Origin: Mesorhizobium sp. LMG 17147 | Lineage (GTDB): Bacteria; Pseudomonadota; Alphaproteobacteria; Rhizobiales; Rhizobiaceae | Length of the DNA stretch: 64,000 nt | Reading direction: 5' to 3' | Assembly: GCF_024297145.1 (NCBI RefSeq) | Contig: NZ_JANCTC010000007.1 | Location: 124,001-188,000 of the forward strand | In this document: one piece after another, positions 1 to 64,000 of the stretch | Layout of the letters: every line of letters begins with the position of its first letter | Position numbering within the stretch: the stretch's first letter is position 1 | The notes under the pieces: generated by a model | The model's database searches: none | What the model was told of the DNA's origin: nothing | Seen by the model: the letters and a program-made list of their open reading frames with translations, nothing else | Translations under genes and position numbers: made by a program

Positions 1-2837
1 GCCTGCGGCGCGCCGATGGCGCCTATCGCTGGTTTCGAAGCTCAGGACGACCTTTTCGCGATAGCCAGGGGCGCATCATTCAATGGTACGGCACGACAAT
101 AGACATTGAGGACCAGAAGCGGGCCGAGTCAGCATTGCGCGACCGGGAGCGGGAACTCTCGCAGCTCGTGGATATGGTCCCGAGTCACATCTGGCGGCTC
201 GATCCCGACGGCGAGCCGATCTTCTTCAATGGGCGCATGGTTGACTTTCTTGGCCTCGACGTAGCGGATCTGGACCGACCGGGCATGAGCCGGCTGGCGG
301 CGATGATACAGGCCGCCGTTCATCCGGACGACGCGGCAGCATTCGGCGATGCACTCCGCGGTTGCTTCGCTACCGGTGCGAGCTTCGCCATGCGCTATCG
401 CCTGCGCCGTGCCGATGGCGTCTATCGCTGGATGTCGAGCCGGGCGGAGCCGATGCGCGATGACGCCGGCCGCATCGTCCAGTGGTATGGCCTCTGTCAC
501 GATATAGACGATCAGATGCACGCCGAAGCGGCGTTGCGGCAGAGCGAGCAACAACTTCGGCACATGATCGACGCCGTGCCGGTCCGTATCTGGAGCGTGA
601 TGCCGACCGGCGGGCCGGTCTACTTCAACAAGCGATACCAGGACCATTTCCGCTCCGTTATCGCCAACTTTGACGCGCTCGGCGAGCCGGGAATCGAAAC
701 GTTGCTGTACGAGGTGATTCATCCCGAAGATGCTCCCGAGGTGCAGCGCACGTTGCTGAGTTGTTTCGAAACTGGCGGCGGCTCCGCGATGCGGTTTCGC
801 TGGCGCGAAAAAGACGGCACCTATCGCTGGGCTGAGTGCAGGGTCGAGCCGCGGCGCGATGACGACGGAACGGTTGTGCAGTGGTACGGGGTTTCTCTCG
901 ACATCGACGATGAGGTGCGTGCGCAGGCGGCGTTGCGCAAAAGTGAGCGGCGCCTTCAGCAGCTTATCGACACCGTGCCCGCTTTGATCTGGAGTACGAC
1001 ACCGGAAGGGACGCCATCCTACGTCAACAAGCGGTTCACCGATGTAACCGGGGCCACGCTCCATGACATCACGGCCCCGGACGGCTCGCCGTCGCTGAGC
1101 GTCATCCATCCAGACGATATCGACACCGCACGGCAGGCGATCCGCCATTCATTCGCAACGGGCGTGCCTTACGTTCAGAGATATCGCCAACGGCGGGCCG
1201 ACGGCGGCTATCGCTGGACCGAGACTCGCGCCGAGCCGCTGCGCGACGAAGATGGCAGCATTCTCCAATGGTACGGTGTGAGCGTCGACATCCATGACCT
1301 GGTGACCACGCAAGCGGCGTTGCACGACCGGGAACGAGAGCTCTCGCAACTCGTCAACATGGTTCCGAGCTACCTCTGGCGGCTGTCCCCCAACGGTGAG
1401 CCGACCTTCTTCAACAAGCGCCTGATAGATTTTCTCGGCCTGGACATAGCGGACGCGGAAAAGCCGGACACGAGCCTGCTGGCGGCCTTCATTGCCACCG
1501 TCGTCCATCCCGACGATGCAGCCAGCCTGAAGGAAGCACTCGACAGCTGCTTTGCCACCGGCGAGCGTTTCTTCATGAGGTATCGCCTGCGCCGCGCCGA
1601 TGGCGTTTATCGTTGGATGGAGGGCCGCGCGGAGCCGCTGCGGGATCACGGCGGGCGCATTGTCCAGTGGTACGGTCTTACGCACGACATCGACGATCAG
1701 CTGCGCGTCGAAGCGGCGCTGCGCGAGAGAGAACGCGCTCTCTGGCAGCTCGTTGAAACGCTGCCGGCAATGATCGATTGCGCCGCGCCGGATGGCGAAC
1801 CGATATATCGCAGCCAGCAGCTCCGCGAATTCCTCGGATACAATCTTGAGGAATTGGACGAAGCGGGAAAGTCGCGGCTGGCTGGCACACTCGACGCCGG
1901 TGTTCATCCCGACGACCTGACAGGTGTCAAAGAAAGATATGCCCATTGTCTGTCCACAGGCGAGCCGTATGCGCGACGGCACCGTCTGCGGCGCTTCGAT
2001 GGTGAATATCGCTGGGTCGAGACGCGTGCCGCGCCGATGCGCAATGCTGAAGGCGCCATAGTGCAATGGAACGTTATCTGCCTCGACATCGAAAATGAGG
2101 TGCGGACACAAGAGGAGCTTCGACTGGCACAAGAGAGACTTGCGCGTGCGAGTCAGGCGGCGAGCCTTGCCGAACTCTCCGCATCCATCGCTCATGAGGT
2201 GAACCAGCCGCTGGCCGCCATCGTCGCCAACTCGAACGCATGCCACCGTTGGCTGTCCGCCGAGCCCCCGAACGTCGAGCGCGCGAAGATCACTGCCGAG
2301 CGCATCATCCGCGACGCCAACTCGGCGGCGGATGTCGTCAGCCGCATCCGTGCCTTGTTCAGACCTTCGCTTGAAATGAGAACCAGTACGCCGATCCCCA
2401 GCGTCGTTGCGGAAGCCCGTGACCTTATGGCCGAGGAAGCCATGCGGCGTCGCGTTCGCATGGACATCGACGTCGAAAGCAACCTTCCGCTGGTTGCGTT
2501 CGATCGCGTCCAGATCCAGCAGGTCCTGGTCAACCTCATTCGCAACGGCATGGAGGCGATGGACACCACCGCGGGCGACAAGGTTCTTGGGATGCGCGTG
2601 CACCGGATAGAGGACACGATCCAGACCGAGGTCAGCGACCGAGGCCCGGGTATCGAACGTCCTAACAAGATATTCGAGCCGTTCTTTACAACGAAAGGGA
2701 ACGGGATGGGCATGGGGCTCGCGATCTCCCGTTCGATCATTGAGTCTCACGGCGGACGCCTTTGGGTGGAAAATAGCGTGCCGCGTGGGGCGACATTCAT
2801 CTTCACTCTCCCGGTTGAAGCGAAAGCTGCGCAATAA
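1..2837 (+). CDS. Multi-PAS sensor histidine kinase, 5' end outside window
   Basis: The reading frame is open from position 3, so the start lies left of the window; about 944 residues are visible. It carries at least six PAS/PAC units of about 130 residues, each ending in a motif like VQWYG followed by DIDDQ or a variant; the first unit is incomplete. The C-terminal kinase core has an H-box (ASIAHEVNQPLAAI), N-box (NLIRNGMEAMD), G1 (DRGPGIE), F-box (FEPFFTTK) and G2 (GMGMGL), so it should be catalytically competent. No membrane segment is visible in the part seen. It stops at TAA 2835-2837 and is followed by a close paralogue. The shared partner is probably one of the FixJ-like regulators at 5662-7368. 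The ligand sensed is unknown. Confidence 0.9.
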   Translation, partial: LRRADGAYRWFRSSGRPFRDSQGRIIQWYGTTIDIEDQKRAESALRDRERELSQLVDMVPSHIWRLDPDGEPIFFNGRMVDFLGLDVADLDRPGMSRLAAMIQAAVHPDDAAAFGDALRGCFATGASFAMRYRLRRADGVYRWMSSRAEPMRDDAGRIVQWYGLCHDIDDQMHAEAALRQSEQQLRHMIDAVPVRIWSVMPTGGPVYFNKRYQDHFRSVIANFDALGEPGIETLLYEVIHPEDAPEVQRTLLSCFETGGGSAMRFRWREKDGTYRWAECRVEPRRDDDGTVVQWYGVSLDIDDEVRAQAALRKSERRLQQLIDTVPALIWSTTPEGTPSYVNKRFTDVTGATLHDITAPDGSPSLSVIHPDDIDTARQAIRHSFATGVPYVQRYRQRRADGGYRWTETRAEPLRDEDGSILQWYGVSVDIHDLVTTQAALHDRERELSQLVNMVPSYLWRLSPNGEPTFFNKRLIDFLGLDIADAEKPDTSLLAAFIATVVHPDDAASLKEALDSCFATGERFFMRYRLRRADGVYRWMEGRAEPLRDHGGRIVQWYGLTHDIDDQLRVEAALRERERALWQLVETLPAMIDCAAPDGEPIYRSQQLREFLGYNLEELDEAGKSRLAGTLDAGVHPDDLTGVKERYAHCLSTGEPYARRHRLRRFDGEYRWVETRAAPMRNAEGAIVQWNVICLDIENEVRTQEELRLAQERLARASQAASLAELSASIAHEVNQPLAAIVANSNACHRWLSAEPPNVERAKITAERIIRDANSAADVVSRIRALFRPSLEMRTSTPIPSVVAEARDLMAEEAMRRRVRMDIDVESNLPLVAFDRVQIQQVLVNLIRNGMEAMDTTAGDKVLGMRVHRIEDTIQTEVSDRGPGIERPNKIFEPFFTTKGNGMGMGLAISRSIIESHGGRLWVENSVPRGATFIFTLPVEAKAAQ
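133..958 (+). repeat. PAS-pair block duplicated at 4149-4950
   Basis: Two consecutive PAS units of the first kinase recur in the second kinase with near-identical DNA and protein. For example, 133-185 and 4149-4201 differ at only a few bases, and both encode RDRERELSQLVDMVPSH. The second copy lacks one codon, KDGYRW instead of KDGTYRW near 4831. The kinase cores (about 2130-2834 and 4950-5660) are also closely similar. This indicates a gene duplication followed by divergence or domain exchange. Confidence 0.85.
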
Positions 2838-3067
2838 GTCGGGCGACACCTCGGCCACCGGCGGCGCTCAGTAAGCGCTTGGTTTTCGGCTCTCGGTGAA
2901 GGGGCGCCGCCGCCCCGTGCAATGCATGGATTTCCATGAGGTGCGGTTGGGGCGTGGCGGGATTAGGGTGGCGACGTGAGTCCGTCAGCCCAGTCCAGCT
3001 ATCAAGAACAAGTGCTACACGAAGCGCCGACAATCTCCAGATTTTGTTTGTCCGTCAGGGGCACCCG

Positions 3068-5665
3068 ATGACGATAGCGCCCAACTCACTTGGCGAGACC
3101 GATTCCAACGCAACGCTCGCGTTAACGCATGACTTGGACCGATCCGGACCAGGAAGTGGCCGACCTTTCGCGACGAATGAACCGGGCCTGATTCGCGGCA
3201 ACATGATCAGCGATCTTGAAAGAGGCAGGTTGTCGCGCGTCTGGTCGCACCGCCCTCAATTCTTGCATCTGGGGCTTTTTATTACGGCCTATGTCCTGGG
3301 CTGCGGCTTCGCCCAGTCGCTCGCAATTATACCTGGAACAGGGATTTCCATTTGGCCTCCGAGCGGGCTTTTCATCGCTACGCTTGTCTTCGCCTCCAGG
3401 TACAGCTGGCCGTGGTGGGTGTTGGGGGCCTGTGTGGCAGAACTGTTCAGCAACTTCTTGTGGTTCCACACTCCGCTGCCCGCGGCCTTCCTGATCTTTG
3501 CCGGCAATGCTCTTGAAGCGGTGACCGGGGCATGGCTTGTGAACCAGACCTGCAAGCGCCCAGTTCGGCTGGAAACGTTGCGGGACGTCCTCGCATTCGT
3601 CGTACTGGCCGCTGGAGTTGCGCCGGTTGCAAGCGCCACGGTCGGAAGTGCGGCGCTTGCGTGGTTTGGCATACAATCGCAAAGCTTTGCGACGGCTTGG
3701 CCGCTGTGGTGGATCGGAGACGCGACGGGAGTCCTGATCGTAGCGCCACTGGCGCTGGTCGTGTTCCAGAACTGGCGCGGCAAGGCGCAGCTCTCGGCAG
3801 CGCGGTGGATGGAAGCTTGCGTCCTAGGGCTGATCTTTCTTGGGATCGCCGCCCTTTCCTTGAGCGGCTATCTACCCTTCGCCTACATCATCATGCCGCC
3901 TCTTCTTTGGGCCGCGGTGCGCTTTGAGTTCCGAGGCGCCGCCGTAGCATTGACCGTTCTCGCTCTGATCACGGCGGTATTCACGATATCCGGCGCCAGC
4001 CAATTTGCCGGCGATCCCGAGTCCCAGAAGCACAACCAGATCATGCTGCAGCTTTTTCTGGGCATCTCTGCATTTTCGGCGCTCGTCGTGGCCGCCATTT
4101 CCAGGCAGCATCAGGCGGCGGTGCTCACTTTGCGCGAAAGCCTGGAGGCATTGCGCGACCGGGAGCGGGAGCTCTCGCAGCTTGTCGACATGGTTCCGAG
4201 CCACGTTTGGCGCCTGACGCCGGACGGCGAGCCGACCTTTTTCAACAAGCGAATGGTCGACTTTCTCGGCCTTGACGTAACGGATTTGGACAAACAGGGC
4301 ATCGGCCGGCTGGCGGCGATGATAGCGGCCACCGTCCATCCGGACGACGCAGCAGCATTCGGCGACACGCTCAGTCACTGCCTTGCTACCGGCGAGCGCT
4401 TCTCCATGAGGTATCGCCTGCGCCGCGCCGATGGCGTCTATCACTGGATGTCGAGCCGGGCAGAGCCGATGCGCGATCACGCCGGCCTGATCGTGCAGTG
4501 GTACGGCCTCTGTCACGACATAGACGATCAGATGCAAGCCGAAGAGGCGCTGCGGCGGAGCGAATTGCAGCTTCAGCAGATGATCGACGCTGTGCCGGTC
4601 CGCATTTGGAGCGCGGTGCCGACCGGCGGGCCGGTCTACTTCAACAAGCGATACCAAGACCATTTCCGCGCCGTCATCGCCAATGTCGAAAGACTCAGAG
4701 AGCCGCGCATCGAGGAATTGCTGCAAGAACTGGTTCATCCCGAAGATGCTCCCGAGGTGCTGCGCACGTTGCTGACCTGTTTCGAAACAGGCGGCGGTTC
4801 CGCGATGCGGTTTCGCTGGCGCGAAAAAGATGGTTATCGCTGGGCGGAGTGCAGGGTCGAGCCGCGGCGTGATGAAGACGGGGCGGTTGTGCAATGGTAC
4901 GGGGTTTCCCTCGACATCGACGAAGAGGTGCGCGCGCGGGAAGCGCTGCGACAAGCCTCCGACAAACTCGCGCAAGCCACTCAGGCTGCAAGTCTCGCCG
5001 AGCTTTCCGCTTCGATCGCGCACGAGGTGAATCAGCCGCTGGCCGCGATCGTCGCCAATTCCCATGCATGCCACCGTTGGCTGGGCGCCGTCCCGCCGAA
5101 CGTCGAACGCGCGAAGATTACGGCCGAGCGCATTATCCGGGACGCCAATTCGGCGGCGGACGTCGTCGGCCGCATCCGCGCGCTGTTCAAGCAATCCACC
5201 GAGACGAGGACCAATGGGGCGCTCAGCAGTGTCATCGCAGAGGCACGCGACCTCGTGACTGAGGAAGCGATGCGGCGGGGCGTTCGCATCAGCGTTGATG
5301 TCGAAAGCGACATTCCGCTAGTCGCGCTCGATCGCGTCCAGATCCAGCAGGTTCTGGTCAATCTCATTCGCAACGGCATGGAGGCGATGGACTCTGGTGC
5401 GGATGACGGAGTTATCAGCATCCGCGTGCGCCCTATCGGGGATGTTGTCCAGACCGAAGTCAGAGATCGCGGCCGGGGCGTCGAGTTTCCCGACCGGATA
5501 TTCGAACCGTTCTTTACCACGAAAGAGCAAGGGATGGGCATGGGACTGGCGATCTGCCGTTCGATCATCGAGTCCCACAGCGGGCGTCTATGGGTCGAGA
5601 AGAACGAACCACGTGGAGCGACGTTTATCTTCACGTTGCCGGTTGAAATGGAAGCGGCGTCATGA
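3068..5665 (+). CDS. MASE1-PAS-PAS sensor histidine kinase
   Basis: This 865-residue kinase has a hydrophobic N-terminal half (about residues 60-330) with eight or so membrane segments and the MASE1 signature (GTGISIWPPSGLFIA, WWIGDATGVLIVAPLAL). Two PAS units follow, then a HisKA H-box (SIAHEVNQPLAAIV), N-box (NLIRNGMEAMD), F-box (FEPFFTTK) and G2 (GMGMGLAICRS). I chose ATG 3068 because an AGGGG lies about six bases upstream; the frame is open back to 2936 and ATG 3204 is also possible. The stop overlaps the next start as ATGA, so kinase and regulator are translationally coupled. MASE1 is a membrane sensing domain of unknown ligand. Confidence 0.92.
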   Translation: MTIAPNSLGETDSNATLALTHDLDRSGPGSGRPFATNEPGLIRGNMISDLERGRLSRVWSHRPQFLHLGLFITAYVLGCGFAQSLAIIPGTGISIWPPSGLFIATLVFASRYSWPWWVLGACVAELFSNFLWFHTPLPAAFLIFAGNALEAVTGAWLVNQTCKRPVRLETLRDVLAFVVLAAGVAPVASATVGSAALAWFGIQSQSFATAWPLWWIGDATGVLIVAPLALVVFQNWRGKAQLSAARWMEACVLGLIFLGIAALSLSGYLPFAYIIMPPLLWAAVRFEFRGAAVALTVLALITAVFTISGASQFAGDPESQKHNQIMLQLFLGISAFSALVVAAISRQHQAAVLTLRESLEALRDRERELSQLVDMVPSHVWRLTPDGEPTFFNKRMVDFLGLDVTDLDKQGIGRLAAMIAATVHPDDAAAFGDTLSHCLATGERFSMRYRLRRADGVYHWMSSRAEPMRDHAGLIVQWYGLCHDIDDQMQAEEALRRSELQLQQMIDAVPVRIWSAVPTGGPVYFNKRYQDHFRAVIANVERLREPRIEELLQELVHPEDAPEVLRTLLTCFETGGGSAMRFRWREKDGYRWAECRVEPRRDEDGAVVQWYGVSLDIDEEVRAREALRQASDKLAQATQAASLAELSASIAHEVNQPLAAIVANSHACHRWLGAVPPNVERAKITAERIIRDANSAADVVGRIRALFKQSTETRTNGALSSVIAEARDLVTEEAMRRGVRISVDVESDIPLVALDRVQIQQVLVNLIRNGMEAMDSGADDGVISIRVRPIGDVVQTEVRDRGRGVEFPDRIFEPFFTTKEQGMGMGLAICRSIIESHSGRLWVEKNEPRGATFIFTLPVEMEAAS

Positions 5666-6303
5666 CGACGGACGGCCAAATTGTCTTCATCGTAGATGAC
5701 GATGAACGCATCCGGGAGGCGCTTAGTGAGCTGCTGGCCGCACATGGCCTGCGTGCCGCAGCGTTCGGATCGGCGGGCGATTATATCCGCGCTGACAAGC
5801 CGGACGTCCCTGCCTGCCTCATCCTCGATATCGAGTTGCCGGATATTAACGGCCTCGATCTCCAGCGGCAGATTGCCGAGGGCAATCATCCGCCGATCGT
5901 TTTCCTGACAGGACATGGCGATATCCCGTCCTCCGTGCGTGCGATCAAGCACGGTGCCGTGGATTTCCTGACCAAGCCCTTCAGCGATGCAGACCTCATG
6001 GCCGCAATCCATGCGGCGATTGCCCAGGATCGGGTACAGCGATCGGAGCGCGCCGAGCTGGGCGTGTTGAAGCAACGTTATCTCGAGCTGACGCCGCGCG
6101 AACGTGAGGTGCTGCCGCTGGTGGTCAGCGGCCTGCTCAATAAGCAGGCCGCCGCTGAACTAGGGATCAGCGAAGTTACGCTGGAAATTCATAGAAGGAA
6201 CGTCATGCAGAAGATGATCGCGGCGTCGCTCGCCGACCTAGTGCGCATCGCCGAGCGATTGGGAATACCGATCACGCACTCGCGCCGGGCAGGGGGGAGC
6301 TGA
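5662..6303 (+). CDS. FixJ/NodW-type response regulator (REC + LuxR HTH)
   Basis: 213 residues. The receiver domain has the acidic pocket (IVDDDERIREAL), phospho-acceptor Asp (LILDIELPDINGLD) and conserved Lys (DFLTKPFSD). The C-terminal LuxR-type HTH starts at LTPREREVLPLVVSGLLNKQ and ends in a DNA-recognition helix of the FixJ/NodW/StyR type. The start codon overlaps the stop of the MASE1 kinase (ATGA at 5662-5665), so that kinase is the likely phosphodonor. It would bind DNA and activate transcription; targets are not shown by the sequence. Confidence 0.93.
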   Translation: MTTDGQIVFIVDDDERIREALSELLAAHGLRAAAFGSAGDYIRADKPDVPACLILDIELPDINGLDLQRQIAEGNHPPIVFLTGHGDIPSSVRAIKHGAVDFLTKPFSDADLMAAIHAAIAQDRVQRSERAELGVLKQRYLELTPREREVLPLVVSGLLNKQAAAELGISEVTLEIHRRNVMQKMIAASLADLVRIAERLGIPITHSRRAGGS

Positions 6304-6305
6304 GG

Positions 6306-6695
6306 GTGAGCAAGCGGAGGCCTGTCGTTGCGATTGTCGACGATGACCCAAGACTGCTCGAGTCGCTGGAGGACCTCTTGGAGTCCGCCGGCTATGTGGC
6401 CCGCAGCTTCTCGTCGCCGGGGGCATTGCTGGTCAGCGGCCTGTCTGGATTGGACATGCTCATCACCGACATCGGGATGCCCGGCATGGACGGCTTTGAA
6501 CTTCGTGACCTGGTCAAGAAGGCGCGTCCGGACCTGCCTGTGTTCCTGATCACCGGTCGCCACGAGATAGTGGATCAGCACCGCGCCAAGGGCATTGGCG
6601 GGCTTTTCTGCAAGCCCTTCGATGGCCAGGCCCTGCTTGCGGCGATCGGCGATGCTTTACGCAACCCAAAAACGGAGCCTAAACATGACAGTTGA
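6306..6695 (+). CDS. Stand-alone receiver-domain protein
   Basis: 129 residues starting at GTG 6306, two bases after the previous stop. It is a single REC domain: acidic pair in AIVDDDPRLLESL, phospho-Asp in LITDIGMPGMDGFEL, Thr in FLITGRH and Lys in LFCKPFDG. There is no output domain, so it may act as a phosphate sink or protein-interaction switch within this phosphorelay, as known for CheY- or FixJ-associated single-domain receivers. The last 11 bases overlap the start of the next regulator gene, giving tight coupling. Confidence 0.88.
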   Translation: MSKRRPVVAIVDDDPRLLESLEDLLESAGYVARSFSSPGALLVSGLSGLDMLITDIGMPGMDGFELRDLVKKARPDLPVFLITGRHEIVDQHRAKGIGGLFCKPFDGQALLAAIGDALRNPKTEPKHDS

Positions 6696-7368
6696 CCAAT
6701 TGCCATTACGGAGATCGACGCCGTCATCACAGCAGCGGAGGGCTGAAGCCGAGCAGCCGCTGGTCATTATTGTTGATGATGATGCCTCTGTTCGGGAGGC
6801 GCTGTCGGAATTGATCCTGTCGGCGGGTTTCCTGCCGGTCAGCTTTACCTCGACCCGCGAATTGCTTGACGCCGATGTGTTGGAAAGTCCCGGCTGCTTG
6901 ATCCTCGACGTGCGCATGCCAGGGACGAGCGGTCTCGATCTGCAGCACCATCTTGCGAAAAACGGCAACCCCAAACCCATCATCTTCCTGACCGGGCATG
7001 GCGATATCCCGATGACTGTCCAAGCGATGAAGGCCGGCGCCGTGGACTTTCTCACCAAGCCGGTGCGGGATCAGACGCTGCTTGACGCCGTGATCACGGG
7101 CATTGCGGTGGACGCCAAGCGGCGGGCGGATGCGGTGATCGTCAAGCGCAACGTAGAGCGCGTCGAGACGCTGACGCCGCGCGAGCGCGAGGTTCTGCGA
7201 GAAGTGGCGCGCGGACGCCTCAACAAGCAGATCGCCTTCGACCTCGGCATCAGTGAAGTGACGGTCAAGCTTCACCGCGGCAATGTCATGCGCAAGATGG
7301 AGGCCGCTTCCATCGGTGAGCTGATCAGGACATGGGAAACGCTGCCCGCGCCGATGCGCCAGGCCTAG
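6685..7368 (+). CDS. FixJ-type response regulator (REC + LuxR HTH)
   Basis: 227 residues from ATG 6685, chosen because of the GGAG about ten bases upstream and the short overlap with the preceding gene; the frame is open further up but would overlap the receiver gene deeply. REC motifs: IIVDDDASVREAL, phospho-Asp in LILDVRMPGTSGLDL, Lys in DFLTKPVRD. The HTH begins LTPREREVLREVARGRLNKQ. It is paralogous to the regulator at 5662. It is the last gene of the apparent operon 1-7368, giving two kinases with two DNA-binding regulators and one lone receiver. Confidence 0.92.
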   Translation: MTVDQLPLRRSTPSSQQRRAEAEQPLVIIVDDDASVREALSELILSAGFLPVSFTSTRELLDADVLESPGCLILDVRMPGTSGLDLQHHLAKNGNPKPIIFLTGHGDIPMTVQAMKAGAVDFLTKPVRDQTLLDAVITGIAVDAKRRADAVIVKRNVERVETLTPREREVLREVARGRLNKQIAFDLGISEVTVKLHRGNVMRKMEAASIGELIRTWETLPAPMRQA

Positions 7369-7928
7369 AATTTGGCACAAGCCGATCCACGCCCCATCCA
7401 ATAGGATCGCCCGGCGCGCCCGGCTGCTTCAGGCTGCGGGAAATTGCTTCCTCTGCGCGCCCAGGCCTTCCTGCTGTCGGTACGCTCGTGCTGGTGCGGG
7501 TGATCCTGATGTACATCGGTAGTCCTGTTGGGTGTTTCGCGGCAAGGCCCGCGCCAACATCGGTTACCATTGAGCGGCGCTCCTTGGCGGCCCAGCCTGA
7601 CCGACAAACTCGCAACATTCCATGCAACAACAACTGAGGCCGGCCATGCCGCGTCGGTCCCCGCGCCGCTACCCAAGCCTAAATTGACGTGTGTCTATAA
7701 GAGCTTGCCTTGGCCCGCCCCTATCCTCGGCGTGCCTGCCCTGCACCTTGGCATCGTATGACAGATGCTTCGGTAGAATAGGTTCGCGGCCCGGATCGGT
7801 GCATCCTGTTCCTCGCAAGCCATCACGACCGTCGCGTTTCTACCGCTCCTCGCTCGCTCCTCCCCGAACGCGACCGCATAGGCCGACTCGACGGTCGTGA
7901 TGGTGAGCAGGATGTTCAAAGCACATGG
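7369..7928. other. Intergenic region, no supported gene
   Basis: About 560 bp between the regulator operon and a hydrolase gene. Short open frames on both strands show no family motifs, no good ribosome-binding site and no coherent protein character. The only structure seen is the conserved block at 7739-7784. Confidence 0.6.
7739..7784 (+). promoter_or_regulatory. 46-bp block shared with 10507-10552
   Basis: 40 of 46 positions match the block at 10507-10552. The left 16 bases (CCCTGCACCTTGGCAT), the central GTATGACAGA and the right AATAGGTT are identical, while the 13 bases between are variable. It lies 145 bp upstream of the hydrolase start at 7929. Conserved flanks with a variable spacer suggest a promoter or regulator-binding site rather than coding sequence. 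The cognate factor is not evident. Confidence 0.55.
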
Positions 7929-8918
7929 ATGGACATGATGAACAAAGACGGACTTTTCTCCGTCGGCGGATCTCGCCGCGATGTCTTGCTGGCAGGCCTG
8001 ATCTCTGCGGTAGCCGCCGGACTGCCCCGCGCTGCTTCGGCAACGAGCCGAAAACAAAAGCTTTCCTCTTCCCCCTCCATCAAAGGAACCAAGACGATGA
8101 GCACCATCACGACCAAGGACGGCACCGAAATCTACTACAAGGATTGGGGCAAGGGTCCTGTCGTCACATTTTCGCACGGCTGGCCGCTGAATTCCGACGC
8201 CTGGGACGGCCAGATGCTCTTTCTTGCCCATAACGGCTTTCGCGTCGTTGCGCATGACCGGCGCGGCCACGGCCGATCGAGCCAGGCGACGTCCGGCAAC
8301 GACATGAACGGCTATGCGGACGATCTTGCAGCCGTGATCGAGGCGCTGGATCTCCGGGACGCCACGCTGGTCGGCCATTCCACCGGAGGAGGCGAGGTTG
8401 CTCGCTATATCGGACGGCACGGGACGAAGCGGGTGGCCAAGGCTGTTCTTATCGCCGCTGTTCCGCCGATCATGGTGAAGACGCCGGCCAATCCGGAAGG
8501 CCTGCCGATCGAGGTATTCGACGGCATAAGGGCTGGCCTCGTCAAGGATCGTTCGCAGTACTACCGGGACCTCGCGCCGTTGTTTTATGGCGCGAACAGG
8601 CCGGGCGCCAAGGTTTCCCAGGGGACTCTGGATCAGTTCTGGCTCTGGAGCATGCAGGCGGGTCTCGTCAACGCGTACGAAAGCGTCAAGGCGTTCTCCG
8701 AGACCGATTTTACCGAGGACCTCAAGAAGTTCGACGTACCAACCCTGGTCCTGCACGGCGACGACGACCAGATCGTCCCCGTCAAGGACTCGGCAGTCAA
8801 GTCGGCCCGATTGATCAAAGGCGCAAAGGATATCTATTACCCCGGCGCGCCCCACGGGATCACGGCCACACACCAGGATCAGGTCAATGCTGACCTGCTC
8901 GCCTTCATCAAAGGATAG
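7929..8918 (+). CDS. Alpha/beta hydrolase, chloroperoxidase-like, Tat-type leader
   Basis: 329 residues from ATG 7929. The N-terminus has a twin-arginine stretch ([14 protein letters not shown]) then a hydrophobic run ending in AASA, so it may be exported folded. The mature part is an alpha/beta hydrolase of the non-haem chloroperoxidase/esterase type: oxyanion HGWPLNS, nucleophile elbow GHSTGGG, acid in HGDDDQIVP and catalytic His in APHGITATH. An internal ATG at 8097 (MSTITTKDG) has a good AAAGGA upstream and matches where cytoplasmic relatives usually begin, so two forms are possible. It is preceded by the shared 46-bp block. Confidence 0.85.
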
Positions 8919-9406
8919 TACGCCCTCAGACACGACCGCATGTTGTCCGCACTTCCTTGGAGCCGCCGATGACCACCTTTGGCAATATTTCGCGCGCCCT
9001 GAACAGCATTTCAGGTGGCGCGCGAGGTCAAACCTTGTGCGCTCGCATAGCCGAGCGGTGGCCTGAATGCCGGTTCTGTCGACTCATGTCCCGGATTGTG
9101 GAACCGAACCACTGCGCAATCGAGTTGGAGCGCTGGCAAAGGCGGCAAACATATGCTGCGACAGGGCTGCCATTCGGGCGACTGCGCCTGTGCAGCGCGG
9201 AGGCGATCGCCGGGGTCGCCGCCGCGCCTTGAAGGCCAAAGCGCTCTCGAGGACGTCAAACTGGCTAATCGCCAGGAGTTTATCAATCGGTAGCCTTTTG
9301 CGATTGTCGCTCATTTTGGCGGTCTCAATTCGGCGTGAAATTTTCTTGGCCAGCAGTTGCGACGATCGCAGCAGCACCGGCACAATTTTTCGAAGGCAGG
9401 AACGAC
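8919..9406. other. Intergenic region, no supported gene
   Basis: 488 bp between the hydrolase and an SDR gene. A 91-codon frame at 8957-9232 has a possible ribosome-binding site but shows no recognisable domain, so I do not call it. No repeat or clear hairpin was seen. Confidence 0.5.
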
Positions 9407-10156
9407 ATGGGCGCACTCTCAGGCAAGATCGCGGTGGTCACCGGCGGAAACAGCGGGATTGGACTATCGGCTGCAAAAATCTTTGCGGCCGAGGGCGCGC
9501 AAGTCGTCATTACCGGCCGCCGGCGGCAGGCGGTCGAGGAAGCGGTCGCACAGATCGGGGCAGGCGCGCTGGGCATTCAGGGAAATGTGGCCGACGTGTC
9601 GCACCATGACGAGGTAGTGCAGCAGATCCGCCAGAGGTTCGGGGCGCTCGACATCTATATGGCGAACGCCGGCATAAACACCATTACGCACTCGGCCGAC
9701 GTCTCCGAGGCAGAATATGATGCGCAATTTGCCGTTAACACGCGAGGCGTCTTCTTCGGCGTCCAGAAGCTGATTCCGATCATGCGGAACGGCGGCGCAA
9801 TCATCCTCACAGGCTCGCTCGCCAGCGAGAAGGTTCTGGACGGTCATGCTGTTTACGCGGGCTCGAAAGCGGCCATAAATGCCTTTGCGCGTGCTTGGGC
9901 GATCGAACTGAAGTCTCGCGGCATCCGGGTCAACGTGCTCAGCCCAGGTCCCGTGGATACGGCTATTCTCGATAAGCTAGGCATACCGTTTGAGCAGCGC
10001 GGGCTGTTTGAAAAGGCGATGGCGGAGGCAATACCCCTGGGCCGGATGGGGCAGCCGGACGAGCTGGCAAAAGCCGCCCTGTTCCTTGCCTCGGGCGCGA
10101 GCAGTTTCGTCACGGGCATCAATCTGCGGGTGGATGGCGGGATGGCAGTGCTGTGA
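9407..10156 (+). CDS. Short-chain dehydrogenase/reductase
   Basis: 249 residues from ATG 9407 with a purine-rich GAAGGCAGGA upstream; the frame is open to 9335. It is a classical SDR: cofactor motif TGGNSGIG near residue 12, NAG near 90, active-site Ser in LTGSLAS and YxxxK in YAGSK, with the C-terminal GINLRVDGGMAVL typical of the family. TGRRR after beta-2 suggests NADP(H). It lies in a run of stress-type genes but is separated from both neighbours by more than 400 bp. The substrate cannot be inferred. Confidence 0.9.
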   Translation: MGALSGKIAVVTGGNSGIGLSAAKIFAAEGAQVVITGRRRQAVEEAVAQIGAGALGIQGNVADVSHHDEVVQQIRQRFGALDIYMANAGINTITHSADVSEAEYDAQFAVNTRGVFFGVQKLIPIMRNGGAIILTGSLASEKVLDGHAVYAGSKAAINAFARAWAIELKSRGIRVNVLSPGPVDTAILDKLGIPFEQRGLFEKAMAEAIPLGRMGQPDELAKAALFLASGASSFVTGINLRVDGGMAVL

Positions 10157-10506
10157 GCCATGACTGCGAGATCGCGCCAATAGACTGCCGGTTATCGGCT
10201 GAGCAATCGGTCTTCCTCACGAAAATTTTTTGGGAAGCTGCCGCACGAGTCGCGCCAAATAGGTCGGAGGCGACACGTTTTGTCGACGTGGCGCAAATTG
10301 AGCCACGTAAATAGCAAGTCGCATTGCAGGGATCGACGCGCAAGAGAAGTCGGATCGCCAGATCTCGCCACGGCGGCAGCGGCGTCTTGCAAACACAGCT
10401 CTCCGGCCGCGCGCCCTCAGTGTCTGTTCCGGCGTCCGCCGACAATGCACACCCGGCATAGATACCTCAATTATGCTGCAGTGCACCTGATCTCCCCGGT
10501 GACCTA
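10157..10506. other. Intergenic region, no supported gene
   Basis: Between the SDR and the second copy of the 46-bp block. Short frames on both strands lack motifs. Nothing else was seen. Confidence 0.5.
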
Positions 10507-10552
10507 CCCTGCACCTTGGCATTGTATGACAGACCCTTCCGCACAATAGGTT
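10507..10552 (+). promoter_or_regulatory. 46-bp block shared with 7739-7784
   Basis: Second copy of the block at 7739-7784 (40/46 identical), here ending 64 bp before the hydrolase start at 10616. The following bases (GGCGG, then GCAT) also show patchy similarity to the first copy. A shared promoter or operator for two hydrolase transcripts is the simplest reading. Confidence 0.55.
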
Positions 10553-10615
10553 GGCGGGCTGCATAGGCGCATTCTCCTGAGCATTGGTCACCACAGGCCA
10601 CACGGGAGAAAGCAA

Positions 10616-11407
10616 ATGCGAAACATAACTCGAGCCCTGGCGCTCACCGCAGTGCTGACCGCGTCGGGCGGCGGCATGGCGCAGGCCGCCGATTCTCAGC
10701 CCAAGCCGACGATCGTACTGGTGCACGGCGCCTTCGCGGAATCGTCGAGCTGGGACGCAGTCATCACCAAGCTCAGCAAAGACGGTTATGTAGCGATAGC
10801 CGCAGCTAATCCGCTCCGCGGCGTTGCCAGCGATGCGAAAGCAGTCTCAGCCATCGTCCGGTCGGTTTCCGGGCCGGTCGTGCTGGTGGGGCATTCCTAC
10901 GGCGGGCCTGTCATCACCGAGGCCGCCAATGGCAATCCCAATGTAAAGGCGTTGGTCTACGTGGCGGGCTTCGCGCCGGATACCGGCGAATCGAGCCTTA
11001 CGTTGTCCAGCATGTTTCCCGGCAGCACCTTGGGGAGCGCGCTTGCTCCGGTAGCGTTGCCGGACGGCGGGCAAGACCTCTTCATCGAGCCGGCCAAGTT
11101 CCGCGCCCAGTTCGCCGCCGACGTTCCGCAAGAGCAGACTTTGCTGATGGCTGCCACTCAACGTCCTGTTGCTCAGGCGGCTCTGGCTGAAACCTCGGGC
11201 GTCGCCTCATGGAAGACGCTGCCGTCCTACATGATCTACGGCTCGGATGACCGCAACATCCCGGCAGCCGTCATGAGCTTCATGGCCAAGCGTGCGCACG
11301 CGGTAAAGACCGTCGTCATCGAGGGTGCGTCCCACGCGCTCATGGTTTCGCATCCCGACGAGGTCACGTCACTCATCGAGGATGCTGCTGCATCGGTCAG
11401 TCAGTAG
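10616..11407 (+). CDS. Secreted alpha/beta hydrolase
   Basis: 263 residues. A Sec-type signal peptide (RNITRALALTAVLTASGGG, then AQAAD cleavage region) is followed by an alpha/beta hydrolase fold: HGAFAESSSWD (oxyanion), nucleophile elbow GHSYGG, acidic residue near YGSDDRNIP and catalytic His in GASHALMVSHP. This arrangement is typical of periplasmic esterase/salicylate-esterase-like members of the family. ATG 10616 has a GGGAGAAAG upstream. It starts a run of same-strand genes (10616-13374) with 40-65 bp gaps that may be one operon. Confidence 0.9.
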   Translation: MRNITRALALTAVLTASGGGMAQAADSQPKPTIVLVHGAFAESSSWDAVITKLSKDGYVAIAAANPLRGVASDAKAVSAIVRSVSGPVVLVGHSYGGPVITEAANGNPNVKALVYVAGFAPDTGESSLTLSSMFPGSTLGSALAPVALPDGGQDLFIEPAKFRAQFAADVPQEQTLLMAATQRPVAQAALAETSGVASWKTLPSYMIYGSDDRNIPAAVMSFMAKRAHAVKTVVIEGASHALMVSHPDEVTSLIEDAAASVSQ

Positions 11408-11472
11408 CAAGCTGGAAGCGCCTGCATCCGATCGAGCAACGAAAACAAACACGCAACACCAGGAGACCAGAC

Positions 11473-12231
11473 ATGAAGATCGTCGTCATCGGCGGAACCG
11501 GGCTGATCGGTTCAAAGACCGTGGAGAGGCTGCGAAATAAAGGACACGACGTGCTTGCGGCGTCGCCGAATTCGGGCGTCAACACCGTTACAGGAGAGGG
11601 TCTGGCGGCCGCGCTTGCCGGTGCGCAGGTCGTCGTCGACCTGGCGAACTCGCCGTCGTTCGAGGAAAAGGCTGCCCTGGAGTTCTTCGGGGCATCCGGG
11701 CGTAATCTTTTTGCCGCCGAAACGGCCGCCGGCGTCCGTCATCACGTGGCGCTGTCCGTCGTCGGTACCGACCGGCTGCAGGGCATGGGCTATTTCCGCG
11801 GCAAGTTGCTTCAGGAAAAGCTGATCAGGGAATCCGGAATTCCTTACACCATCGTTCACGCCACTCAGTTCTTCGAGTTCACCGCCGCCATCGCAAACAC
11901 GGGCGCCGTCGGGGATACCATTCATATGTCGCCGGCCTACTTCCAACCCATGGCGGCTGACAATGTTGCCGATGCGATGGCGGACGTCGCGCTTGCCGCG
12001 CCGTTGAACGGCATGATCGAAATTGCCGGCCCGGAGCGGGTTCGCATGAGCGAACTTGTCGAGCGCTTCCTGAAGGCCACCAACGACCCGCGCAAAGTCG
12101 TCCCGGATCCCGGTGCGCTCTACTACGGCCAAGTGGCAATCGACGATCGAACACTGGTGCCCGGCGAGAATGCGCGCATCGGCGCCGTGCGTTTCGATGA
12201 TTGGCTCAGCCGATACACGCCACCGAAATAA
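11473..12231 (+). CDS. NmrA/SDR-a-like NAD(P)-binding protein
   Basis: 252 residues from ATG 11473 with AGGAGACC upstream. The N-terminal GGTGLIGSKT is the atypical/extended SDR nucleotide-binding motif; SVVGTDRLQGMGYFRGKLLQ and HATQFFEF are typical of the NmrA/QOR2-like group. No YxxxK catalytic pair is evident, as usual for NmrA-like members, so it may be a reductase or a redox-sensing regulator of neighbouring enzymes. It sits 65 bp after the secreted hydrolase. Confidence 0.88.
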   Translation: MKIVVIGGTGLIGSKTVERLRNKGHDVLAASPNSGVNTVTGEGLAAALAGAQVVVDLANSPSFEEKAALEFFGASGRNLFAAETAAGVRHHVALSVVGTDRLQGMGYFRGKLLQEKLIRESGIPYTIVHATQFFEFTAAIANTGAVGDTIHMSPAYFQPMAADNVADAMADVALAAPLNGMIEIAGPERVRMSELVERFLKATNDPRKVVPDPGALYYGQVAIDDRTLVPGENARIGAVRFDDWLSRYTPPK

Positions 12232-12273
12232 GCAATCATCGGATAGGCCATTCTCACAACAAGGAGACCAGAT

Positions 12274-12675
12274 ATGATCAGAACACTTCTCTGCGCCGCG
12301 CTCACCGCCGCTTCCGTCACCGCAGCAATGGCCAATGACGCCGCCAGCGTGAAGCTTGTCTACGACCAGGCCCTTCCAAACGTGCCCGGCAAGAGCATGA
12401 AGGCCGTGCTCGTCGAGTACGCGCCGGGGGGTACGTCGCCGGCCCATACCCATCCCAAATCTGCGTTCATCTATGCCACGGTTCTGGAGGGGGCGATCCG
12501 AAGCCAGGTCAACGATGGGCCGGTGAAGACTTATCGCGTCGGCGAGAGTTTCTCGGAATTCCCGGGCGACCGTCATGCCGTCAGCGAAAACGCCAGCAAG
12601 ACGGAAGGCGCTCGCCTGCTTGCTATTTTCGTCGTCGACACCAGCGAGACGGAACTGACGACGAACGCGAAATGA
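12274..12675 (+). CDS. Secreted cupin-domain protein
   Basis: 133 residues. A signal peptide (MIRTLLCAALTAASVTAAMA) is followed by a single cupin barrel. The metal-binding motifs are SPAHTHPKS with a downstream Glu, and a second motif FPGDRHAVSEN. The ribosome-binding site is AAGGAGACC. It probably binds a divalent metal in the periplasm; whether it is an enzyme such as a dioxygenase or a binding protein cannot be told. It lies in the same gene run as the hydrolase and reductase upstream. Confidence 0.87.
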   Translation: MIRTLLCAALTAASVTAAMANDAASVKLVYDQALPNVPGKSMKAVLVEYAPGGTSPAHTHPKSAFIYATVLEGAIRSQVNDGPVKTYRVGESFSEFPGDRHAVSENASKTEGARLLAIFVVDTSETELTTNAK

Positions 12676-12726
12676 AATCGTAGCCCCTGGGACCATCGGG
12701 GCGTATGCGAAAGGACGGTCAGTGAC

Positions 12727-13374
12727 ATGAATTCGATCGCCAGCCGCACACTTGCGGGGATTTTGGTCCCCGATACACCGCTTGTTGGCCGAGCGATCGA
12801 ACATGCCCGCCAGCGATGTGAACCCTACCTGTTCAACCACGTGGTCCGATCCTGGCTTTTCGCGGCCCGGATCGGACAGATGCAGAATATCCAGCACGAC
12901 GCGGAGGTTGTTGCCGTTGCAACCCTGTTGCATGACATCACGCTCAATGAGGACTTCGCCGGGCCGCGCCGTTTCGAAGTGGAAGGCGCCGATCTTGCCC
13001 GCACCTTCGTTCGGGAAGGTGGCTTCGACGAGCGGCGCGCCCAATTGATCTGGGACAGCGTCGCCCTCAATTCGACGCCGTCGATCGGCCTCTACAAGGA
13101 GGCTGAGGTGGCGCTTTGCACAGCCGGCATCTGTCTCGATGTCGTCGGCTTGCAATACAGCCTCATTTCGTCAGCCGAGATTGCAAAGATCATCGGTGAG
13201 TTTCCGCGCCTCGGGATGAAGCGGCGGATGACGCGATGCTTTTGCCATATCGCCGAGATCAGGCCCGAAACCACCTACGACAACTTTGCCCGGGACTTCG
13301 GCGAGCGCTTTGTTTCAGGCTACAAAGCGACTTCGGCAGTTGATCTTGTGATGAACGCTCCCTTCGAAGAGTGA
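12727..13374 (+). CDS. HD-domain phosphohydrolase-like protein
   Basis: 215 residues with an HD motif (LLHDITLNED around residue 67) preceded by a conserved His (NHVVRSW) and followed by a downstream Asp region, as in HD hydrolases of the cyanamide-hydratase-like group. No nucleotidyl transferase or sensory domain is attached. ATG 12727 follows GAAAGGACGGTCAGTGAC. Last gene of the run 10616-13374. The substrate is unknown. Confidence 0.8.
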   Translation: MNSIASRTLAGILVPDTPLVGRAIEHARQRCEPYLFNHVVRSWLFAARIGQMQNIQHDAEVVAVATLLHDITLNEDFAGPRRFEVEGADLARTFVREGGFDERRAQLIWDSVALNSTPSIGLYKEAEVALCTAGICLDVVGLQYSLISSAEIAKIIGEFPRLGMKRRMTRCFCHIAEIRPETTYDNFARDFGERFVSGYKATSAVDLVMNAPFEE

Positions 13375-13508
13375 ACGCAGTTTCGATCCAGGTCTCCCGA
13401 TCGACGCCGGCCAGCTCAGCCGACCCCTTCATATGACCCAAAACGCTGTGCGCCTGTCGCATGCCTGCGGCAAAGCGAATTGCCGAGGGCAGCGTTCCAC
13501 CGCTTCCT

Positions 13509-13523
13509 ATACTTCGGTTTAGG
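13509..13523 (+). promoter_or_regulatory. Short motif shared with 20160-20174
   Basis: ATACTTCGGTTTAGG here and ATACTTTCGTTTAGG at 20160-20174 match at 13 of 15 bases, both in intergenic DNA. This copy lies 113 bp before the AhpD-like gene. It may be a regulator site or chance. Confidence 0.25.
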
Positions 13524-13635
13524 CGCGCCGACCTATTGAATGGCAATACATATCATCGGGCACGATAGCAACAATTTGGCTCGCCGCTCATCCTTACGCT
13601 GCAATGGATTGCAAACACCTCAAGGAGATAAAGTA

Positions 13636-14157
13636 ATGAATATTGCAGCGTCACCGGTCGCTCCGAAAGGAAAAGCCGCCGCCCAACGCGCGAGTTATGC
13701 TGAGCAGTCGCCCGAACTTCTGAAGAAATTTATTGAATTTCTTGGTGCGACGCGAGAGGGGTCGATCGAAGAGCCAATCCGGGATCTTGTTGCCGTCCGA
13801 GCCGCGCAGCTGAACGGGTGCACCTTCTGCCTCGATATGCACGTCAAACAGGCAAAGATTCATGGCGAGCGCGAACTGCGCCTTTACCACCTGGCAGCCT
13901 GGCGGGATTCGACCTTGTTCGTTCCTCGCGAGCGTGCAGCCTTGGCATGGACGGAAGTCTTGACGAAGTTGCCCGAGCAGGGTGTCCCGGACGAGATCTA
14001 CGATCGGGTCAGGTCGCAGCTTTCCGAGAAGGAAATCTCCGATCTGACCTTCGTTGTCATGGCGGTCAACTCTTGGAACCGTCTGAACATCGGCTTCAAA
14101 CCCGTCCCGGGCTCGGGCGATGCGAAGTTTGGCCTGAGCAAAGCAGCACTGAGCTAA
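13636..14157 (+). CDS. AhpD-like carboxymuconolactone decarboxylase-family protein
   Basis: 173 residues from ATG 13636, chosen for the strong AAGGAGATAAAG upstream; the frame is open to 13540. The AhpD/CMD signature is present: conserved Glu region EPIRDLVAVRAAQLNGC, then the redox pair CTFC followed by LDMH. Such CxxC-x3-H proteins act as alkylhydroperoxidase-type thiol peroxidases. Monocistronic: about 260 bp upstream is non-coding and a hairpin follows. Confidence 0.92.
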   Translation: MNIAASPVAPKGKAAAQRASYAEQSPELLKKFIEFLGATREGSIEEPIRDLVAVRAAQLNGCTFCLDMHVKQAKIHGERELRLYHLAAWRDSTLFVPRERAALAWTEVLTKLPEQGVPDEIYDRVRSQLSEKEISDLTFVVMAVNSWNRLNIGFKPVPGSGDAKFGLSKAALS

Positions 14158-14170
14158 TCTTTGGAATGGG

Positions 14171-14202
14171 TCAGAATGGCGCTTGTTTGTGAGCCATTCT
14201 GA
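14171..14202. terminator. Stem-loop after the AhpD-like gene
   Basis: TCAGAATGGC and GCCATTCTGA form a perfect 10-bp stem around a 12-nt loop, starting 14 bases after the stop. There is no T-run after it, so it is either a weak terminator or an mRNA-end stabiliser. Confidence 0.5.
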
Positions 14203-14294
14203 GCGGCCGGGCAAAGTCGCCGAGCTCGGCGACCAACACTGGAACCGATCTCAGCCTCCCGGCCGCGGCCGCGAGGCGCTCTCAGGAGGGCGTC

Positions 14295-14732
14295 ATGCGC
14301 ATTGACAGTCTGCATCCAGTAATATCGGCCCGTCTTATGGTGGTCGATGTCGACGCTCCACTCCGCAGTGCGGCACTCTCACTTTCCAGGCCCGCAATAG
14401 GCCTGGTCGTGGTGTGCCACGGCAGTGGGGAGGCGGCAGGCGTGCTGAGCAAGTCCGACCTTGTCCGCCATCTGGCGAATTCAGGGCCAACAGAAGCGCC
14501 GATTGCGGCATTGATGAGCCGGTCCATCGTGTCCTGTGGTCCCGATGATGATCTTCATTCAGTCTGGCAGACCATGGCCGCGCAAGGCCTGCAGAATGTG
14601 CCGGTGCTCGGGGCTGACTCGAAACCGCTAGGCGTCCTCGATATCCGTGATGCGATGAAGGCGCTCTTTAAACAAGAGGAACTGCAGGAACGGCTGCTTG
14701 CCAACTACATCAGCGGGGTCGGATACCAATAG
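14295..14732 (+). CDS. CBS-domain pair protein
   Basis: 145 residues made of two CBS motifs: the first ends around GEAAGVLSKSDLVRHL, the second follows PIAALMSRSIVSC and ends with LGVLDIRDAMKAL. CBS pairs bind adenine nucleotides and report energy state. AGGAGGGCGTC precedes the start. The gene lies 123 bp upstream of a soluble histidine kinase, so the two may work together, but no partner is proven. Confidence 0.9.
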   Translation: MRIDSLHPVISARLMVVDVDAPLRSAALSLSRPAIGLVVVCHGSGEAAGVLSKSDLVRHLANSGPTEAPIAALMSRSIVSCGPDDDLHSVWQTMAAQGLQNVPVLGADSKPLGVLDIRDAMKALFKQEELQERLLANYISGVGYQ

Positions 14733-14855
14733 AGCATGGTCTCGCGATTGAATATACGGAAGTATGCATCAGAGTCTTATTAGATATAGTAGAAAATGTC
14801 GCAAATTATAGCGTATTGAAGCAAATAGGTGACGACTTAGCCAGCGGGGAATGAA

Positions 14856-15590
14856 ATGTTTCGTCCGGACATAAAAGAAGATGTCTTCGACGGCCCGCCC
14901 GATGGCCCTGGAAGTGGTATGTCCGTGCAAATGTCGACGGCCGGCATCGTCCATGACCTGGGAAATCTCATTCAGGTCGCCTCGTCGGCGTTGAACCACC
15001 TGGCCCGCGATCCGAGCATCCAAGCGGCTCCGGCGCTCAGGTCTGTAATAGCCGGCGCCAAAACGGCTTTGGAAAGGGCCGGGGGCCTTGTCCGGCAAAC
15101 CATCAGCCTGGCCCGAGAGAGCCACGCTGAAATCGAATACACAAACGTAGGTGCTTGCCTGGCTGAGATCGAGACCCTCGTACGGAGCGCCTTGGACGCC
15201 AATTTCGGTCTTGAGCTTCGGGTCGGGTCCGACCTGCCTTTGGTGCGATGCGATCGCTTTGGGTTGCAAAATGCCGTTCTGAATCTTCTGTTCAACGCAC
15301 GCGATGCAATGCCTGACGGCGGTTTCATCTCGATCGATGCCGGCTTGGCCTCTGAAACCTCCGCCGCCAGTCAGGTAGATATCCGTGTCGCGGACAACGG
15401 TATCGGGATGACCAGCGAGACGATGGTCTGCGCCTTCGATCCGTTCTTCACCACCAAAAGCGAAGGCCTCGGCGGCGTCGGTTTGCCGATGGTGAAGCAC
15501 TTTGCCGAGCAATCAGGCGGAAGCATCGATATTCAGAGCACACTTGGAGCAGGTACGACCGTCACTCTGCGGTTGCCTGCGATGCGATAG
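14856..15590 (+). CDS. Soluble sensor histidine kinase without N-terminal sensor
   Basis: 244 residues. The phospho-acceptor region is GIVHDLGNLIQV, then N-box (NLLFNARDAMPDGG), G1 (VADNGIGM), F-box (FDPFFTTK) and G2 (GLGGVGLPMVKHF). No PAS, GAF or transmembrane domain precedes the H-box, so the signal must come from a partner protein, possibly the CBS protein upstream. Short HDLGN-type kinases are known in alphaproteobacteria as cytoplasmic components of relays. No response regulator is adjacent. Confidence 0.88.
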   Translation: MFRPDIKEDVFDGPPDGPGSGMSVQMSTAGIVHDLGNLIQVASSALNHLARDPSIQAAPALRSVIAGAKTALERAGGLVRQTISLARESHAEIEYTNVGACLAEIETLVRSALDANFGLELRVGSDLPLVRCDRFGLQNAVLNLLFNARDAMPDGGFISIDAGLASETSAASQVDIRVADNGIGMTSETMVCAFDPFFTTKSEGLGGVGLPMVKHFAEQSGGSIDIQSTLGAGTTVTLRLPAMR

Positions 15591-15644
15591 CGGCCCGCCA
15601 ATCTGCCTCCGGTGACAAACGTGACATACAATCGAGAGATAAAG

Positions 15645-15926
15645 ATGGATGCACAAGTCGTCGAAAACGTCCAACAGCACCGTTTCGAGCTGCCGATCGC
15701 CGGCGATATGTTTGCGGCGGCCTATTATCGGCTCGAAGGCGGGAAGGTTGCGCTGATACACACCGAAGTCCCGTCGGAATTTTCCGGACAGGGGATCGCG
15801 TCGCAATTGGCCCAAGGGACCTTCGAACTGCTCCGCAAAACCGGCCGTAAAGCGATCTTGAAATGTCCCTTCATGAGCCGCTTTTTCGCCAAGCACCCGG
15901 ACTATGCAGATGTCGTCTGCGGCTAG
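15645..15926 (+). CDS. GNAT-like N-acetyltransferase (YjdJ type)
   Basis: 93 residues from ATG 15645 (CGAGAGATAAAG upstream); GTG 15612 is an alternative start. It contains the compact acetyl-CoA-binding pattern EVPSEFSGQGIASQLAQGTF and ends with FMSRFFAKHPDYADVV, typical of the small YidJ/YjdJ acetyltransferase family. Family substrates are unknown. Next gene starts 43 bp downstream. Confidence 0.85.
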   Translation: MDAQVVENVQQHRFELPIAGDMFAAAYYRLEGGKVALIHTEVPSEFSGQGIASQLAQGTFELLRKTGRKAILKCPFMSRFFAKHPDYADVVCG

Positions 15927-15968
15927 TCATGGGCACGAATGTTGAGGGTTTCCCAAGGATCTATCCAA

Positions 15969-16400
15969 ATGCCCGACGAGTATGATCTGCAGAGGTTCGT
16001 CAGCGCACAGGATCCGGTCTACGACGACGCGCTGGCCATTCTACGTCGAGGGATGATGTGCACTCCCTATATGGAGTTCATCTTCCCAAGGTTGGCCGCA
16101 AGGCGAAGTGGTGCAGCGCCTGAGCCATATGCAATCACATCGCTCGACGAAGCCAGCGCCTATCTCTCATCCCCGATACTGGGAGGCCGTTATCGGGAAT
16201 GCGTCGGCACCCTGCAACGGCTCTCCGGCCTGAGCGCTCGCGCTGTCTTCGGTGAGGTTGATGCGAAGAAGGTGCACGCGTCCCTCACGCTGTTTTCCGA
16301 AGCAAGCAACGAGGAGTTCCTGCTCGAGACAATCTTCGACGTCTGGTTCGACGGTTTGCTCGATGAGGAAACGATGAACGCTCTCTACTTGATGTCGTAG
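15969..16400 (+). CDS. DUF1810 family protein
   Basis: 143 residues from ATG 15969 (AAGGAT upstream). It matches the DUF1810 layout: YDLQRFVSAQDPVYDDAL, then MEFIFPRL, YAITSLDEASAYLSSP, LGGRYRECV and LTLFSEAS. Family function is unknown. The conserved tryptophan seen in many members (MWFIFPQ) is replaced here by MEFIFP. The gene is convergent with the MscS-type gene. Confidence 0.88.
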   Translation: MPDEYDLQRFVSAQDPVYDDALAILRRGMMCTPYMEFIFPRLAARRSGAAPEPYAITSLDEASAYLSSPILGGRYRECVGTLQRLSGLSARAVFGEVDAKKVHASLTLFSEASNEEFLLETIFDVWFDGLLDEETMNALYLMS

Positions 16401-16675
16401 TGGTCTGCTCGTGCCAGCGGCGTAAAGCTGTCGCGGCGCAGAGGTCACCATCCGCTGCCTTATCATGCGGTGCCATATCGAAGCCGTGACCTGCGTCGAA
16501 TATAGCGGGCCGAAATGGTCGAACAGGACGAAGGGCCCGACCATGAGGCGATTCGAGGAGGCAATACGCGCCCTACCTTCAGTCCGTCCGCAAAATCACA
16601 GATAGCCGGCTGGATCGATGCCTGTGATATCGCTTTGGCGGATGGTCATGGATCTCTGTCCTTCTGCATGCCTTG

Positions 16676-18193
16676 TCAGCCAGGTGCTCGAACGCGCTTG
16701 AACGGAGCGGCGCGAAAGACCGTCTGAATGGCTTTGAGGAGCGCGAATTTGGAGCTCGCGTGGTGCTGTCCGGCGATGCCGCTTTCATTAAAAGCCGACA
16801 CCCTCATCGACAGGATCGCGGCAAGATCTTCGGCCATTTCGGGCCGGTCGTGCAGCAGCGGTGCAAAGCTTTCCTGGTCTATCTCGTAAACCGTGACAGG
16901 GGTCATTGCCCGCAAACTCGACATCTCGCCAATGCCGGCGAGCAGGCCGGTCTCGCCGAAGAAATCGCCAGGTGCAAGCCGGCCGATCTCCTGCAGTTGA
17001 TCGTCGTCCTCGCCAATTTGCCGGACGATGACGCCCGTCCGTACGATCATGAGCGACGGCAGCATCTCTCCCTGTCGTGCGATGATCTCGCCCTTATGGT
17101 AGGTGTGAACCGAGGCCGCTTTGGCGAGCGACTCCTGCTCGGTACCCGTCAGTGCCGAGAATACCGGTATGGAATTGATAAGCTCGATCGGGGTGAAGCC
17201 TTGCGAGGCTGCCGTCTCGTCGCTCGGCCGGTTGGTCATGGCAATCGAGCCCGAAAGTGGCTGCGCCAGCAGCATGCCGGTCGACTTTGAATGGCGATAA
17301 ATGAGATCGAAGATGTCGTTCCGAGCGGCACTTCGCTGGTCAATACTTGCGACGCGAAACGACAACTCGATCTCGATAGCTGCAGCATCCAGGCTTCTGA
17401 TGGTAACCGAAGGCGAAGGGTCCTGGAGGATTGAATTGCAGCTCAGCAAGACAGTGCGCATGAGATCTACGATGATCGCCGGCGTCTTCGTTGGCGCCAT
17501 CTTGACGGTGACGGCAAGTCCATGGCTCTCGTCCGGACCGCTTAAATTTGTTACCCCGATCTTGGCGAGAAGGCTGTTTGGCAGCGCGACGACATTGTGG
17601 GTCGGGGTAAGGAGTTGAGTCGACCGCCAGTTGGTCTCGACAACGCGGCCTTCGGTTCCGTCGCCCAGAATGATCCAGTTTCCAAGCACGTAAGGGCGGC
17701 CGAGGTTAAGCGCGATCCCAGAAAATACGTCACCAAGCGTATTCTGGAGCGCCAGTCCCAGCATGACGGCAAACACGCCCGACGTGGCAATGAGCGTTCC
17801 GACCGGCACTGCAAAGACGAACGCCAGGATCGACAGGAACATTCCAGCATAGACGATTCCGACCACGACGTCCTGCAGGAGACGTGCCTCGCGCGGCTTT
17901 CGCTCAAAGACGAGATAGATGCGGACAAATCCGATCAGCGCCCAGGCAAGGTGAACCCACCAGAGCAGCTTGACCGAGCCGATGAGGATCGCTCCCCCGG
18001 TTGTTTCGTTGTTCCCTGCGGCCTCGTACGGCACGACGCGCAGGTGGAGAACCATGGCCGACATCGCGAGGAAAAAGCCAAGTTGGACGACCAGCTTCGC
18101 ATTGGCGAAGCGTCTGGGGATGAGAGACCAAACGACGATCCCGGCGAGGCCGAGCAACACGATGTAGACCAGAGGAGAGTTCCACCAGTTCAT
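16676..18193 (-). CDS. MscS-family channel with C-terminal cyclic-nucleotide-binding domain
   Basis: 505 residues. About five N-terminal membrane helices are followed by the pore-lining MscS helix (LGLALQNTLGDVFSGIALNL) and beta domain (LGRPYVLGNWIILGDGTEG). From about residue 345 there is a cNMP-binding fold (RQGEMLPSLMIVRTG, LAPGDFFGETGLLAG). This is the bacterial cyclic-nucleotide-gated (bCNG) arrangement, where mechanosensitivity is often reduced. It starts 23 bp after the cytochrome b gene, so it may be transcribed with the bc1-type genes. Confidence 0.92.
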   Translation of the reverse strand: MNWWNSPLVYIVLLGLAGIVVWSLIPRRFANAKLVVQLGFFLAMSAMVLHLRVVPYEAAGNNETTGGAILIGSVKLLWWVHLAWALIGFVRIYLVFERKPREARLLQDVVVGIVYAGMFLSILAFVFAVPVGTLIATSGVFAVMLGLALQNTLGDVFSGIALNLGRPYVLGNWIILGDGTEGRVVETNWRSTQLLTPTHNVVALPNSLLAKIGVTNLSGPDESHGLAVTVKMAPTKTPAIIVDLMRTVLLSCNSILQDPSPSVTIRSLDAAAIEIELSFRVASIDQRSAARNDIFDLIYRHSKSTGMLLAQPLSGSIAMTNRPSDETAASQGFTPIELINSIPVFSALTGTEQESLAKAASVHTYHKGEIIARQGEMLPSLMIVRTGVIVRQIGEDDDQLQEIGRLAPGDFFGETGLLAGIGEMSSLRAMTPVTVYEIDQESFAPLLHDRPEMAEDLAAILSMRVSAFNESGIAGQHHASSKFALLKAIQTVFRAAPFKRVRAPG

Positions 18194-18216
18194 GAACGAT
18201 CACCGCAATGCCCAGT

Positions 18217-19512
18217 TCAATGTTTGGTCTCCGGCCCGGCGATCGGGCCTCTGCCGCTGGCCTTGTCTTTTTCGAGCACTGCTTCGGTGATCGAATTCGG
18301 CAGCCGTCGCGGCTTTTCGATCAGCCCGAGCACCGGCATGGCGATGATGAAGAACGCGAAATAGTAAAGCGTCGCCAGTTGGGACATGACGACGTATGCG
18401 CCTTCCGCCGGCCGGGAGCCGAGCCAGCCGAGAAAGAGGGCATTGGCAACGAATAGCCAGAAGAGCACCCTGTACCAGGGGCGATAGACCGCCGAGCGCA
18501 CTTTCGAGGTGTCGAGCCACGGCACAAGGAACAGCACCGCGATCGAGCCGAACATCGCGAGCACGCCGCCGAGCTTGGAATCGATCGGCCCGATATTGAA
18601 CGTGATGGCCCGCAGGATCGCGTAGAACGGCAGGAAGTACCATTCCGGCACGATGTGGGCCGGCGTCTTCAGCGGATTGGCGATGCTGTTGTTGTCTGGA
18701 TGGCCGAGATAGTTCGGCAAGTAGAAGACGAAGTAGGCGAAGAAGAACAGGAACACGAGGATGCCGAAGGCATCTTTGACGGTCGCATAGGGCGTGAAGT
18801 CCACGACATCGGTTTTCGATTTGACCTCGATGCCGGTCGGATTGTTCTGGCCGACGACGTGAAGCGCCCAGATATGCAAGGTCACCACGCCCGCAAGCAC
18901 AAATGGCAGCAGGTAATGCAGCGCAAAGAAGCGGTTCAGCGTCGGATTATCGACCGCGAAGCCGCCGAGCAAAAGCTGCTGGAGCCAGTCGCCGATCAGT
19001 GGGACGGCCGTGAAGAAGTTGGTGATGACAGTAGCGCCCCAGAACGACATCTGTCCCCAAGGCAGCACGTAGCCCATGAAGGCCGTCGCCATCATCAGCA
19101 GGAGGTTGGTGCAACCGAGCACCCACAGCAGCTCACGCGGCGCCTTGTACGAACCATAGTAGAGCCCGCGGCAGATATGGATGTAGACGGCAATGAAGAA
19201 GAACGACGCGCCGTTGGAATGGAGATAGCGCAGCAGCCAGCCCGAATTCACGTCGCGCATGATCTTCTCGACCGAATTGAAGGCCAGCCCCGTATCAGGA
19301 GCGTAATGCATCGCCAGCACGATGCCGGTCAGGATCTGTGAAACCAGCATGATCGTGAGAATGCCGCCGAACGTATAGGCGTAGTTCAGGTTGCGCGGGA
19401 CGGGATAGACGATGAAGCTGTCATAGACCAGCCGCGGCAGCGGCAGGCGGGCGTCGAGCCAACGTTCGATTCTGGTTTTGGGCGTATAGGTCGAGTATTT
19501 GTCGCCGCTCAT
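18217..19512 (-). CDS. petB: Ubiquinol-cytochrome c reductase cytochrome b
   Basis: 431 residues, full-length alphaproteobacterial cytochrome b. It has the haem-ligating His pairs in [17 protein letters not shown] and [16 protein letters not shown], the Qo-site PEWY ([15 protein letters not shown]) and eight membrane helices. It catalyses quinol oxidation in the bc1 complex. It follows the Rieske gene by 15 bp. The usual third gene, cytochrome c1, is absent: the next gene is the MscS-type channel. The complex would therefore need cytochrome c1 from elsewhere or use another acceptor. Confidence 0.95.
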
Positions 19513-19527
19513 CGAAAGCCCTCTGCC

Positions 19528-20004
19528 TCAGCCGATACGGATCTTGGTGTCGGAGACGAATTGGAACACCGGTACCGCCATGTTCTCGGGTGCCGGCCCC
19601 TTCCGGATGCGGCCGGCGGTGTCGTATTGCGAACCATGGCAGGAGCAGAACCAGCCGCCGAAATCGCCTTCCTGACCACGCGGGATGCAGCCGAGATGGG
19701 TGCAGACCTGGATCATCACTACCCAGGCTTCCTTGCCCGGCGTGGTTCGATTGGCATCGGTCGCCGGCGCATCGGCCGGCAGGTTGGCATTGCGGGCGAT
19801 TGGATCCTTGAGCTCGGCGAGACTGACCGCCTCGGCGTCCTTCCTCTCTTTTTCGGAGCGGTTGCGTACGACCACCGGCTTGCCATGCCAGTCGACGATC
19901 AGCGACGTTCCCGGCGTCAGCGATGAGACGTCGACCTCGATCGCGGCGGGCGCTTCGACGCGCAATGTGTGCTCGGCTGTGGAGGTTTCGGAAAGGTCGG
20001 CCAT
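19528..20004 (-). CDS. petA: Rieske iron-sulfur protein lacking the N-terminal membrane anchor
   Basis: 158 residues from ATG 20004, which has AGGAG upstream. The [2Fe-2S] motifs CTHLGC and CSCHGSQYD are intact, followed by GPAPENM and FVSDTKIRIG as in bc1 Rieske subunits. Normal relatives begin with a twin-arginine motif and one transmembrane helix; here the start leads straight into a polar stretch and IEVDVSSLTPG. The frame is open upstream to 20160 but encodes no hydrophobic helix. The protein should be soluble unless anchored by another factor. It heads the petA-petB-mscS run. Confidence 0.9.
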   Translation of the reverse strand: MADLSETSTAEHTLRVEAPAAIEVDVSSLTPGTSLIVDWHGKPVVVRNRSEKERKDAEAVSLAELKDPIARNANLPADAPATDANRTTPGKEAWVVMIQVCTHLGCIPRGQEGDFGGWFCSCHGSQYDTAGRIRKGPAPENMAVPVFQFVSDTKIRIG

Positions 20005-20457
20005 GGTGGCGACTCCTGTTGCTGGAAGCTGCGTCATCGAGTTGGTGGCAATCGAGCAAAAGCAGGCCACGGCTTTCGCCTTTCCAGTCTGCTCATATCG
20101 CCCGAAATATGCCGGCCGTGGCCGGGTGTGAGCCATCGTGCCAACGGCGCGCGCGTCCAATACTTTCGTTTAGGATTTCCTGAGCGAAGGACTGGCCGGG
20201 CTGGCGATGATGCCATCATGGAAGGTTCTGGATTCCTCCCAATAACCGTTGGCCACTGAGCTGGGATTTGCCCCGGCATTGCGCACGGCGATCCCAAACT
20301 TCAGCCCGACCATACCTCGGCATAGGCACGTCTAGCTGTCGGTGTCGTAGTCGCCGTCCCCGCCAGGTGCGAGTTCTTGGAGCGGTTGTCTCGCGTGGCA
20401 GGTTTTCCGCCCGGCGACGACCAGCGCGATTCAATCGGGTTCAGAAAAGGGAAAGCG
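20005..20457. other. Divergent intergenic region, petA / GST
   Basis: 453 bp between the leftward Rieske gene and the rightward glutathione S-transferase gene. It must hold both promoters. It contains the 15-base motif at 20160-20174 shared with 13509-13523. No gene was recognised. Confidence 0.5.
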
Positions 20458-21042
20458 GTGAAACTCTACTACAGCCCTCTCGCGTGCAGCCTGGCCGACC
20501 ACATCGCGCTGGAGGAGGCTGGTGCATCCTTCGAGCGCGAAACCGTCAATCTCAAAACCAAGCGGACGGCGTCCGGGGATGATTTCACCACCGTGACGCG
20601 CAAGGGCTATGTTCCAGCCCTCGTGCTGGATAGCGGCGAGACGCTGACGGAAAACATCGCCGTCCTCGATTGGCTCGCGTCGCGGTACCCGGCACTGGGA
20701 GTGGAAGGGCCTTTGGGCCGTACGCGCGTTCTCGAAGCGCTGACCTATGTCTCGACTGAAATACATCGAAGCTTCAAGCCGATGTGGCACCAAAGCAGCG
20801 ATGCTGAAAAGGCCAAGGCGAGCGCGACGATTACGAGCCAACTCGAGTTCCTCGCAGACGGGCTCAAGACCGACTATCTGTTCGGCGACAAACCCAGCGT
20901 CGCGGATTTTTATCTTTTCGTAATGCTGCTTTGGGCGGCGCGCTTCCACGTCCCTGTTCCCGCGCCTTTGCAAGCCCTTCGCGCCCGAATGGCTGCCCGA
21001 CCGGCTGTGCGCATCGCAATGGATCGTGAGGGCCTCGTCTGA
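20458..21042 (+). CDS. Glutathione S-transferase
   Basis: 194 residues from GTG 20458, preceded by AAAAGGGAAA; the frame is open to 20377, but the GST fold begins directly with KLYYSPLACSLADHIALEEA. The thioredoxin-like half has the GSH-binding VPALVLDSGETLTENIAVLDW, and the helical half has the N-capping SVADFYLFVMLLWA. It is shorter than the usual 200-210 residues at both ends but complete. It likely conjugates glutathione to electrophiles in the cytoplasm. Confidence 0.88.
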   Translation: MKLYYSPLACSLADHIALEEAGASFERETVNLKTKRTASGDDFTTVTRKGYVPALVLDSGETLTENIAVLDWLASRYPALGVEGPLGRTRVLEALTYVSTEIHRSFKPMWHQSSDAEKAKASATITSQLEFLADGLKTDYLFGDKPSVADFYLFVMLLWAARFHVPVPAPLQALRARMAARPAVRIAMDREGLV

Positions 21043-21116
21043 AGCCGGGGTGGCCCGAGCATAAGATCAGACGCAACATTTCCCTCTCTCCCCACAGAAG
21101 ATCAGGAGTCATTCTC

Positions 21117-21302
21117 ATGCTGCCGTTTCTGCGGATGCTACATCCAGCCGCTTCCAAGCGCGGGGACGGTCTACATCTCGAATTTCTCCGAAGGGAAATC
21201 GAGGAAACGCTGGACCTTACTGACATTCCGTCAGAACTCGCCGCACTGCCCCCGGGCCGAGTGGTTGCAATACTGGATTCGGCGCAGTCACCATCGAAAT
21301 AA
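21117..21302 (+). CDS. Small hypothetical protein
   Basis: 61 codons starting 13 bases after an AGGAG and 74 bp after the GST stop. Composition is mixed, with no signal peptide, membrane helix or known motif; a central acidic stretch (REIEETLDLTDIP) may be helical. The ribosome-binding site and position support translation, but no family was recognised. Confidence 0.4.
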   Translation: MLPFLRMLHPAASKRGDGLHLEFLRREIEETLDLTDIPSELAALPPGRVVAILDSAQSPSK

Positions 21303-21639
21303 GCGCAATATTTCCTGTTGGCCAATGGGGCGGTTTAGTCGTTCCCGCTTGTTGGTCATCATAGAGCTTCATCATGAATGCGAGTAAGGCTCCCGACACG
21401 GTCGATCATCGCCGCCGGCGCATTGTCGGTGCGACAGCAATGACGTTCGCCGCCACGATCAGGCAAGCTGAGTGAGCTGCCGATACCTGCGCTGGATGGG
21501 CGGCGAGGACATGACGTTTGCGAGCTGACATCGAGGTGCGGCCCTGGTCCCACATCGACGTTGCGCTTGACTCGTCCATATTATTGGTAATAAATCATAC
21601 ATATTGCCTTCAAAAAAGACGGCAGGTCTGGGAGGACCG
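21303..21639. promoter_or_regulatory. Upstream region of the aldose operon, with palindrome
   Basis: 337 bp without a gene. At 21581-21593 TTATT-GGT-AATAA is a perfect inverted repeat, 47 bp before the dehydratase start, in an AT-rich patch that contrasts with its surroundings. FCD/FadR-type GntR regulators bind short palindromes of this kind, and one (27233-28039) is encoded in the operon, so this is its likely operator. Confidence 0.45.
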
Positions 21640-22812
21640 ATGAAAATCACGGCCATCAAGGCGCGCGTCTGCAATGCGGAAATGCGCAACTGGGTCTTCG
21701 TTCGGGTCGAAACCGACGAGCCCGGGCTGTTTGGCTGGGGTGAGGCGACGCTGGAATGGAAGACCCGAGCCGTCGTTGGGGCGCTTCAGGATCTTGAGGC
21801 CCTGCTCGTCGGGCAAGATCCGCGCAACGTGGAGCAGTGCTACCAGATACTTACGCGCCACGGCTTTTGGCGTCTTGGCGTCGAGGGAATGTCTGCCGTC
21901 AGCGGCATCGAGATCGCGCTCTGGGACATCCTGGGCAAGTCATTGGGCGTCCCCGTTTGGCGCCTTCTGGGCGGCCAGGTCCGCGACTATCTGCGCACCT
22001 ACACGCATCTCGGCCTCGGGGAGATGAAGGCGGTCTATGAGACCGGATCCGCGGATGCCATCGTGGAACGCGGACGCATCGTGACGCAAGCAGGCTACGA
22101 TGCGGTCAAGGTCGTCTGCGTTCCCTACACCCACTACGTATCGCCCGCCAAGGCAGTCGACTCCGTTGCCAATATGGTTGGCTCGCTTCGCGAGGCGGTG
22201 GGCCCGGATATCGACATCATGGTCGATTTCCACGGACGCCCTGCATCGGTTAACGCGGCGATGGATTATCTCAAGGCAATCGAGCCGGCCCGCATCATGT
22301 TCGCGGAAGAGCCCGTTCCACCCGAAGATGTTGCCGGACTGGCGCATATCACCGCGCGATCAGCCGTGCCGATCGCCTCCGGCGAGCGGCTGATCGGACG
22401 CCGCGAATTTACGCACTCGATCGCAGTCCGCGCCTTCAACATTGCCCAGCCTGATATTTGCCACACTGGCGGTCTGCTCGAGACGAAGAAGATCGCGGCC
22501 ATGGCGGAAACCGCAGGCATCGGCCTTGCGCCGCACAACCCGCTTGGTCCGATCGCCGGTGTGGCTGCTCTTCATTTCGGCATATCGACGCCGAACGTTG
22601 TCATTCAGGAGGAGATGTCCGGTGCCGTCGCCTGGTATGACGACGTCGTCACCTGGCCAATTCAGCGTAAACCAGGCCGCTGGGATCTGCCCGAACTGCC
22701 GGGCCTTGGCGTCACCGTCAATGAGGACGTGATCGCGCGCCACCCCTTCAAGCAGGAAGTGCTGCATGCCCGTAATGCCGTCATGCCGGACGGCACCGTG
22801 GTCGACTGGTGA
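21640..22812 (+). CDS. Enolase-superfamily sugar-acid dehydratase (galactonate dehydratase-like)
   Basis: 390 residues from ATG 21640 (GGGAGGACCG upstream). It is a mandelate racemase/muconate lactonizing fold: capping domain, then barrel with metal ligands in MVDFHGR (Asp196; His198 is the second-strand His), FAEEPVPPED and ASGERL, and catalytic His in APHNPLGP. This set matches the GalD/mannonate-type dehydratases that turn an aldonate into its 2-keto-3-deoxy acid. First gene of a compact operon running to 28920 with an AraFGH-like transporter. Confidence 0.88.
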   Translation: MKITAIKARVCNAEMRNWVFVRVETDEPGLFGWGEATLEWKTRAVVGALQDLEALLVGQDPRNVEQCYQILTRHGFWRLGVEGMSAVSGIEIALWDILGKSLGVPVWRLLGGQVRDYLRTYTHLGLGEMKAVYETGSADAIVERGRIVTQAGYDAVKVVCVPYTHYVSPAKAVDSVANMVGSLREAVGPDIDIMVDFHGRPASVNAAMDYLKAIEPARIMFAEEPVPPEDVAGLAHITARSAVPIASGERLIGRREFTHSIAVRAFNIAQPDICHTGGLLETKKIAAMAETAGIGLAPHNPLGPIAGVAALHFGISTPNVVIQEEMSGAVAWYDDVVTWPIQRKPGRWDLPELPGLGVTVNEDVIARHPFKQEVLHARNAVMPDGTVVDW

Positions 22813-23594
22813 ATGCGATGGCAGGCCGGCTGCAAGGAAAGATCGCAATCGTCACGGGAGCGGGCCAGGGCATTGGTGCCGCCACCGCCCGCGCCTTTGC
22901 GATGCATGGGGCAAAGACCGTTATTGCCGAACTGAATGCGGCAAGCGGGAAAGCGATCGCCGACGAACTGCTGGCACAAGGCGCGGACGCTCTGTTCGTC
23001 GAGACTGACGTCACCGACGCATCCGCAGTCGCGGACATGGTCGCGCGGACGATCACGGCCTATGGTGGCGTCGACATTCTGGTCAACAATGCCGGTGCCA
23101 ACGTCTTCTACGAACCATTGATGATGCCGGATGAGGAATGGGAGCGCTGCCTCAAGCTCGACCTCCAGGCCGCGTGGTTCTGCGCCAAGGCGGTTTTGCC
23201 GACGATGTTGGCGAAGGGCTCGGGGTCCATCGTCAACATAGCGAGCTGTCACGCCTTCCAGATCATTCCCCATACGTTCCCGTACCCGGTCGCCAAGCAT
23301 GCACTTTTGGGCCTGACCCGTTCGCTGGCCATCGAATACGCCGCACGCGGTATCCGCGTGAACGCGATCGCCCCCGGCTATATCGAGACGCCGATCGCGG
23401 ACGCCTACTGGAACACATTCCCGAACCCCGCCGAGGAGAAGCGGCGAGCCTACGACCTCCATCCGCCCAAGCGCATCGGTCGGCCGGACGAGGTTGCAAT
23501 GACGGCGGTTTTCCTCGCTTCGGACGAAGCGCCGTTCATAAATGCCGAGACGATCACCATCGATGGTGGGCGCTCGGTTCTCTACCACGACTAG
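22809..23594 (+). CDS. Short-chain dehydrogenase/reductase of the aldose operon
   Basis: 261 residues. GTG 22809 overlaps the previous stop as GTGA; ATG 22818 is an alternative. Motifs: TGAGQGIG, NNAGAN, active-site Ser in NIASCHAF, YxxxK in YPVAK and C-terminal TITIDGGRSVLYHD. IAELN after beta-2 suggests NAD. In this operon it probably oxidises the aldose to its lactone or a later deoxy-keto acid. Confidence 0.9.
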   Translation: MNAMAGRLQGKIAIVTGAGQGIGAATARAFAMHGAKTVIAELNAASGKAIADELLAQGADALFVETDVTDASAVADMVARTITAYGGVDILVNNAGANVFYEPLMMPDEEWERCLKLDLQAAWFCAKAVLPTMLAKGSGSIVNIASCHAFQIIPHTFPYPVAKHALLGLTRSLAIEYAARGIRVNAIAPGYIETPIADAYWNTFPNPAEEKRRAYDLHPPKRIGRPDEVAMTAVFLASDEAPFINAETITIDGGRSVLYHD

Positions 23595-23626
23595 CAACCA
23601 CAAAAGAGCTCTCAGGGAGGATCTTC

Positions 23627-24610
23627 ATGAAAACCACAACAAAGGCTTTGGCGACATTTGCGGTACTGGCTGCCGGACTGATGAGTGGTGCAGCAAGCGC
23701 AGACGAAATCAAGATCGGCTACATCAACAAGATGGGAGACCACCCATGGTTTGTCGCCGAAGTTGGCGGCGCCAGGAAAGCGGCTGAGGCGGCGGGGGCC
23801 GCGTTCGTGTCGCAGGACGTCCAGTTCGACGCCAATTTGACGATCACGACCTTCGATACGATGGTCGGCGATGGTGTGAAAGGCATCGCCATCGTCGTCC
23901 CCGACAAGGCGCTGGGACCGGTCATCGCGGAGAAAGCAAAGGCCGCAAAAATTCCCTTGGTGGCGGTCGACGACGACATCTACTACCAGGATGGCACCCA
24001 GGTCCCCTATGTCGGCATGAATGCCTACAACATCGGTGCGCGGGTGGGCGAAGAGCTCGCCAAGCTCTACAAGGCCGACGGCTGGGCGGGCAAAGAGGTG
24101 CGCATTGCCTCGATCGAGGACCGCAAGGCCGATACCTGCATGCAGCGCAATAAGGGCGCGGAGGAAGCGTTCCTGAAGGCGGTGCCCGATTTCAAGCCCG
24201 GGAATATCGTGCGCGTCCCCTACGACAACACGATGGTCAACGCCATCGACGTGATGACCACCACATTGACGGCCAATCCCAGCGTCACGAACTGGATATT
24301 CTACTCATGCAACGATGATGGCGTGCTGGGTGGTGCGCGAGCACTGGAGAATGCCGGCTATACCGCAGACCAGGGCATGGGGATAGGCATCGACGGGAGC
24401 CGCGCCTGCGACGCCTTCGGATCAGGAAAGCCCTCGGCATTCCGTGGGACTATGTGGCTCAATTCGGAAAATCACGGCGCGCTTGCGGTGAAGATTCTCT
24501 TGGCCTCGATCAAGGATGGAACGAAGCTGCCGGTTCAATCCTTCACCGACCCGGAATACATCACCGCCGATAATTTTGCGTCGGACTACAAAGCCAAGCT
24601 CTGCCACTGA
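23627..24610 (+). CDS. Sugar ABC transporter substrate-binding protein (AraF-like)
   Basis: 327 residues from ATG 23627 with AGGGAGG upstream; the open frame extends far upstream but that part is a shadow of the SDR gene. Signal peptide (KALATFAVLAAGLMSG, ASADE cleavage), then a type I periplasmic-binding fold with features of the E. coli L-arabinose-binding protein: LKAAK-type hinge IPLVAVDDDIYYQDG, CNDDGVLGGARALENAGY, GIGIDGSRACDAF. It would deliver an aldopentose or hexose to the permease at 26235. Confidence 0.9.
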   Translation: MKTTTKALATFAVLAAGLMSGAASADEIKIGYINKMGDHPWFVAEVGGARKAAEAAGAAFVSQDVQFDANLTITTFDTMVGDGVKGIAIVVPDKALGPVIAEKAKAAKIPLVAVDDDIYYQDGTQVPYVGMNAYNIGARVGEELAKLYKADGWAGKEVRIASIEDRKADTCMQRNKGAEEAFLKAVPDFKPGNIVRVPYDNTMVNAIDVMTTTLTANPSVTNWIFYSCNDDGVLGGARALENAGYTADQGMGIGIDGSRACDAFGSGKPSAFRGTMWLNSENHGALAVKILLASIKDGTKLPVQSFTDPEYITADNFASDYKAKLCH

Positions 24611-24619
24611 GCCGGCTAC

Positions 24620-24647
24620 GCGTCATGCGCCGCAGGGCGCGTGACGC
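24620..24647. terminator. Stem-loop after the AraF-like gene
   Basis: GCGTCATGCGCC and GGCGCGTGACGC form a 12-bp stem with one G-T pair around loop GCAG, nine bases after the stop, followed by TCTTT. It can act as a partial terminator or 3' stabiliser that keeps the binding protein in excess over the transporter. Confidence 0.65.
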
Positions 24648-24717
24648 TCTTTGGGCCGGCAGGTTGTCAGCGCGCACACGCCACCGACACGGGATCGATC
24701 CTCGGGAGTGAGCTTTG

Positions 24718-26238
24718 ATGCAATCGGATTTCTTCTCGCTCGATAGGATATCCAAACGCTTCGGCGTCGTGCAGGCGCTCGACAACGTCTCGATTGCCTT
24801 TCGGCCGGGAGAGGTGCTCGCCCTGGTTGGCGAGAATGGGGCCGGCAAATCGACGATGATGCGAATTCTCGAGGGCGTGTTCGAGCCCGACAGCGGCACT
24901 GTGCGGCACGGTTCCACGCCGATCGTTTTCAGCGAACCGCGCGACAGCCACAGAGCCGGAATACGCGTCATCCATCAGGAGCCGGAGATCGTTCCGAACC
25001 TGACCGTGGCCGAGAACATTTTCGTTGGGGAACTGCCGCGGCTGGCAGGCGTCCTGCTCGACTGGCACAGGCTGGAGGAGCAGACCGATAAAGTGCTTGC
25101 GACCTTCGGCATGCAACAGGATATGCGGCCGCGGCAACTCTGCAGCACGCTCGGTCCGGCGCAGCGTCAGATGATCGAAATCATGCGCGCAATACATGCC
25201 GGCGGCCAGTTGATCGCATTCGACGAGCCGACCTCGTCACTGACCGACGACGAAGCGCGCCGTCTGTTTTCAGTAATCCGCCGGCTGCGCGAAGAGGGCA
25301 CTTCGATCGTCTACATCTCTCACCGGCTGAACGAAATCATCGACCTAGCAGACCGCGTTGTCGTTTTGCGGGACGGCCGGCTGGTCGATGATTCCCCCGC
25401 TGCCGGTGCCAGCGAGCAGACCATAGCCAAGCTCATGGTCGGCCGCGACATCGCCGATCTGTTTACGCGCGAGACGTGGCAATCGGGAAAACCGTTGCTG
25501 GAGGTGACGGGCCTGACCACCAACCGCGTCACCGATGTGAGCCTCACGGTCCGCCGCGGTGAGGTGCTCGGCATCGCCGGCCTTATGGGGGCGGGCCGAT
25601 CCGAACTGGCGAAGGCGATCGTCGGCTATGATCGGCGCCTCGGCGGAACCATAACGATGAATGGCGTGCCCGTTGGCCCTAACAGCCCGCATGCCGCGAT
25701 CGTGGCGGGCATCGGCTTCGCCCCGGAAGACCGCAAGCACGAAGCCCTGCTGCTGTTCCGCAGCATTCTTGACAACGCTTCGCTTTGCGTGCCCGACAGG
25801 ACGTCGACCTTCGGCTTCTTCAACCGGCGCAAGGCGCTGGAGATTGTCTCACCGCTCGCAGCAAAGATGTCGATCAAGGCGCCTAACCTCGACGAACAGG
25901 TTTCGAAACTGTCGGGCGGCAACCAACAGAAGGTCGTTCTCGCGCGCTGGCTTGCGCGGCAGCCGATGCTTCTCATCCTCGACGAACCGACCCGCGGCAT
26001 CGACATCGGCGCCAAGGCGGAAATCTATCGCCTGATCGATGAACTCGCCGCCGGCGGCATCGGCATAATCCTGATTTCCTCGGAAATGCCGGAACTGATC
26101 GGGCTCGCCGACAGGGTGCTCGTCATGGCTGGAGGCCGGATCACCGCCGAACTTTCCCGCCCCGACATCGACGAGGCCACGATCCTGAAACACGCAATGC
26201 CGCAATCTGTACCATCGCTCGGAGGACAAATTCAGTGA
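24718..26238 (+). CDS. Sugar ABC transporter ATPase, two NBDs (AraG/MglA type)
   Basis: 506 residues from ATG 24718 (TTG 24715 also in frame). N-terminal NBD: Walker A GENGAGKST, Walker B LIAFDEPTSSL; its signature is the divergent LGPAQRQMIEI. C-terminal NBD: degenerate Walker A GLMGAGRSELA, signature LSGGNQQKVVLARW, Walker B LLILDEPTRGIDIGA. This is the CUT2 sugar-transporter architecture. Its stop overlaps the permease start. Confidence 0.95.
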   Translation: MQSDFFSLDRISKRFGVVQALDNVSIAFRPGEVLALVGENGAGKSTMMRILEGVFEPDSGTVRHGSTPIVFSEPRDSHRAGIRVIHQEPEIVPNLTVAENIFVGELPRLAGVLLDWHRLEEQTDKVLATFGMQQDMRPRQLCSTLGPAQRQMIEIMRAIHAGGQLIAFDEPTSSLTDDEARRLFSVIRRLREEGTSIVYISHRLNEIIDLADRVVVLRDGRLVDDSPAAGASEQTIAKLMVGRDIADLFTRETWQSGKPLLEVTGLTTNRVTDVSLTVRRGEVLGIAGLMGAGRSELAKAIVGYDRRLGGTITMNGVPVGPNSPHAAIVAGIGFAPEDRKHEALLLFRSILDNASLCVPDRTSTFGFFNRRKALEIVSPLAAKMSIKAPNLDEQVSKLSGGNQQKVVLARWLARQPMLLILDEPTRGIDIGAKAEIYRLIDELAAGGIGIILISSEMPELIGLADRVLVMAGGRITAELSRPDIDEATILKHAMPQSVPSLGGQIQ

Positions 26239-27236
26239 ACAGCCTTGAGCTCAGGACAGCAACAGCACAAACCGACAAAAGGCGCGCGTCCTTGCGCATC
26301 GCGGAGCGCATCGGCATTCACAACATAAGCCTACTGGTTGCTCTCGCCATCCTCGTGCTCATCTTCGGCACGATCAGAGGCGATGTGTTCTTCTCCAGCC
26401 GAAACCTGCTGAACATCGGCCTCGGCATCACCATCCTGGGCGTTCTGGCGATGAGCCAGACGGTGGTCATTGTCGCGGGCGGACTTGATATCGCCGTTGG
26501 CGCAATTGTTGGTCTGACCACTGTATCGACGGCAATGGCCATCCAGTCGACGGGCTCGCCTGCGGTGGGCATTGTTGCCGGCCTGGTCCTGGGCGGTCTT
26601 GCGGGTCTTGTGAACGGCATCATCATCACCTATGGGCGGGTCAACGCAGTCATCGCGACTCTCGGTACGATGGCGATCTTCCGCGGCATCGCATTCATCA
26701 TGTCCGATGGGCAATCGATCGCGATCTTCAGCGACACGTTCCGCTTCATCGGGATCGGACGAATCCTCGGCCTGCCTCTGCTGATCTGGATTCTTTTGCT
26801 GACCGCGATCGTGTTCCATCTCTTCCTTGCCCGCTCGATCGTTGGGCGTAACATCTATGCCCTGGGCGGCAATCCCGTTGTAGCGCGCTTCTCCGGCATC
26901 AACATCAACCGCTACCGCGTCGGCATCTACATCATGAGTGGCGTGGCGGCCGGATTGGCCGGGATTCTGTTGGCTGCCCGTACCGGCTCGGGGCAGCCCG
27001 TATCCGGTTCCCAAGGTCTGGAACTCGAGGCCATCACAGCGGCCGTGCTGGGTGGCTGCGCCTTGCAGGGCGGGAAGGGTACGATCATCGGCGCGCTGCT
27101 GGGCGTCGCCATCATTGGCGTCCTCAACAACGGGATGATACTGACGTCCGTGCCAACCTTCTATCAGTTGCTTGCCAAGGGCTCGCTGCTGATACTTGCT
27201 GTGGTAATTGCCGAGTACCACTTGAACAGGACATGA
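26235..27236 (+). CDS. Sugar ABC transporter permease (AraH/RbsC type)
   Basis: 333 residues from GTG 26235, overlapping the ATPase stop (GTGA). About nine or ten membrane helices with CUT2 permease motifs GGLDIAVGAIVGLT, GLVNGIIITYGRVNAVIATLG and GSQGLELEAITAAVLGGCAL. Forms the transmembrane channel for the AraF/AraG-like proteins. Its stop overlaps the regulator start (ATGA). Confidence 0.95.
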   Translation: MNSLELRTATAQTDKRRASLRIAERIGIHNISLLVALAILVLIFGTIRGDVFFSSRNLLNIGLGITILGVLAMSQTVVIVAGGLDIAVGAIVGLTTVSTAMAIQSTGSPAVGIVAGLVLGGLAGLVNGIIITYGRVNAVIATLGTMAIFRGIAFIMSDGQSIAIFSDTFRFIGIGRILGLPLLIWILLLTAIVFHLFLARSIVGRNIYALGGNPVVARFSGININRYRVGIYIMSGVAAGLAGILLAARTGSGQPVSGSQGLELEAITAAVLGGCALQGGKGTIIGALLGVAIIGVLNNGMILTSVPTFYQLLAKGSLLILAVVIAEYHLNRT

Positions 27237-28039
27237 CGATGGACGCGGCGATCGCTTCGACTGGCCAGGGCAAGCAGGACATTCCTGCCGCAGATGGCAC
27301 CACGTCATCGCTCAAGGATCGCATCGCACGCGATCTAGGACAGCGCATCCTCGCCGGTTCCTACGCGCAGCATTCCGTGCTGCCAACGGAAGCCGAACTT
27401 TGCGTCATCTACGGGGCGAGCCGCACTGCACTTCGCGATGCTCTTCTGACGCTTTCGGCGAAAGGATTGATCGAGGCACGCAAGCGGGCCGGGACGCGTG
27501 TACGCGCGTCGAGCGAATGGAACCGGCTGGATGCACAGGTTCTGGAATGGATGCGCGATATCGAGCCCGATCTCGATTTCGTCCGCGGATTGATCGAGGC
27601 GCGACTGGTCATTGAACCCGCTGCCGCCCAACTTGCGGCCAAGATGGCGACGTCAGGCGATCTCGCAGTCATCGAAGCGGCCTATGAAGCCATGCGCATT
27701 GCTCCGCAGGACGATCTCGCTGCGTGTCTCGATGCCGACGTCAGGTTTCATACCGCCATTCTTCGTGCCAGCCGCAACCCGGTGTTCGCCAATCTCGGCA
27801 ATATGCTTGCGGCCGCTCTCAGCTTCTCCTTCCGCTTGACCACATCGGCCACCGCCAATTACCAGCAGACGCTCAGCGCGCATGGCGACGTGCTGGAGGC
27901 AATTAGGATGCGCAGGGCCGACGACGCTCACGATCAGATGAGGGCGCTCATCGGGATCGCGTCGAACGACCTTCTTGCAGTGGCTCGCAAAGGCCGCCGT
28001 CAACAGCCGATCGCCGCTGCCAAGGCCGATACCGTCTGA
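27233..28039 (+). CDS. FadR-subfamily GntR regulator of the aldose operon
   Basis: 268 residues. N-terminal winged helix (LPTEAELCVIYGASRTALRD, then LSAKGLIEARKRAGTRV) and C-terminal FCD domain with metal-binding pattern DVRFHTAILRASRNP and SAHGDVLEAI. Start ATG 27233 overlaps the permease stop. Being encoded inside the operon, it most likely represses it and is released by a sugar acid; the palindrome at 21581-21593 is a candidate operator. Confidence 0.92.
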   Translation: MTMDAAIASTGQGKQDIPAADGTTSSLKDRIARDLGQRILAGSYAQHSVLPTEAELCVIYGASRTALRDALLTLSAKGLIEARKRAGTRVRASSEWNRLDAQVLEWMRDIEPDLDFVRGLIEARLVIEPAAAQLAAKMATSGDLAVIEAAYEAMRIAPQDDLAACLDADVRFHTAILRASRNPVFANLGNMLAAALSFSFRLTTSATANYQQTLSAHGDVLEAIRMRRADDAHDQMRALIGIASNDLLAVARKGRRQQPIAAAKADTV

Positions 28040-28044
28040 AGCGG

Positions 28045-28920
28045 ATGGTCGGGACGATCAAGATCAGAAGCGGAGACCTGTCTGCTGAAATCGTCCCAGC
28101 GCTTGGGGCCGGTCTTGCGAGACTGGACTATGGGCGCGTGCCGCTCTTCAGGCCTTGGCCAAACGGCGGGAGCAGCAAACCGTTCGACCTTGCCTGCAAC
28201 CTGCTTTTGCCATGGTCAAATCGCATCTCAGGCGGCGGGTTCACATTCGACTCCAAATTCCACGAACTGCCTGCCAATGTTGCAGGCGAGCCATTTCCCA
28301 TCCACGGCAATGGATTTTCCAGCGAGTGGGACGTCGACAGCGTAGCGCAAGACAACGCTAAGCTTTCCCTCATCAGCAACGGGCCCGGCCCATACCGATA
28401 TCGCGCCGAGGTGAGCTACGCGCTGGCCGGACAGGGACTCGAGTTGAACCTTCGCATCGTCAATCAGGCATCGATCAGATTGCCGTTCGGGCTTGGCATC
28501 CATCCATGGTTCCCGAGAACGGCACGAACCGCGCTTCATGCGCCGGCCTCGCAGGTTTGTCTCGAACTGCCCAACCATCTCCCTGAACGGTTTGTGGATG
28601 TCAAAACCCATCCCGATTGGGATTTCGGCGCCCCAGTCGTATTGCCGAGTGGATGGATAAACAATCTGTTTGCCGGTTGGAGCGGCGTCGCCACCATATC
28701 GTGGCCGGAGCACAGTTGCAGCCTGCGGATCGAAGCTTCATCGCCCTTGAATTTCTACCTGGTCTATTCGCCATCGGACGAGAGCGACTTCTTCTGTTTT
28801 GAACCGGTCAGTCATGCTGTCGATGCTCACAATCGTGGTTCGATCGACAAATGGAATGGATTGTCGGTGCTTGCGCCTGGCGAGGGCCTGGCAGCCCGTT
28901 GCAGCTTTGCCGTCAGTTAG
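28045..28920 (+). CDS. Aldose 1-epimerase family protein
   Basis: 291 residues, five bases after the regulator stop. Galactose-mutarotase-like fold: NLLLPWSNRISGG, FPIHGNGFSSEW (His), GLGIHPWFPR (His), and C-terminal CFEPVSHAVDAHN. It interconverts alpha and beta anomers of the imported sugar, which favours a sugar rather than a sugar acid as the transported substrate. Last gene of the operon; convergent with soxG. Confidence 0.9.
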   Translation: MVGTIKIRSGDLSAEIVPALGAGLARLDYGRVPLFRPWPNGGSSKPFDLACNLLLPWSNRISGGGFTFDSKFHELPANVAGEPFPIHGNGFSSEWDVDSVAQDNAKLSLISNGPGPYRYRAEVSYALAGQGLELNLRIVNQASIRLPFGLGIHPWFPRTARTALHAPASQVCLELPNHLPERFVDVKTHPDWDFGAPVVLPSGWINNLFAGWSGVATISWPEHSCSLRIEASSPLNFYLVYSPSDESDFFCFEPVSHAVDAHNRGSIDKWNGLSVLAPGEGLAARCSFAVS

Positions 28921-28972
28921 AGTCTAGGGCGGACCTCAGCTGCGCCCTCGAATTGGCGGATCTCGGCCAGGG

Positions 28973-29475
28973 CTAGCCGTCGGCGATCCAATCCGAGAGG
29001 CTGCGGGCAAAACTTCGCGGCACGATAAGTTCACACGCGGTCTCGCCGGTGCGCAGGAAGAGCACGGACACGTGATGGAAGGATGTCAGCACGGCGCGGC
29101 CCGGAGCGGCGGCCGGCGCGTGCCAGTCGACGGCAATGCAGCCGGACAGAAGCCTTGCGATACCAGGGCCGGCCATTTTCAAACGAACACGACCTTCCTC
29201 GAGGGGAACGGAACAGCCGAGATCGGGGTCGACGGCAAGCGCAGGCGCTTGCGTGCCTTCGTCTAGAGCCAGCCAGAGGCGGCGAGGTGCAACGCGGATA
29301 ATTAGAAGCCCCTTGTGGCGAACCGTCTCTCCGACCGAAGCGGGAAGTTTCTTGCCCAGCGGGCCGAGACGCTCTTTTCGAATTGCGTCAATGTCGCGTC
29401 CCAGCCCTCGATCTGGATGAGCGGACAATCTGCCAGGGACAGGCTGAAATCCCGAGAAGAGGTCAAGCTAGCCAT
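28973..29475 (-). pseudogene. soxG: Sarcosine oxidase gamma subunit, frameshifted
   Basis: The 5' part is read from ATG 29475, which overlaps the soxA stop as ATGGCTAG, and gives MASLTSSRDFSLSLADCPLI and a GWDATLTQFEKSVS segment before running into a stop near 29302. The conserved remainder (KKLPASVGE, GLLIIRVAPRRLWLALDEG, and the C-terminal HVSVLFLRTG and PRSFARSLSDW) is in a neighbouring frame ending at 28973. The two join around 29345-29375 if one base is added. So either the gene is inactivated or there is a sequence error. SoxG is needed for the tetrameric SoxBDAG enzyme in known systems. Confidence 0.82.
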
Positions 29476-32422
29476 GCAGCCGTTCTCCCTGTGGATCGAC
29501 GAATACCGGCGAGACAACGCGGGCGCGAACCGTTTCGGCCTTCATGGGATAAACTGCTACGACCTCGCTTCCTTCTGCCGCGACATCACCGGCAAGCAGG
29601 GCCAGCCCGACATAATGGCCGCGTTCGGGGCTGAAAGTGACGGAGGTGACGCGACCGCGCCCATGGCCATGGGGTTTCTCATCCGGCAGGAACAGGATGG
29701 CGCCGCCGCGCAGGCGTTTTCCGTCCTCAATGCATTCCAGTCCGACCAGGCGCTGTCGGTTGGGGGCCTGGAGGGCAGGGCGCCGTCGCAGGACGTCGCC
29801 GACGAAGCCGCTGCGCTTGCCCGCCATGCGGCCGAGGCCGAGATCGTCGAGCGTCGTGCGCCCGTCGATCTCCGGTCCGGCGACATGGCCCTTTTCGACC
29901 CGCAGCGCGCCAAGCGCCTCGACGCCGTAGGGCTTCAGGGCAAGCAGTCTGCCGGCTTCGAGCAGACAGCTCCAGAGCTGTTCACCGGCAGTGGCGCCGA
30001 CATAGATTTCGTAAGCGCGCTCGCCGGAATAACTGAGACGCAGGATGCGGAGCCCACGACCCTCCCACTCGCTTTCGAGTAGTCCCATGTGCGGAAGTGC
30101 CTCATCGGAAACGTCAAGGGCAGGAAAAGCAGCACCGAGGATTGCGCGGCTGTTAGGCCCGGCAACCGACATCGCCGCCCATTCATCGCTCACGGAGGTC
30201 ACGGCTACCCGCAAATCCGGCCAGGCCGTGTCGAGCAGGAATTCGAGACGCGACAGCACATCCGCGGCCTTGGCGGTCGAGGTCGTCATGAAGAACCGGT
30301 TTTCCGCCAGCCGCGTCGTGGTGCCGTCGTCGAAGACGATACCGTCGTCGCGCAGCATGATGCCGTAGCGGGCGCGGCCTACCGCCAGTTTGGCAAAGCC
30401 GTTGGCGTAGACGCGATCGAGGAAGATTGCCGCATCCGGGCCCCGGACATCGATCTTGCCGAGCGTGGAGATGTCCATCAGCCCCGCGGCCTGGCGCACA
30501 TTCCGCATTTCGGCGACATACGCGTCGTTCACGTCACGTCCCGACTGCCGGTAGAAATAGGGCCGCATCCAGAGCCCGACCTCGAGCATCTCGGCGCCGT
30601 TCGCCATGTGCCAGTCATGCATCGGCGTGCGGCGGATCGGCTTGAAATGATGGCCGATGGCGCGCCCGGCAAGCGCGCCGATGGCAACCGGCGTATAGGG
30701 CGGGCGGAAGGTCGTGGTGCCGGTCTCAGGAATCGTTGCGTTGCGCAGCGCTGCCATCGCGGCAAGTGCGGGAAAATTGCTGGTCTTGCCTTGGTCGGTG
30801 CCCATGCCGAGCGTAGTGTAGCGCTTCAGGTGCTCGACCGATTCATAGCCCTCGCGATGGGCGAGCTCGATATCCCCGGTTGTCACGTCCATCTGGAAAT
30901 CGACGAAGGCCTTTGCACGTCCAGCGGGCAGGGCTTCGCGAAGGACGCTCGAGCCGGTCTCACCGAGATCGAGTTTCGATGGAGCGGACACTGGTGCCGA
31001 CTTGCCGCAGGAGGCTGCCGCTTCGATGCCGGCGCGATGGCCGTCCTCGATGGCAGCGACTGTCGCATAGGCTCCTATCATTGCACCGGCGCCGAACTGG
31101 CTGGCTGAAAAGACGCCCGGCACGAAGCCGTCAATGTCGTCGCGATACACAGGTTTGACACCGAGGTGTGAGGTGAGATGCACGGTTGGCGACCAGCCGT
31201 CGGAGATGCAGACCAAGTCGCAGGCGGCCGAAGATTGTCCCTCCGGACCATTGAGCGTTACGCGCCTGACGGCATGGCCGCCATGCAGGTCGACGATGCG
31301 CGTTGCGGCCCGCACCACCACGCCGAGCCGTCCGGCTTCTGCGGCAAGTGCTGCGGGCGGGACGGGGCGCAGATCGGCAACCGTCACCTCCGCGCCGGCT
31401 GCGGCATAGTCGAAGGCGGTGCGCCAGGCACCGTCATTGGTGGTGGCCACGACGATTTTCTTGCCCGGCAGGACGGCGAAACGGTTGAGATAGGTCCGGG
31501 CGGCCGAGGCAAGCATGACGCCGGGCCGGTCGTTGTTCGAGAACACCATCGGCCGCTCGATGGCGCCGGTGGCGAAAACGATCGAGCGGATGCGCAGCAT
31601 AGTAACCGTTTGCCGTGTCTCGCCATTCGGCTGCGGATTGGTTGGATCGCGCTGTTCGACCAGTCCAAGGACATTGCCGTCATAGCTGCCGAAAGCGGTC
31701 GTCCGCTTCATAAGCGTGATGGTTTCGAAGCCCTCCAACTCGGCCTCGGCCTGCCTCAGCCATGCGGCCGCTGCGCTGTCGGACGGTTCCGCCAGAAGCT
31801 GGCCGCCAAGCAGGAAATCCTGCTCGATCAGCGCGACTCGCGCGCCGGCCGCGGCGGCCGCCCGCGCCGCCGACAATCCCGCCGGGCCGCCGCCGACGAT
31901 GGCGACATCGGCGAAGGCATGACGAACCTCGTAGTGGTCGGGATCCACGCCGGTGCCGGCTCTGCCCAGACCGGCAGCCTTGCGGATAAAGTGCTCGTAG
32001 AACATCCAGGCGCGGCGCGTCGGGCCCATGAAGGTCTTGTAGTAGAAGCCGGCGGACAGAAACGGTGCCAACAGCCCGTTGACGCTTTGCATGTCGAAGG
32101 CAAGCGATGGCCAGCGGTTCTGACTCTCCACGACCATACCGTCGGCGAGTTCCAGTGTGGTCGCCGGCAGGTTCGGCTCGCGCCTCCCGGCGGTCCCGAG
32201 CGTAACCAGCGCATTCGGCTCTTCGGGTCCGGCGGAAAAAATGCCGCGCGGGCGATGATATTTGAAGCTGCGCCCGACCAGCGTGACGCCGTTGGCGAGC
32301 AGCGCGGAGGCAAGCGTGTCGCCGCGATATCCAGCCAGCTTGCGGCCGTCGAAGGTAAACTCGACCGGCTGCTCGCGAATGATGCGGGCACCCACCGACA
32401 GCCGTTTGCGGTTTGAACTCAT
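29468..32422 (-). CDS. soxA: Sarcosine oxidase alpha subunit
   Basis: 984 residues from ATG 32422 (AGGAAG upstream, overlapping the soxD stop as ATGA). The N-terminal 2Fe-2S-like (Fer2_4) region (FDGRKLAGYRGDTLASALLA) is followed by a FAD/NAD domain (VAIVGGGPAGLSAARAAAAAG), a second dinucleotide region, and a C-terminal aminomethyltransferase-like, folate-binding domain (about 590-984, including YGVEALGALRVEKGHV). The enzyme demethylates sarcosine to glycine, making H2O2 and methylene-THF. Confidence 0.95.
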   Translation of the reverse strand: MSSNRKRLSVGARIIREQPVEFTFDGRKLAGYRGDTLASALLANGVTLVGRSFKYHRPRGIFSAGPEEPNALVTLGTAGRREPNLPATTLELADGMVVESQNRWPSLAFDMQSVNGLLAPFLSAGFYYKTFMGPTRRAWMFYEHFIRKAAGLGRAGTGVDPDHYEVRHAFADVAIVGGGPAGLSAARAAAAAGARVALIEQDFLLGGQLLAEPSDSAAAAWLRQAEAELEGFETITLMKRTTAFGSYDGNVLGLVEQRDPTNPQPNGETRQTVTMLRIRSIVFATGAIERPMVFSNNDRPGVMLASAARTYLNRFAVLPGKKIVVATTNDGAWRTAFDYAAAGAEVTVADLRPVPPAALAAEAGRLGVVVRAATRIVDLHGGHAVRRVTLNGPEGQSSAACDLVCISDGWSPTVHLTSHLGVKPVYRDDIDGFVPGVFSASQFGAGAMIGAYATVAAIEDGHRAGIEAAASCGKSAPVSAPSKLDLGETGSSVLREALPAGRAKAFVDFQMDVTTGDIELAHREGYESVEHLKRYTTLGMGTDQGKTSNFPALAAMAALRNATIPETGTTTFRPPYTPVAIGALAGRAIGHHFKPIRRTPMHDWHMANGAEMLEVGLWMRPYFYRQSGRDVNDAYVAEMRNVRQAAGLMDISTLGKIDVRGPDAAIFLDRVYANGFAKLAVGRARYGIMLRDDGIVFDDGTTTRLAENRFFMTTSTAKAADVLSRLEFLLDTAWPDLRVAVTSVSDEWAAMSVAGPNSRAILGAAFPALDVSDEALPHMGLLESEWEGRGLRILRLSYSGERAYEIYVGATAGEQLWSCLLEAGRLLALKPYGVEALGALRVEKGHVAGPEIDGRTTLDDLGLGRMAGKRSGFVGDVLRRRPALQAPNRQRLVGLECIEDGKRLRGGAILFLPDEKPHGHGRGRVTSVTFSPERGHYVGLALLAGDVAAEGSEVVAVYPMKAETVRARVVSPVFVDPQGERLHG

Positions 32423-32715
32423 GCCGGGGACTTCCTGAGAGTTGATTTCCTGGCCGGCAATTTTCTGGCGAAGTCGACGGCTGCGATGGCGTGGTTGCGT
32501 GTGTCGCGTTCGACCACCAGCCATTGCCGGCAACCGGTCACGTGCTGCCAGAATTCACGGTGCGGCCCGGCCGGGTTTGTCCTGATATAGACATAACGGT
32601 ACCAGGCCTCCGGATCGGGATCGTCATGGGCCGGTCGCTTGACCGAGGCATCGCCGCCATAGCGGAACTCGTCATGATCGCGCGGGCCGCAGCAGGGGCA
32701 TTCGATGCGCAGCAT
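32419..32715 (-). CDS. soxD: Sarcosine oxidase delta subunit
   Basis: 98 residues, small zinc-binding SoxD: IECPCCGPRDHDEFRYGGDA, DDPDPEAWYRYVYIRTNPAG, EFWQHVTGCRQWLVVERDT. Length and motifs match the family. It starts 13 bp after soxB and its stop overlaps soxA, the standard soxBDA order. Confidence 0.95.
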   Translation of the reverse strand: MLRIECPCCGPRDHDEFRYGGDASVKRPAHDDPDPEAWYRYVYIRTNPAGPHREFWQHVTGCRQWLVVERDTRNHAIAAVDFARKLPARKSTLRKSPA

Positions 32716-32728
32716 TTTGTCCCGCCTC

Positions 32729-33985
32729 CTATTGCAGCCAGGCTAAAGGGCCCGCGCCGGCCTCGTCGAGCGTGTGGCCGGTGCGGAAACGATCGAGCCC
32801 GTAGGCCGCGATCAAGGGATGCGGTTTGCCGGTGGCGATCGTGTGGGCGAAGCACCAGCCCGAAGCCGGCGTCGCCTTGAAGCCGCCATAGCACCAGCCG
32901 CCGTTGAGATAGAGACCCTCGATGGGCGTCGGGCAGATGATCGGGCTGGCATCGGGGGTCATGTCCATGACGCCGCCCCAATGTCGAAGCAGGCGGACGC
33001 GCGAAATGCATGGCATCAGCGCAATCGCTGCCTCCGCCACTTCGCGCACGACTCCGAGATTGCCGCGCTGGGCATAGGAATTGTAGCCGTCGAGATTGCC
33101 GCCGAAGACCAATCCTCCCTTGTCCGACTGGCTGACGTAGAAATGGTCGGCGCCATAGGCGACGACGTGATCTACCAGTGGCTTCAGCGGCTCGGTGACG
33201 AAAGCTTGCAGCACATGGCTTTCGATCGGCAGTTCAAGCCCGGCTTTGGCGCCGAGCACGGACGTGTGGCCAGCGACCGCGAGGCCGACCTTGCCGGCGC
33301 CGATCCGGCCTTTCGTCGTTTCGACGCCGACGATCCTGTCGCCGTCACGGACAAAGCCTGTCACCTCGCAGTTCTGGATGATGTCCACGCCATGGCTGTC
33401 GGCGGCACGCGCATAGCCCCAGGCGACGGCGTCGTGGCGTGCCGTGCCCGCGCGGCCCTGAAAGATCGCGCCATGGATCGGGAAGCGGGCGGTGTCGGAA
33501 AAATCGAGATAGGGCACCAGCCGGCGCACGTCTTCGCGGTCGAGGATGTCGGCGTCGATGCCGTTCAGCCGCATGACGTTGGCGCGGTGGCTGAAACCGT
33601 CGAGCTGATCGGCCGAATGCGCGGTGACGAGTTGACCGCGCTGGGAGAACATTACGTTGAAATTCAGCGCCTGAGACATGTCCTCCCAAAGCTTCATCGA
33701 GAATTCGTAGAACTGGGTGTTGCCATCGAGCAGGTAGTTGGAGCGGATGACGGTGGTGTTGCGGCCGACATTGCCGCTGCCGACATAACCCTTTTCGAGC
33801 ACCGCGACGTCACGGATGCCGTGGTTCTCGGCGAGGTAGAAGGCGGTGGCGAGGCCGTGTCCGCCGCCGCCAATAACGATCACGTCATAGGACGATTTTG
33901 GCTCCGCGGCCCGCCAGGCTCGCTGCCAGTTCTTCTGGCCTGACAGCGCGTTGCGGAAAACCGAAAATGCCGAGTAGCGCGCCAT
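32729..33985 (-). CDS. soxB: Sarcosine oxidase beta subunit
   Basis: 418 residues. FAD-dependent amine oxidase fold with the nucleotide motif VIVIGGGGHGLATAFYLAE near residue 36 and the typical RNTTVIRSNYLLD segment; the C-terminus GGWCYGGFKATPASGWCFAH is where covalent FMN-type tetrameric enzymes are conserved. It carries the amine-oxidising site. Ten bases downstream of the M24 gene stop, so it belongs to the leftward operon beginning at 36408. Confidence 0.95.
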   Translation of the reverse strand: MARYSAFSVFRNALSGQKNWQRAWRAAEPKSSYDVIVIGGGGHGLATAFYLAENHGIRDVAVLEKGYVGSGNVGRNTTVIRSNYLLDGNTQFYEFSMKLWEDMSQALNFNVMFSQRGQLVTAHSADQLDGFSHRANVMRLNGIDADILDREDVRRLVPYLDFSDTARFPIHGAIFQGRAGTARHDAVAWGYARAADSHGVDIIQNCEVTGFVRDGDRIVGVETTKGRIGAGKVGLAVAGHTSVLGAKAGLELPIESHVLQAFVTEPLKPLVDHVVAYGADHFYVSQSDKGGLVFGGNLDGYNSYAQRGNLGVVREVAEAAIALMPCISRVRLLRHWGGVMDMTPDASPIICPTPIEGLYLNGGWCYGGFKATPASGWCFAHTIATGKPHPLIAAYGLDRFRTGHTLDEAGAGPLAWLQ

Positions 33986-33995
33986 GTGTGCAGGC

Positions 33996-35144
33996 CTATC
34001 GAATGATCGGGCCGGCCGGCGTGCGGGTAAGCACTTCGGCGCCCGCCCCGGTCAACAGCACCGTGTTGGAGACGAAGTCATTGCCGCGACCCGTGCCCAT
34101 CAGCCACGACAGGATGTGGAAGCTCATCCCGGTTTCGATCTCGAGGCCGGAATCGTGTCGCAAGCCGGTCACCGAATTGCCACCGGTCCATGACGGCGGC
34201 TGGCCGGCGCCGACAAGGTAACCGCAGTGATGGCGGCGATAGTGGGAAAGACCGGCCTCGTCGGCGACGGCCTGCCAGGCGGCGTAGACATCGCGCGCCT
34301 TGGCGCCCGGCCGTAGCGCCTCGACGACCGCGTTGAACGCCTTGGCGGTCACCTCCGCCATTGTGGCGTCTTCATCGCTGATGTGGCCGATGCGAACGAG
34401 CCGGCCGAGCGGGGCGTGGTAGCGCGAGATGCACCCGGACAGTTCGACAAAGACCGGCTCGCCCTTGCGGTAGATCCCGTCGCCCCAGGTCGTGTGCTCT
34501 TCACCCAGGCGCGCGGCCGGGCGGATGAACGGTCCGAAGCCCGGCGCATGACCGCCGGCGCGGATCATTGCCGCAACACATTGGGCGGCGACCTCCTGTT
34601 CGGAAGCGCCATCCGAGATCGCCGCGATCGCGGCACCGGCGGCGGCGTCCGTCACTTGTGCCGCCCGCCGCATCAGCGCCTGTTCTTCAGCGCTCTTCAC
34701 CCGCCGCATTTTGTCGATCAGACCGGAGACATCGCTCCACTTTGCATCGGCTTTCATCTGGAGTGCGACGGCAAGTCCATGACTAAGGCCGGCTGTCCAG
34801 TATTCGAGGCCGATCCGCTTGCCGGATAGGCCGAGCTCTGCAAGCACCCGCGCGGCAAGATCGGCTGCCGTTTCGCTGTCGGAATGGCCACGGAATTCCG
34901 CTGCCTTCACCTGCTTCTCGATTGTCACCTTCTCCATCGAGCGGGTGACCAGCACAGGTTTTCCCCGGAGCAGGACAATCAGCAGGTGAGGGGCAAAATA
35001 CCCCCAGTGATCAAGCCCGGTGAGATAGAAGACGTTCTCCGGCGAGGCAAACACTGCCGCGTCGAGCTCACGCTCAATCAGTGCAGTACGGACCTTTGCC
35101 AGGCGGCCGGCGATTTCGGCTTCGGAAAAAGGATTGCGGTCCAT
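33996..35144 (-). CDS. M24-fold (pita-bread) hydrolase, creatinase/ectoine-hydrolase type
   Basis: 382 residues from ATG 35144. Creatinase N-terminal domain (VFASPENVFYLTGLDHWG) and pita-bread C-terminal domain. The metal-binding Asp pair of true aminopeptidases is replaced (VELSGCISRYHAPLGRLV: Glu and His/Ala at the Asp positions), while the His of GEEHTTWGD fits the catalytic His of creatinase. So it is probably a metal-independent C-N hydrolase, not a peptidase. It lies between a paralogue and soxB. The substrate is unknown; one that yields an N-methyl amino acid such as sarcosine would fit. Confidence 0.85.
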   Translation of the reverse strand: MDRNPFSEAEIAGRLAKVRTALIERELDAAVFASPENVFYLTGLDHWGYFAPHLLIVLLRGKPVLVTRSMEKVTIEKQVKAAEFRGHSDSETAADLAARVLAELGLSGKRIGLEYWTAGLSHGLAVALQMKADAKWSDVSGLIDKMRRVKSAEEQALMRRAAQVTDAAAGAAIAAISDGASEQEVAAQCVAAMIRAGGHAPGFGPFIRPAARLGEEHTTWGDGIYRKGEPVFVELSGCISRYHAPLGRLVRIGHISDEDATMAEVTAKAFNAVVEALRPGAKARDVYAAWQAVADEAGLSHYRRHHCGYLVGAGQPPSWTGGNSVTGLRHDSGLEIETGMSFHILSWLMGTGRGNDFVSNTVLLTGAGAEVLTRTPAGPIIR

Positions 35145-35217
35145 CGGGCGTCCTCGTGCTTGTTGCCGGCTTGCTGGCGGGCATGGTCCTTCGGCAGCCG
35201 GTTTCCCGGCCGCCATG

Positions 35218-36408
35218 TCAGTCGATGACGATGAGTTCGCGCGCCACATCGCAGAGGCGTTTGCCGCCGCGTTCCGTGACGACGAACGATTCCGAGATGG
35301 CGATGCCGAAATCGTCGAGCCAGACGCCGGCCATGAAATGGAAGCACATCCCAGACTGCATCTCGGTAGTATCGCCCGGACGAAAGCTTGTGGTGCGTTC
35401 ACCCCAATCGGGCGGGTATGCGAGCCCGACCGGATAGCCGACGCGGCTGTCTTTCTTCAGCCCGTTCCGTCGCAGGACTGCCTGCCAGGCGGCTTCCACC
35501 TGTTCGGCGGTGTTGCCGGGGCGCGCCTTCTCGAGGCCAGCGTCCACGCCCTCGACGATCGCCTTGGCCATGTCGAGGATGGCTTGCGGCGGCTCGCCGA
35601 AATGTACCGTCCGGGTCAGCGCCGCATGATAGCGGCGGCGCACGCCGGCGATCTCCAGAATGGCGAGGCCGCTGTCCGGCAGCGGCGCGTCGGACCACGT
35701 CAGATGCGGCGTGCTGGTGCCCTCGCCAACGGGCATAAGCGGACAGATCGCGGCATAGTCGCCGCCCGCTCCGGGCATGCCCATGATCTGTGCGTGATAG
35801 ATTTCCGCAATGACATGGTTCTGCGGCACGCCGGGCCGCATTTTCTCGATGGCGCGGTTCATCGCATGCGTGCAGATCGCACCCGCCTCGCGGATCAGCA
35901 CCAGCTCGGCTTCGGATTTGACCAGCCGCGCCCAGTTGACGAGATCGTGGTTGTTGGCGAAGTGCGCGTCGGGCAGTCCCTCGACAAGGTGGGCGTGGCA
36001 GCGCGCAGTGTAATAATGCGCGTCCATCTCGACGCCGATACGGGCCTTTTCCCAGCCGCGCGACCGGATCAGTCGGGCGAGTTCGTCATAGGGGTGTTCG
36101 ACGGGCTGCTGCACCAGCCGCTCCGAGAACGGCACGATGTTTGTCTCCGGCAGGCCGGTTGTCAGGCGCGCGCTCTTGGCATCCTGCGCCCTGCCGAACC
36201 AGATCGGCCGATCCTCCTCCAGATGGACGAGGACGCACTGCGGAACATAGAACGACCATCCGTCATAGCCGGTCAGCCAGCACATGTTGGCTGGATCCTG
36301 ACAGACGATGAGATCGAAGCCGGCTTTTTGCATGCGTGTCTTCACGCCGGCGAGGCGCTGCCCATACTCCGCTTGCGTGAATGTCCCGAACCCGTCCGCG
36401 GTCGCCAC
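35218..36408 (-). CDS. M24-fold hydrolase, ectoine hydrolase (DoeA/EutD)-like
   Basis: 396 residues from GTG 36408 (weak GGAAGG upstream). DPANMCWLTGYDGWSFYVPQ, GTSTPHLTWSDAPL, ILEIAGVRRRYHAALTRTV and VGYPVGLAYPPDWGERTTSF are features shared with DoeA/EutD ectoine hydrolases, including loss of the metal-ligand Asp residues. With an Ehu-like transporter divergently encoded, ectoine-type compounds are plausible, but the other ectoine genes (doeB, eutABCE) are not in the window. First gene of the leftward operon. Confidence 0.85.
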   Translation of the reverse strand: MATADGFGTFTQAEYGQRLAGVKTRMQKAGFDLIVCQDPANMCWLTGYDGWSFYVPQCVLVHLEEDRPIWFGRAQDAKSARLTTGLPETNIVPFSERLVQQPVEHPYDELARLIRSRGWEKARIGVEMDAHYYTARCHAHLVEGLPDAHFANNHDLVNWARLVKSEAELVLIREAGAICTHAMNRAIEKMRPGVPQNHVIAEIYHAQIMGMPGAGGDYAAICPLMPVGEGTSTPHLTWSDAPLPDSGLAILEIAGVRRRYHAALTRTVHFGEPPQAILDMAKAIVEGVDAGLEKARPGNTAEQVEAAWQAVLRRNGLKKDSRVGYPVGLAYPPDWGERTTSFRPGDTTEMQSGMCFHFMAGVWLDDFGIAISESFVVTERGGKRLCDVARELIVID

Positions 36409-36470
36409 CGAAATGCTTGCCTTCCAGGTACGCCGCTTGCCCTTTGATCAACATGGGCAAACAGGCCAAA

Positions 36471-36480
36471 TTGTGCACAA
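36471..36480. promoter_or_regulatory. Palindrome TTGTGCACAA in the divergent promoter region
   Basis: A perfect 10-bp palindrome 62 bp upstream of the leftward hydrolase start. It lies in the 242-bp divergent region that must contain both promoters; short TTGT-N2-ACAA palindromes are typical of FCD-type GntR operators. The regulator at 39733 is the natural candidate. Confidence 0.4.
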
Positions 36481-36565
36481 CTCGACGTCAATTTGTTGGC
36501 TAACTACGAATTATCGCCGAGTTTTCATGGTTTCTATATCTCTGCTTGCGAAATGTCTAGGGCAG

Positions 36566-36573
36566 TTGTATAC
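36566..36573. promoter_or_regulatory. TTGTATAC half-palindrome near the ehuB start
   Basis: TTGTATAC with a GTATAC core, 78 bp upstream of ehuB. It resembles half of the TTGTATACAA-type operators bound by GntR/FCD regulators. The right arm is not conserved, so the call is weak. Confidence 0.3.
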
Positions 36574-36650
36574 GTCTTATCAAGCAGGCGTCGACCTCGA
36601 AGAAGGCCGCGCCCTGGGAACCATCCACAGTTGTCCAATGGGAGAAAAGC

Positions 36651-37520
36651 ATGCTCAATTCATCAATATCGCGCCGCATGGTCGTGAAAGCGGCTGCCTG
36701 CATCGCGCTCGCCGCGACGTCATTGACGCCGCTATCCGCTCACGCCGAAACCACCCTCGAACGGGCCAAGAAGGACGGCTACATCCGCGTCGGTTTCGCC
36801 AACGAGGCGCCGTTCGGTTACGCCACGCCTGACGGCAAGCTGACCGGCGAGGCTCCTGAAGTCGCCAAGGCGGTGCTCGCCAAGATGGGCATCCCGCAGG
36901 TTGACGGTGTGCTGACCGAATTCGGTTCGCTCATCCCGGGTCTCAAGGCCGGCCGCTTCGACATCATCGCCGCCGGCATGTTCATCAACCCGAAGCGCTG
37001 CGCCGAGATCAATTTCTCCGAGCCGTCCTACGGCATCGGTCAGGCCATGCTGGTCGCAAAAGGCAATCCGAAAGGCGTGAAGGACTTTTCCAGCTTCAAG
37101 GAAAATCCGGATCTCAAGCTCGCCGTGATGGCCGGCGCGGTCGAAGGCGGTTACGCCAAGGACGCGGGCGTCGCCGATGGACAGATCGTCGCCTTGCCCG
37201 ACCAGTCCAGCCTGGTCGCGGCCGTCCAGTCGGGCCGCGCCGACGCTGCTGCGCTGACCGCTCTTTCGATCGCCGACATGGCCAAGAAAGCCGACGGTGT
37301 CGAATCGACCAAGCCCTTCGGCGAGGTTGCCGGCAAATCGGTGAAAGGCCATGGCGGCTTCGGCTTCCGCAAGGAAGATACAGATCTGCTGGAGGCGTTC
37401 AACGCCGAGCTGAAGAAGTTCATCGGTTCGCCGGAGCATATCGCGCTGGTCGAGCCGCTCGGCTTCGGCAAGGACTACCTCCCCAACAAGACCACCGCGG
37501 AGCTTTGCGCGGGCAAGTAG
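36651..37520 (+). CDS. ehuB: Ectoine-type ABC transporter substrate-binding protein (EhuB-like)
   Basis: 289 residues. Signal sequence with twin Arg (SISRRMVVKAAACIALAATS, then SAHAET). The mature protein closely follows the EhuB pattern: TLERAKKDGYIRVGFANEAP, LTEFGSLIPGLKAGRFDIIA, INFSEPSYGIGQAML, KLAVMAGAVEGGYAKDAGV. Family 3 amino-acid-type binding protein, here likely for ectoine or a related compatible solute. A strong hairpin separates it from the permease genes. Confidence 0.88.
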   Translation: MLNSSISRRMVVKAAACIALAATSLTPLSAHAETTLERAKKDGYIRVGFANEAPFGYATPDGKLTGEAPEVAKAVLAKMGIPQVDGVLTEFGSLIPGLKAGRFDIIAAGMFINPKRCAEINFSEPSYGIGQAMLVAKGNPKGVKDFSSFKENPDLKLAVMAGAVEGGYAKDAGVADGQIVALPDQSSLVAAVQSGRADAAALTALSIADMAKKADGVESTKPFGEVAGKSVKGHGGFGFRKEDTDLLEAFNAELKKFIGSPEHIALVEPLGFGKDYLPNKTTAELCAGK

Positions 37521-37533
37521 GTTCCCAACTGCT

Positions 37534-37561
37534 GGCGGCGCGAAAGCGCCGCCCTTTTTTT
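37534..37561 (+). terminator. Intrinsic terminator/attenuator between ehuB and ehuC
   Basis: GGCGGCGC and GCGCCGCC form a perfect 8-bp GC stem closed by a GAAA tetraloop, followed by C and a run of seven T's. It starts 14 bases after the ehuB stop and ends 15 bases before ehuC. It would terminate most transcripts and let a fraction continue into ehuCDA. Confidence 0.85.
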
Positions 37562-37575
37562 CCCGGGGGAATCGC

Positions 37576-38304
37576 ATGGGTATCCGTACGCTCGTTGCCA
37601 TGCTGGTCATCGCGCTCGTCGTGATCGGCGCCTTGGCAACACAGGAAAGCTATCGAGTGTTCATGCCGGGGCTGCTGCAAGGCGCGGTCCTGACAATCGA
37701 GATCGCCGTCCTCGGCAGCCTGCTCGCAATCGTCATGGGCGTGCTTGCAGCACTTGCACGGATGTATGGCCCGGCGCCGCTCAGATGGCTGGCCACGGTC
37801 TATGTCGAAATCTTCCGCGGAACATCGGCGCTGGTACAATTGTTCTGGCTGTTTTTCGTGCTGCCGCAATTCGGCGTCACGATCAACGCTTTCGTGGTGG
37901 CAGTCCTGGCACTCGGCCTGAACGTCGGTGCCTACGGGTCGGAGGTCGTGCGTGGCGCGATCCTGTCGGTCGCTCGCGGCCAGTGGGAGGCGTGTACGGC
38001 ATTGAACATGAGCCGCCCACAGATGTTGCGCCGGATCATCCTGCCACAGGCCTTTGTCGCGATGATCCCGCCCTGGGGCAATCTGTTCATCGAGCTTCTG
38101 AAATCGACAGCGCTGGTCTCGCTGATCACGCTGTCCGACCTCGCCTTCAAGGCGCAGCAAATGAACCAGAATACGTTCAAGACCATTCCGATCTTCACAC
38201 TTGTCCTTTTGATGTACCTGGCAATGTCGCTGGTTCTCACCATCGGCATGCGGCTTCTCGAAAGGCGGGCATCGATCGGACTGGCGCGAGGCAAGGCAGC
38301 ATGA
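37576..38304 (+). CDS. ehuC: Ectoine-type ABC transporter permease (EhuC-like)
   Basis: 242 residues, about five membrane helices of the His/Glu/Gln/Arg/opine (HEAT) permease family: VYVEIFRGTSALVQLFWLFF, GAYGSEVVRGAILSVARGQWEA, and the EAA loop RPQMLRRIILPQAFVAMIPP. Start ATG 37576 lies within the region just after the attenuator. Stop overlaps the next start (ATGA). Confidence 0.9.
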   Translation: MGIRTLVAMLVIALVVIGALATQESYRVFMPGLLQGAVLTIEIAVLGSLLAIVMGVLAALARMYGPAPLRWLATVYVEIFRGTSALVQLFWLFFVLPQFGVTINAFVVAVLALGLNVGAYGSEVVRGAILSVARGQWEACTALNMSRPQMLRRIILPQAFVAMIPPWGNLFIELLKSTALVSLITLSDLAFKAQQMNQNTFKTIPIFTLVLLMYLAMSLVLTIGMRLLERRASIGLARGKAA

Positions 38305-38960
38305 TTTGGGACTGGGCATTTGCTTTTGAAATCCTGCCGGTGCTCGCCCGCGCGGCCATCGTCTCCATCGAGGCGACGCTGATCGGCTTTGCACTTGCCG
38401 CCTCGCTTGGCCTGGTGCTGGCCGTCGTCCGTATCGCCGTGCCGTGGACCGGCTGGACAATTTCGGTGCTGGTCGAACTGATCCGTTCGACCCCGCTGCT
38501 TATCCAGATATTCTTTCTCTATTTTGTCTTTCCGAAATTCGGTGTCGTGCTCGACGCCTTCACCGCCGGGGTGCTGGCCATCGGCATCCACTATGCCGCC
38601 TATTGCTCCGAGGTCTATCGCGCCGGTTTCGACAACATCCCTCGCGGCCAGTGGGAAGCCTCGATCGCACTTAATCTTTCGGCCTGGACAACGTTCCGCG
38701 ACATCATCATTCCGCAGGCGATTCCGCCGATCGTTCCGGCGCTCGGCAACTATCTGGTTGCCTTGTTCAAGGAGACGCCATTGCTGTCCGCAATCGCCGT
38801 GCTGGAGCTGATGCAGACGGCCAAGATCATTGGCTCCGAAACCTTCCGCTACACCGAGCCGATGACGCTGGTCGGCCTGTTCTTCCTTGCCATGAGCCTG
38901 GTTTCTGCTGCGCTCATTCGCTCCCTCGAAGGCCTGCTCAACCGGAGGACCATGCGATGA
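38301..38960 (+). CDS. ehuD: Ectoine-type ABC transporter permease (EhuD-like)
   Basis: 219 residues from ATG 38301, overlapping the ehuC stop; the frame is open far upstream but that part shadows ehuC. Same permease family: LVELIRSTPLLIQIFFLYFV, AAYCSEVYRAGFDNIPRGQW, TFRDIIIPQAIPPIVPALG. Pairs with EhuC to form the channel. Stop overlaps ehuA. Confidence 0.9.
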   Translation: MIWDWAFAFEILPVLARAAIVSIEATLIGFALAASLGLVLAVVRIAVPWTGWTISVLVELIRSTPLLIQIFFLYFVFPKFGVVLDAFTAGVLAIGIHYAAYCSEVYRAGFDNIPRGQWEASIALNLSAWTTFRDIIIPQAIPPIVPALGNYLVALFKETPLLSAIAVLELMQTAKIIGSETFRYTEPMTLVGLFFLAMSLVSAALIRSLEGLLNRRTMR

Positions 38961-39736
38961 CGGAACAACCGATGGTTCGCTTCGACAATGTATCGAAACG
39001 CTACGGCACGTTAACCGTTCTCGACGGGCTTAATCTGGAAATAGCACGCGGCGAAAAGGTCTCCATCATCGGCCCGTCCGGCTCCGGCAAGACGACGGTG
39101 CTGCGCATGCTGATGACGCTGGAGACGATCAATGACGGTGTCATCTGGGTTGAAGGCGAGCCGCTGACCCATATGGAAAGGAACGGCAAACTTGTTCCCG
39201 CCGATCTCGCCCACATCCGAAAGATCCGCGCCAAGATCGGCATGGTGTTCCAGTCGTTCAACCTGTTCCCGCACATGACGGCGATGCAGAACTGCATCGA
39301 GGCACCGATAACCGTGCTCGGCATGAAGCGGGCCGATGCGGAGGCGCGTGCCGCCGAACTGCTCGACATGGTCGGCTTATCGGATAAGAAGGACCACTAT
39401 CCCTCGCAGCTCTCCGGTGGTCAGCAGCAGCGTGTCGCCATCGCACGCGCTTGCGCCATGCGGCCCAAGATCATGCTGTTCGACGAGGTGACCTCGGCCC
39501 TGGACCCCGAACTCGTCGGCGAAGTGCTTGAAGTCATCCGAAAACTTGGTAGGGAGCATGACCTCACCATGCTGATGGTCACCCACCAGATGGGATTTGC
39601 CAAGGAATTCTCTGATCGTGTCTGCTTTTTCCACGCGGGCAAGATCTGCGAGCAGGGGCCGCCAGGCGAGTTGTTCGGCACCCCCAAGAACGAGCGGACA
39701 CGGCAGTTCCTGCACGCTGTCCTGGAGGCTGGATGA
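38957..39736 (+). CDS. ehuA: Ectoine-type ABC transporter ATPase (EhuA-like)
   Basis: 259 residues. Walker A GPSGSGKTT, Q-loop MVFQSFNLFPHM, signature LSGGQQQRVAIARA, Walker B IMLFDEVTSALDPE, H-loop VTHQMGF. Energises EhuBCD. The insert THMERNGKLVPAD between Walker A and Q-loop is typical of the EhuA group. Stop overlaps the regulator start. Confidence 0.92.
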   Translation: MTEQPMVRFDNVSKRYGTLTVLDGLNLEIARGEKVSIIGPSGSGKTTVLRMLMTLETINDGVIWVEGEPLTHMERNGKLVPADLAHIRKIRAKIGMVFQSFNLFPHMTAMQNCIEAPITVLGMKRADAEARAAELLDMVGLSDKKDHYPSQLSGGQQQRVAIARACAMRPKIMLFDEVTSALDPELVGEVLEVIRKLGREHDLTMLMVTHQMGFAKEFSDRVCFFHAGKICEQGPPGELFGTPKNERTRQFLHAVLEAG

Positions 39737-40461
39737 CGCTTGAGACAGATGCCACGCCCACAGCCGTGACCGCCGCGCCGCCACGTCCGCTCTCGGCCCG
39801 GGAGCGATTTGAACGCATTTACCGGATACTGCGCGACCGCATCTGCCTGCTCGATTATGCGCCGGGAAGCCATCTGTCCGAGGAAGAACTTGCCCAGGAA
39901 TTCGAGATCAGCCGCACGCCGGTCCGGCGTGTCCTGGCGCGGCTCGAATCCGAGGGTCTGGTTCAATCCGTCCACGGCGTCGGCACGATCGTCACCGATG
40001 TCGATATCGAGGAATTGCAGCAGGTCTATCATTTGCGCCTGGAGCTGGCGCTCCTCGTCGGCAAGCTTTCGCCGATCCCGCGCACGGCGGACGATCTCGA
40101 CCGGATACGGGCGCTCATCGCGCGTTGCGATGCCGATATACTCAATCCCGACCAGCGCGCTTTCCTGCGCCTCAACATGGATTTTTTCTACGAGCTCACG
40201 GCGATGACCGGCAACCAGCCGCTGCGCGAGATCAGCGAGCGCCTGTATTTTCAGGTCGCGCGCGTCGTCCTGAAGATGATGCCGCAATTGGGCCTTGTCG
40301 AGGAGTTCACCGCGTTCCGCCGCGAAATGGAAGAGGTCCTTGCCGCCGCCGAGATCGGTGACTGGGAGTCCATAGGGCACATAAGGCGGGCGCATATCTC
40401 AATGAGCTTTCGCCGCATGATGCGTCATGCAGGCGAGGCCAATCTGGATGGAGCAACATAG
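39733..40461 (+). CDS. GntR/FCD-family regulator of the ehu/sox system
   Basis: 242 residues starting at ATG 39733, overlapping ehuA. Winged helix LSEEELAQEFEISRTPVRRV, then an FCD-type helical domain. In most FCD proteins the motif DxxFH supplies a metal-binding His; here it reads NMDFFYELTAMTGN, so the His is replaced by Tyr and the effector pocket may be metal-free. It probably controls both arms of the divergon around 36409-36650. Confidence 0.88.
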   Translation: MTLETDATPTAVTAAPPRPLSARERFERIYRILRDRICLLDYAPGSHLSEEELAQEFEISRTPVRRVLARLESEGLVQSVHGVGTIVTDVDIEELQQVYHLRLELALLVGKLSPIPRTADDLDRIRALIARCDADILNPDQRAFLRLNMDFFYELTAMTGNQPLREISERLYFQVARVVLKMMPQLGLVEEFTAFRREMEEVLAAAEIGDWESIGHIRRAHISMSFRRMMRHAGEANLDGAT

Positions 40462-40568
40462 TCAGCCCCTCGGGGTTGTGCTGGCCGCCAAGGTCGGCGC
40501 CAGCGATAGTCAAAACCGAATGTGCGGTTTCATAGCAGTCTCCTCTGGTCGAAGAACGCGCCGAGAAT

Positions 40569-41339
40569 TCACTGGCAGTGCAGCAGATAATGAATCTGTC
40601 GCGGGGTGCTTCCCGTCAGGCGGCGGCTCTCGCGGACAAGATGTGCCTGGTCGGAATAGCCCGCCTCGGCCGCTAGCATGGCGGTGGAGCTGCTGGAGCG
40701 GCTCGAAAGCCGCAGAAAGCGCTGGTAGCGGAGGATACGGTCAAGCGTCTTGGGGCCATAGCCGAAGCTCGTGTCGAAGCGCCGGCGCAACGTCCTTTCG
40801 CTCATCTCGAGCGCGCGCATCAACCAAGGGACGAGCGGCGCGTCGGGTGGCGGCCCGCGCTCGATCAAACGATATGCCGCCTGCATGGGAACGTCGGTCG
40901 CGGGCGCGGGCACCTCCTCGGCGACGACCTGTTGGAGCGAGCAGGCCAGATCCTCGAGACTGTCGCTGGCGCGCACGCGGCTGGCGAGGCGGCGAGCTCG
41001 CGCCCCCCACAAATCGTCGAGCGACAGCCTCTTGCCGACCAGCTCGATTTGCGGCACGCCGAGCCATGCCGCCGCCGCGGCAGGATGGAAGCGCAAGCCG
41101 ATCACGACCTCGTCCGCCGCTAGAACCTCGGTCTGCGGTTCCTTGTCAGGGCCGGCAATTCGGAAGCTGCCTCCGATCCATTGCAAATCGATCGTCGTGT
41201 CGGGCATGATGACGATTGGCGGTGAGTCCGCCGGGTCCATTCGATGCACCCACACCGAAGCAAAGCTCCCGCGAAGCCGCGCCGACGCTGGACGTTGCTG
41301 AAATGAACCCGTTGCCTGCGCTGGGACGGGATAGCTCAT
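40569..41339 (-). CDS. AraC-family transcriptional regulator
   Basis: 256 residues from ATG 41339 (GAAGGGGAGC upstream), the frame being open to 41534. The N-terminal part resembles the DUF6597-type sensor (FASVWVHRM, IVIMPDTTIDLQWIGG, VVIGLRFHPAAAAAWLG). The C-terminal AraC double HTH is RALEMSERTLRRRFDTSFGY and YSDQAHLVRESRRLTGSTPR. Divergent from the VOC gene at 41596, which it probably regulates. Confidence 0.9.
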   Translation of the reverse strand: MSYPVPAQATGSFQQRPASARLRGSFASVWVHRMDPADSPPIVIMPDTTIDLQWIGGSFRIAGPDKEPQTEVLAADEVVIGLRFHPAAAAAWLGVPQIELVGKRLSLDDLWGARARRLASRVRASDSLEDLACSLQQVVAEEVPAPATDVPMQAAYRLIERGPPPDAPLVPWLMRALEMSERTLRRRFDTSFGYGPKTLDRILRYQRFLRLSSRSSSSTAMLAAEAGYSDQAHLVRESRRLTGSTPRQIHYLLHCQ

Positions 41340-41595
41340 CTCGCTCCCCTTCGGATTAGCGGCGGTGAACCTACGGCGCAGCGGCTGCGCCCGGCCGTCG
41401 CTCGAGACAACGTCTTCCAATCGAGAACGGTTGCAAGAATCGGTTGTTTTCTTCCGGCCGGAACGAAGAGGGCAGGTGGGGGCGATGGCACGTGCATCGC
41501 CGTCGGCAGCGCCGTCAATGGCCGTTCTGTTCAATAAGGCAAGCGAGATGCGTGCTTATCTTTCGGCGTCGTACATCACATGAGAGGTATGCGTC

Positions 41596-41958
41596 ATGAG
41601 CAACAAAAACGACCAACGGATCGACTATGTCGAATTCAACGTGAAAGACATTCAGCGGTCACGCGACTTCTACGGAAAGGCGTTTGGCTGGACCTTCACC
41701 GACTACGGCCCGCAATATTGCGAGTTCAACGATGGGCGCTTGTCAGGTGGCTTTGCTGCTGGCCCAGCGAGGTCCGGAGGAGGCCCGCTCGTCATTCTCT
41801 ATGCCAATGATCTGCCGGGAACGGTCAAGCGTGTCGAGGAAGCGGGAGGCAAGATCGTCAGGCCGATTTATGGGTTCCCTGGTGGCCGGCGCTTTCATTT
41901 CGCGGACCCGGACGGTTACGAGCTAGCGGTTTACACCGAAGACGGCAGCAATGAATGA
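41596..41958 (+). CDS. VOC (glyoxalase/bleomycin-resistance) family protein
   Basis: 120 residues, one VOC module pair: IDYVEFNVKDIQRSRDFYGK, FGWTFTDYGPQYCEF and FHFADPDGYELAVYTED. The Glu/His metal positions are only partly evident (VEFNV, HFADPDGYELAVY), so activity is uncertain. Divergently placed to an AraC regulator, as often for small VOC proteins. Confidence 0.9.
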   Translation: MSNKNDQRIDYVEFNVKDIQRSRDFYGKAFGWTFTDYGPQYCEFNDGRLSGGFAAGPARSGGGPLVILYANDLPGTVKRVEEAGGKIVRPIYGFPGGRRFHFADPDGYELAVYTEDGSNE

Positions 41959-42313
41959 TCGCGTTCCTCCCACCTCGGGTTGGTTTTGCTCGGCGACGTC
42001 TTGATTTGGGCGGGCGCCGAGCATGTCCTCAGATTTCGGGCGATTGCAGCGTCCCTGGCCGGGCGGGGCTTCCTGCTCCCAAGCCTCTTCTCGCGGCCGG
42101 ACCGGTGCTGGAGATCGCAGGCGGCTTTTGCCTCGCAACGGGCCTTGGTGGGCCCTTTCCCGCCGCGGCCCTGGCCGTATTCGCCATTACGGCGTCGTTC
42201 ATGGCGCTCAACTTCTGGCCTACAGCGGCGATGAACGCGAAGCGCTTCGTACCGGCTTCACCAATGTTGCCGTCTTGGGCGGGTTGATTGTCGCCGCGAC
42301 CACTAGCCTGTGA
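41951..42313 (+). pseudogene. DoxX-family membrane protein, multiply frameshifted
   Basis: Three different forward frames each carry a piece of a DoxX protein in the right order: LGDVLIWAGAEHVLRFRAIA (from 41980), then GLPAPKPLLAAGPVLEIAGG and FAITASFMALNFW (frame of 41955), then FTNVAVLGGLIVAA (frame of 42023). No single frame covers the gene, so at least two indels occurred. It overlaps the end of the VOC gene, suggesting a former two-gene operon. Confidence 0.75.
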
Positions 42314-42394
42314 TCATCATTTCGGGGCGGCGGCTTCGTCTTCATCTGCAATCAGCCGCTGGTCGTTGGTGATCCGGTGTTGTGCAGCATCCGC

Positions 42395-42637
42395 CTATCG
42401 CTGCCAGAAGGGCAGCTTGGCGATCTCTTCCTCGGCCTGTCGCCTCGTCAGACCGATATCGTCGATCAGATGGGGATTGGTCTCCGCCAATCGCTTGAGA
42501 TCCCAGCGAAAGCGTGTCGGCTCGCGCCAGGCCGCGATAATGCTTCGCAGCGTCGCCAGGCTGTAGCGCCGAGGCGATGCTTCCGCCGGCCGCGTTGCCT
42601 CAAGCGGGGCCGAGGCAAAGGTGGGAATATCGTTCAT
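42395..42637 (-). CDS. DUF1127 small protein
   Basis: 80 residues from ATG 42637 (GGAGG eight bases upstream); longer starts are open. The C-terminus carries the DUF1127/YjiS-like signature RFRWDLKRLAETNPHLIDDI followed by GLTRRQAEEEIAKLPFWQR. Such small Arg-rich proteins in alphaproteobacteria bind RNA or act in stress and phosphate regulation. Divergent from the regulator at 42783. Confidence 0.88.
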   Translation of the reverse strand: MNDIPTFASAPLEATRPAEASPRRYSLATLRSIIAAWREPTRFRWDLKRLAETNPHLIDDIGLTRRQAEEEIAKLPFWQR

Positions 42638-42782
42638 GGCAACCTCCATGTGGTTTGAGGGGCCCATACGATTTTGGGAGTGTAGGGCCCTCGACCTGAA
42701 AGAGGCTGAATTCTGCAGGATACGACCGGCGTCGTAATTAAGCTCTCCCAAATAGTTCTCAAAACTTCCAAACGGGCTATAG

Positions 42783-44300
42783 ATGCGCCGTATGCAGGGA
42801 CCGCGCTTTGCCTTTGGTCCGTTCGTGCTTGATCCGGGTGCGGGAACGCTCCTTCGGAACGATGTCCCCGTTGCCGTTAGCTACCGCGGGCTAAAGCTGC
42901 TTGCGGCGCTCGTCGGACGGTCCGGCGAAATCCTTGAAAAGGCTGAGTTGATGGACGCGGCGTGGCCGGGTACAGCCGTCGAGGAAGGCAACCTAACCGT
43001 CCAGATCGCGCTGCTGCGGAAGCTGCTTGGCCCGGCCGCCGACGGCGGTGAATGGATCGCCACGGTTCCGCGCGTCGGCTACCGCTTCACGGGCGCCGTC
43101 GAACAGCTCGGCGTCGCGAAGCGAAAACCTTTGCCGCTGCCCGACAAACCATCGATAGCCGTGCTGCCCTTCGTCAATGTCAGCAACGATCCCGAGCAGG
43201 AATCCTTCGCGGACGGGTTGACCGAAGACCTGATCACCGACCTGTCGAGGGTCTCCGGCCTGTTCGTCATCGCACGCAACTCGGCCTTTGCCTACAAAGG
43301 AAAGGCGATGGACGTGCGCGGGATCGCTGAGGACCTTGGCGTGCGCTACCTGCTGGAGGGTAGCGCAAGGCGCGCCGCAGGGCACGTGCGCATCAACGCA
43401 CAACTGGTCGACGCGGTGAGTGGCGATCATCTAGGGGCGGAACGCTTCGATCGCAGCCTGGAAGATATTTTTGCCGTTCAGGACGAGGTCACCGACAAGA
43501 TCGTCGCGGCGTTACTCGGCCGGCTGCGCGCACCGCCGCCGCGCAATCGGCCCCAAAATCTCGAGGCCTACGATCTCTGCGTGCGGGCGCGCAAGCTGAT
43601 GGATGATTCGCCGCTGACGGCGCAGGAAGCACATCTGATGCTGACCCGCGCGGTTTCGCTCGATCCGGAATATGCCGAGGCCTATCGCTGGCTTGCCATG
43701 AACCACTGGATGGGATGGGTGCATTCCGGCGGACCAACCGAAACATCCCGTAGCGCTGCTTTGGAACTCGCGCGCAAAGCCGTGGCGATCGACCCCAACG
43801 ATCCCGGCTGCCGCTGGGTTTTGGCTTACCTGCTTGCCTACGAGCGCAGCTTCGCCGAGGCGGATGCCGAATTCGCCAAGGCGATCGAGCTCGACCCGAA
43901 CGAGGCCGATGCCTGGGCGGCATTGTCCGACATCGTGGTCCTGGCCGGACGGGTCGAGGAGGGTCTTGAGCACATTCGCAAGGCGTTCCGGCTGAATCCG
44001 TTCCCGGCAAGTTGGTATTATCTCGCGCTCGGCCAGGCGCAATATGCAGCCGGCGAATACGAAGCCGCTGTCGAGACACTGCGCAGGGACGAGACCTATC
44101 GTACAAGCTCACGCCGTTTCCTGGCGGCAAGCCTTGCCCAACTCGGCCGGCTCGACGAGGCGCGCGCAGAGGTCGAACTGTTTCTCGTCGGTAACCCGCA
44201 TTTCACAACCCGCCACTGGGCGGCGACGGAGCCATTCCGCGACGCTGCGACGCTTGAGCATTTCGTTGACGGCTTCCGTAAGGCCGGCCTTCCGGAGTGA
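42783..44300 (+). CDS. CadC-type winged-helix regulator with TPR repeats
   Basis: 505 residues. N-terminal OmpR/CadC winged helix (FGPFVLDPGAGTLLRNDVPV, TVQIALLRKLLG, WIATVPRVGYRF); then a TolB-N-like segment (KPSIAVLPFVNVSNDPEQES, FADGLTEDLITDLSRVSGL) and about six TPR repeats to the end. No transmembrane helix joins the two, unlike CadC itself, so it is probably cytoplasmic. The family is common in rhizobia; ligands and targets are unknown. Confidence 0.9.
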   Translation: MRRMQGPRFAFGPFVLDPGAGTLLRNDVPVAVSYRGLKLLAALVGRSGEILEKAELMDAAWPGTAVEEGNLTVQIALLRKLLGPAADGGEWIATVPRVGYRFTGAVEQLGVAKRKPLPLPDKPSIAVLPFVNVSNDPEQESFADGLTEDLITDLSRVSGLFVIARNSAFAYKGKAMDVRGIAEDLGVRYLLEGSARRAAGHVRINAQLVDAVSGDHLGAERFDRSLEDIFAVQDEVTDKIVAALLGRLRAPPPRNRPQNLEAYDLCVRARKLMDDSPLTAQEAHLMLTRAVSLDPEYAEAYRWLAMNHWMGWVHSGGPTETSRSAALELARKAVAIDPNDPGCRWVLAYLLAYERSFAEADAEFAKAIELDPNEADAWAALSDIVVLAGRVEEGLEHIRKAFRLNPFPASWYYLALGQAQYAAGEYEAAVETLRRDETYRTSSRRFLAASLAQLGRLDEARAEVELFLVGNPHFTTRHWAATEPFRDAATLEHFVDGFRKAGLPE

Positions 44301-44312
44301 CGCGCCGGCGCC

Positions 44313-44331
44313 GTCGCACGGTTCGTGCGAC
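44313..44331. terminator. Stem-loop between convergent genes
   Basis: GTCGCACG and CGTGCGAC form a perfect 8-bp stem with loop GTT, lying exactly between the stop at 44300 and the convergent stop at 44332. Probably a bidirectional terminator, though T-runs are poor. Confidence 0.55.
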
Positions 44332-44724
44332 CTATTCCTCAAAGCGACCCGTGGCGTCACGATCGCGCTCGTATCGTCTCGTGACCGGAAACGGCGGCAA
44401 CCAGGACTCGCGACGGATGATCCAGCTTTCGTAGGTTGGCATCAGTTGGTCAGGCGCATCCAGGGATCCCAGGTTCACTTCGATTTCGTCGCCGGTGCGT
44501 CCGAAAATGGACGATCCGCAGCGGGGACAGAAAAACCGCCCGGCGTAGTCGCGTGGTTCGCCGTCGACCATCACCGCATCCTGAGGAAATATCGCGGAAG
44601 CGTGAAAAAGGGCTCCATGATGCTTGCGGCAGTCGAGACAGTGACAAAGGCCGACCCGGTATGGGCGTCCCGACGCGACAATTCGGACGTTGCCGCACAG
44701 GCACCCGCCGGTGAATCGGTCCAT
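44332..44724 (-). CDS. GFA/CENP-V family zinc protein
   Basis: 130 residues with all GFA zinc motifs: GGCLCGNVRIV, GLCHCLDCRKHHGALF and RFFCPRCGSSIFG. The family was named for glutathione-dependent formaldehyde-activating enzyme, but most members have no proven activity. Start ATG 44724 with GGAGGAG upstream. Convergent with the CadC-like gene. Confidence 0.92.
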   Translation of the reverse strand: MDRFTGGCLCGNVRIVASGRPYRVGLCHCLDCRKHHGALFHASAIFPQDAVMVDGEPRDYAGRFFCPRCGSSIFGRTGDEIEVNLGSLDAPDQLMPTYESWIIRRESWLPPFPVTRRYERDRDATGRFEE

Positions 44725-44897
44725 GCTGCGTCTCCTCCAAAATCAAGCGGCCGGAATGGTTACAACGACCGGCACTGTTGTTGCAATCGCCGCGCCGCGG
44801 GCGGGGACATGTCGTTCTTCCGTGGCGATGACATTGCAGCCGCCTCTCTATGCCTTATGCGACCTTGCCGCCGAAAATAGGCTTTGGTTTGTCATTG

Positions 44898-45746
44898 TCA
44901 TATGGAACGAAACGGCGCGTTCCATTGAGCCGCCAACTCGGCGGCCGAGGCGAGCTTGACTCCGCAGTCGGCGAGTATGCGTGCGACCGTCGCTACCGCC
45001 TCGGCGTTGGACGAGGCTGTGCTGCCGTTCGGAAGGAAAAGATTGTTTTCGAAGCCGACCCGGACATGGCCCCCAAGCAATGCGGCGGCGGTCACGCACG
45101 CTGCTTCGTTGCGGCCGAAGGCGCAGACGCTCCAATGGTCGAAGTGCGGCATGTTCGCCGCGAGGAATGGCAAGAGATCGGCAGGAACGGACGTCTGTCC
45201 CGGCGTGTAGCGGCCCAGCACGTAGAGAACCGGTATGCTTGCCCAGGGGATCAGTCCGCGCTGCTGCATGTCCGAAAGCCTGACGGCCTCCTCGGGCGAA
45301 TAGAGGATGATCTGTGGCGCAACCCCCTCGGTGTGCAGCCAGGCCATGAAGCGCACGAAGGCGAGTTCCGATCCGGCTTCAGGAACGATTTCGCGAAGCG
45401 CCAGGGAGACAGCTTGCGGCTTCACATCTTGTACGACGGCCATCTGTTGGGCCGGCGAATAGATACCGAGTGCTTCGGAGGTGATCTGGATTACCAAGCG
45501 GTCGCCGGCAGCACCGCGGATGGCGGCGATCGCCTGGCGGTAGGCGTCGGCGTCGAGCAGATGATTGCCGCTTCGGTCGCGGACATGAACGTGGATCATA
45601 GCCGCACCGGCATCGGCGCATTCCGCGGCCGTCCTCGCAAGTTCGGCTGGTGTCAGCGGAATCGCCGGATGGTCGGCCTTGCTGCGACGTCCCCCATTCG
45701 GGGCGACGGCTATGGCGATGCGGTCGAGACCATGGGTCGGCTTCAT
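44898..45746 (-). CDS. Beta-keto acid cleavage enzyme (BKACE, DUF849)
   Basis: 282 residues. TIM barrel with zinc ligands in MIHVHVRD, early AIAVAPNGGRRSKADH, and C-terminal VRVGFENNLFLPNG, all typical of BKACE. Family members condense a beta-keto acid with acetyl-CoA to give acetoacetate and a CoA ester. Divergent from the RpiR regulator, aminotransferase and TRAP genes, so it probably cleaves a keto acid formed by transamination of the imported compound. A palindrome lies 22 bp upstream of its start. Confidence 0.9.
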   Translation of the reverse strand: MKPTHGLDRIAIAVAPNGGRRSKADHPAIPLTPAELARTAAECADAGAAMIHVHVRDRSGNHLLDADAYRQAIAAIRGAAGDRLVIQITSEALGIYSPAQQMAVVQDVKPQAVSLALREIVPEAGSELAFVRFMAWLHTEGVAPQIILYSPEEAVRLSDMQQRGLIPWASIPVLYVLGRYTPGQTSVPADLLPFLAANMPHFDHWSVCAFGRNEAACVTAAALLGGHVRVGFENNLFLPNGSTASSNAEAVATVARILADCGVKLASAAELAAQWNAPFRSI

Positions 45747-45768
45747 AGGAACGTTCTGCGAGCGACAA

Positions 45769-45782
45769 GATTCATATGAATC
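45769..45782. promoter_or_regulatory. 14-bp palindrome GATTCATATGAATC, probable RpiR-type operator
   Basis: A perfect palindrome in the 96-bp divergent region between the BKACE gene and the RpiR-family regulator gene. RpiR proteins are known to bind GAAT-N-ATTC-like inverted repeats, so this is the likely operator for both directions. Confidence 0.6.
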
Positions 45783-45842
45783 AATCTTTGATCACACTGA
45801 AACAGACGTTGCAATCGCTGGTCTGGCGAGCTAGCAATATCC

Positions 45843-46748
45843 ATGGACCAGGAAGAGCTTGCTGGACAGATCGTCACTGCATTCGACGGCATGTCGGCGC
45901 AGCTTCGGTCCGCCGCGCGCTATGTCCTTGATAAGCCGTATGATGTCGCGCTGTTGTCCATGCGCGAGCAGGCCCGGCACGCAGGAGTGCAGCCGGCGAC
46001 GATGACGCGGCTGGCCCAGCATCTCGGCCTTGATGGCTACGAGGCGGTACGCGATATCTACGCCGCCGCGATCCGGGACGGCGAAATCGGTTTCGCCGGC
46101 AAGGCGGGCCTTCAGGTCGCCAGCCAAAAGCTCAAGGGCGACCACGCGCTGGCGGCCGATATTCTGGATTCGATTTCCAGCCAGCTTGCCCATCTCGCGG
46201 AAGGCAGGTCGATCGACCGTCTGGTTGAGACGGCCAGGGCGCTGAGTGCGGCAAGGCGCGTCTATTGCCTCGGCTTGCGCTCGAGCCACGCAGTGGCCTG
46301 GCATCTGCATTACATCCTGTCGCTGATCGGCGAGAAGTCGGTGCTGCTGCACGGCATCGGCGGAACCGATGGCGACGCTCTGGCCCATGCGACCAGGGAC
46401 GACGTGCTGATCGCCGCCAGCGTCCTGCCCTACACGCGCTTCACCATCGAGCTTGTCGAGTACGCTGCCGGCCGCGGCGTACCGGTCATTGCGATCACCG
46501 ACAGCGGGGTAGCGCCCTTGGCGCTGCTTGCCGATCACCTGGTCGTCGTGCCGACCGACAGCCCGTCCTTTTTCCACACCATGACGCCAGCTTTCATCGT
46601 TGCTGAGGTCCTCGGTGCTCTTGTCGCGGGGCAGGCAGGCGAGGGCGCTGTTGAGTCGCTGCGACGTTTCGATGAGCAGGGCGCCGCCCTCAAGACCCAT
46701 CTGAACCAGCGTCCGCCGAAGAAAATGCCCATGAGGGACCGTCGATGA
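45843..46748 (+). CDS. MurR/RpiR-family transcriptional regulator
   Basis: 301 residues. N-terminal HTH_6 domain (LSMREQARHAGVQPATMTRL, then AQHLGLDGYEAVRDIY) and C-terminal SIS domain (ARRVYCLGLRSSHAVAWHLH, VPVIAITDSGVAPLALLAD). SIS domains bind sugar phosphates or related effectors. The stop overlaps the aminotransferase start (ATGA), so regulator and enzyme are co-translated. Confidence 0.93.
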   Translation: MDQEELAGQIVTAFDGMSAQLRSAARYVLDKPYDVALLSMREQARHAGVQPATMTRLAQHLGLDGYEAVRDIYAAAIRDGEIGFAGKAGLQVASQKLKGDHALAADILDSISSQLAHLAEGRSIDRLVETARALSAARRVYCLGLRSSHAVAWHLHYILSLIGEKSVLLHGIGGTDGDALAHATRDDVLIAASVLPYTRFTIELVEYAAGRGVPVIAITDSGVAPLALLADHLVVVPTDSPSFFHTMTPAFIVAEVLGALVAGQAGEGAVESLRRFDEQGAALKTHLNQRPPKKMPMRDRR

Positions 46749-48076
46749 CACACATTCTTCATCGAACCATCCACTCGACGCTGCCGGTCGCCGCTCGCGG
46801 CCAAGGCATCGAACTGTTCGATGCCGAGGGCAAGTCCTATATCGACGCGTCGGGCGGCGCCGCGGTGTCCTGCCTCGGCCACAGCCATCCCGACGTGATC
46901 GCTGCACTGCACAACCAGCTTGACCGCATCGCCTACGCCCACACCAGCTTCTTCACCACCGAGGTGGCGGAGCGCTTGGCGGATCGGCTGGTCGAGGACG
47001 CGCCGAAAGGGTTGGACCACGTCTATCTGGTCAGCGGCGGCTCGGAGGCGGTCGAGGCCGCGCTCAAGATGGCCAGGCAGTATTTCGTCGAGAAAGGGGA
47101 GCCGCAACGGCGCCATCTCATCGCACGCCGGCAGAGCTATCACGGCAATACGCTCGGCGCTCTCGCCACCGGCGGCAACGAATGGCGGCGCGCCCAGTTC
47201 AGGCCGTTGCTGATCGAGACCCACCATGTCGACCCCTGTTACGCCTATCGCTATCAAAAGCATGGCGAAAGCGACGAAGCCTATGCGGCGCGCGCCGCCC
47301 AGCAGCTCGAAGACAAGATCCTTGAACTCGGCCCGGACGAGGTCATCGCCTTTGTCGCCGAGCCGGTGGTGGGTGCCACGCTCGGCGCCGTGCCGTCGGT
47401 CCCCGATTATTTCAAGCACATTCGCGCGATCTGCGACCGCTACGGCGTGCTGCTCATTCTCGACGAAGTGATGTGCGGCATGGGCCGTACCGGCACGCTG
47501 CATGCGTGCGAGCAGGACGGCATCGCTCCCGACCTGCTGACCATCGCCAAGGGGCTCGGCGGTGGCTACCAGCCGATAGGCGCGGTGCTGCTTGGCCGGC
47601 ATATCTTCGACGCCTTTGCCCAGGGCTCAGGCTTCTTCCAGCATGGACATACCTATATGGGGCATCCAATGGCGGCGGCGGCTGGCCTCGCCGTGCAGGA
47701 GGTCATCCGGCGCGACCGCCTGCTCGACAACGTCAGTGCAATGGGCGCGCAGCTCGACGAGCGCCTGCACCAGCGCTTTGATAATCACCATCACGTCGGC
47801 GACATTCGCGGACGAGGTCTGTTCAGGGGAATCGAGCTGGTGGTCGATCGCGCCAGCAAGGAACCGTTCGACCAGAGATTTGAACTCAACGCTCGCATCA
47901 AGCGCGAAGCAATGGCCCGCGGCCTGATGATTTATCCGATGGCCGGGACGATTGACGGTGTGCGGGGCGTTCATGTGCTTGTGGCGCCGCCTTTCATCAT
48001 TTCCAGACAGGATATCGATCGGATCGTCGAACGGCTCGGTGAGGCGATCGACGCTGCGATCGCTTCAGCGGCCTGA
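46745..48076 (+). CDS. Class III PLP-dependent aminotransferase
   Basis: 443 residues. Omega-transaminase fold: GAAVSCLGHSHPDVIAAL, GSEAVEAALKMARQYFVE, SYHGNTLGALATGG, catalytic Lys in LTIAKGLGGGYQPIG, HGHTYMGHPMAAAAGLAVQE. It removes an amino group from an omega- or beta-amino acid, giving a keto acid or semialdehyde. Between its regulator and a TAXI transporter; the BKACE upstream could use its product. Confidence 0.93.
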   Translation: MTHILHRTIHSTLPVAARGQGIELFDAEGKSYIDASGGAAVSCLGHSHPDVIAALHNQLDRIAYAHTSFFTTEVAERLADRLVEDAPKGLDHVYLVSGGSEAVEAALKMARQYFVEKGEPQRRHLIARRQSYHGNTLGALATGGNEWRRAQFRPLLIETHHVDPCYAYRYQKHGESDEAYAARAAQQLEDKILELGPDEVIAFVAEPVVGATLGAVPSVPDYFKHIRAICDRYGVLLILDEVMCGMGRTGTLHACEQDGIAPDLLTIAKGLGGGYQPIGAVLLGRHIFDAFAQGSGFFQHGHTYMGHPMAAAAGLAVQEVIRRDRLLDNVSAMGAQLDERLHQRFDNHHHVGDIRGRGLFRGIELVVDRASKEPFDQRFELNARIKREAMARGLMIYPMAGTIDGVRGVHVLVAPPFIISRQDIDRIVERLGEAIDAAIASAA

Positions 48077-48157
48077 CCCGCGCGACGCGGACCGCCTCAA
48101 TCAGTTCCAACGCGTCATCGGCGATGGGCCGGGACATCCACCAGAGAGGTAGCAACC

Positions 48158-49123
48158 ATGTACAGTTCGATGAAAACCCTGATCGGCGCGGCGGCTTGCA
48201 TGCTGCTGGCGCTGCCGTCCGTCGGAGCCGAGCAGCGCTTCGTCACGGTCGGCACCGGCGGGGTCACCGGCGTCTACTATGCTGTCGGCGGCGCCATTTG
48301 CCGGCTGATGAACAAGGACCGGCAGAAAACCGGCATCCGATGCTCGACGGAGTCGACCGGCGGTTCGGTCTTCAACGTCAACTCCATCCAGACAGGGGAC
48401 CTCGATTTCGGCTTGACCCAATCGGACGTCCAGTACCAGGCCTATGAGGGGACCGGAAATTTCGACGGCAAGCCGTTCAAGGATCTGCGGGCCGTCTTCT
48501 CCGTCCATCCCGAGCCGTTTACCGTGCTGGCGCGGCCCGATGCCGGCGTCACCAAATTCGAGGACTTCAAAGGCAAACGCTTCAACGTCGGCAACCCCGG
48601 GTCAGGCACCCGCTCGTCGATGGAGGAGTTGCTGAAGCAGATGGGCTGGACGCTCGGCGATTTCTCGCTTGCCGCGGAGCTGAAGGCGGATGAGCAGGGC
48701 AGCGCGCTGTGCGACAACAAGATCGACGGTTTCTTCTACGGCGTTGGTCATCCTTCCGCCGCGATCCAGGATCCGACCACGGCCTGCGGCGCCAAACTCA
48801 TCCCGCTGACCGGTCCGGCAGTGGACGCGCTGTTGGCAGCTCATCCGTACTATTCAGTCGCCACCATCAAGGGTGGCATGTACGCCAACAACCCGGACGA
48901 CGTGAAGACATTCGGCGTCCGCGCCACCGTGGTGACGAATGCCAGTACCCCCGATGAGGTGGTCTACGAGTTGGTGAAGTCGGTCTTCGAAAATTTCGAC
49001 GACTTCAAGAAACTGCATCCGGCTTTCGCCAATCTCGATCCCAAGGAGATGATCAAGACCGGTCTGTCGGCGCCAATGCATCCGGGCGCGGAGCGCTATT
49101 ACAAGGAGAAGGGCTGGCTCTGA
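48158..49123 (+). CDS. TRAP transporter TAXI-type substrate-binding protein
   Basis: 321 residues. Signal peptide ([20 protein letters not shown]), then TAXI motifs [55 protein letters not shown] and [18 protein letters not shown] proteins in alphaproteobacteria bind amino acids such as glutamate or related compounds. AGAGAGG precedes the start. A 12-bp hairpin follows the stop. Confidence 0.93.
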
Positions 49124-49131
49124 GGCCTTCA

Positions 49132-49158
49132 ATGCGAGGCGCCAAGGGCGCCTCGCAT
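49132..49158. terminator. Stem-loop after the TAXI gene
   Basis: ATGCGAGGCGCC and GGCGCCTCGCAT form a perfect 12-bp stem with loop AAG, nine bases after the stop and 21 bases before the permease start. No T-run follows, so it is more likely an mRNA stabiliser or attenuator than a full terminator. Confidence 0.65.
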
Positions 49159-49179
49159 CGCAGATAATTGTGGGGAACG

Positions 49180-51780
49180 ATGACAGATCAAAGCCAGCGG
49201 GCGGCAGCGCCTGACCAACCCGTTATCGACATCGACAAGCTCAGCGAGATCGTCGCGGAAGCCGACACCGGTGGGCGCAAGCCGACCGGCCGCACCGCGA
49301 AGCTGATCCTCGGCGTATCGCTTGCATGGTCGCTGTTCCAGCTCTGGTATGCCTCGCCCCTTCCGTTCATGCTCAATTTCGGCGTTGTCAGCGACGGCAT
49401 CGCCCGCTCCATCCATCTGGCCTTCGCCCTGTTTCTGGCGATGCTGACGTTTCCGGCCTTCAAGACCTCATCGCGCAGCCGGGTGCCGCTACCCGACTGG
49501 GTGCTAGGCATCGCCGGGGCGGCGTCCGCCCTCTATCTGCTGGTGTTTTATAGCGATATCGCCCACCGGCCGGGTCTTCCCACTACAGCTGACCTGGTCG
49601 TATCGATCGCCGGCGTCCTCATCCTGCTCGAGGCCGCCCGTCGCGCCGTCGGGCCTGCCATCACTGTCATCGCGACGATCATGCTGATCTATATTTTCGC
49701 CGGGCCTCACCTTCCTGGCCTGCTCGGCCACAAGGGCGCGACGTTATCGCGCGCAGCCTCGCAGATGTGGCTGACGTCCGAGGGGGTGTTCGGTGTCGCC
49801 CTCGGTGTGTCCACCAATGTCGTCTTCATGTTCGTTCTGTTCGGAACATTGCTGGAGCGCGCCGGCGCCGGCGGCTTTTTCATCCAGCTTGCCTTCTCGC
49901 TGCTCGGCAAATACCGCGGCGGTCCGGCCAAGGCCGGTGTCGTGGCTTCCGGCCTGACCGGCATGATTTCCGGCTCTTCGATCGCCAATGTCGTGACCAC
50001 CGGAACCTTCACTATCCCGCTGATGCGGCGGGTCGGATATTCTGCGGTGAAGGCGGGCGCCATCGAATGCGCGGCCGGCGTCAATGGTCAGCTGATGCCT
50101 CCTGTGATGGGCGCCGCCGCGTTCCTGATCGCGGAATACGTCGGCATCTCCTATGCCGAGGTGGTCAAGCACGCCTTCTATCCGGCGCTGCTGACCTATG
50201 GATCGTTGTTCTACATCGTCGATATCGAGGCGATGAAGACAGGGATGAAGGGCCTGCCGTCACGCCGCATGCGCTCCGCCTTTCAGGGTGCGCTGCGCGG
50301 GCTGATGGGCATATGCGGCTTCATCGTCCTCGCAGGGCTTGTCTATTACGGCATTGGCTGGACGAAGATCGTTTTCGGCGCGGCCGCGACCTGGATGATC
50401 ACTGCCGCGCTGATCGCCGTTTACATCGGCCTTGTCGCCTACCGGGCGCGCTATCCCGACCTGCCGCTCGAGGATCTGGAGGGCGAGATCGTCAGGATTC
50501 CGCACTTCGGCGAGACGGCGCGCACCGGATTGCATTTTCTGCTGCCAGTGATCCTGCTGATCTGGTGCCTGATGGTGGAGGAGCTGTCGCCGGGCCTCTC
50601 GGCATTCTGGGGCGTTGTCGCCCTGATGGCGCTGATCGTCACGCAACGGCCGCTCACCGCCTTTTTCCGCAAGGACCAAGCGCTGGCACGGCATTGGCTT
50701 CACGGTTTCGACGATCTGGTCGGTGGCCTGTCCGCCGCTGCGCGCAACATGACGACGGTCGGCATTGCCACTGCGACGGCCGGCATCATCGTCGGCACGG
50801 TCCTGCTCACCGGCATCGGGCTGGTGATGACCGAGCTCGTCGAATTCATCTCGGGCGGGAGCTTCATCGTCATGCTTTTGTTCACCGCGGTGATCTGCAT
50901 CATTCTCGGCATGGGCATGCCGACTACCGCGAGCTATGTCGTCGTCGCCACCTTGATGGCGCCGGTCATCGTCGATTTGGCGGCGCAGAACGATCTTGCC
51001 GTGCCGCTGGTCGCCGTCCACATGTTCGTTTTCTATTTCGGGCTGATGGCGGACGTGACGCCGCCGGTGGGGCTGGCGGCTTATGCTGCTGCCGCAATTT
51101 CCGGCGCCGATCCGGTGAAGACCGGGATTCAGGGTTTCAAGTACGAGATCCGTACCGGCCTCTTGCCGTTCATCTTCATCTTCAACACCGGGCTGCTGAT
51201 GATAGATCTCGAAGGGCCGTTCGACTTCGTGGCGATGGTGGTCACATCGACGCTGGCCATGGTCTCGTTTGTAGCAGCGACGCAGAATTGGATGCTCGTG
51301 CGCAACCGCTGGTACGAGACGATTGCGTTGCTTCTGGCCTGTTTCATCTTGTTCAGACCGGGATTGTTGCTCGATCAGGTGAGCGAACCTTATCGGGCAG
51401 TGCCTGCCTCCGAACTCGGCCGTATCGTCGACGAGACAGCCGAAGGCGGAGCGGTTCGCCTGCGCCTGACGACGCTGAACCTCAACGGCGATGAGATATC
51501 GAAGCTGGTCCGGCTACAACTCGGGCCCGCAAATTCATCGGCCGAACGCCTGAAGGCTGTGGGGCTGGACGTCAGCGCGCTCGGCGACAGCGTGACGGTC
51601 GGCGTGGTGCGACTGGGCAGCCAGGCGGCCAAATTCGGCCTGCAGCCCGGCGACGAAATCAACCAGGTGCTAGTGCCCGCGGAGCGGCCGTCGCGCTATT
51701 GGTTCGCGGTTCCAGCCCTGCTGTTGCTCGGTCTCGTCTTCTGGGTTCAGAAGCGGCGAAGGCGGACAGTCGGCCCGTAA
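49180..51780 (+). CDS. TRAP transporter fused permease (DctQM) with PDZ-like tail
   Basis: 866 residues from ATG 49180 (GGGGA upstream). About 18 or so membrane helices. Fused small and large TRAP subunits, typical of TAXI systems: GVVASGLTGMISGSSIANVV, GAIECAAGVNGQLMPPVMGA, LGMGMPTTASYVVVATLMAP, LMADVTPPVGLAAYAAAAI. After about residue 720 there is a soluble DUF3394-like segment with a PDZ-like core (GSQAAKFGLQPGDEINQVL) and a last membrane helix. It imports the TAXI ligand driven by a cation gradient. Confidence 0.93.
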   Translation: MTDQSQRAAAPDQPVIDIDKLSEIVAEADTGGRKPTGRTAKLILGVSLAWSLFQLWYASPLPFMLNFGVVSDGIARSIHLAFALFLAMLTFPAFKTSSRSRVPLPDWVLGIAGAASALYLLVFYSDIAHRPGLPTTADLVVSIAGVLILLEAARRAVGPAITVIATIMLIYIFAGPHLPGLLGHKGATLSRAASQMWLTSEGVFGVALGVSTNVVFMFVLFGTLLERAGAGGFFIQLAFSLLGKYRGGPAKAGVVASGLTGMISGSSIANVVTTGTFTIPLMRRVGYSAVKAGAIECAAGVNGQLMPPVMGAAAFLIAEYVGISYAEVVKHAFYPALLTYGSLFYIVDIEAMKTGMKGLPSRRMRSAFQGALRGLMGICGFIVLAGLVYYGIGWTKIVFGAAATWMITAALIAVYIGLVAYRARYPDLPLEDLEGEIVRIPHFGETARTGLHFLLPVILLIWCLMVEELSPGLSAFWGVVALMALIVTQRPLTAFFRKDQALARHWLHGFDDLVGGLSAAARNMTTVGIATATAGIIVGTVLLTGIGLVMTELVEFISGGSFIVMLLFTAVICIILGMGMPTTASYVVVATLMAPVIVDLAAQNDLAVPLVAVHMFVFYFGLMADVTPPVGLAAYAAAAISGADPVKTGIQGFKYEIRTGLLPFIFIFNTGLLMIDLEGPFDFVAMVVTSTLAMVSFVAATQNWMLVRNRWYETIALLLACFILFRPGLLLDQVSEPYRAVPASELGRIVDETAEGGAVRLRLTTLNLNGDEISKLVRLQLGPANSSAERLKAVGLDVSALGDSVTVGVVRLGSQAAKFGLQPGDEINQVLVPAERPSRYWFAVPALLLLGLVFWVQKRRRRTVGP

Positions 51781-51810
51781 GCGTCTTGTGAGCGGAAGAG
51801 GCTCGCCAGC

Positions 51811-52773
51811 ATGTCAGTAACAAGAGAACCAAACGGCGCCGCGGAACCGGCTAATGCGGAAATGCGCATGACGACGCGCGACCGCCCCTTCGAACCCGTC
51901 GACTACGGGCTTTACGCGCTGACGGTCATTGCCTGGAGCGCATCGTGGTTCGCGATCGAACTTCAGGTCGGCAGCGGCGTGTCGAACGAGGTCAATCTGG
52001 TCTGGCGCTTCGCCATCGCCACGCTGCTGATGTTTGCCTGGGCGGCTTTTTCCGGTCGGCGGCTCCGCTTTCCGATCACCGATCATTTGCGCTTTGCTGT
52101 GCTTGGCATCCTCATCTTCTCGTCGAACTTCCTGTTTTTCTATTATGGCGCCGGCTATCTCGTCAGCGGCTTGCTCTCGGTCGTCTTCTCGCTCGCCTCG
52201 GTCATCAACATGCTGCTCGGTGCCTTGGTCATCGGCGAGCGCCCGGCGCCGCGCATTCTCGCCGGCGGCGTCATCGGCTTCGCCGGCATAGCGCTGATGT
52301 TCTTCCCCGAAATCGCTGCCAACGGGCTTTCCGGCGGCACGTTGGTGGGCCTTCTTCTGTGCCTCTGCGGCACCCTGAGCTTCTGCGCCGGCAATCTCGT
52401 CTCCGTCGCAAACCAGCGCCGCGACCTGCCGCTCGTTTCAACCAACGCCTGGGGCATGCTCTACGGCACTTTGTGGTCGGCGTTCCTGGCCTTCCTGCTC
52501 GGTGAGCCGTTCGTGTTCGCGACGACCGCCTCTTATATCGGCTCGCTGGTCTTCCTCGCCGTCATATCGACGGTCGTGGCTTTCGCCGCCTACCTGACGC
52601 TGCTCGGACGCATTGGCGGCGCCCGCGCCGGTTATGCGACCGTCATATTTCCCGTCTTTGCGCTTTTGATCTCCACGGCGCTGGAAGGCTATGCCTGGAC
52701 TGCGTATGCGATCATCGGGCTCGTCCTCGTCGCCGCCGGAAACGTCCTGGTCATTCGAGGAGGACGACGCTGA
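51811..52773 (+). CDS. EamA-family (DMT) transporter
   Basis: 320 residues with ten predicted membrane helices in two EamA repeats (VNLVWRFAIATLLMFAWAAF, SGLLSVVFSLASVINMLLGA, VFLAVISTVVAFAAYLTLLG, FPVFALLISTALEGYAWTAY). DMT exporters of this class move amino acids or metabolites out. It lies 30 bp after the TRAP permease and is probably in the same operon, perhaps relieving overload of the imported compound. Confidence 0.92.
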   Translation: MSVTREPNGAAEPANAEMRMTTRDRPFEPVDYGLYALTVIAWSASWFAIELQVGSGVSNEVNLVWRFAIATLLMFAWAAFSGRRLRFPITDHLRFAVLGILIFSSNFLFFYYGAGYLVSGLLSVVFSLASVINMLLGALVIGERPAPRILAGGVIGFAGIALMFFPEIAANGLSGGTLVGLLLCLCGTLSFCAGNLVSVANQRRDLPLVSTNAWGMLYGTLWSAFLAFLLGEPFVFATTASYIGSLVFLAVISTVVAFAAYLTLLGRIGGARAGYATVIFPVFALLISTALEGYAWTAYAIIGLVLVAAGNVLVIRGGRR

Positions 52774-52898
52774 CGCATGCAATGCCGCTGCGCGTGCCCC
52801 CGCCACATAGGTGCACCGGATAGATGGGGCAGGGCGCCTTCTTCTTCTGTCTGTTTATCCAGCTTGACTCTCTGGGTCGTCAGTTTAGGCTGCGGTCA

Positions 52899-52913
52899 AT
52901 GGGTCAGACCAAT
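52899..52913. promoter_or_regulatory. Imperfect palindrome ATGGGTCAGACCAAT, probable FadR-type operator
   Basis: Six of seven base pairs match around a central A. It fits the TGGT-N3-ACCA pattern recognised by many FadR/PdhR/LldR-type GntR regulators, and lies 35 bp before the FadR-family gene. Autoregulation is the likely role. Confidence 0.55.
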
Positions 52914-52948
52914 GTACCAGGGCGGCCGGTGAGGGGAATTAGACGCGC

Positions 52949-53668
52949 ATGCCGATCCAAGCTGTTGAACCTCGCCGGCTATACCGACAGGTCGCCGATC
53001 AGCTCAGGCAGCTGATCGATGCCGGCGAGTTTTCCGTCGGCGACCGTCTGCCGACCGAGCGGGATCTGGCGGACCAACTCGGAATTTCCCGCCCGACGGT
53101 CCGTGAAGCGCTGATAGCGTTGGAGGTCGAAGGCCGCATACGCATCCGCGTCGGCTCGGGTATCTACGTCACCGATCCGCCGAGCGCCGCCGCCTCCGAA
53201 CCCGAAGTCGAGGAAGGCCCGTTCGAACTGTTGCGCGCGCGCGAATTCGTCGAAGGCGCGATCGCCGCCGAAGCGGCCCTCCATGTCCGGCCTGCAGACA
53301 TCGAACGGCTCGACGACGTGCTGCGCCGGATGGAGGCCATGCGTCACCCCAACAAGATGACCATTGCGCTCGACCGGGAATTCCATACCGCTGTCGCCGG
53401 CATTCTCGAGAACGCGGTGCTGGTGCGGTTCATCGGCGAGCTTTTCGACCAGCGCATGAACCCGTACTTCGAACGCCTGTCGATCTATTTCGAGACCAGC
53501 GATTCCTGGCAGGTCGCGGCAAGGGAACATCGTGCCGTGCGCGATGCAATTGCCGCGCGCGACCCCGAGCGGGCCAAGGCCGCCATGCAGCAGCATCTGC
53601 GCCAGTCGCAAATCAGATTCTCACGCAATTTCGATGAGAGAGCCGCAGCCAAGGAGGTTGCGGAATAG
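52949..53668 (+). CDS. FadR-subfamily GntR regulator (UxuR-like)
   Basis: 239 residues. Winged helix LPTERDLADQLGISRPTVRE and ALEVEGRIRIRVGSGIYV; FCD domain with metal-site residues DREFHTAVAGILENAVL and REHRAVRDAIAARDPERAK. Upstream of a DctPQM transporter and an L-idonate-dehydrogenase-like gene, which it probably represses until a sugar acid is present. Confidence 0.93.
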   Translation: MPIQAVEPRRLYRQVADQLRQLIDAGEFSVGDRLPTERDLADQLGISRPTVREALIALEVEGRIRIRVGSGIYVTDPPSAAASEPEVEEGPFELLRAREFVEGAIAAEAALHVRPADIERLDDVLRRMEAMRHPNKMTIALDREFHTAVAGILENAVLVRFIGELFDQRMNPYFERLSIYFETSDSWQVAAREHRAVRDAIAARDPERAKAAMQQHLRQSQIRFSRNFDERAAAKEVAE

Positions 53669-53719
53669 CAGTTGGCCTGGGGGAGATCCGGCCGTCAAAT
53701 TCAACCAGGGAGGAATTAG

Positions 53720-54694
53720 ATGCTGAGAAAATACGCAGTTCTGCTCGGTGCGATCGCCGCAATTGCCATACCTATGGCGTCGGCCTCGGCGGAAACGGTC
53801 CTGAAATGGGCACATGTCTACGAGACGACGGAGCCCTTCCACACCGAATCCGTGTGGGCTGCCGACGAAATCAAGAAGCGCACCCAGGGCCGCTATGCCA
53901 TCGACGTCTATCCGGCCTCGCAGCTTGGCAAGGAAGCCGACATCAACCAGGGCCTGATGCTCGGCACCGTCGATATCATCATTTCCGGATCGAGCTTCGC
54001 GGCGCGCGAATATCCACCGATCGGCGTCACCTATTTCCCGTACACTTTCCGCGATGCCGACCATCTCCTGAAATACACCAAAAGCGACGTCTACAAGGCC
54101 CTGACCAAGGGCTATGAGGACAAGACCGGCAATCACATCGTCGCCACCACTTATTACGGGACGCGGCAGACCACCTCGAACCGGCCGATCGCCAAGTGCT
54201 CCGACATGCAGGGCTTGAAGATGCGCGTTCCCGACGTGCCGGCCTATCTGGCCATGCCGCGTGCCTGCGGCGCCAACACGGCGCCGATTGCCTTCGCCGA
54301 GGTCTATCTGGCTCTGCAGAACGGCACGGTCGAGGCCCAGGAGAATCCGCTGACCACGATCGAGGCGAAGAAATTCTACGAGGTGCAGAAGAATATCGTG
54401 CTAACTGGCCATATCGTCGATCATCTCAACACCATCATATCGGCGTCGCGCTGGGCCTCGCTGTCCGACGAGGACAAGAAGATCTTCACCGAGGTGATGC
54501 AGGAGGCTGCCGCCCGCGCGACTGCAAAGATCGTCGCCCGCGAAAAGGAACTGGTGCAGGTATTCAAGGACCGCGGCATCACCGTAACGGATGTCGACCG
54601 TGCCGACTTCGAGAAGAATGTGTTGGAGAAGGTCACCTTCGAGGAGTTCGGGTACAACAAGGCCGATTGGGAAGCGATCCGCGCTATCAAGTAG
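53720..54694 (+). CDS. dctP: TRAP transporter DctP-type substrate-binding protein
   Basis: 324 residues. Signal peptide (VLLGAIAAIAIPMASASAET), then DctP fold: LKWAHVYETTEPFHTESVWA, YPASQLGKEADINQGLMLGT, the conserved Arg of LKMRVPDVPAYLAM, which binds carboxylates, and EAQENPLTTIEAKKFYEVQK. GGGAGGAATTAG precedes the start. Neighbouring idonate dehydrogenase suggests a sugar acid ligand. Two hairpins follow. Confidence 0.93.
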   Translation: MLRKYAVLLGAIAAIAIPMASASAETVLKWAHVYETTEPFHTESVWAADEIKKRTQGRYAIDVYPASQLGKEADINQGLMLGTVDIIISGSSFAAREYPPIGVTYFPYTFRDADHLLKYTKSDVYKALTKGYEDKTGNHIVATTYYGTRQTTSNRPIAKCSDMQGLKMRVPDVPAYLAMPRACGANTAPIAFAEVYLALQNGTVEAQENPLTTIEAKKFYEVQKNIVLTGHIVDHLNTIISASRWASLSDEDKKIFTEVMQEAAARATAKIVAREKELVQVFKDRGITVTDVDRADFEKNVLEKVTFEEFGYNKADWEAIRAIK

Positions 54695-54726
54695 AGCAGG
54701 GAAACTGGATGCTCAAGCAAGAGGAT

Positions 54727-54791
54727 AGAGCGGCAATCGGATTCGCCGCTTTAACCTGCCCATCCGTCCGGCTTCAAATTGCGCCGGACGG
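54727..54791. terminator. Two stem-loops between dctP and dctQ
   Basis: First: AGAGCGGC and GCCGCTTT at 54727-54752 (8 bp, one G-T, 10-nt loop). Second: CCGTCCGGC and GCCGGACGG at 54764-54791 (perfect 9 bp, 10-nt loop). The region between the genes is 141 bp and has no other content. Likely attenuation or stabilisation of the dctP transcript. Confidence 0.6.
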
Positions 54792-54835
54792 CCTTCCAAT
54801 CCTTGATGATCCACCAGCTTCGGGAGTGCGCGCGA

Positions 54836-55408
54836 ATGGCCGAGGAACACCACACCGAGATCACCGTCGAAGAGATTGCGCACGCCTTCGAGGAGGTGCC
54901 GATGCGCGTCGACCTGTCGGACCACGGTATCGAGGACTGGGTCACGCTTGCCGTGTTCTGGGGCATGGTCGTCTGTGTCTTCCTGCAGTTCTTCACCCGT
55001 TATGCGCTGAACAACAGCTTTGCGTGGACCGAGGAGATCGCCATCAACGCGCTCGTCGTCGTTGTCTTTCTCGGCGCCGCCATGTGCGTGCGCCTTTCGC
55101 GCCATATCCACGTCGACGTGCTTTACCACTATCTGCCGGAGCGCGTCGGCCGCTGGCTGGCTCTCGCCGTCGATATTATCCGCATCGCATTCTTCGCCTA
55201 CGGATCCTGGCTGATGTGGCGCTATGTCACGATCGTGGCGCATGAGCGCATGGTCACCGTCAACCTGCCGCGGCGCTGGTTCTTCTACGCCGTACTGGCC
55301 GGCTTCGTGCTGATGCTTCTGCGCTCGATCCAGGTCTTTATCGGCAATTACCGGCGCGGCTATTCGGTGCTCGAGCGTCCTGGTGCGTTCGAGACGGCGG
55401 GGGTCTGA
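54836..55408 (+). CDS. dctQ: TRAP transporter small permease (DctQ)
   Basis: 190 residues from ATG 54836 (GGGAG 13 bases upstream); ATG 54806 and TTG 54779 are alternatives, but 54779 lies inside the second hairpin. Four membrane helices with the DctQ pattern LQFFTRYALNNSFAWTEEIA and AAMCVRLSRHIHVDVLYHYL. Stop is three bases before dctM. Confidence 0.9.
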   Translation: MAEEHHTEITVEEIAHAFEEVPMRVDLSDHGIEDWVTLAVFWGMVVCVFLQFFTRYALNNSFAWTEEIAINALVVVVFLGAAMCVRLSRHIHVDVLYHYLPERVGRWLALAVDIIRIAFFAYGSWLMWRYVTIVAHERMVTVNLPRRWFFYAVLAGFVLMLLRSIQVFIGNYRRGYSVLERPGAFETAGV

Positions 55409-55411
55409 GCG

Positions 55412-56818
55412 ATGCTGCTTCTGGTCGGGGGCTTTCTTGTCCTGATGCTCATCGGCGTGCCGGTCGCTGTTTCGATGGCGGCCGCCTCGATCCTTTACCT
55501 CGTCATCTACGGCGTTGCGCCCGATATCATCGCAGCCCAGCGCATGATCGCCGGGGTGGAGAGCTTTCCACTGCTCGCCGTGCCCTTCTTCATTCTGGCC
55601 GGCAACCTCATGAACATCGCCGGCGTCACCGGGCGTATTTATTCCTTCGCCCTTGCCCTGGTCGGCTGGATGAAGGGCGGCCTGGCGCAGGTCAACATCA
55701 TCGGATCGGTGATCTTTTCCGGCATGTCGGGTACCGCGCTCGCCGACGCCGCCGGTATCGGCACCATCGAGATCAAGGCGATGAAGGACCACGGCTATCC
55801 GATCGACGCTGCGGTTGGCGTCACCGCCGCTTCCGCCACGCTCGGGCCGATCTTTCCGCCCTCGCTGCCGTTCGTCATCTACGGCATGATGGCCAATGTC
55901 TCGATCGGCGCGCTGTTCATGGCCGGCATCCTGCCCGGCGTGGTCATGACCATGCTGATGATGATTACGGTTGCCATCTTTGCCTACAATCGCGGCTGGG
56001 GGTCCGACACGCCTTTCGAGCTTCGGCGGCTCGCCGAAGCGGCGGGCGAGGTGCTGGTGGTGGCCGCCTTTCCGATTGGCTGTTACGTGCTTGTGCAGCT
56101 TGGCCTGTCGATCAACGTCGCGGTCGGCATCGCGCTGCTGCTGCTGATCGCCGCGGACTGGTATTTCGATTTCTCCGCGGTCATGGCGCTGATGACGCCG
56201 GTTATCCTGATCGGCGGCATGACGATGGGCTGGTTCACGCCGACCGAGGCGGCAATGGCGGCTGTGATCTGGTCGCTTTTCCTCGGGCTGGTGCGCTACC
56301 GCACGATGACGCTGCGCTTGCTTGCCAAGGCCAGCTTTGACACGATCGAGACGACCGCCTCCGTACTGTTCATCGTTACCGCCGCATCGATCTTCGCCTG
56401 GCTGCTTACCGTCAGCCAGGCGGCACAGCTGTTTTCGAACTTCATTTTCGCCCTCACCGAAAACAAGTGGGTCTTCCTGATCCTGGTCAACATCCTGATG
56501 CTGGTGGTCGGCTGCTTCCTCGATACGATCGCCGCGATCACGATTCTGGTGCCGATCCTGCTGCCGGTCGCTGCCGTCTACGGCATCAACCCGGTACATT
56601 TCGGGCTGATTATGACGCTCAATCTGATGATCGGGCTTTTGCACCCGCCGCTCGGCATGGTGCTGTTCGTGCTGTCACGCGTCGCCAAGCTCTCGGTCGA
56701 GCGCACCACCATGGCGATCCTGCCGTGGCTGGTGCCGCTTATCGTGGCGCTGCTTCTGATCACCTTCATACCCGCCATTACGCTTTGGCTGCCGACCGAG
56801 ATGGGCTTGATCCGGTGA
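55412..56818 (+). CDS. dctM: TRAP transporter large permease (DctM)
   Basis: 468 residues, about twelve membrane helices. DctM motifs: LAVPFFILAGNLMNIAGVTG, GGLAQVNIIGSVIFSGMSGT, LGPIFPPSLPFVIYGMMANV, FTPTEAAMAAVIWSLFLG and LIGLLHPPLG-type motif MIGLLHPPLGMVLFVLSRVA. Forms the transport channel with DctQ. The stop overlaps the dehydrogenase start (GTGA). Confidence 0.95.
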   Translation: MLLLVGGFLVLMLIGVPVAVSMAAASILYLVIYGVAPDIIAAQRMIAGVESFPLLAVPFFILAGNLMNIAGVTGRIYSFALALVGWMKGGLAQVNIIGSVIFSGMSGTALADAAGIGTIEIKAMKDHGYPIDAAVGVTAASATLGPIFPPSLPFVIYGMMANVSIGALFMAGILPGVVMTMLMMITVAIFAYNRGWGSDTPFELRRLAEAAGEVLVVAAFPIGCYVLVQLGLSINVAVGIALLLLIAADWYFDFSAVMALMTPVILIGGMTMGWFTPTEAAMAAVIWSLFLGLVRYRTMTLRLLAKASFDTIETTASVLFIVTAASIFAWLLTVSQAAQLFSNFIFALTENKWVFLILVNILMLVVGCFLDTIAAITILVPILLPVAAVYGINPVHFGLIMTLNLMIGLLHPPLGMVLFVLSRVAKLSVERTTMAILPWLVPLIVALLLITFIPAITLWLPTEMGLIR

Positions 56819-57864
56819 GTGGCCAGGTGATCGCCGCGACACTGTTCGGCCCGCAGGACCTCCGCGTCGTGGAGCATCCGCTCGAACCGCTGGCGCCAGG
56901 CATGGTGCGTGTGCGCTTCGGGGCCGGGGGCATCTGCGGCTCCGACCTGCATTATTTCCGCCATGCCCGCACCGGCGACTTCGTTGTGACCTCGCCGCTT
57001 GTCCTCGGCCATGAAATCTCCGGCGAAATCGTCGAGATCAACGGCGCGGCACCCGGCCTGGGCGTCGGCGACCACGTCGCGGTCAATCCGTCACGCTGGT
57101 GCGGGCATTGCGCGCGATGCCTGGAAGGCCGCGCCAATCTCTGCGAAAACATCTACTTCATGGGCTCGGCGTCGAAGACGCCGCATATGCAGGGCGGCTT
57201 CGCCAGTCTGTTCGACGTCACGCCCGCGCAATGTTTCAAGGTTCCGTCTGATGTGGCCTACCAGGCGGCCGCACTTGCCGAACCGCTGGCGGTCAGCCTG
57301 CACGCCGTTGCGCGGGCCGGCGACATCAGGGGCCGCAACGTCGTCCTGTTCGGTGCCGGTCCCATTGGCCTCTTGACCATGCTCGCGGCCAGGCTTGCCG
57401 GCTGCACTGAACTGACCGTCGTCGATATCGCCGCCGCGCCGCTCGCCTTCGCCCGCAGGTTGGGCGCCGACAGGACGATCGACCTTGCCAGCGGGGACGC
57501 CGAGATCCAGTCGCTCGCGGCCGGCGGTTCGCTTGATGTGGCGTTCGAGATTTCAGGCACTGCCGCAGGCCTTGCCGCGGCAATCGCCAGCGTCCGGCGC
57601 GGCGGCACGGTGGTCCAGGTCGGCAATCTTCCCGGTGGCCAGATCCCGCTGCCCGCCAATGCGGTGATGGCCAAAGAGATCGACCTCAAAGGCACCTTCC
57701 GCTTCGGCAGCGAGTTCGCTCGCGCAGTCGACCTCATTGTGTCGCGGGAGGTGGACGTCCTGAAGCTGGTGACGGCGGAGCGCACGCTTTCCTCCGCCCC
57801 CGATGCCTTCCGACTTGGCGCCGACCGCGCTCAAAGTGTCAAGGTCGTGCTGACCGCGGACTGA
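56815..57864 (+). CDS. L-idonate 5-dehydrogenase-like zinc alcohol dehydrogenase
   Basis: 349 residues from GTG 56815, overlapping dctM; GTG 56827 also possible. Medium-chain ADH: catalytic zinc GICGSDLHYFRHARTGDFVV and GHEISGEIVE, structural zinc cysteines CGHCARCLEGRANLC, NAD motif GAGPIGLL. The HYFRHARTGDF segment is characteristic of the L-idonate/sorbitol dehydrogenase group. It oxidises the imported polyol or sugar acid. Last gene of the FadR-TRAP operon. Confidence 0.88.
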   Translation: MSGQVIAATLFGPQDLRVVEHPLEPLAPGMVRVRFGAGGICGSDLHYFRHARTGDFVVTSPLVLGHEISGEIVEINGAAPGLGVGDHVAVNPSRWCGHCARCLEGRANLCENIYFMGSASKTPHMQGGFASLFDVTPAQCFKVPSDVAYQAAALAEPLAVSLHAVARAGDIRGRNVVLFGAGPIGLLTMLAARLAGCTELTVVDIAAAPLAFARRLGADRTIDLASGDAEIQSLAAGGSLDVAFEISGTAAGLAAAIASVRRGGTVVQVGNLPGGQIPLPANAVMAKEIDLKGTFRFGSEFARAVDLIVSREVDVLKLVTAERTLSSAPDAFRLGADRAQSVKVVLTAD

Positions 57865-57990
57865 TTGAGGATCGCAACGTCCCTGTTTTTTACGAGCCCA
57901 TTGGCGCTTCACCGTGCAGGTACAAACAGAGGATGTGCGACGGACCGTGCCGGCTTCCCAGCATCAGGATAGAGCATACGCGTGTAACCA

Positions 57991-59733
57991 TCATAAGCCG
58001 ATGCCGCGCTTCTTTCCCAGGCTCCAATCCACGCCCCCCCTATCTGAACACACGACCCCGGTAACTTGATTGCCCAATCGCTTTTCGAGCGACGGCGACC
58101 AGGGCACCAGCTTGAATTCGAGTCCATTATCGATCATTGCGAGCCGGCCTGAAGCCAGCAAGAAACGCCGCCGGTAAATCCCAGCCACATGATTGCCGTT
58201 GGCAGCCTTCGTGAATGACAGGCCCGTCTCGGCGGCGATGCGGGCACCAAGCGATTCCACCTCATGATCGTGTAGTGTATCGATCAGATTGCGGGCAAGA
58301 ATGACGCGCTGTCCCTCGCGCCTGGCCAGATCGCGGCTGACAAGGTGATCTACCCGATCTTGCAGTGCCTGTCTTACGTCCTTGCCAAAGCCGCCGTCAC
58401 CGAATTCGGCGGGCTCGCGTGCAACGAGTTGGCGATCGAGCCAAGTCGCGCCGGAAGCATGGACCTGCTGTTCGATTGAGAGGTCGGAGCGGACGGCGAG
58501 CGTGACCCGGCCACCGCCATTTGCACTCGCATGGCGACACAACTCCACGACCGAGCCCGGGTCGGAATCTCCTGCCGCATCAGGATCATGGAAGCGAATG
58601 TGGTGCGTGCGTCCATCGATGCCATCGACGATGGCATAGGCCGCGCCGCGCCGTTCGTCATCAAGGCCGCGTTCGAGCAGTCGGCCGATCACGGGCGCAT
58701 CAATTTTTTCGGCGGCCAGCACGTAGTCGACTGTCCCCTTTTCTAGCCCATGCACGGTGAGACTGCGGTGCATGCGCTTGATGATGTCGCCGCGTTCACC
58801 GAGGGCGCGCAAAGTGGCCTCGGCCTCTTCGACCACCATCCATTGGCCGGGACGGATCTCGTTCGCGAGACCCAGGCACTCCAGTTGCCGCAGCCGGCCG
58901 ACTTTGAGCCCAAGGAACTGGTCGGGATGGCGATCAGGGTGTGGCGCGAGATCAATGATACCATGACGGTCGGCGTCACGAACAAGCTGGCGATCGAGCT
59001 GCGTCCAGCGCTCATTGTCGACTTGGTGCTCGATGGCCTGGCGGATGTCGAGGTCGGTGCGGAGCCCAAGCGTCTGGGTGAGAATGTCGCTCGCCCGATC
59101 GCGCATGCCTTGGCGGATGTAGTCGCGCGAGATGACAAGACTCTCGCCATCGTCGGCAACGCCGCGAACGAGGATATGAACGTGCGGATGTTTGGTGTTC
59201 CAGTGATCGACGGCTATCCAGTCGAGCCTCGTGCCGAGGTCGCGCTCGATGTCGACCATCAGGTCACGAGTGAAGTTCTTGAGGTCGCCGAGCTCCATTG
59301 CGTCGTCCGGTGAAACGATGAAACGGAAGTGATGCCGATCGTCCTTGCAGCGATCGCAGAAGGCGTCATGATCTGCCTCTTTGGTCTCAGGGCCGAACAT
59401 CCTGGCCTTCTCACCATCACGTGTAACACCTTCGCGGCGAAGATATTTGAGATGGGTGGCGAGTGGCGCAGACCCTCTGAACTGCCGCACCACACGGGTC
59501 TTGACGACGGCGCCGCGTGAGCGGTCAGAGATGAGGCGACTGGCGCGGATGCTCGCTGACCTGCCGCGGCCAAACGTTGAAGCTCGCGGGGAGGTGATCC
59601 GACCCTCGCGCGTAAGGTGACCGCCGGCGCGCTGTGTGGCCGCAAGAGCCTGGAAGATGAAGGGTCGTGCGCGCTGGCCGGCGCGGGAGCGGATACGACC
59701 GGGGCGGACGCGAAAGGTATCGTCACGCTTCAT
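57991..59733 (-). CDS. rlxS: Conjugative relaxase, DUF3363 type (RlxS-like)
   Basis: 580 residues from ATG 59733; no clear ribosome-binding site. Basic N-terminus; the relaxase His cluster is HPHVHILVRG at about 185, preceded by the tyrosine-containing ATHLKYLRREGVTRDG and by HHFRFIVSPDDA. The C-terminal half is of the DUF3363 type. Such relaxases nick oriT in rhizobial ICEs, as RlxS does in ICEMlSymR7A. It is the last gene of the leftward conjugation cluster, and an inverted repeat lies just upstream. Confidence 0.88.
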   Translation of the reverse strand: MKRDDTFRVRPGRIRSRAGQRARPFIFQALAATQRAGGHLTREGRITSPRASTFGRGRSASIRASRLISDRSRGAVVKTRVVRQFRGSAPLATHLKYLRREGVTRDGEKARMFGPETKEADHDAFCDRCKDDRHHFRFIVSPDDAMELGDLKNFTRDLMVDIERDLGTRLDWIAVDHWNTKHPHVHILVRGVADDGESLVISRDYIRQGMRDRASDILTQTLGLRTDLDIRQAIEHQVDNERWTQLDRQLVRDADRHGIIDLAPHPDRHPDQFLGLKVGRLRQLECLGLANEIRPGQWMVVEEAEATLRALGERGDIIKRMHRSLTVHGLEKGTVDYVLAAEKIDAPVIGRLLERGLDDERRGAAYAIVDGIDGRTHHIRFHDPDAAGDSDPGSVVELCRHASANGGGRVTLAVRSDLSIEQQVHASGATWLDRQLVAREPAEFGDGGFGKDVRQALQDRVDHLVSRDLARREGQRVILARNLIDTLHDHEVESLGARIAAETGLSFTKAANGNHVAGIYRRRFLLASGRLAMIDNGLEFKLVPWSPSLEKRLGNQVTGVVCSDRGGVDWSLGKKRGIGL

Positions 59734-59740
59734 GCTAGGC

Positions 59741-59876
59741 GGCCACGAGGTGCGGTTTCCATTGAAAGACTGAAAAAATGGGGATAGCGCACATCGCTGA
59801 TTGTGGCAGCACATCGCGAAATGAGTCGAAAATTGTAAGGAAAACAATCGGCCGAACCGAGCCGCACCTCGCGGCC
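59741..59876. other. Candidate oriT region
   Basis: GGCCACGAGGTGCGG at 59741-59755 and its inverted counterpart CCGCACCTCGCGGCC at 59862-59876 match at 14 of 15 bases, 106 bp apart. Between them are direct repeats GCACATCGC at 59789-59797 and 59809-59817 (20-bp spacing) and a small inverted repeat ATTGT/ACAAT at 59832-59848. The stretch is AT-richer than its flanks and directly precedes the relaxase gene, where oriT often lies. Confidence 0.5.
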
Positions 59877-59977
59877 CTTTATCCTGCCACTCTCTCTGTC
59901 CTCATCTGCGGCCAACCCTTCCGCCGCAATTTCCGCGACGGAACAGGCCGGAATGGAATTGAGGAGGAACGTGGCGA

Positions 59978-60763
59978 TCATCGCGATATGGCTAAAGAGG
60001 GCTGAGCGAATAGGCCGGAAACAGCGTGGTTGGATTGGAAATCGGTTTCACTCCGCCGTGGCTCGATCGCGGTCAGGTCCGCAACAGGGTGGCCCATTGG
60101 CGACTGCATCGCTGACGAATGAATCGCCGCAAAGATCGTCTCGGCATAACCATTGCCATCCGATACAGCGGCGTTCCGAATGTCATGGGGATGCGCAAAG
60201 ATCGTTGCACGGAGTGAGCTGGCTCTGCCCCTTCTTTGCCGCGGGCGCCGCGGACTGAGAACTGCACCATCGAGCAGCGGCGCGAGTTTCCTAACGTAGT
60301 CGACCGTCTCGCGTGGGAGCGGACGGCCGGTCGAGAGATGTTCCGTGTACCGACCAGGACCGGCATTGTAAGCGGCAAGAAAGCCGCTGCGCCCGAAGCT
60401 GTCGAGCATTTCGCGAAGATATGCTGCACCTGCAAGAATGTTGTCACGCGGTCGATAGGGATCGTCACCGAGACGGTATTTGATGCGCAGTTCTTCCCAC
60501 GTCGCCGGCATGATCTGCATCAAGCCCATTGCGCCCTTGCTTGAAAGCGCACGAACATCGCCGACGCTCTCAACATGCATGACGCCGCGCAGCAACCGCT
60601 CTGGAATCGCGAAGCGCTTTGACGCTTCCCGGATATGCCGCGACCACGGGCCAGCCGACAAGATCGTCGACTCGGAGTGCGCCGGCCGTTCACCGGAGGA
60701 AGCCGCTGCACCAGTTTCGGGCGCCACGAAGCCGAGCATGACACATGCGGCAAACGTCGTCAT
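59978..60763 (-). CDS. Lytic transglycosylase, conjugation-type (TrbN/VirB1-like)
   Basis: 261 residues from ATG 60763, chosen because a signal peptide follows (MTTFAACVMLGFVAPETGAA); the frame is open to 61195. The SLT domain has catalytic Glu in MHVESVGDVRALSSKGAMGL, then MQIMPATWEEL and AGAAYLREMLDSFG, LAAYNAGPGRY. It would open peptidoglycan for the transfer channel. Between DUF736 and the relaxase, as in related ICEs. Confidence 0.87.
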   Translation of the reverse strand: MTTFAACVMLGFVAPETGAAASSGERPAHSESTILSAGPWSRHIREASKRFAIPERLLRGVMHVESVGDVRALSSKGAMGLMQIMPATWEELRIKYRLGDDPYRPRDNILAGAAYLREMLDSFGRSGFLAAYNAGPGRYTEHLSTGRPLPRETVDYVRKLAPLLDGAVLSPRRPRQRRGRASSLRATIFAHPHDIRNAAVSDGNGYAETIFAAIHSSAMQSPMGHPVADLTAIEPRRSETDFQSNHAVSGLFAQPSLAISR

Positions 60764-61025
60764 GCCTCTGTGGACTGCATCCCGCAGACCGCAGAACCGA
60801 TGCACCGCCGGCCTGCGACGGTGTTCGCTTCCGTTAAGGGCAGGGGCTCGCCGATCGAACCGGCTTTGCCAAAACTGTGATGAGATCGGTGTCCGGAGCC
60901 ACAGGCAAGTGTCCGGCCCCCTCTGGGCTGCGTCGCGGGCGATCGGGTCGAAGGGTTTGACCGGCACGCAATGGATCAAAAGGGTTGGCGAGAAAGATTC
61001 GTCGAAGGGCTCCAGAAGCATCTGT

Positions 61026-61352
61026 TCAGCCTCGCCCGTCGCGCTTCGAGGATCGGTTCCAGTGCAGGCTCCAGACGCTGTTCTCTGCATCGAACCGGAA
61101 CAGCTTGGCGCGGATCGGCTGCGTAAAGGACGGGTCGTCAATTGAGACGGAGCGGTAATCCCCCGCCTTGTCTCCGGCGCGGTCCCAAGCCGCACCGACC
61201 GCCATCCCTTCGCAATAGATCAGATAGTCGGGCGCGTTTTCGGTTTTTGATTTCTCGGCAGGCAGAATGGCAATCTTCGCCTCGATTGTTAGCGTGGAAA
61301 GATTGCCGAAGAAGCCGTCATCATTGCGCGTGAAGGTTCCGATCTGGGTCAT
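61026..61352 (-). CDS. DUF736 family protein
   Basis: 108 residues. MTQIGTFTRNDDGFFGNLST is the DUF736 signature, followed by DYLIYCEGMAVGAAWDRAG and a YRSVSIDDPSFTQPIRAKLF motif. AAGGAG precedes the ATG. DUF736 genes are near-constant companions of traF and relaxase genes in alphaproteobacterial ICEs and plasmids; function unknown. Confidence 0.93.
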   Translation of the reverse strand: MTQIGTFTRNDDGFFGNLSTLTIEAKIAILPAEKSKTENAPDYLIYCEGMAVGAAWDRAGDKAGDYRSVSIDDPSFTQPIRAKLFRFDAENSVWSLHWNRSSKRDGRG

Positions 61353-61397
61353 TGCAGTGCTCCTTTCATGAGTGTTAGTGCGCGTTCAGCCGAGCCG

Positions 61398-61958
61398 TCA
61401 CGGCTCGCTAGAAAGGGGATCGTTGGTGACCTCCAGCACCGGAGTGGTGGGCTCCGTGGTCCAGACGGGAACCGCGCGGCCAACGATTGATGAGAGCGGG
61501 AGCGGGCCGAAATAGCGGCTGTCAAAACTGTCGGCCGCACCCGGGTTCATAAGGAAGACGTCCGCCTCGGCAATGTCGCGGCAGCCCTGCCAGATGGGCA
61601 GGGGTCGACCGCGACTGTCACGCTCGCGCGCATGTCCATACGTCTTGCCGTTGACGATGATCGTTGTGCCTTGGCGACAGACGGTTGCGCCCCCCAGTGC
61701 TAAAATACGCTTCAGGAGCGGCACATTTTTCGGCAGATACCCGCGTCTTGCCATGAAGGCCGCCAATGGCTCGGGCGGCATGATGACGGCGATATCGGCA
61801 ATACCGATTTTGTCGGCCGGCTGGACGCGATAGACCCCGACGGGGATGCTCGCCGATGCGTTCCAGATGGACAGCGGCGGAGGGCTAATCCATGCCGGCG
61901 CCGCCGCGAGCACTGCGCCGCCAATCATCGTGGCGATGATCTTTGTGCGCTTGCTCAT
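61398..61958 (-). CDS. traF: TraF-type S26 signal peptidase
   Basis: 186 residues from ATG 61958, overlapping the upstream stop (ATGA). One N-terminal membrane helix, then catalytic Ser in ASIPVGVYRVQ and Lys in VPLLKRILALGG, and NPGAADSFDSRYFGPLPLSS. TraF proteins mature conjugative pilin and act in mating-pair formation. Order relative to DUF736 and relaxase is typical of mesorhizobial ICEs. Confidence 0.93.
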   Translation of the reverse strand: MSKRTKIIATMIGGAVLAAAPAWISPPPLSIWNASASIPVGVYRVQPADKIGIADIAVIMPPEPLAAFMARRGYLPKNVPLLKRILALGGATVCRQGTTIIVNGKTYGHARERDSRGRPLPIWQGCRDIAEADVFLMNPGAADSFDSRYFGPLPLSSIVGRAVPVWTTEPTTPVLEVTNDPLSSEP

Positions 61959-62488
61959 GACTCGATCCCGGGGCGCAGCAGGCAAGTTTTATGACGCTGG
62001 GCCGTGTATCGGCTCGGCTGCTCGCGTGGGGCTATCCGGCTGTGGACATGGCGCCGATTACGCGGCGACATGAACGTCAGGGTTTGCTGCTGTTTCGCCG
62101 CTACCACGCGCCGCAGTTGCAATCTCCTGGCTTGCGCGTGGATGGTTTGCGACGCAGCCCAGACCAGGATGGCAGCGTTCCAAATCGCTGCTATGCCGTG
62201 CACACTTGCCGCCTCAACGCAGGTCGATTCTTCGCCCGCATGAGAATGGATCGGTCTCAGGTGGCGGGATTTCACCAACAAGACGAGTTGCCACGCCACA
62301 ACGTCCTGCGTGCCGGGTGGAGGGAAGCCGGATGAGGGGACATGAGGCAGGGCAAATTGCTGCTGAACGGTCTCGCGATACTGCATTTCGGTGCGCCACA
62401 GATCAGGAGCTGCGGTCGCGCCTGCCGACATAGGCGGGCGCGCGGGCTGCATGGGGTTTTGCCGGCGGAACATAGGTCGCGTTGGCAT
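61955..62488 (-). pseudogene. ORF with a DUF2840-like C-terminus, probably decayed
   Basis: Only the last 35 residues look conserved: RHVHSRI and YTAQRHKTCLLR match the end of DUF2840 proteins, which normally lie directly before traF and overlap it as here (ATGA). The upstream part resembles no DUF2840 sequence, overlaps the excisionase gene by 86 bases, and has poor composition. Likely a remnant after a rearrangement; it could also be a novel fusion. Confidence 0.4.
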
Positions 62489-62693
62489 CGCTGGTGGAGG
62501 TGCGTGCGCCCAGATCTATCCAAGCGTGCAGGTCGTTGATGTCGTAGAGAACGCGCCCGCCGACCTTTCGGTATTTTGGGCCGGTGCCGTAGGTCCGGTG
62601 CTTTTCGAGTGTGCGGGCGCAGAGCCCGACGATGTTTGCTGCCTCCTTCGTGCGCAAATACTTTTGGGGCGCGTCCGCGGGACCCTTCGACAT
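62403..62693 (-). CDS. rdfS: Excisionase-like HTH protein (RdfS-like)
   Basis: 96 residues from ATG 62693 (GGAG upstream). A winged HTH of the MerR/excisionase class: KYLRTKEAANIVGLCARTLE, KHRTYGTGPKYRKVGGRVLY, DINDLHAWIDLGARTSTSD. This matches the recombination directionality factor RdfS type of mesorhizobial ICEs, which drives excision. It follows the FseA-like gene, which activates rdfS in ICEMlSymR7A. Identity as RdfS rests on context and motif class. Confidence 0.7.
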   Translation of the reverse strand: MSKGPADAPQKYLRTKEAANIVGLCARTLEKHRTYGTGPKYRKVGGRVLYDINDLHAWIDLGARTSTSDANATYVPPAKPHAARAPAYVGRRDRSS

Positions 62694-62807
62694 CGCTCGA
62701 TCTCCATTCGGTTCTGCTGTCGTCCTGGCCTGCCGGGACGCGCGAAGTGGACCATGATCGAAATGAGGAAAGGCGAGGGAGGGCAAAGATTGGGGGGTGC
62801 GTTTTTG

Positions 62808-63603
62808 CTACCCCGAAGAAGGACTTCGGCGGCCGGACTTTTCGCTGCGGTTGTGGGGGTAGAAGAGAAGATCGCGATAGCCGCCGGCGACTAAAAAAGC
62901 TGCACGGCGTAAGATAGCTCGGACCTTGTGGCGGAGATGATGATCACGCCAATCTCGCGGCACAATCGGCTCTTGCGAGAACAGCACCTCCGCGAGCTGA
63001 CGATAGGTTGCACCCGTGCGGTGACCATCATGTGCGCGTAAATTGAGGATATGCCTGGTCTTGGTCTGTTGCGGCAGTGCGCCGTAGGATGGACCGGCTG
63101 CCCGGCCGTTCAGTGCGCGCCAGAACCGGCGCGCTGCATCGAGCCGCGTCTCGAATGCAGCGTCGAGCGGCAGAAGGATAGCGTTGAATTCACCGGCGCG
63201 GTCGTTAGCGACGAGATGACTTTTCCCAATTAAGGTAGACCAAATAATGTGAAGGCCTTCGTCCTGCGGCCAAACGCTGGCTCCGCCTAGGCTGGAAGGT
63301 CGAACTGTCTGATCGGATGCAGATACCCGCATGGCCCGGAGCACGCGCGGCGAGGCCTGTTCCGTCCAGATGATATTGTCAGCTTTCGGAACTCCGGCAG
63401 CGGCAGTTTTGAAATCGCGCGCCCCAACGGGCGGCGAGATCGGGCTGACCGGCAGGTTCTCCAGAACCAGCGGGTTGCGATGCAAGCTGGCTGCACTCTG
63501 CCACGAATTCGTCATTCCGGATCAGATACTCGGCAGCGAACTCCGTGGCCTGGTAGCTGCACATATGTGCATACGCCGCCGGATCGGTCCAATCGCCTTG
63601 CAC
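62808..63603 (-). CDS. fseA: FseA-like activator (DUF6499 + DUF2285), split by a +1 frameshift
   Basis: The first ORF starts at GTG 63603 (AGGAACA upstream) and encodes a DUF6499 domain (GDWTDPAAYAHMCSYQATEF ... LAARWGARF), stopping at 63379. The second ORF, in the +1 frame, encodes a DUF2285 domain (DFKTAAAGVPKADNIIWTEQ ... YRQLAEVLFSQEP ... VRAILRRAAFLVAGGYRDLL) to 62808. At TTTC (63414-63411) a Phe-tRNA could slip from UUU to UUC, giving a fused protein of about 264 residues. FseA of ICEMlSymR7A is made by programmed +1 frameshifting from the same pair of domains. Confidence 0.78.
63558..63571. promoter_or_regulatory. 14-bp palindrome TGCACATATGTGCA
   Basis: Perfect palindrome inside the DUF6499 coding part of the FseA-like gene (codons for YAHMCSY). 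It resembles a shortened tra-box-like dyad. It may be coincidental, as it is constrained by coding. Confidence 0.25.
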
Positions 63604-63731
63604 TGTTCCTGTCCTCGCCGCGTACCCGGATGTGAGGCGTCGGCATCAACATTCAGGGGGATAAGGAAGTTGGATAGTTGGAGAGTCGGCAAAACATTAT
63701 GCCGATTCAGCCAAGTGGAGCGCCGGTCGCG

Positions 63732-64000
63732 TCAGTGCGGAGCGCCGCCGGCGAGAAGATATCGGTAGCCGCTGGTCGTCATCCATCGCGCGCGGGCAAG
63801 ATGGGTCTCCCACGACCGGAACGCTCGTTCCGGCTCCTGCTCCGGGTCTATATGCAAGACGATCCTGGCCACCTCTCGCCAATCGGCATCTTCGGCTGCC
63901 GCGTCAAGCAGGCGAATATAGGTGAGCAGACGCTCCTCGTCATAGCCGGTCAGGACCGGTGCATCCGGCGCAATGTCGGCGACATCAGGATCGAGCAGCG
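63732..64000 (-). CDS. DUF2285-only protein, QseM-like, 5' end outside window
   Basis: About 88 codons are visible, ending at TGA 63732-63734. The protein has the short rhizobial DUF2285-type layout: VLTGYDEERLLTYIRLLDAA, ADWREVARIVLHIDP, HLARARWMTTSGYRYLLAGG. It is acidic (17 Asp/Glu against 9 Arg in the visible part). QseM, the FseA antiactivator of ICEMlSymR7A, is an acidic DUF2285-only protein, and this gene is directly upstream of the FseA-like gene. The start lies to the right of the window. Confidence 0.65.
   Translation of the reverse strand, partial: LLDPDVADIAPDAPVLTGYDEERLLTYIRLLDAAAEDADWREVARIVLHIDPEQEPERAFRSWETHLARARWMTTSGYRYLLAGGAPH

Follow-up and report, generated by a model that had tools for sequence, protein, structure and literature searches.

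The window, that is, the whole stretch of 64,000 nucleotides analyzed here, carries two overlapping open reading frames (ORFs) which together resemble the gene of the transfer activator FseA. The ORFs, the elements at their junction and the neighboring genes are as follows.

63379-63603, minus strand: zero-frame ORF with the DUF6499 domain (PF20109); GTG start, 74 amino acids, stop codon 10 codons past the slip codon
63515-62808, minus strand: second ORF with the DUF2285 domain (PF10074); ATG start, 235 amino acids, overlapping the DUF6499 ORF
63411-63414, minus strand: putative slip site UUU-C; Phe codon UUU at 63414-63412, followed by C, which gives UUC in the +1 frame
63415-63417, minus strand: CGA Arg codon directly 5' of the slip codon, CGA in 15 of 15 members of the close group; putative stimulator
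63421-63426, minus strand: UGGGGC (Trp-Gly), a Shine-Dalgarno (SD)-like element weaker than the family consensus UGGGGG
62808-63410, minus strand: +1-frame part of FseA, comprising a middle region and the DUF2285 (PF10074) DNA-binding domain; 200 residues and stop codon
62811-63603, minus strand: whole fseA-like coding region, with a 264-residue product if TTTC is read as one Phe step
63732-64000, minus strand: QseM-like gene of a lone DUF2285 domain, antiactivator homologue; 92 amino acids, first codons past the window edge, which the gene overruns by 10 bases (L204:2733-3011)
62403-62693, minus strand: RdfS-like helix-turn-helix (HTH) gene (HTH_17, 9.5e-8; the scan used the longer frame 62403-62747); expected FseA target
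62782-62809, minus strand: candidate FseA box, a putative 28 bp element of inverted hexamers (AGCAAA, 16 bp, TTTGCC) lying over the fseA stop codon
61398-61985, minus strand: S26 signal peptidase gene, TraF-like by position
59978-61195, minus strand: lytic transglycosylase (SLT) gene
57991-59847, minus strand: relaxase gene with DUF3363, RlxS-like by position

The DUF6499 half matches PF20109 (6.3e-13; 49.3 bits, with a Pfam cut-off of 23.8), and the DUF2285 half matches PF10074 above the Pfam cut-off (6e-30). Fused in the +1 relation, the two halves form one 264-residue protein with both domains in order, whose DUF2285 part has a net charge of +12 over its last 120 residues (a residue count, with no surface computed). 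A profile of 17 fused proteins, built on an alignment of P0001 and 16 of the 22 fused proteins made, matches RovC (6xz5) with 5.6e-15, the best stretch lying in the DUF2285 part, and the solved QseM (7uqt) weakly, with 0.028; the single window protein alone reaches only 0.28 against RovC. RovC, a Yersinia protein, is by this profile match a related transcription factor, and its role is reportedly to promote the expression of type VI secretion genes. At 0.01, NCBIfam yielded no model for the fused protein or for either the QseM-like or the RdfS-like frame, and no match at 1e-5 was found in the phage collection. In the helix motif, which reads AAEYLIRN in the window and AWEFLRRN in FseA proteins, the Glu, the Leu, the second Arg and the Asn are kept, while the Trp and the first Arg are lost; this Trp is described as part of the FseA protein core (PMC10359603). 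The form AAEYL[IAL]RN occurs in six of the six rows of the window's clade in alignment A1.

The next gene upstream of fseA, in the same orientation, is the QseM-like one; its product, with a net charge of -7, matches the solved QseM antiactivator (7uqt) with 4.9e-19. A small HTH gene (HTH_3, 7.5e-13) is placed opposite to it, as QseC stands beside qseM in ICEMlSymR7A (PMC8627217). Downstream of fseA follow the HTH_17 gene, labelled RdfS-like by domain and position only, and the genes of the S26 signal peptidase, the lytic transglycosylase and the DUF3363/Relaxase protein, a set similar to rdfS-traF-msi107-rlxS, which quorum sensing induces in ICEMcSym1271 (PMC5882170). No LuxI or LuxR genes were found beside the window fseA, the nearest pair on the same contig being about 98 kb off. 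The assignment of an FseA-like transfer activator in the preliminary description is supported by the two domain matches and by the adjoining QseM homologue and RdfS-like gene, and the locus is, as judged from its sequence, an fseA homologue on a mobile element of a soil bacterium related to Mesorhizobium.

The DUF2285 frame, as read from the sequence, is +1 relative to the DUF6499 frame, and the coordinates, strand and frames agree with the earlier claim that the DUF6499 ORF (63603-63379) overlaps a DUF2285 ORF extending to 62808 and offset by exactly +1. Frame 0 contains the triplet TTT at 63414-63412, and the +1 frame contains TTC at 63413-63411; the frame-0 codon following UUU is CAA. The conserved WGARF ending had been placed directly before TTTC, which needs correction, as the F of WGARF is itself encoded by the TTT of TTTC.

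The first report of fseA frameshifting is said to be a study from 2015. Programmed +1 frameshifting of fseA (msi172-msi171) is established in ICEMlSymR7A, about 61% of 4709 homologues need a frameshift (PMC10359603), and the subject has been reviewed (PMC5009743). Compared by description, the window and the fseA of ICEMlSymR7A from Mesorhizobium japonicum R7A share the +1-split DUF6499-DUF2285 arrangement with its junction at the end of DUF6499, and a QseM homologue and rdfS-traF-rlxS-like genes are present in both (PMC10359603, PMC5882170). They differ in that fseA lies behind traI2 there, whereas it stands here directly between the qseM homologue and the rdfS-like gene, and in that the window has the SD-like GGGGC and the helix AAEYLIRN in place of AWEFLRRN. 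We regard the locus as a further good example of the known fseA frameshifting and not as a new phenomenon, the conserved CGA before the slip codon being a possible addition to what is known.

In all of the 14 close relatives, cga-TTTC stands at the junction with an open +1 frame behind it. These relatives come from named genomes (12 Mesorhizobium, one Aminobacter and one Chelativorans), and two of them are 96% identical to the window in the second ORF. Except for two nearly identical strains, the comparisons (12 of 14) give a pS of about 0.36 to 0.72, so that CGA and TTT have been kept where other synonymous sites have changed; the preferred Phe codon is TTC (74%). Three named plasmid relatives have TTTC at the junction as well (3/3), with CGA before it in two of them. 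The motif alone is not specific, as the bare TGGGGNNNNCGATTTC occurs three times in the genome; the other two matches are at G000:C11:631096-631111 and G000:C63:219657-219672.

A first survey of 196 loci gave 184 that are split in the +1 relation, two that are split otherwise, three in one frame and seven unclassified, the last consisting of six in which no DUF2285 was found and one without DUF6499. TTT[C/T] after the Trp motif was located in 183 of the 186 split loci (169 TTTC and 14 TTTT), and two of the three remaining ones show it by eye. The TTTT site of the 14 loci also permits re-pairing. The survey was then enlarged to 254 loci, 10 of them unclassifiable. Over both surveys, genomes were drawn from the class, family, order and phylum (19, 30, 30 and 24 new loci, respectively), and 134 further places were chosen by hand from longer lists, among the matches listed. 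In this enlarged set, which consists mostly of high-scoring Alphaproteobacterial matches and is phylogenetically not independent, TTT[C/T] follows the Trp motif in 195 of the 200 distinct split loci. Four of the other five (L005, L116, L125 and L254) have another frame relation and were left out of the site test, and the fifth, L180, is without the site. L180 is split +1 with the junction WRLRCRP and no Phe slip codon, and is either decayed or an instance of another kind of shift site.

Uninterrupted homologues, which had been named as the case that would speak against a frameshift here, do exist as single ORFs at 36 of 236 distinct classified loci, although none is found among the 14 close relatives and nearly all of those compared keep the same spacing (see below). 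The ratio of 36 to 200 is not a prevalence, because some of the places were picked for a long frame, i.e., for the single-ORF type. UUU-C after CGA is the commonest form among the surveyed loci, and the earlier wording of a natural variant does not really fit the window, in which only the SD-like GGGGC is weaker than usual.

The spacing across the junction gives the size of the shift. Read in +1, 116 of 129 nonredundant loci have a distance of 20 residues between the WG Trp and the conserved Trp that follows, as does the window; the distance is 17 in six and takes other values in three, and none was found in four. In single-ORF homologues with the WG motif the distance is 20 in 29 and 16 in two out of 31, a count that joins 21 peptides evaluated by hand (19 with 20 and two with 16) with a script run on the 36 single-ORF loci (30 with 20, one with 16 and five without a WG found). 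Among the exceptions of the script, the WG of L200 is probably due to chance, L291 was measured on a second copy, and the script overlooked L023 (16) and L277 (20). Since the +1 spacing equals the single-ORF spacing, one base is skipped and no residue is gained or lost; a recoding event that adds or removes a residue would break the 20-residue spacing. The preliminary description had proposed TTTC as the slip site of a programmed +1 frameshift, to be checked by the conservation of TTTC at the junctions of homologues. Comparison supports both proposals, with cga-TTTC in 14 of 14 relatives, TTT[C/T] at 195 of 200 split loci and the 20-residue spacing, and the frameshift agrees with the published FseA biology (PMC10359603).

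The codons before the slip codon are strongly skewed toward rare synonymous ones. In the nonredundant set, CGA accounts for 82 of 91 Arg codons at this position, with a background of 10% elsewhere in the same genes, GGG for 91 of 126 Gly codons (background 12%), and TTG for 69 of 111 Leu codons (background 10%); p-values for these biases treat the sequences as independent. Single-ORF homologues, which are few and distant sequences, are without the bias (CGA 0 of 12 Arg, GGG 3 of 30 Gly). CGA and GGGGG are not significantly associated within a site (Fisher p 0.11). The contrast between split and single-ORF forms suggests that CGA acts as a weak-pairing stimulator. CGA precedes the slip codon in 119 of 171 sites, of which, judged by residues, up to five may be picks of a TTT upstream of the true site. 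Such picks occurred at L003, where the true slip site is TGGGGTGTTCTGTTTC, and at L315, where it is WGLQF with CAG before TTTC.

A UGGGGG stretch upstream of the slip site has been noted in print as similar to a ribosome-binding site (PMC10359603). Over the set, the mean anti-SD pairing energy is -8.6 kcal/mol vs -6.3 kcal/mol for synonymous shuffles. It is weak, -5.2 kcal/mol, in the window and in 7 of the 14 close relatives, with CGA-TTTC intact in all 15, and the efficiency of frameshifting in the window may therefore be low. An upstream SD-like sequence and a re-pairing +1 slip are also features of prfB (RF2), where the SD precedes the shift codon by about 3 nt and the A site holds a stop codon. 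Here, however, the distance is 7 nt (the family consensus has 6) and no stop codon is in the A site; a prfB-like mechanism of SD plus stop codon was rejected on these two grounds.

It is highly probable, in view of the comparative evidence, that the window fseA is made by a +1 frameshift at CGA-UUU-C that yields a 264-residue activator. Translation would begin at GTG 63603 and proceed through the DUF6499 domain, and most ribosomes would stop 10 codons past UUU, giving the 74-residue DUF6499 protein. A minority would slip by +1 at CGA-UUU-C (63417-63411), insert Phe once, and resume reading at AAA 63410 in the DUF2285 frame. In the putative slip, tRNA-Phe would re-pair from UUU to UUC, aided by pausing over GGGG and by weak hold of the tRNA on CGA (I-A wobble), which would slow or loosen the ribosome. 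The activator would then induce the nearby rdfS-like and relaxase genes. Their presumed target promoter may contain the candidate FseA box at 62809-62782, which was matched by geometry alone to the 28 bp inverted hexamers of the rdfS promoter (PMC10359603); it lies farther from the start codon than published, and one hexamer varies in some relatives. The neighboring QseM homologue would hold the 264-residue activator in check. QseM binds the DUF6499 part of FseA in two-hybrid assays (PMC10359603), and one may speculate that the unshifted lone DUF6499 protein also draws QseM away.

The predicted junction peptide, ...WGARFKTAAAGVPK, would be the same if tRNA-Phe did not re-pair and UUC beside CGA was instead entered out of frame, and the resulting proteins would be identical. 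We regard this as unlikely, even though the preference for CGA in split loci (82 of 91 Arg codons vs a background of 10%, and 0 of 12 in single-ORF forms) speaks in its favor, and CGA is among the few codons able to replace the shift codon GCG at Ty3 (PMC5009743). Of 200 distinct split loci, 195 retain UUU with C or T after it, whereas CGA is missing from about a third of the sites (119 of 171 have it). The near-invariance of UUU-Y, which CGA does not share, favors re-pairing of tRNA-Phe as the core step and CGA as its stimulator.

We have also considered that two separate proteins are made with no frameshift at all, DUF6499 from GTG 63603 and DUF2285 from ATG 63515 or later. An ATG at 63515 is available to the second ORF, and the three plasmid relatives inspected are annotated with two genes here; automatic annotation splits fseA in this manner. 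The constraint on the two frames makes separate initiation very improbable. In the 99 nt that precede the slip, compared without gaps and anchored at the slip, all 12 comparisons in which both frames gave a value show a lower pN/pS for frame 0 than for the +1 frame, with medians of 0.52 vs 1.27; for the two nearest strains the frame-0 value is incalculable, there being too few changes, and the +1 values are low (0.0 and 0.35). This ratio was chosen since counts of differences per codon position proved uninformative near the slip. With constraint upstream of the slip thus weaker in the +1 frame than in frame 0, ATG 63515 is probably not a real start and is probably unused. Separate initiation would, in addition, leave the conserved CGA-TTTC, the codon bias and the fixed spacing unexplained.

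A decayed gene or a one-base sequencing error, suggested by the annotation as two partial genes and by the existence of single-ORF homologues, is the least probable reading, as the same arrangement recurs in separate assemblies of 14 of 14 relatives and 184 of 196 first-survey loci are split +1, and as both fseA parts look constrained (median pN/pS of 0.35 and 0.42 in 14 comparisons). Decay, separate initiation and assembly error are accordingly rejected on the relatives, the frame constraint and the spacing. Nor is the arrangement a product of chance, given the Pfam match of each half, the relatives that keep the site, and the constraint on both parts.

For the frameshift at CGA-UUU-C, the tRNA complement bears on the role of CGA. 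Among the 45 identified of 46 tRNA matches there is one tRNA-Phe (GAA), and the tRNA-Arg genes have the anticodons ACG, CCG, CCT and TCT. No tRNA-Arg TCG (UCG) was found among these 45, and CGA is therefore expected to be decoded by the ACG (inosine) tRNA, as it is in most bacteria (PMC3711424). In yeast lacking guard factors, +1 shifting occurs with CGA in the P site (PMC6301793). A tentative proposal, which we consider possible though somewhat less than an even chance, is that the fseA site is composite: CGA, read only by tRNA-Arg(ICG), would be kept beside UUU-C as a weak-pairing stimulator, which would make the site a programmed and widely conserved bacterial equivalent of the yeast CGA-dependent +1 frameshifting. 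A weak inosine-wobble codon stands next to the shift in both (PMC5009743, PMC6301793); Ty3, however, is eukaryotic and re-pairing of its peptidyl-tRNA is unrealistic, while at UUU-C re-pairing is possible and the site is conserved. If the proposal is true, the rate of frameshifting, and hence gene transfer, would depend on the inosine modification of tRNA-Arg. In the literature covered on FseA, CGA and frameshifting, which does not extend to the 2015 primary report, no mention of the CGA codon of fseA was found; two passages on CGA in the review (PMC5009743) deal with other matters than fseA.

The present set, as an independent comparative one, supports the notion that many Alphaproteobacterial mobile elements produce their transfer switch via a +1 frameshift at one conserved signal. 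The conservation of CGA and its contrast with the single-ORF forms make it possible to test simply and directly what causes the ribosome to slip.

Several further observations concern the surroundings of fseA in the survey loci. The immediate upstream neighbor of fseA is a QseM-like gene in the same orientation in 92 of 129 nonredundant loci (122 of 183); in the 183 loci such a gene is on the opposite strand in 22 and was not found in 38. An RdfS-like gene lies within 400 nt downstream of fseA in 131 of 183. Between the qseM-like gene and fseA, GTGATGC and its reverse complement GCATCAC recur, perhaps as an operator, and single 8-mers of this type are present in up to 18 of 92 intergenic stretches; the corresponding stretch of the window has a different inverted repeat, TCGGCA...TGCCGA. 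The genome contains two more fseA-like loci. The one on contig C12 (L003) is also split +1, with CTG before TTTC, and the one on contig C4 (L005, L318, L328) lies beside LuxI and LuxR genes, has an in-frame TAG and is apparently decayed.
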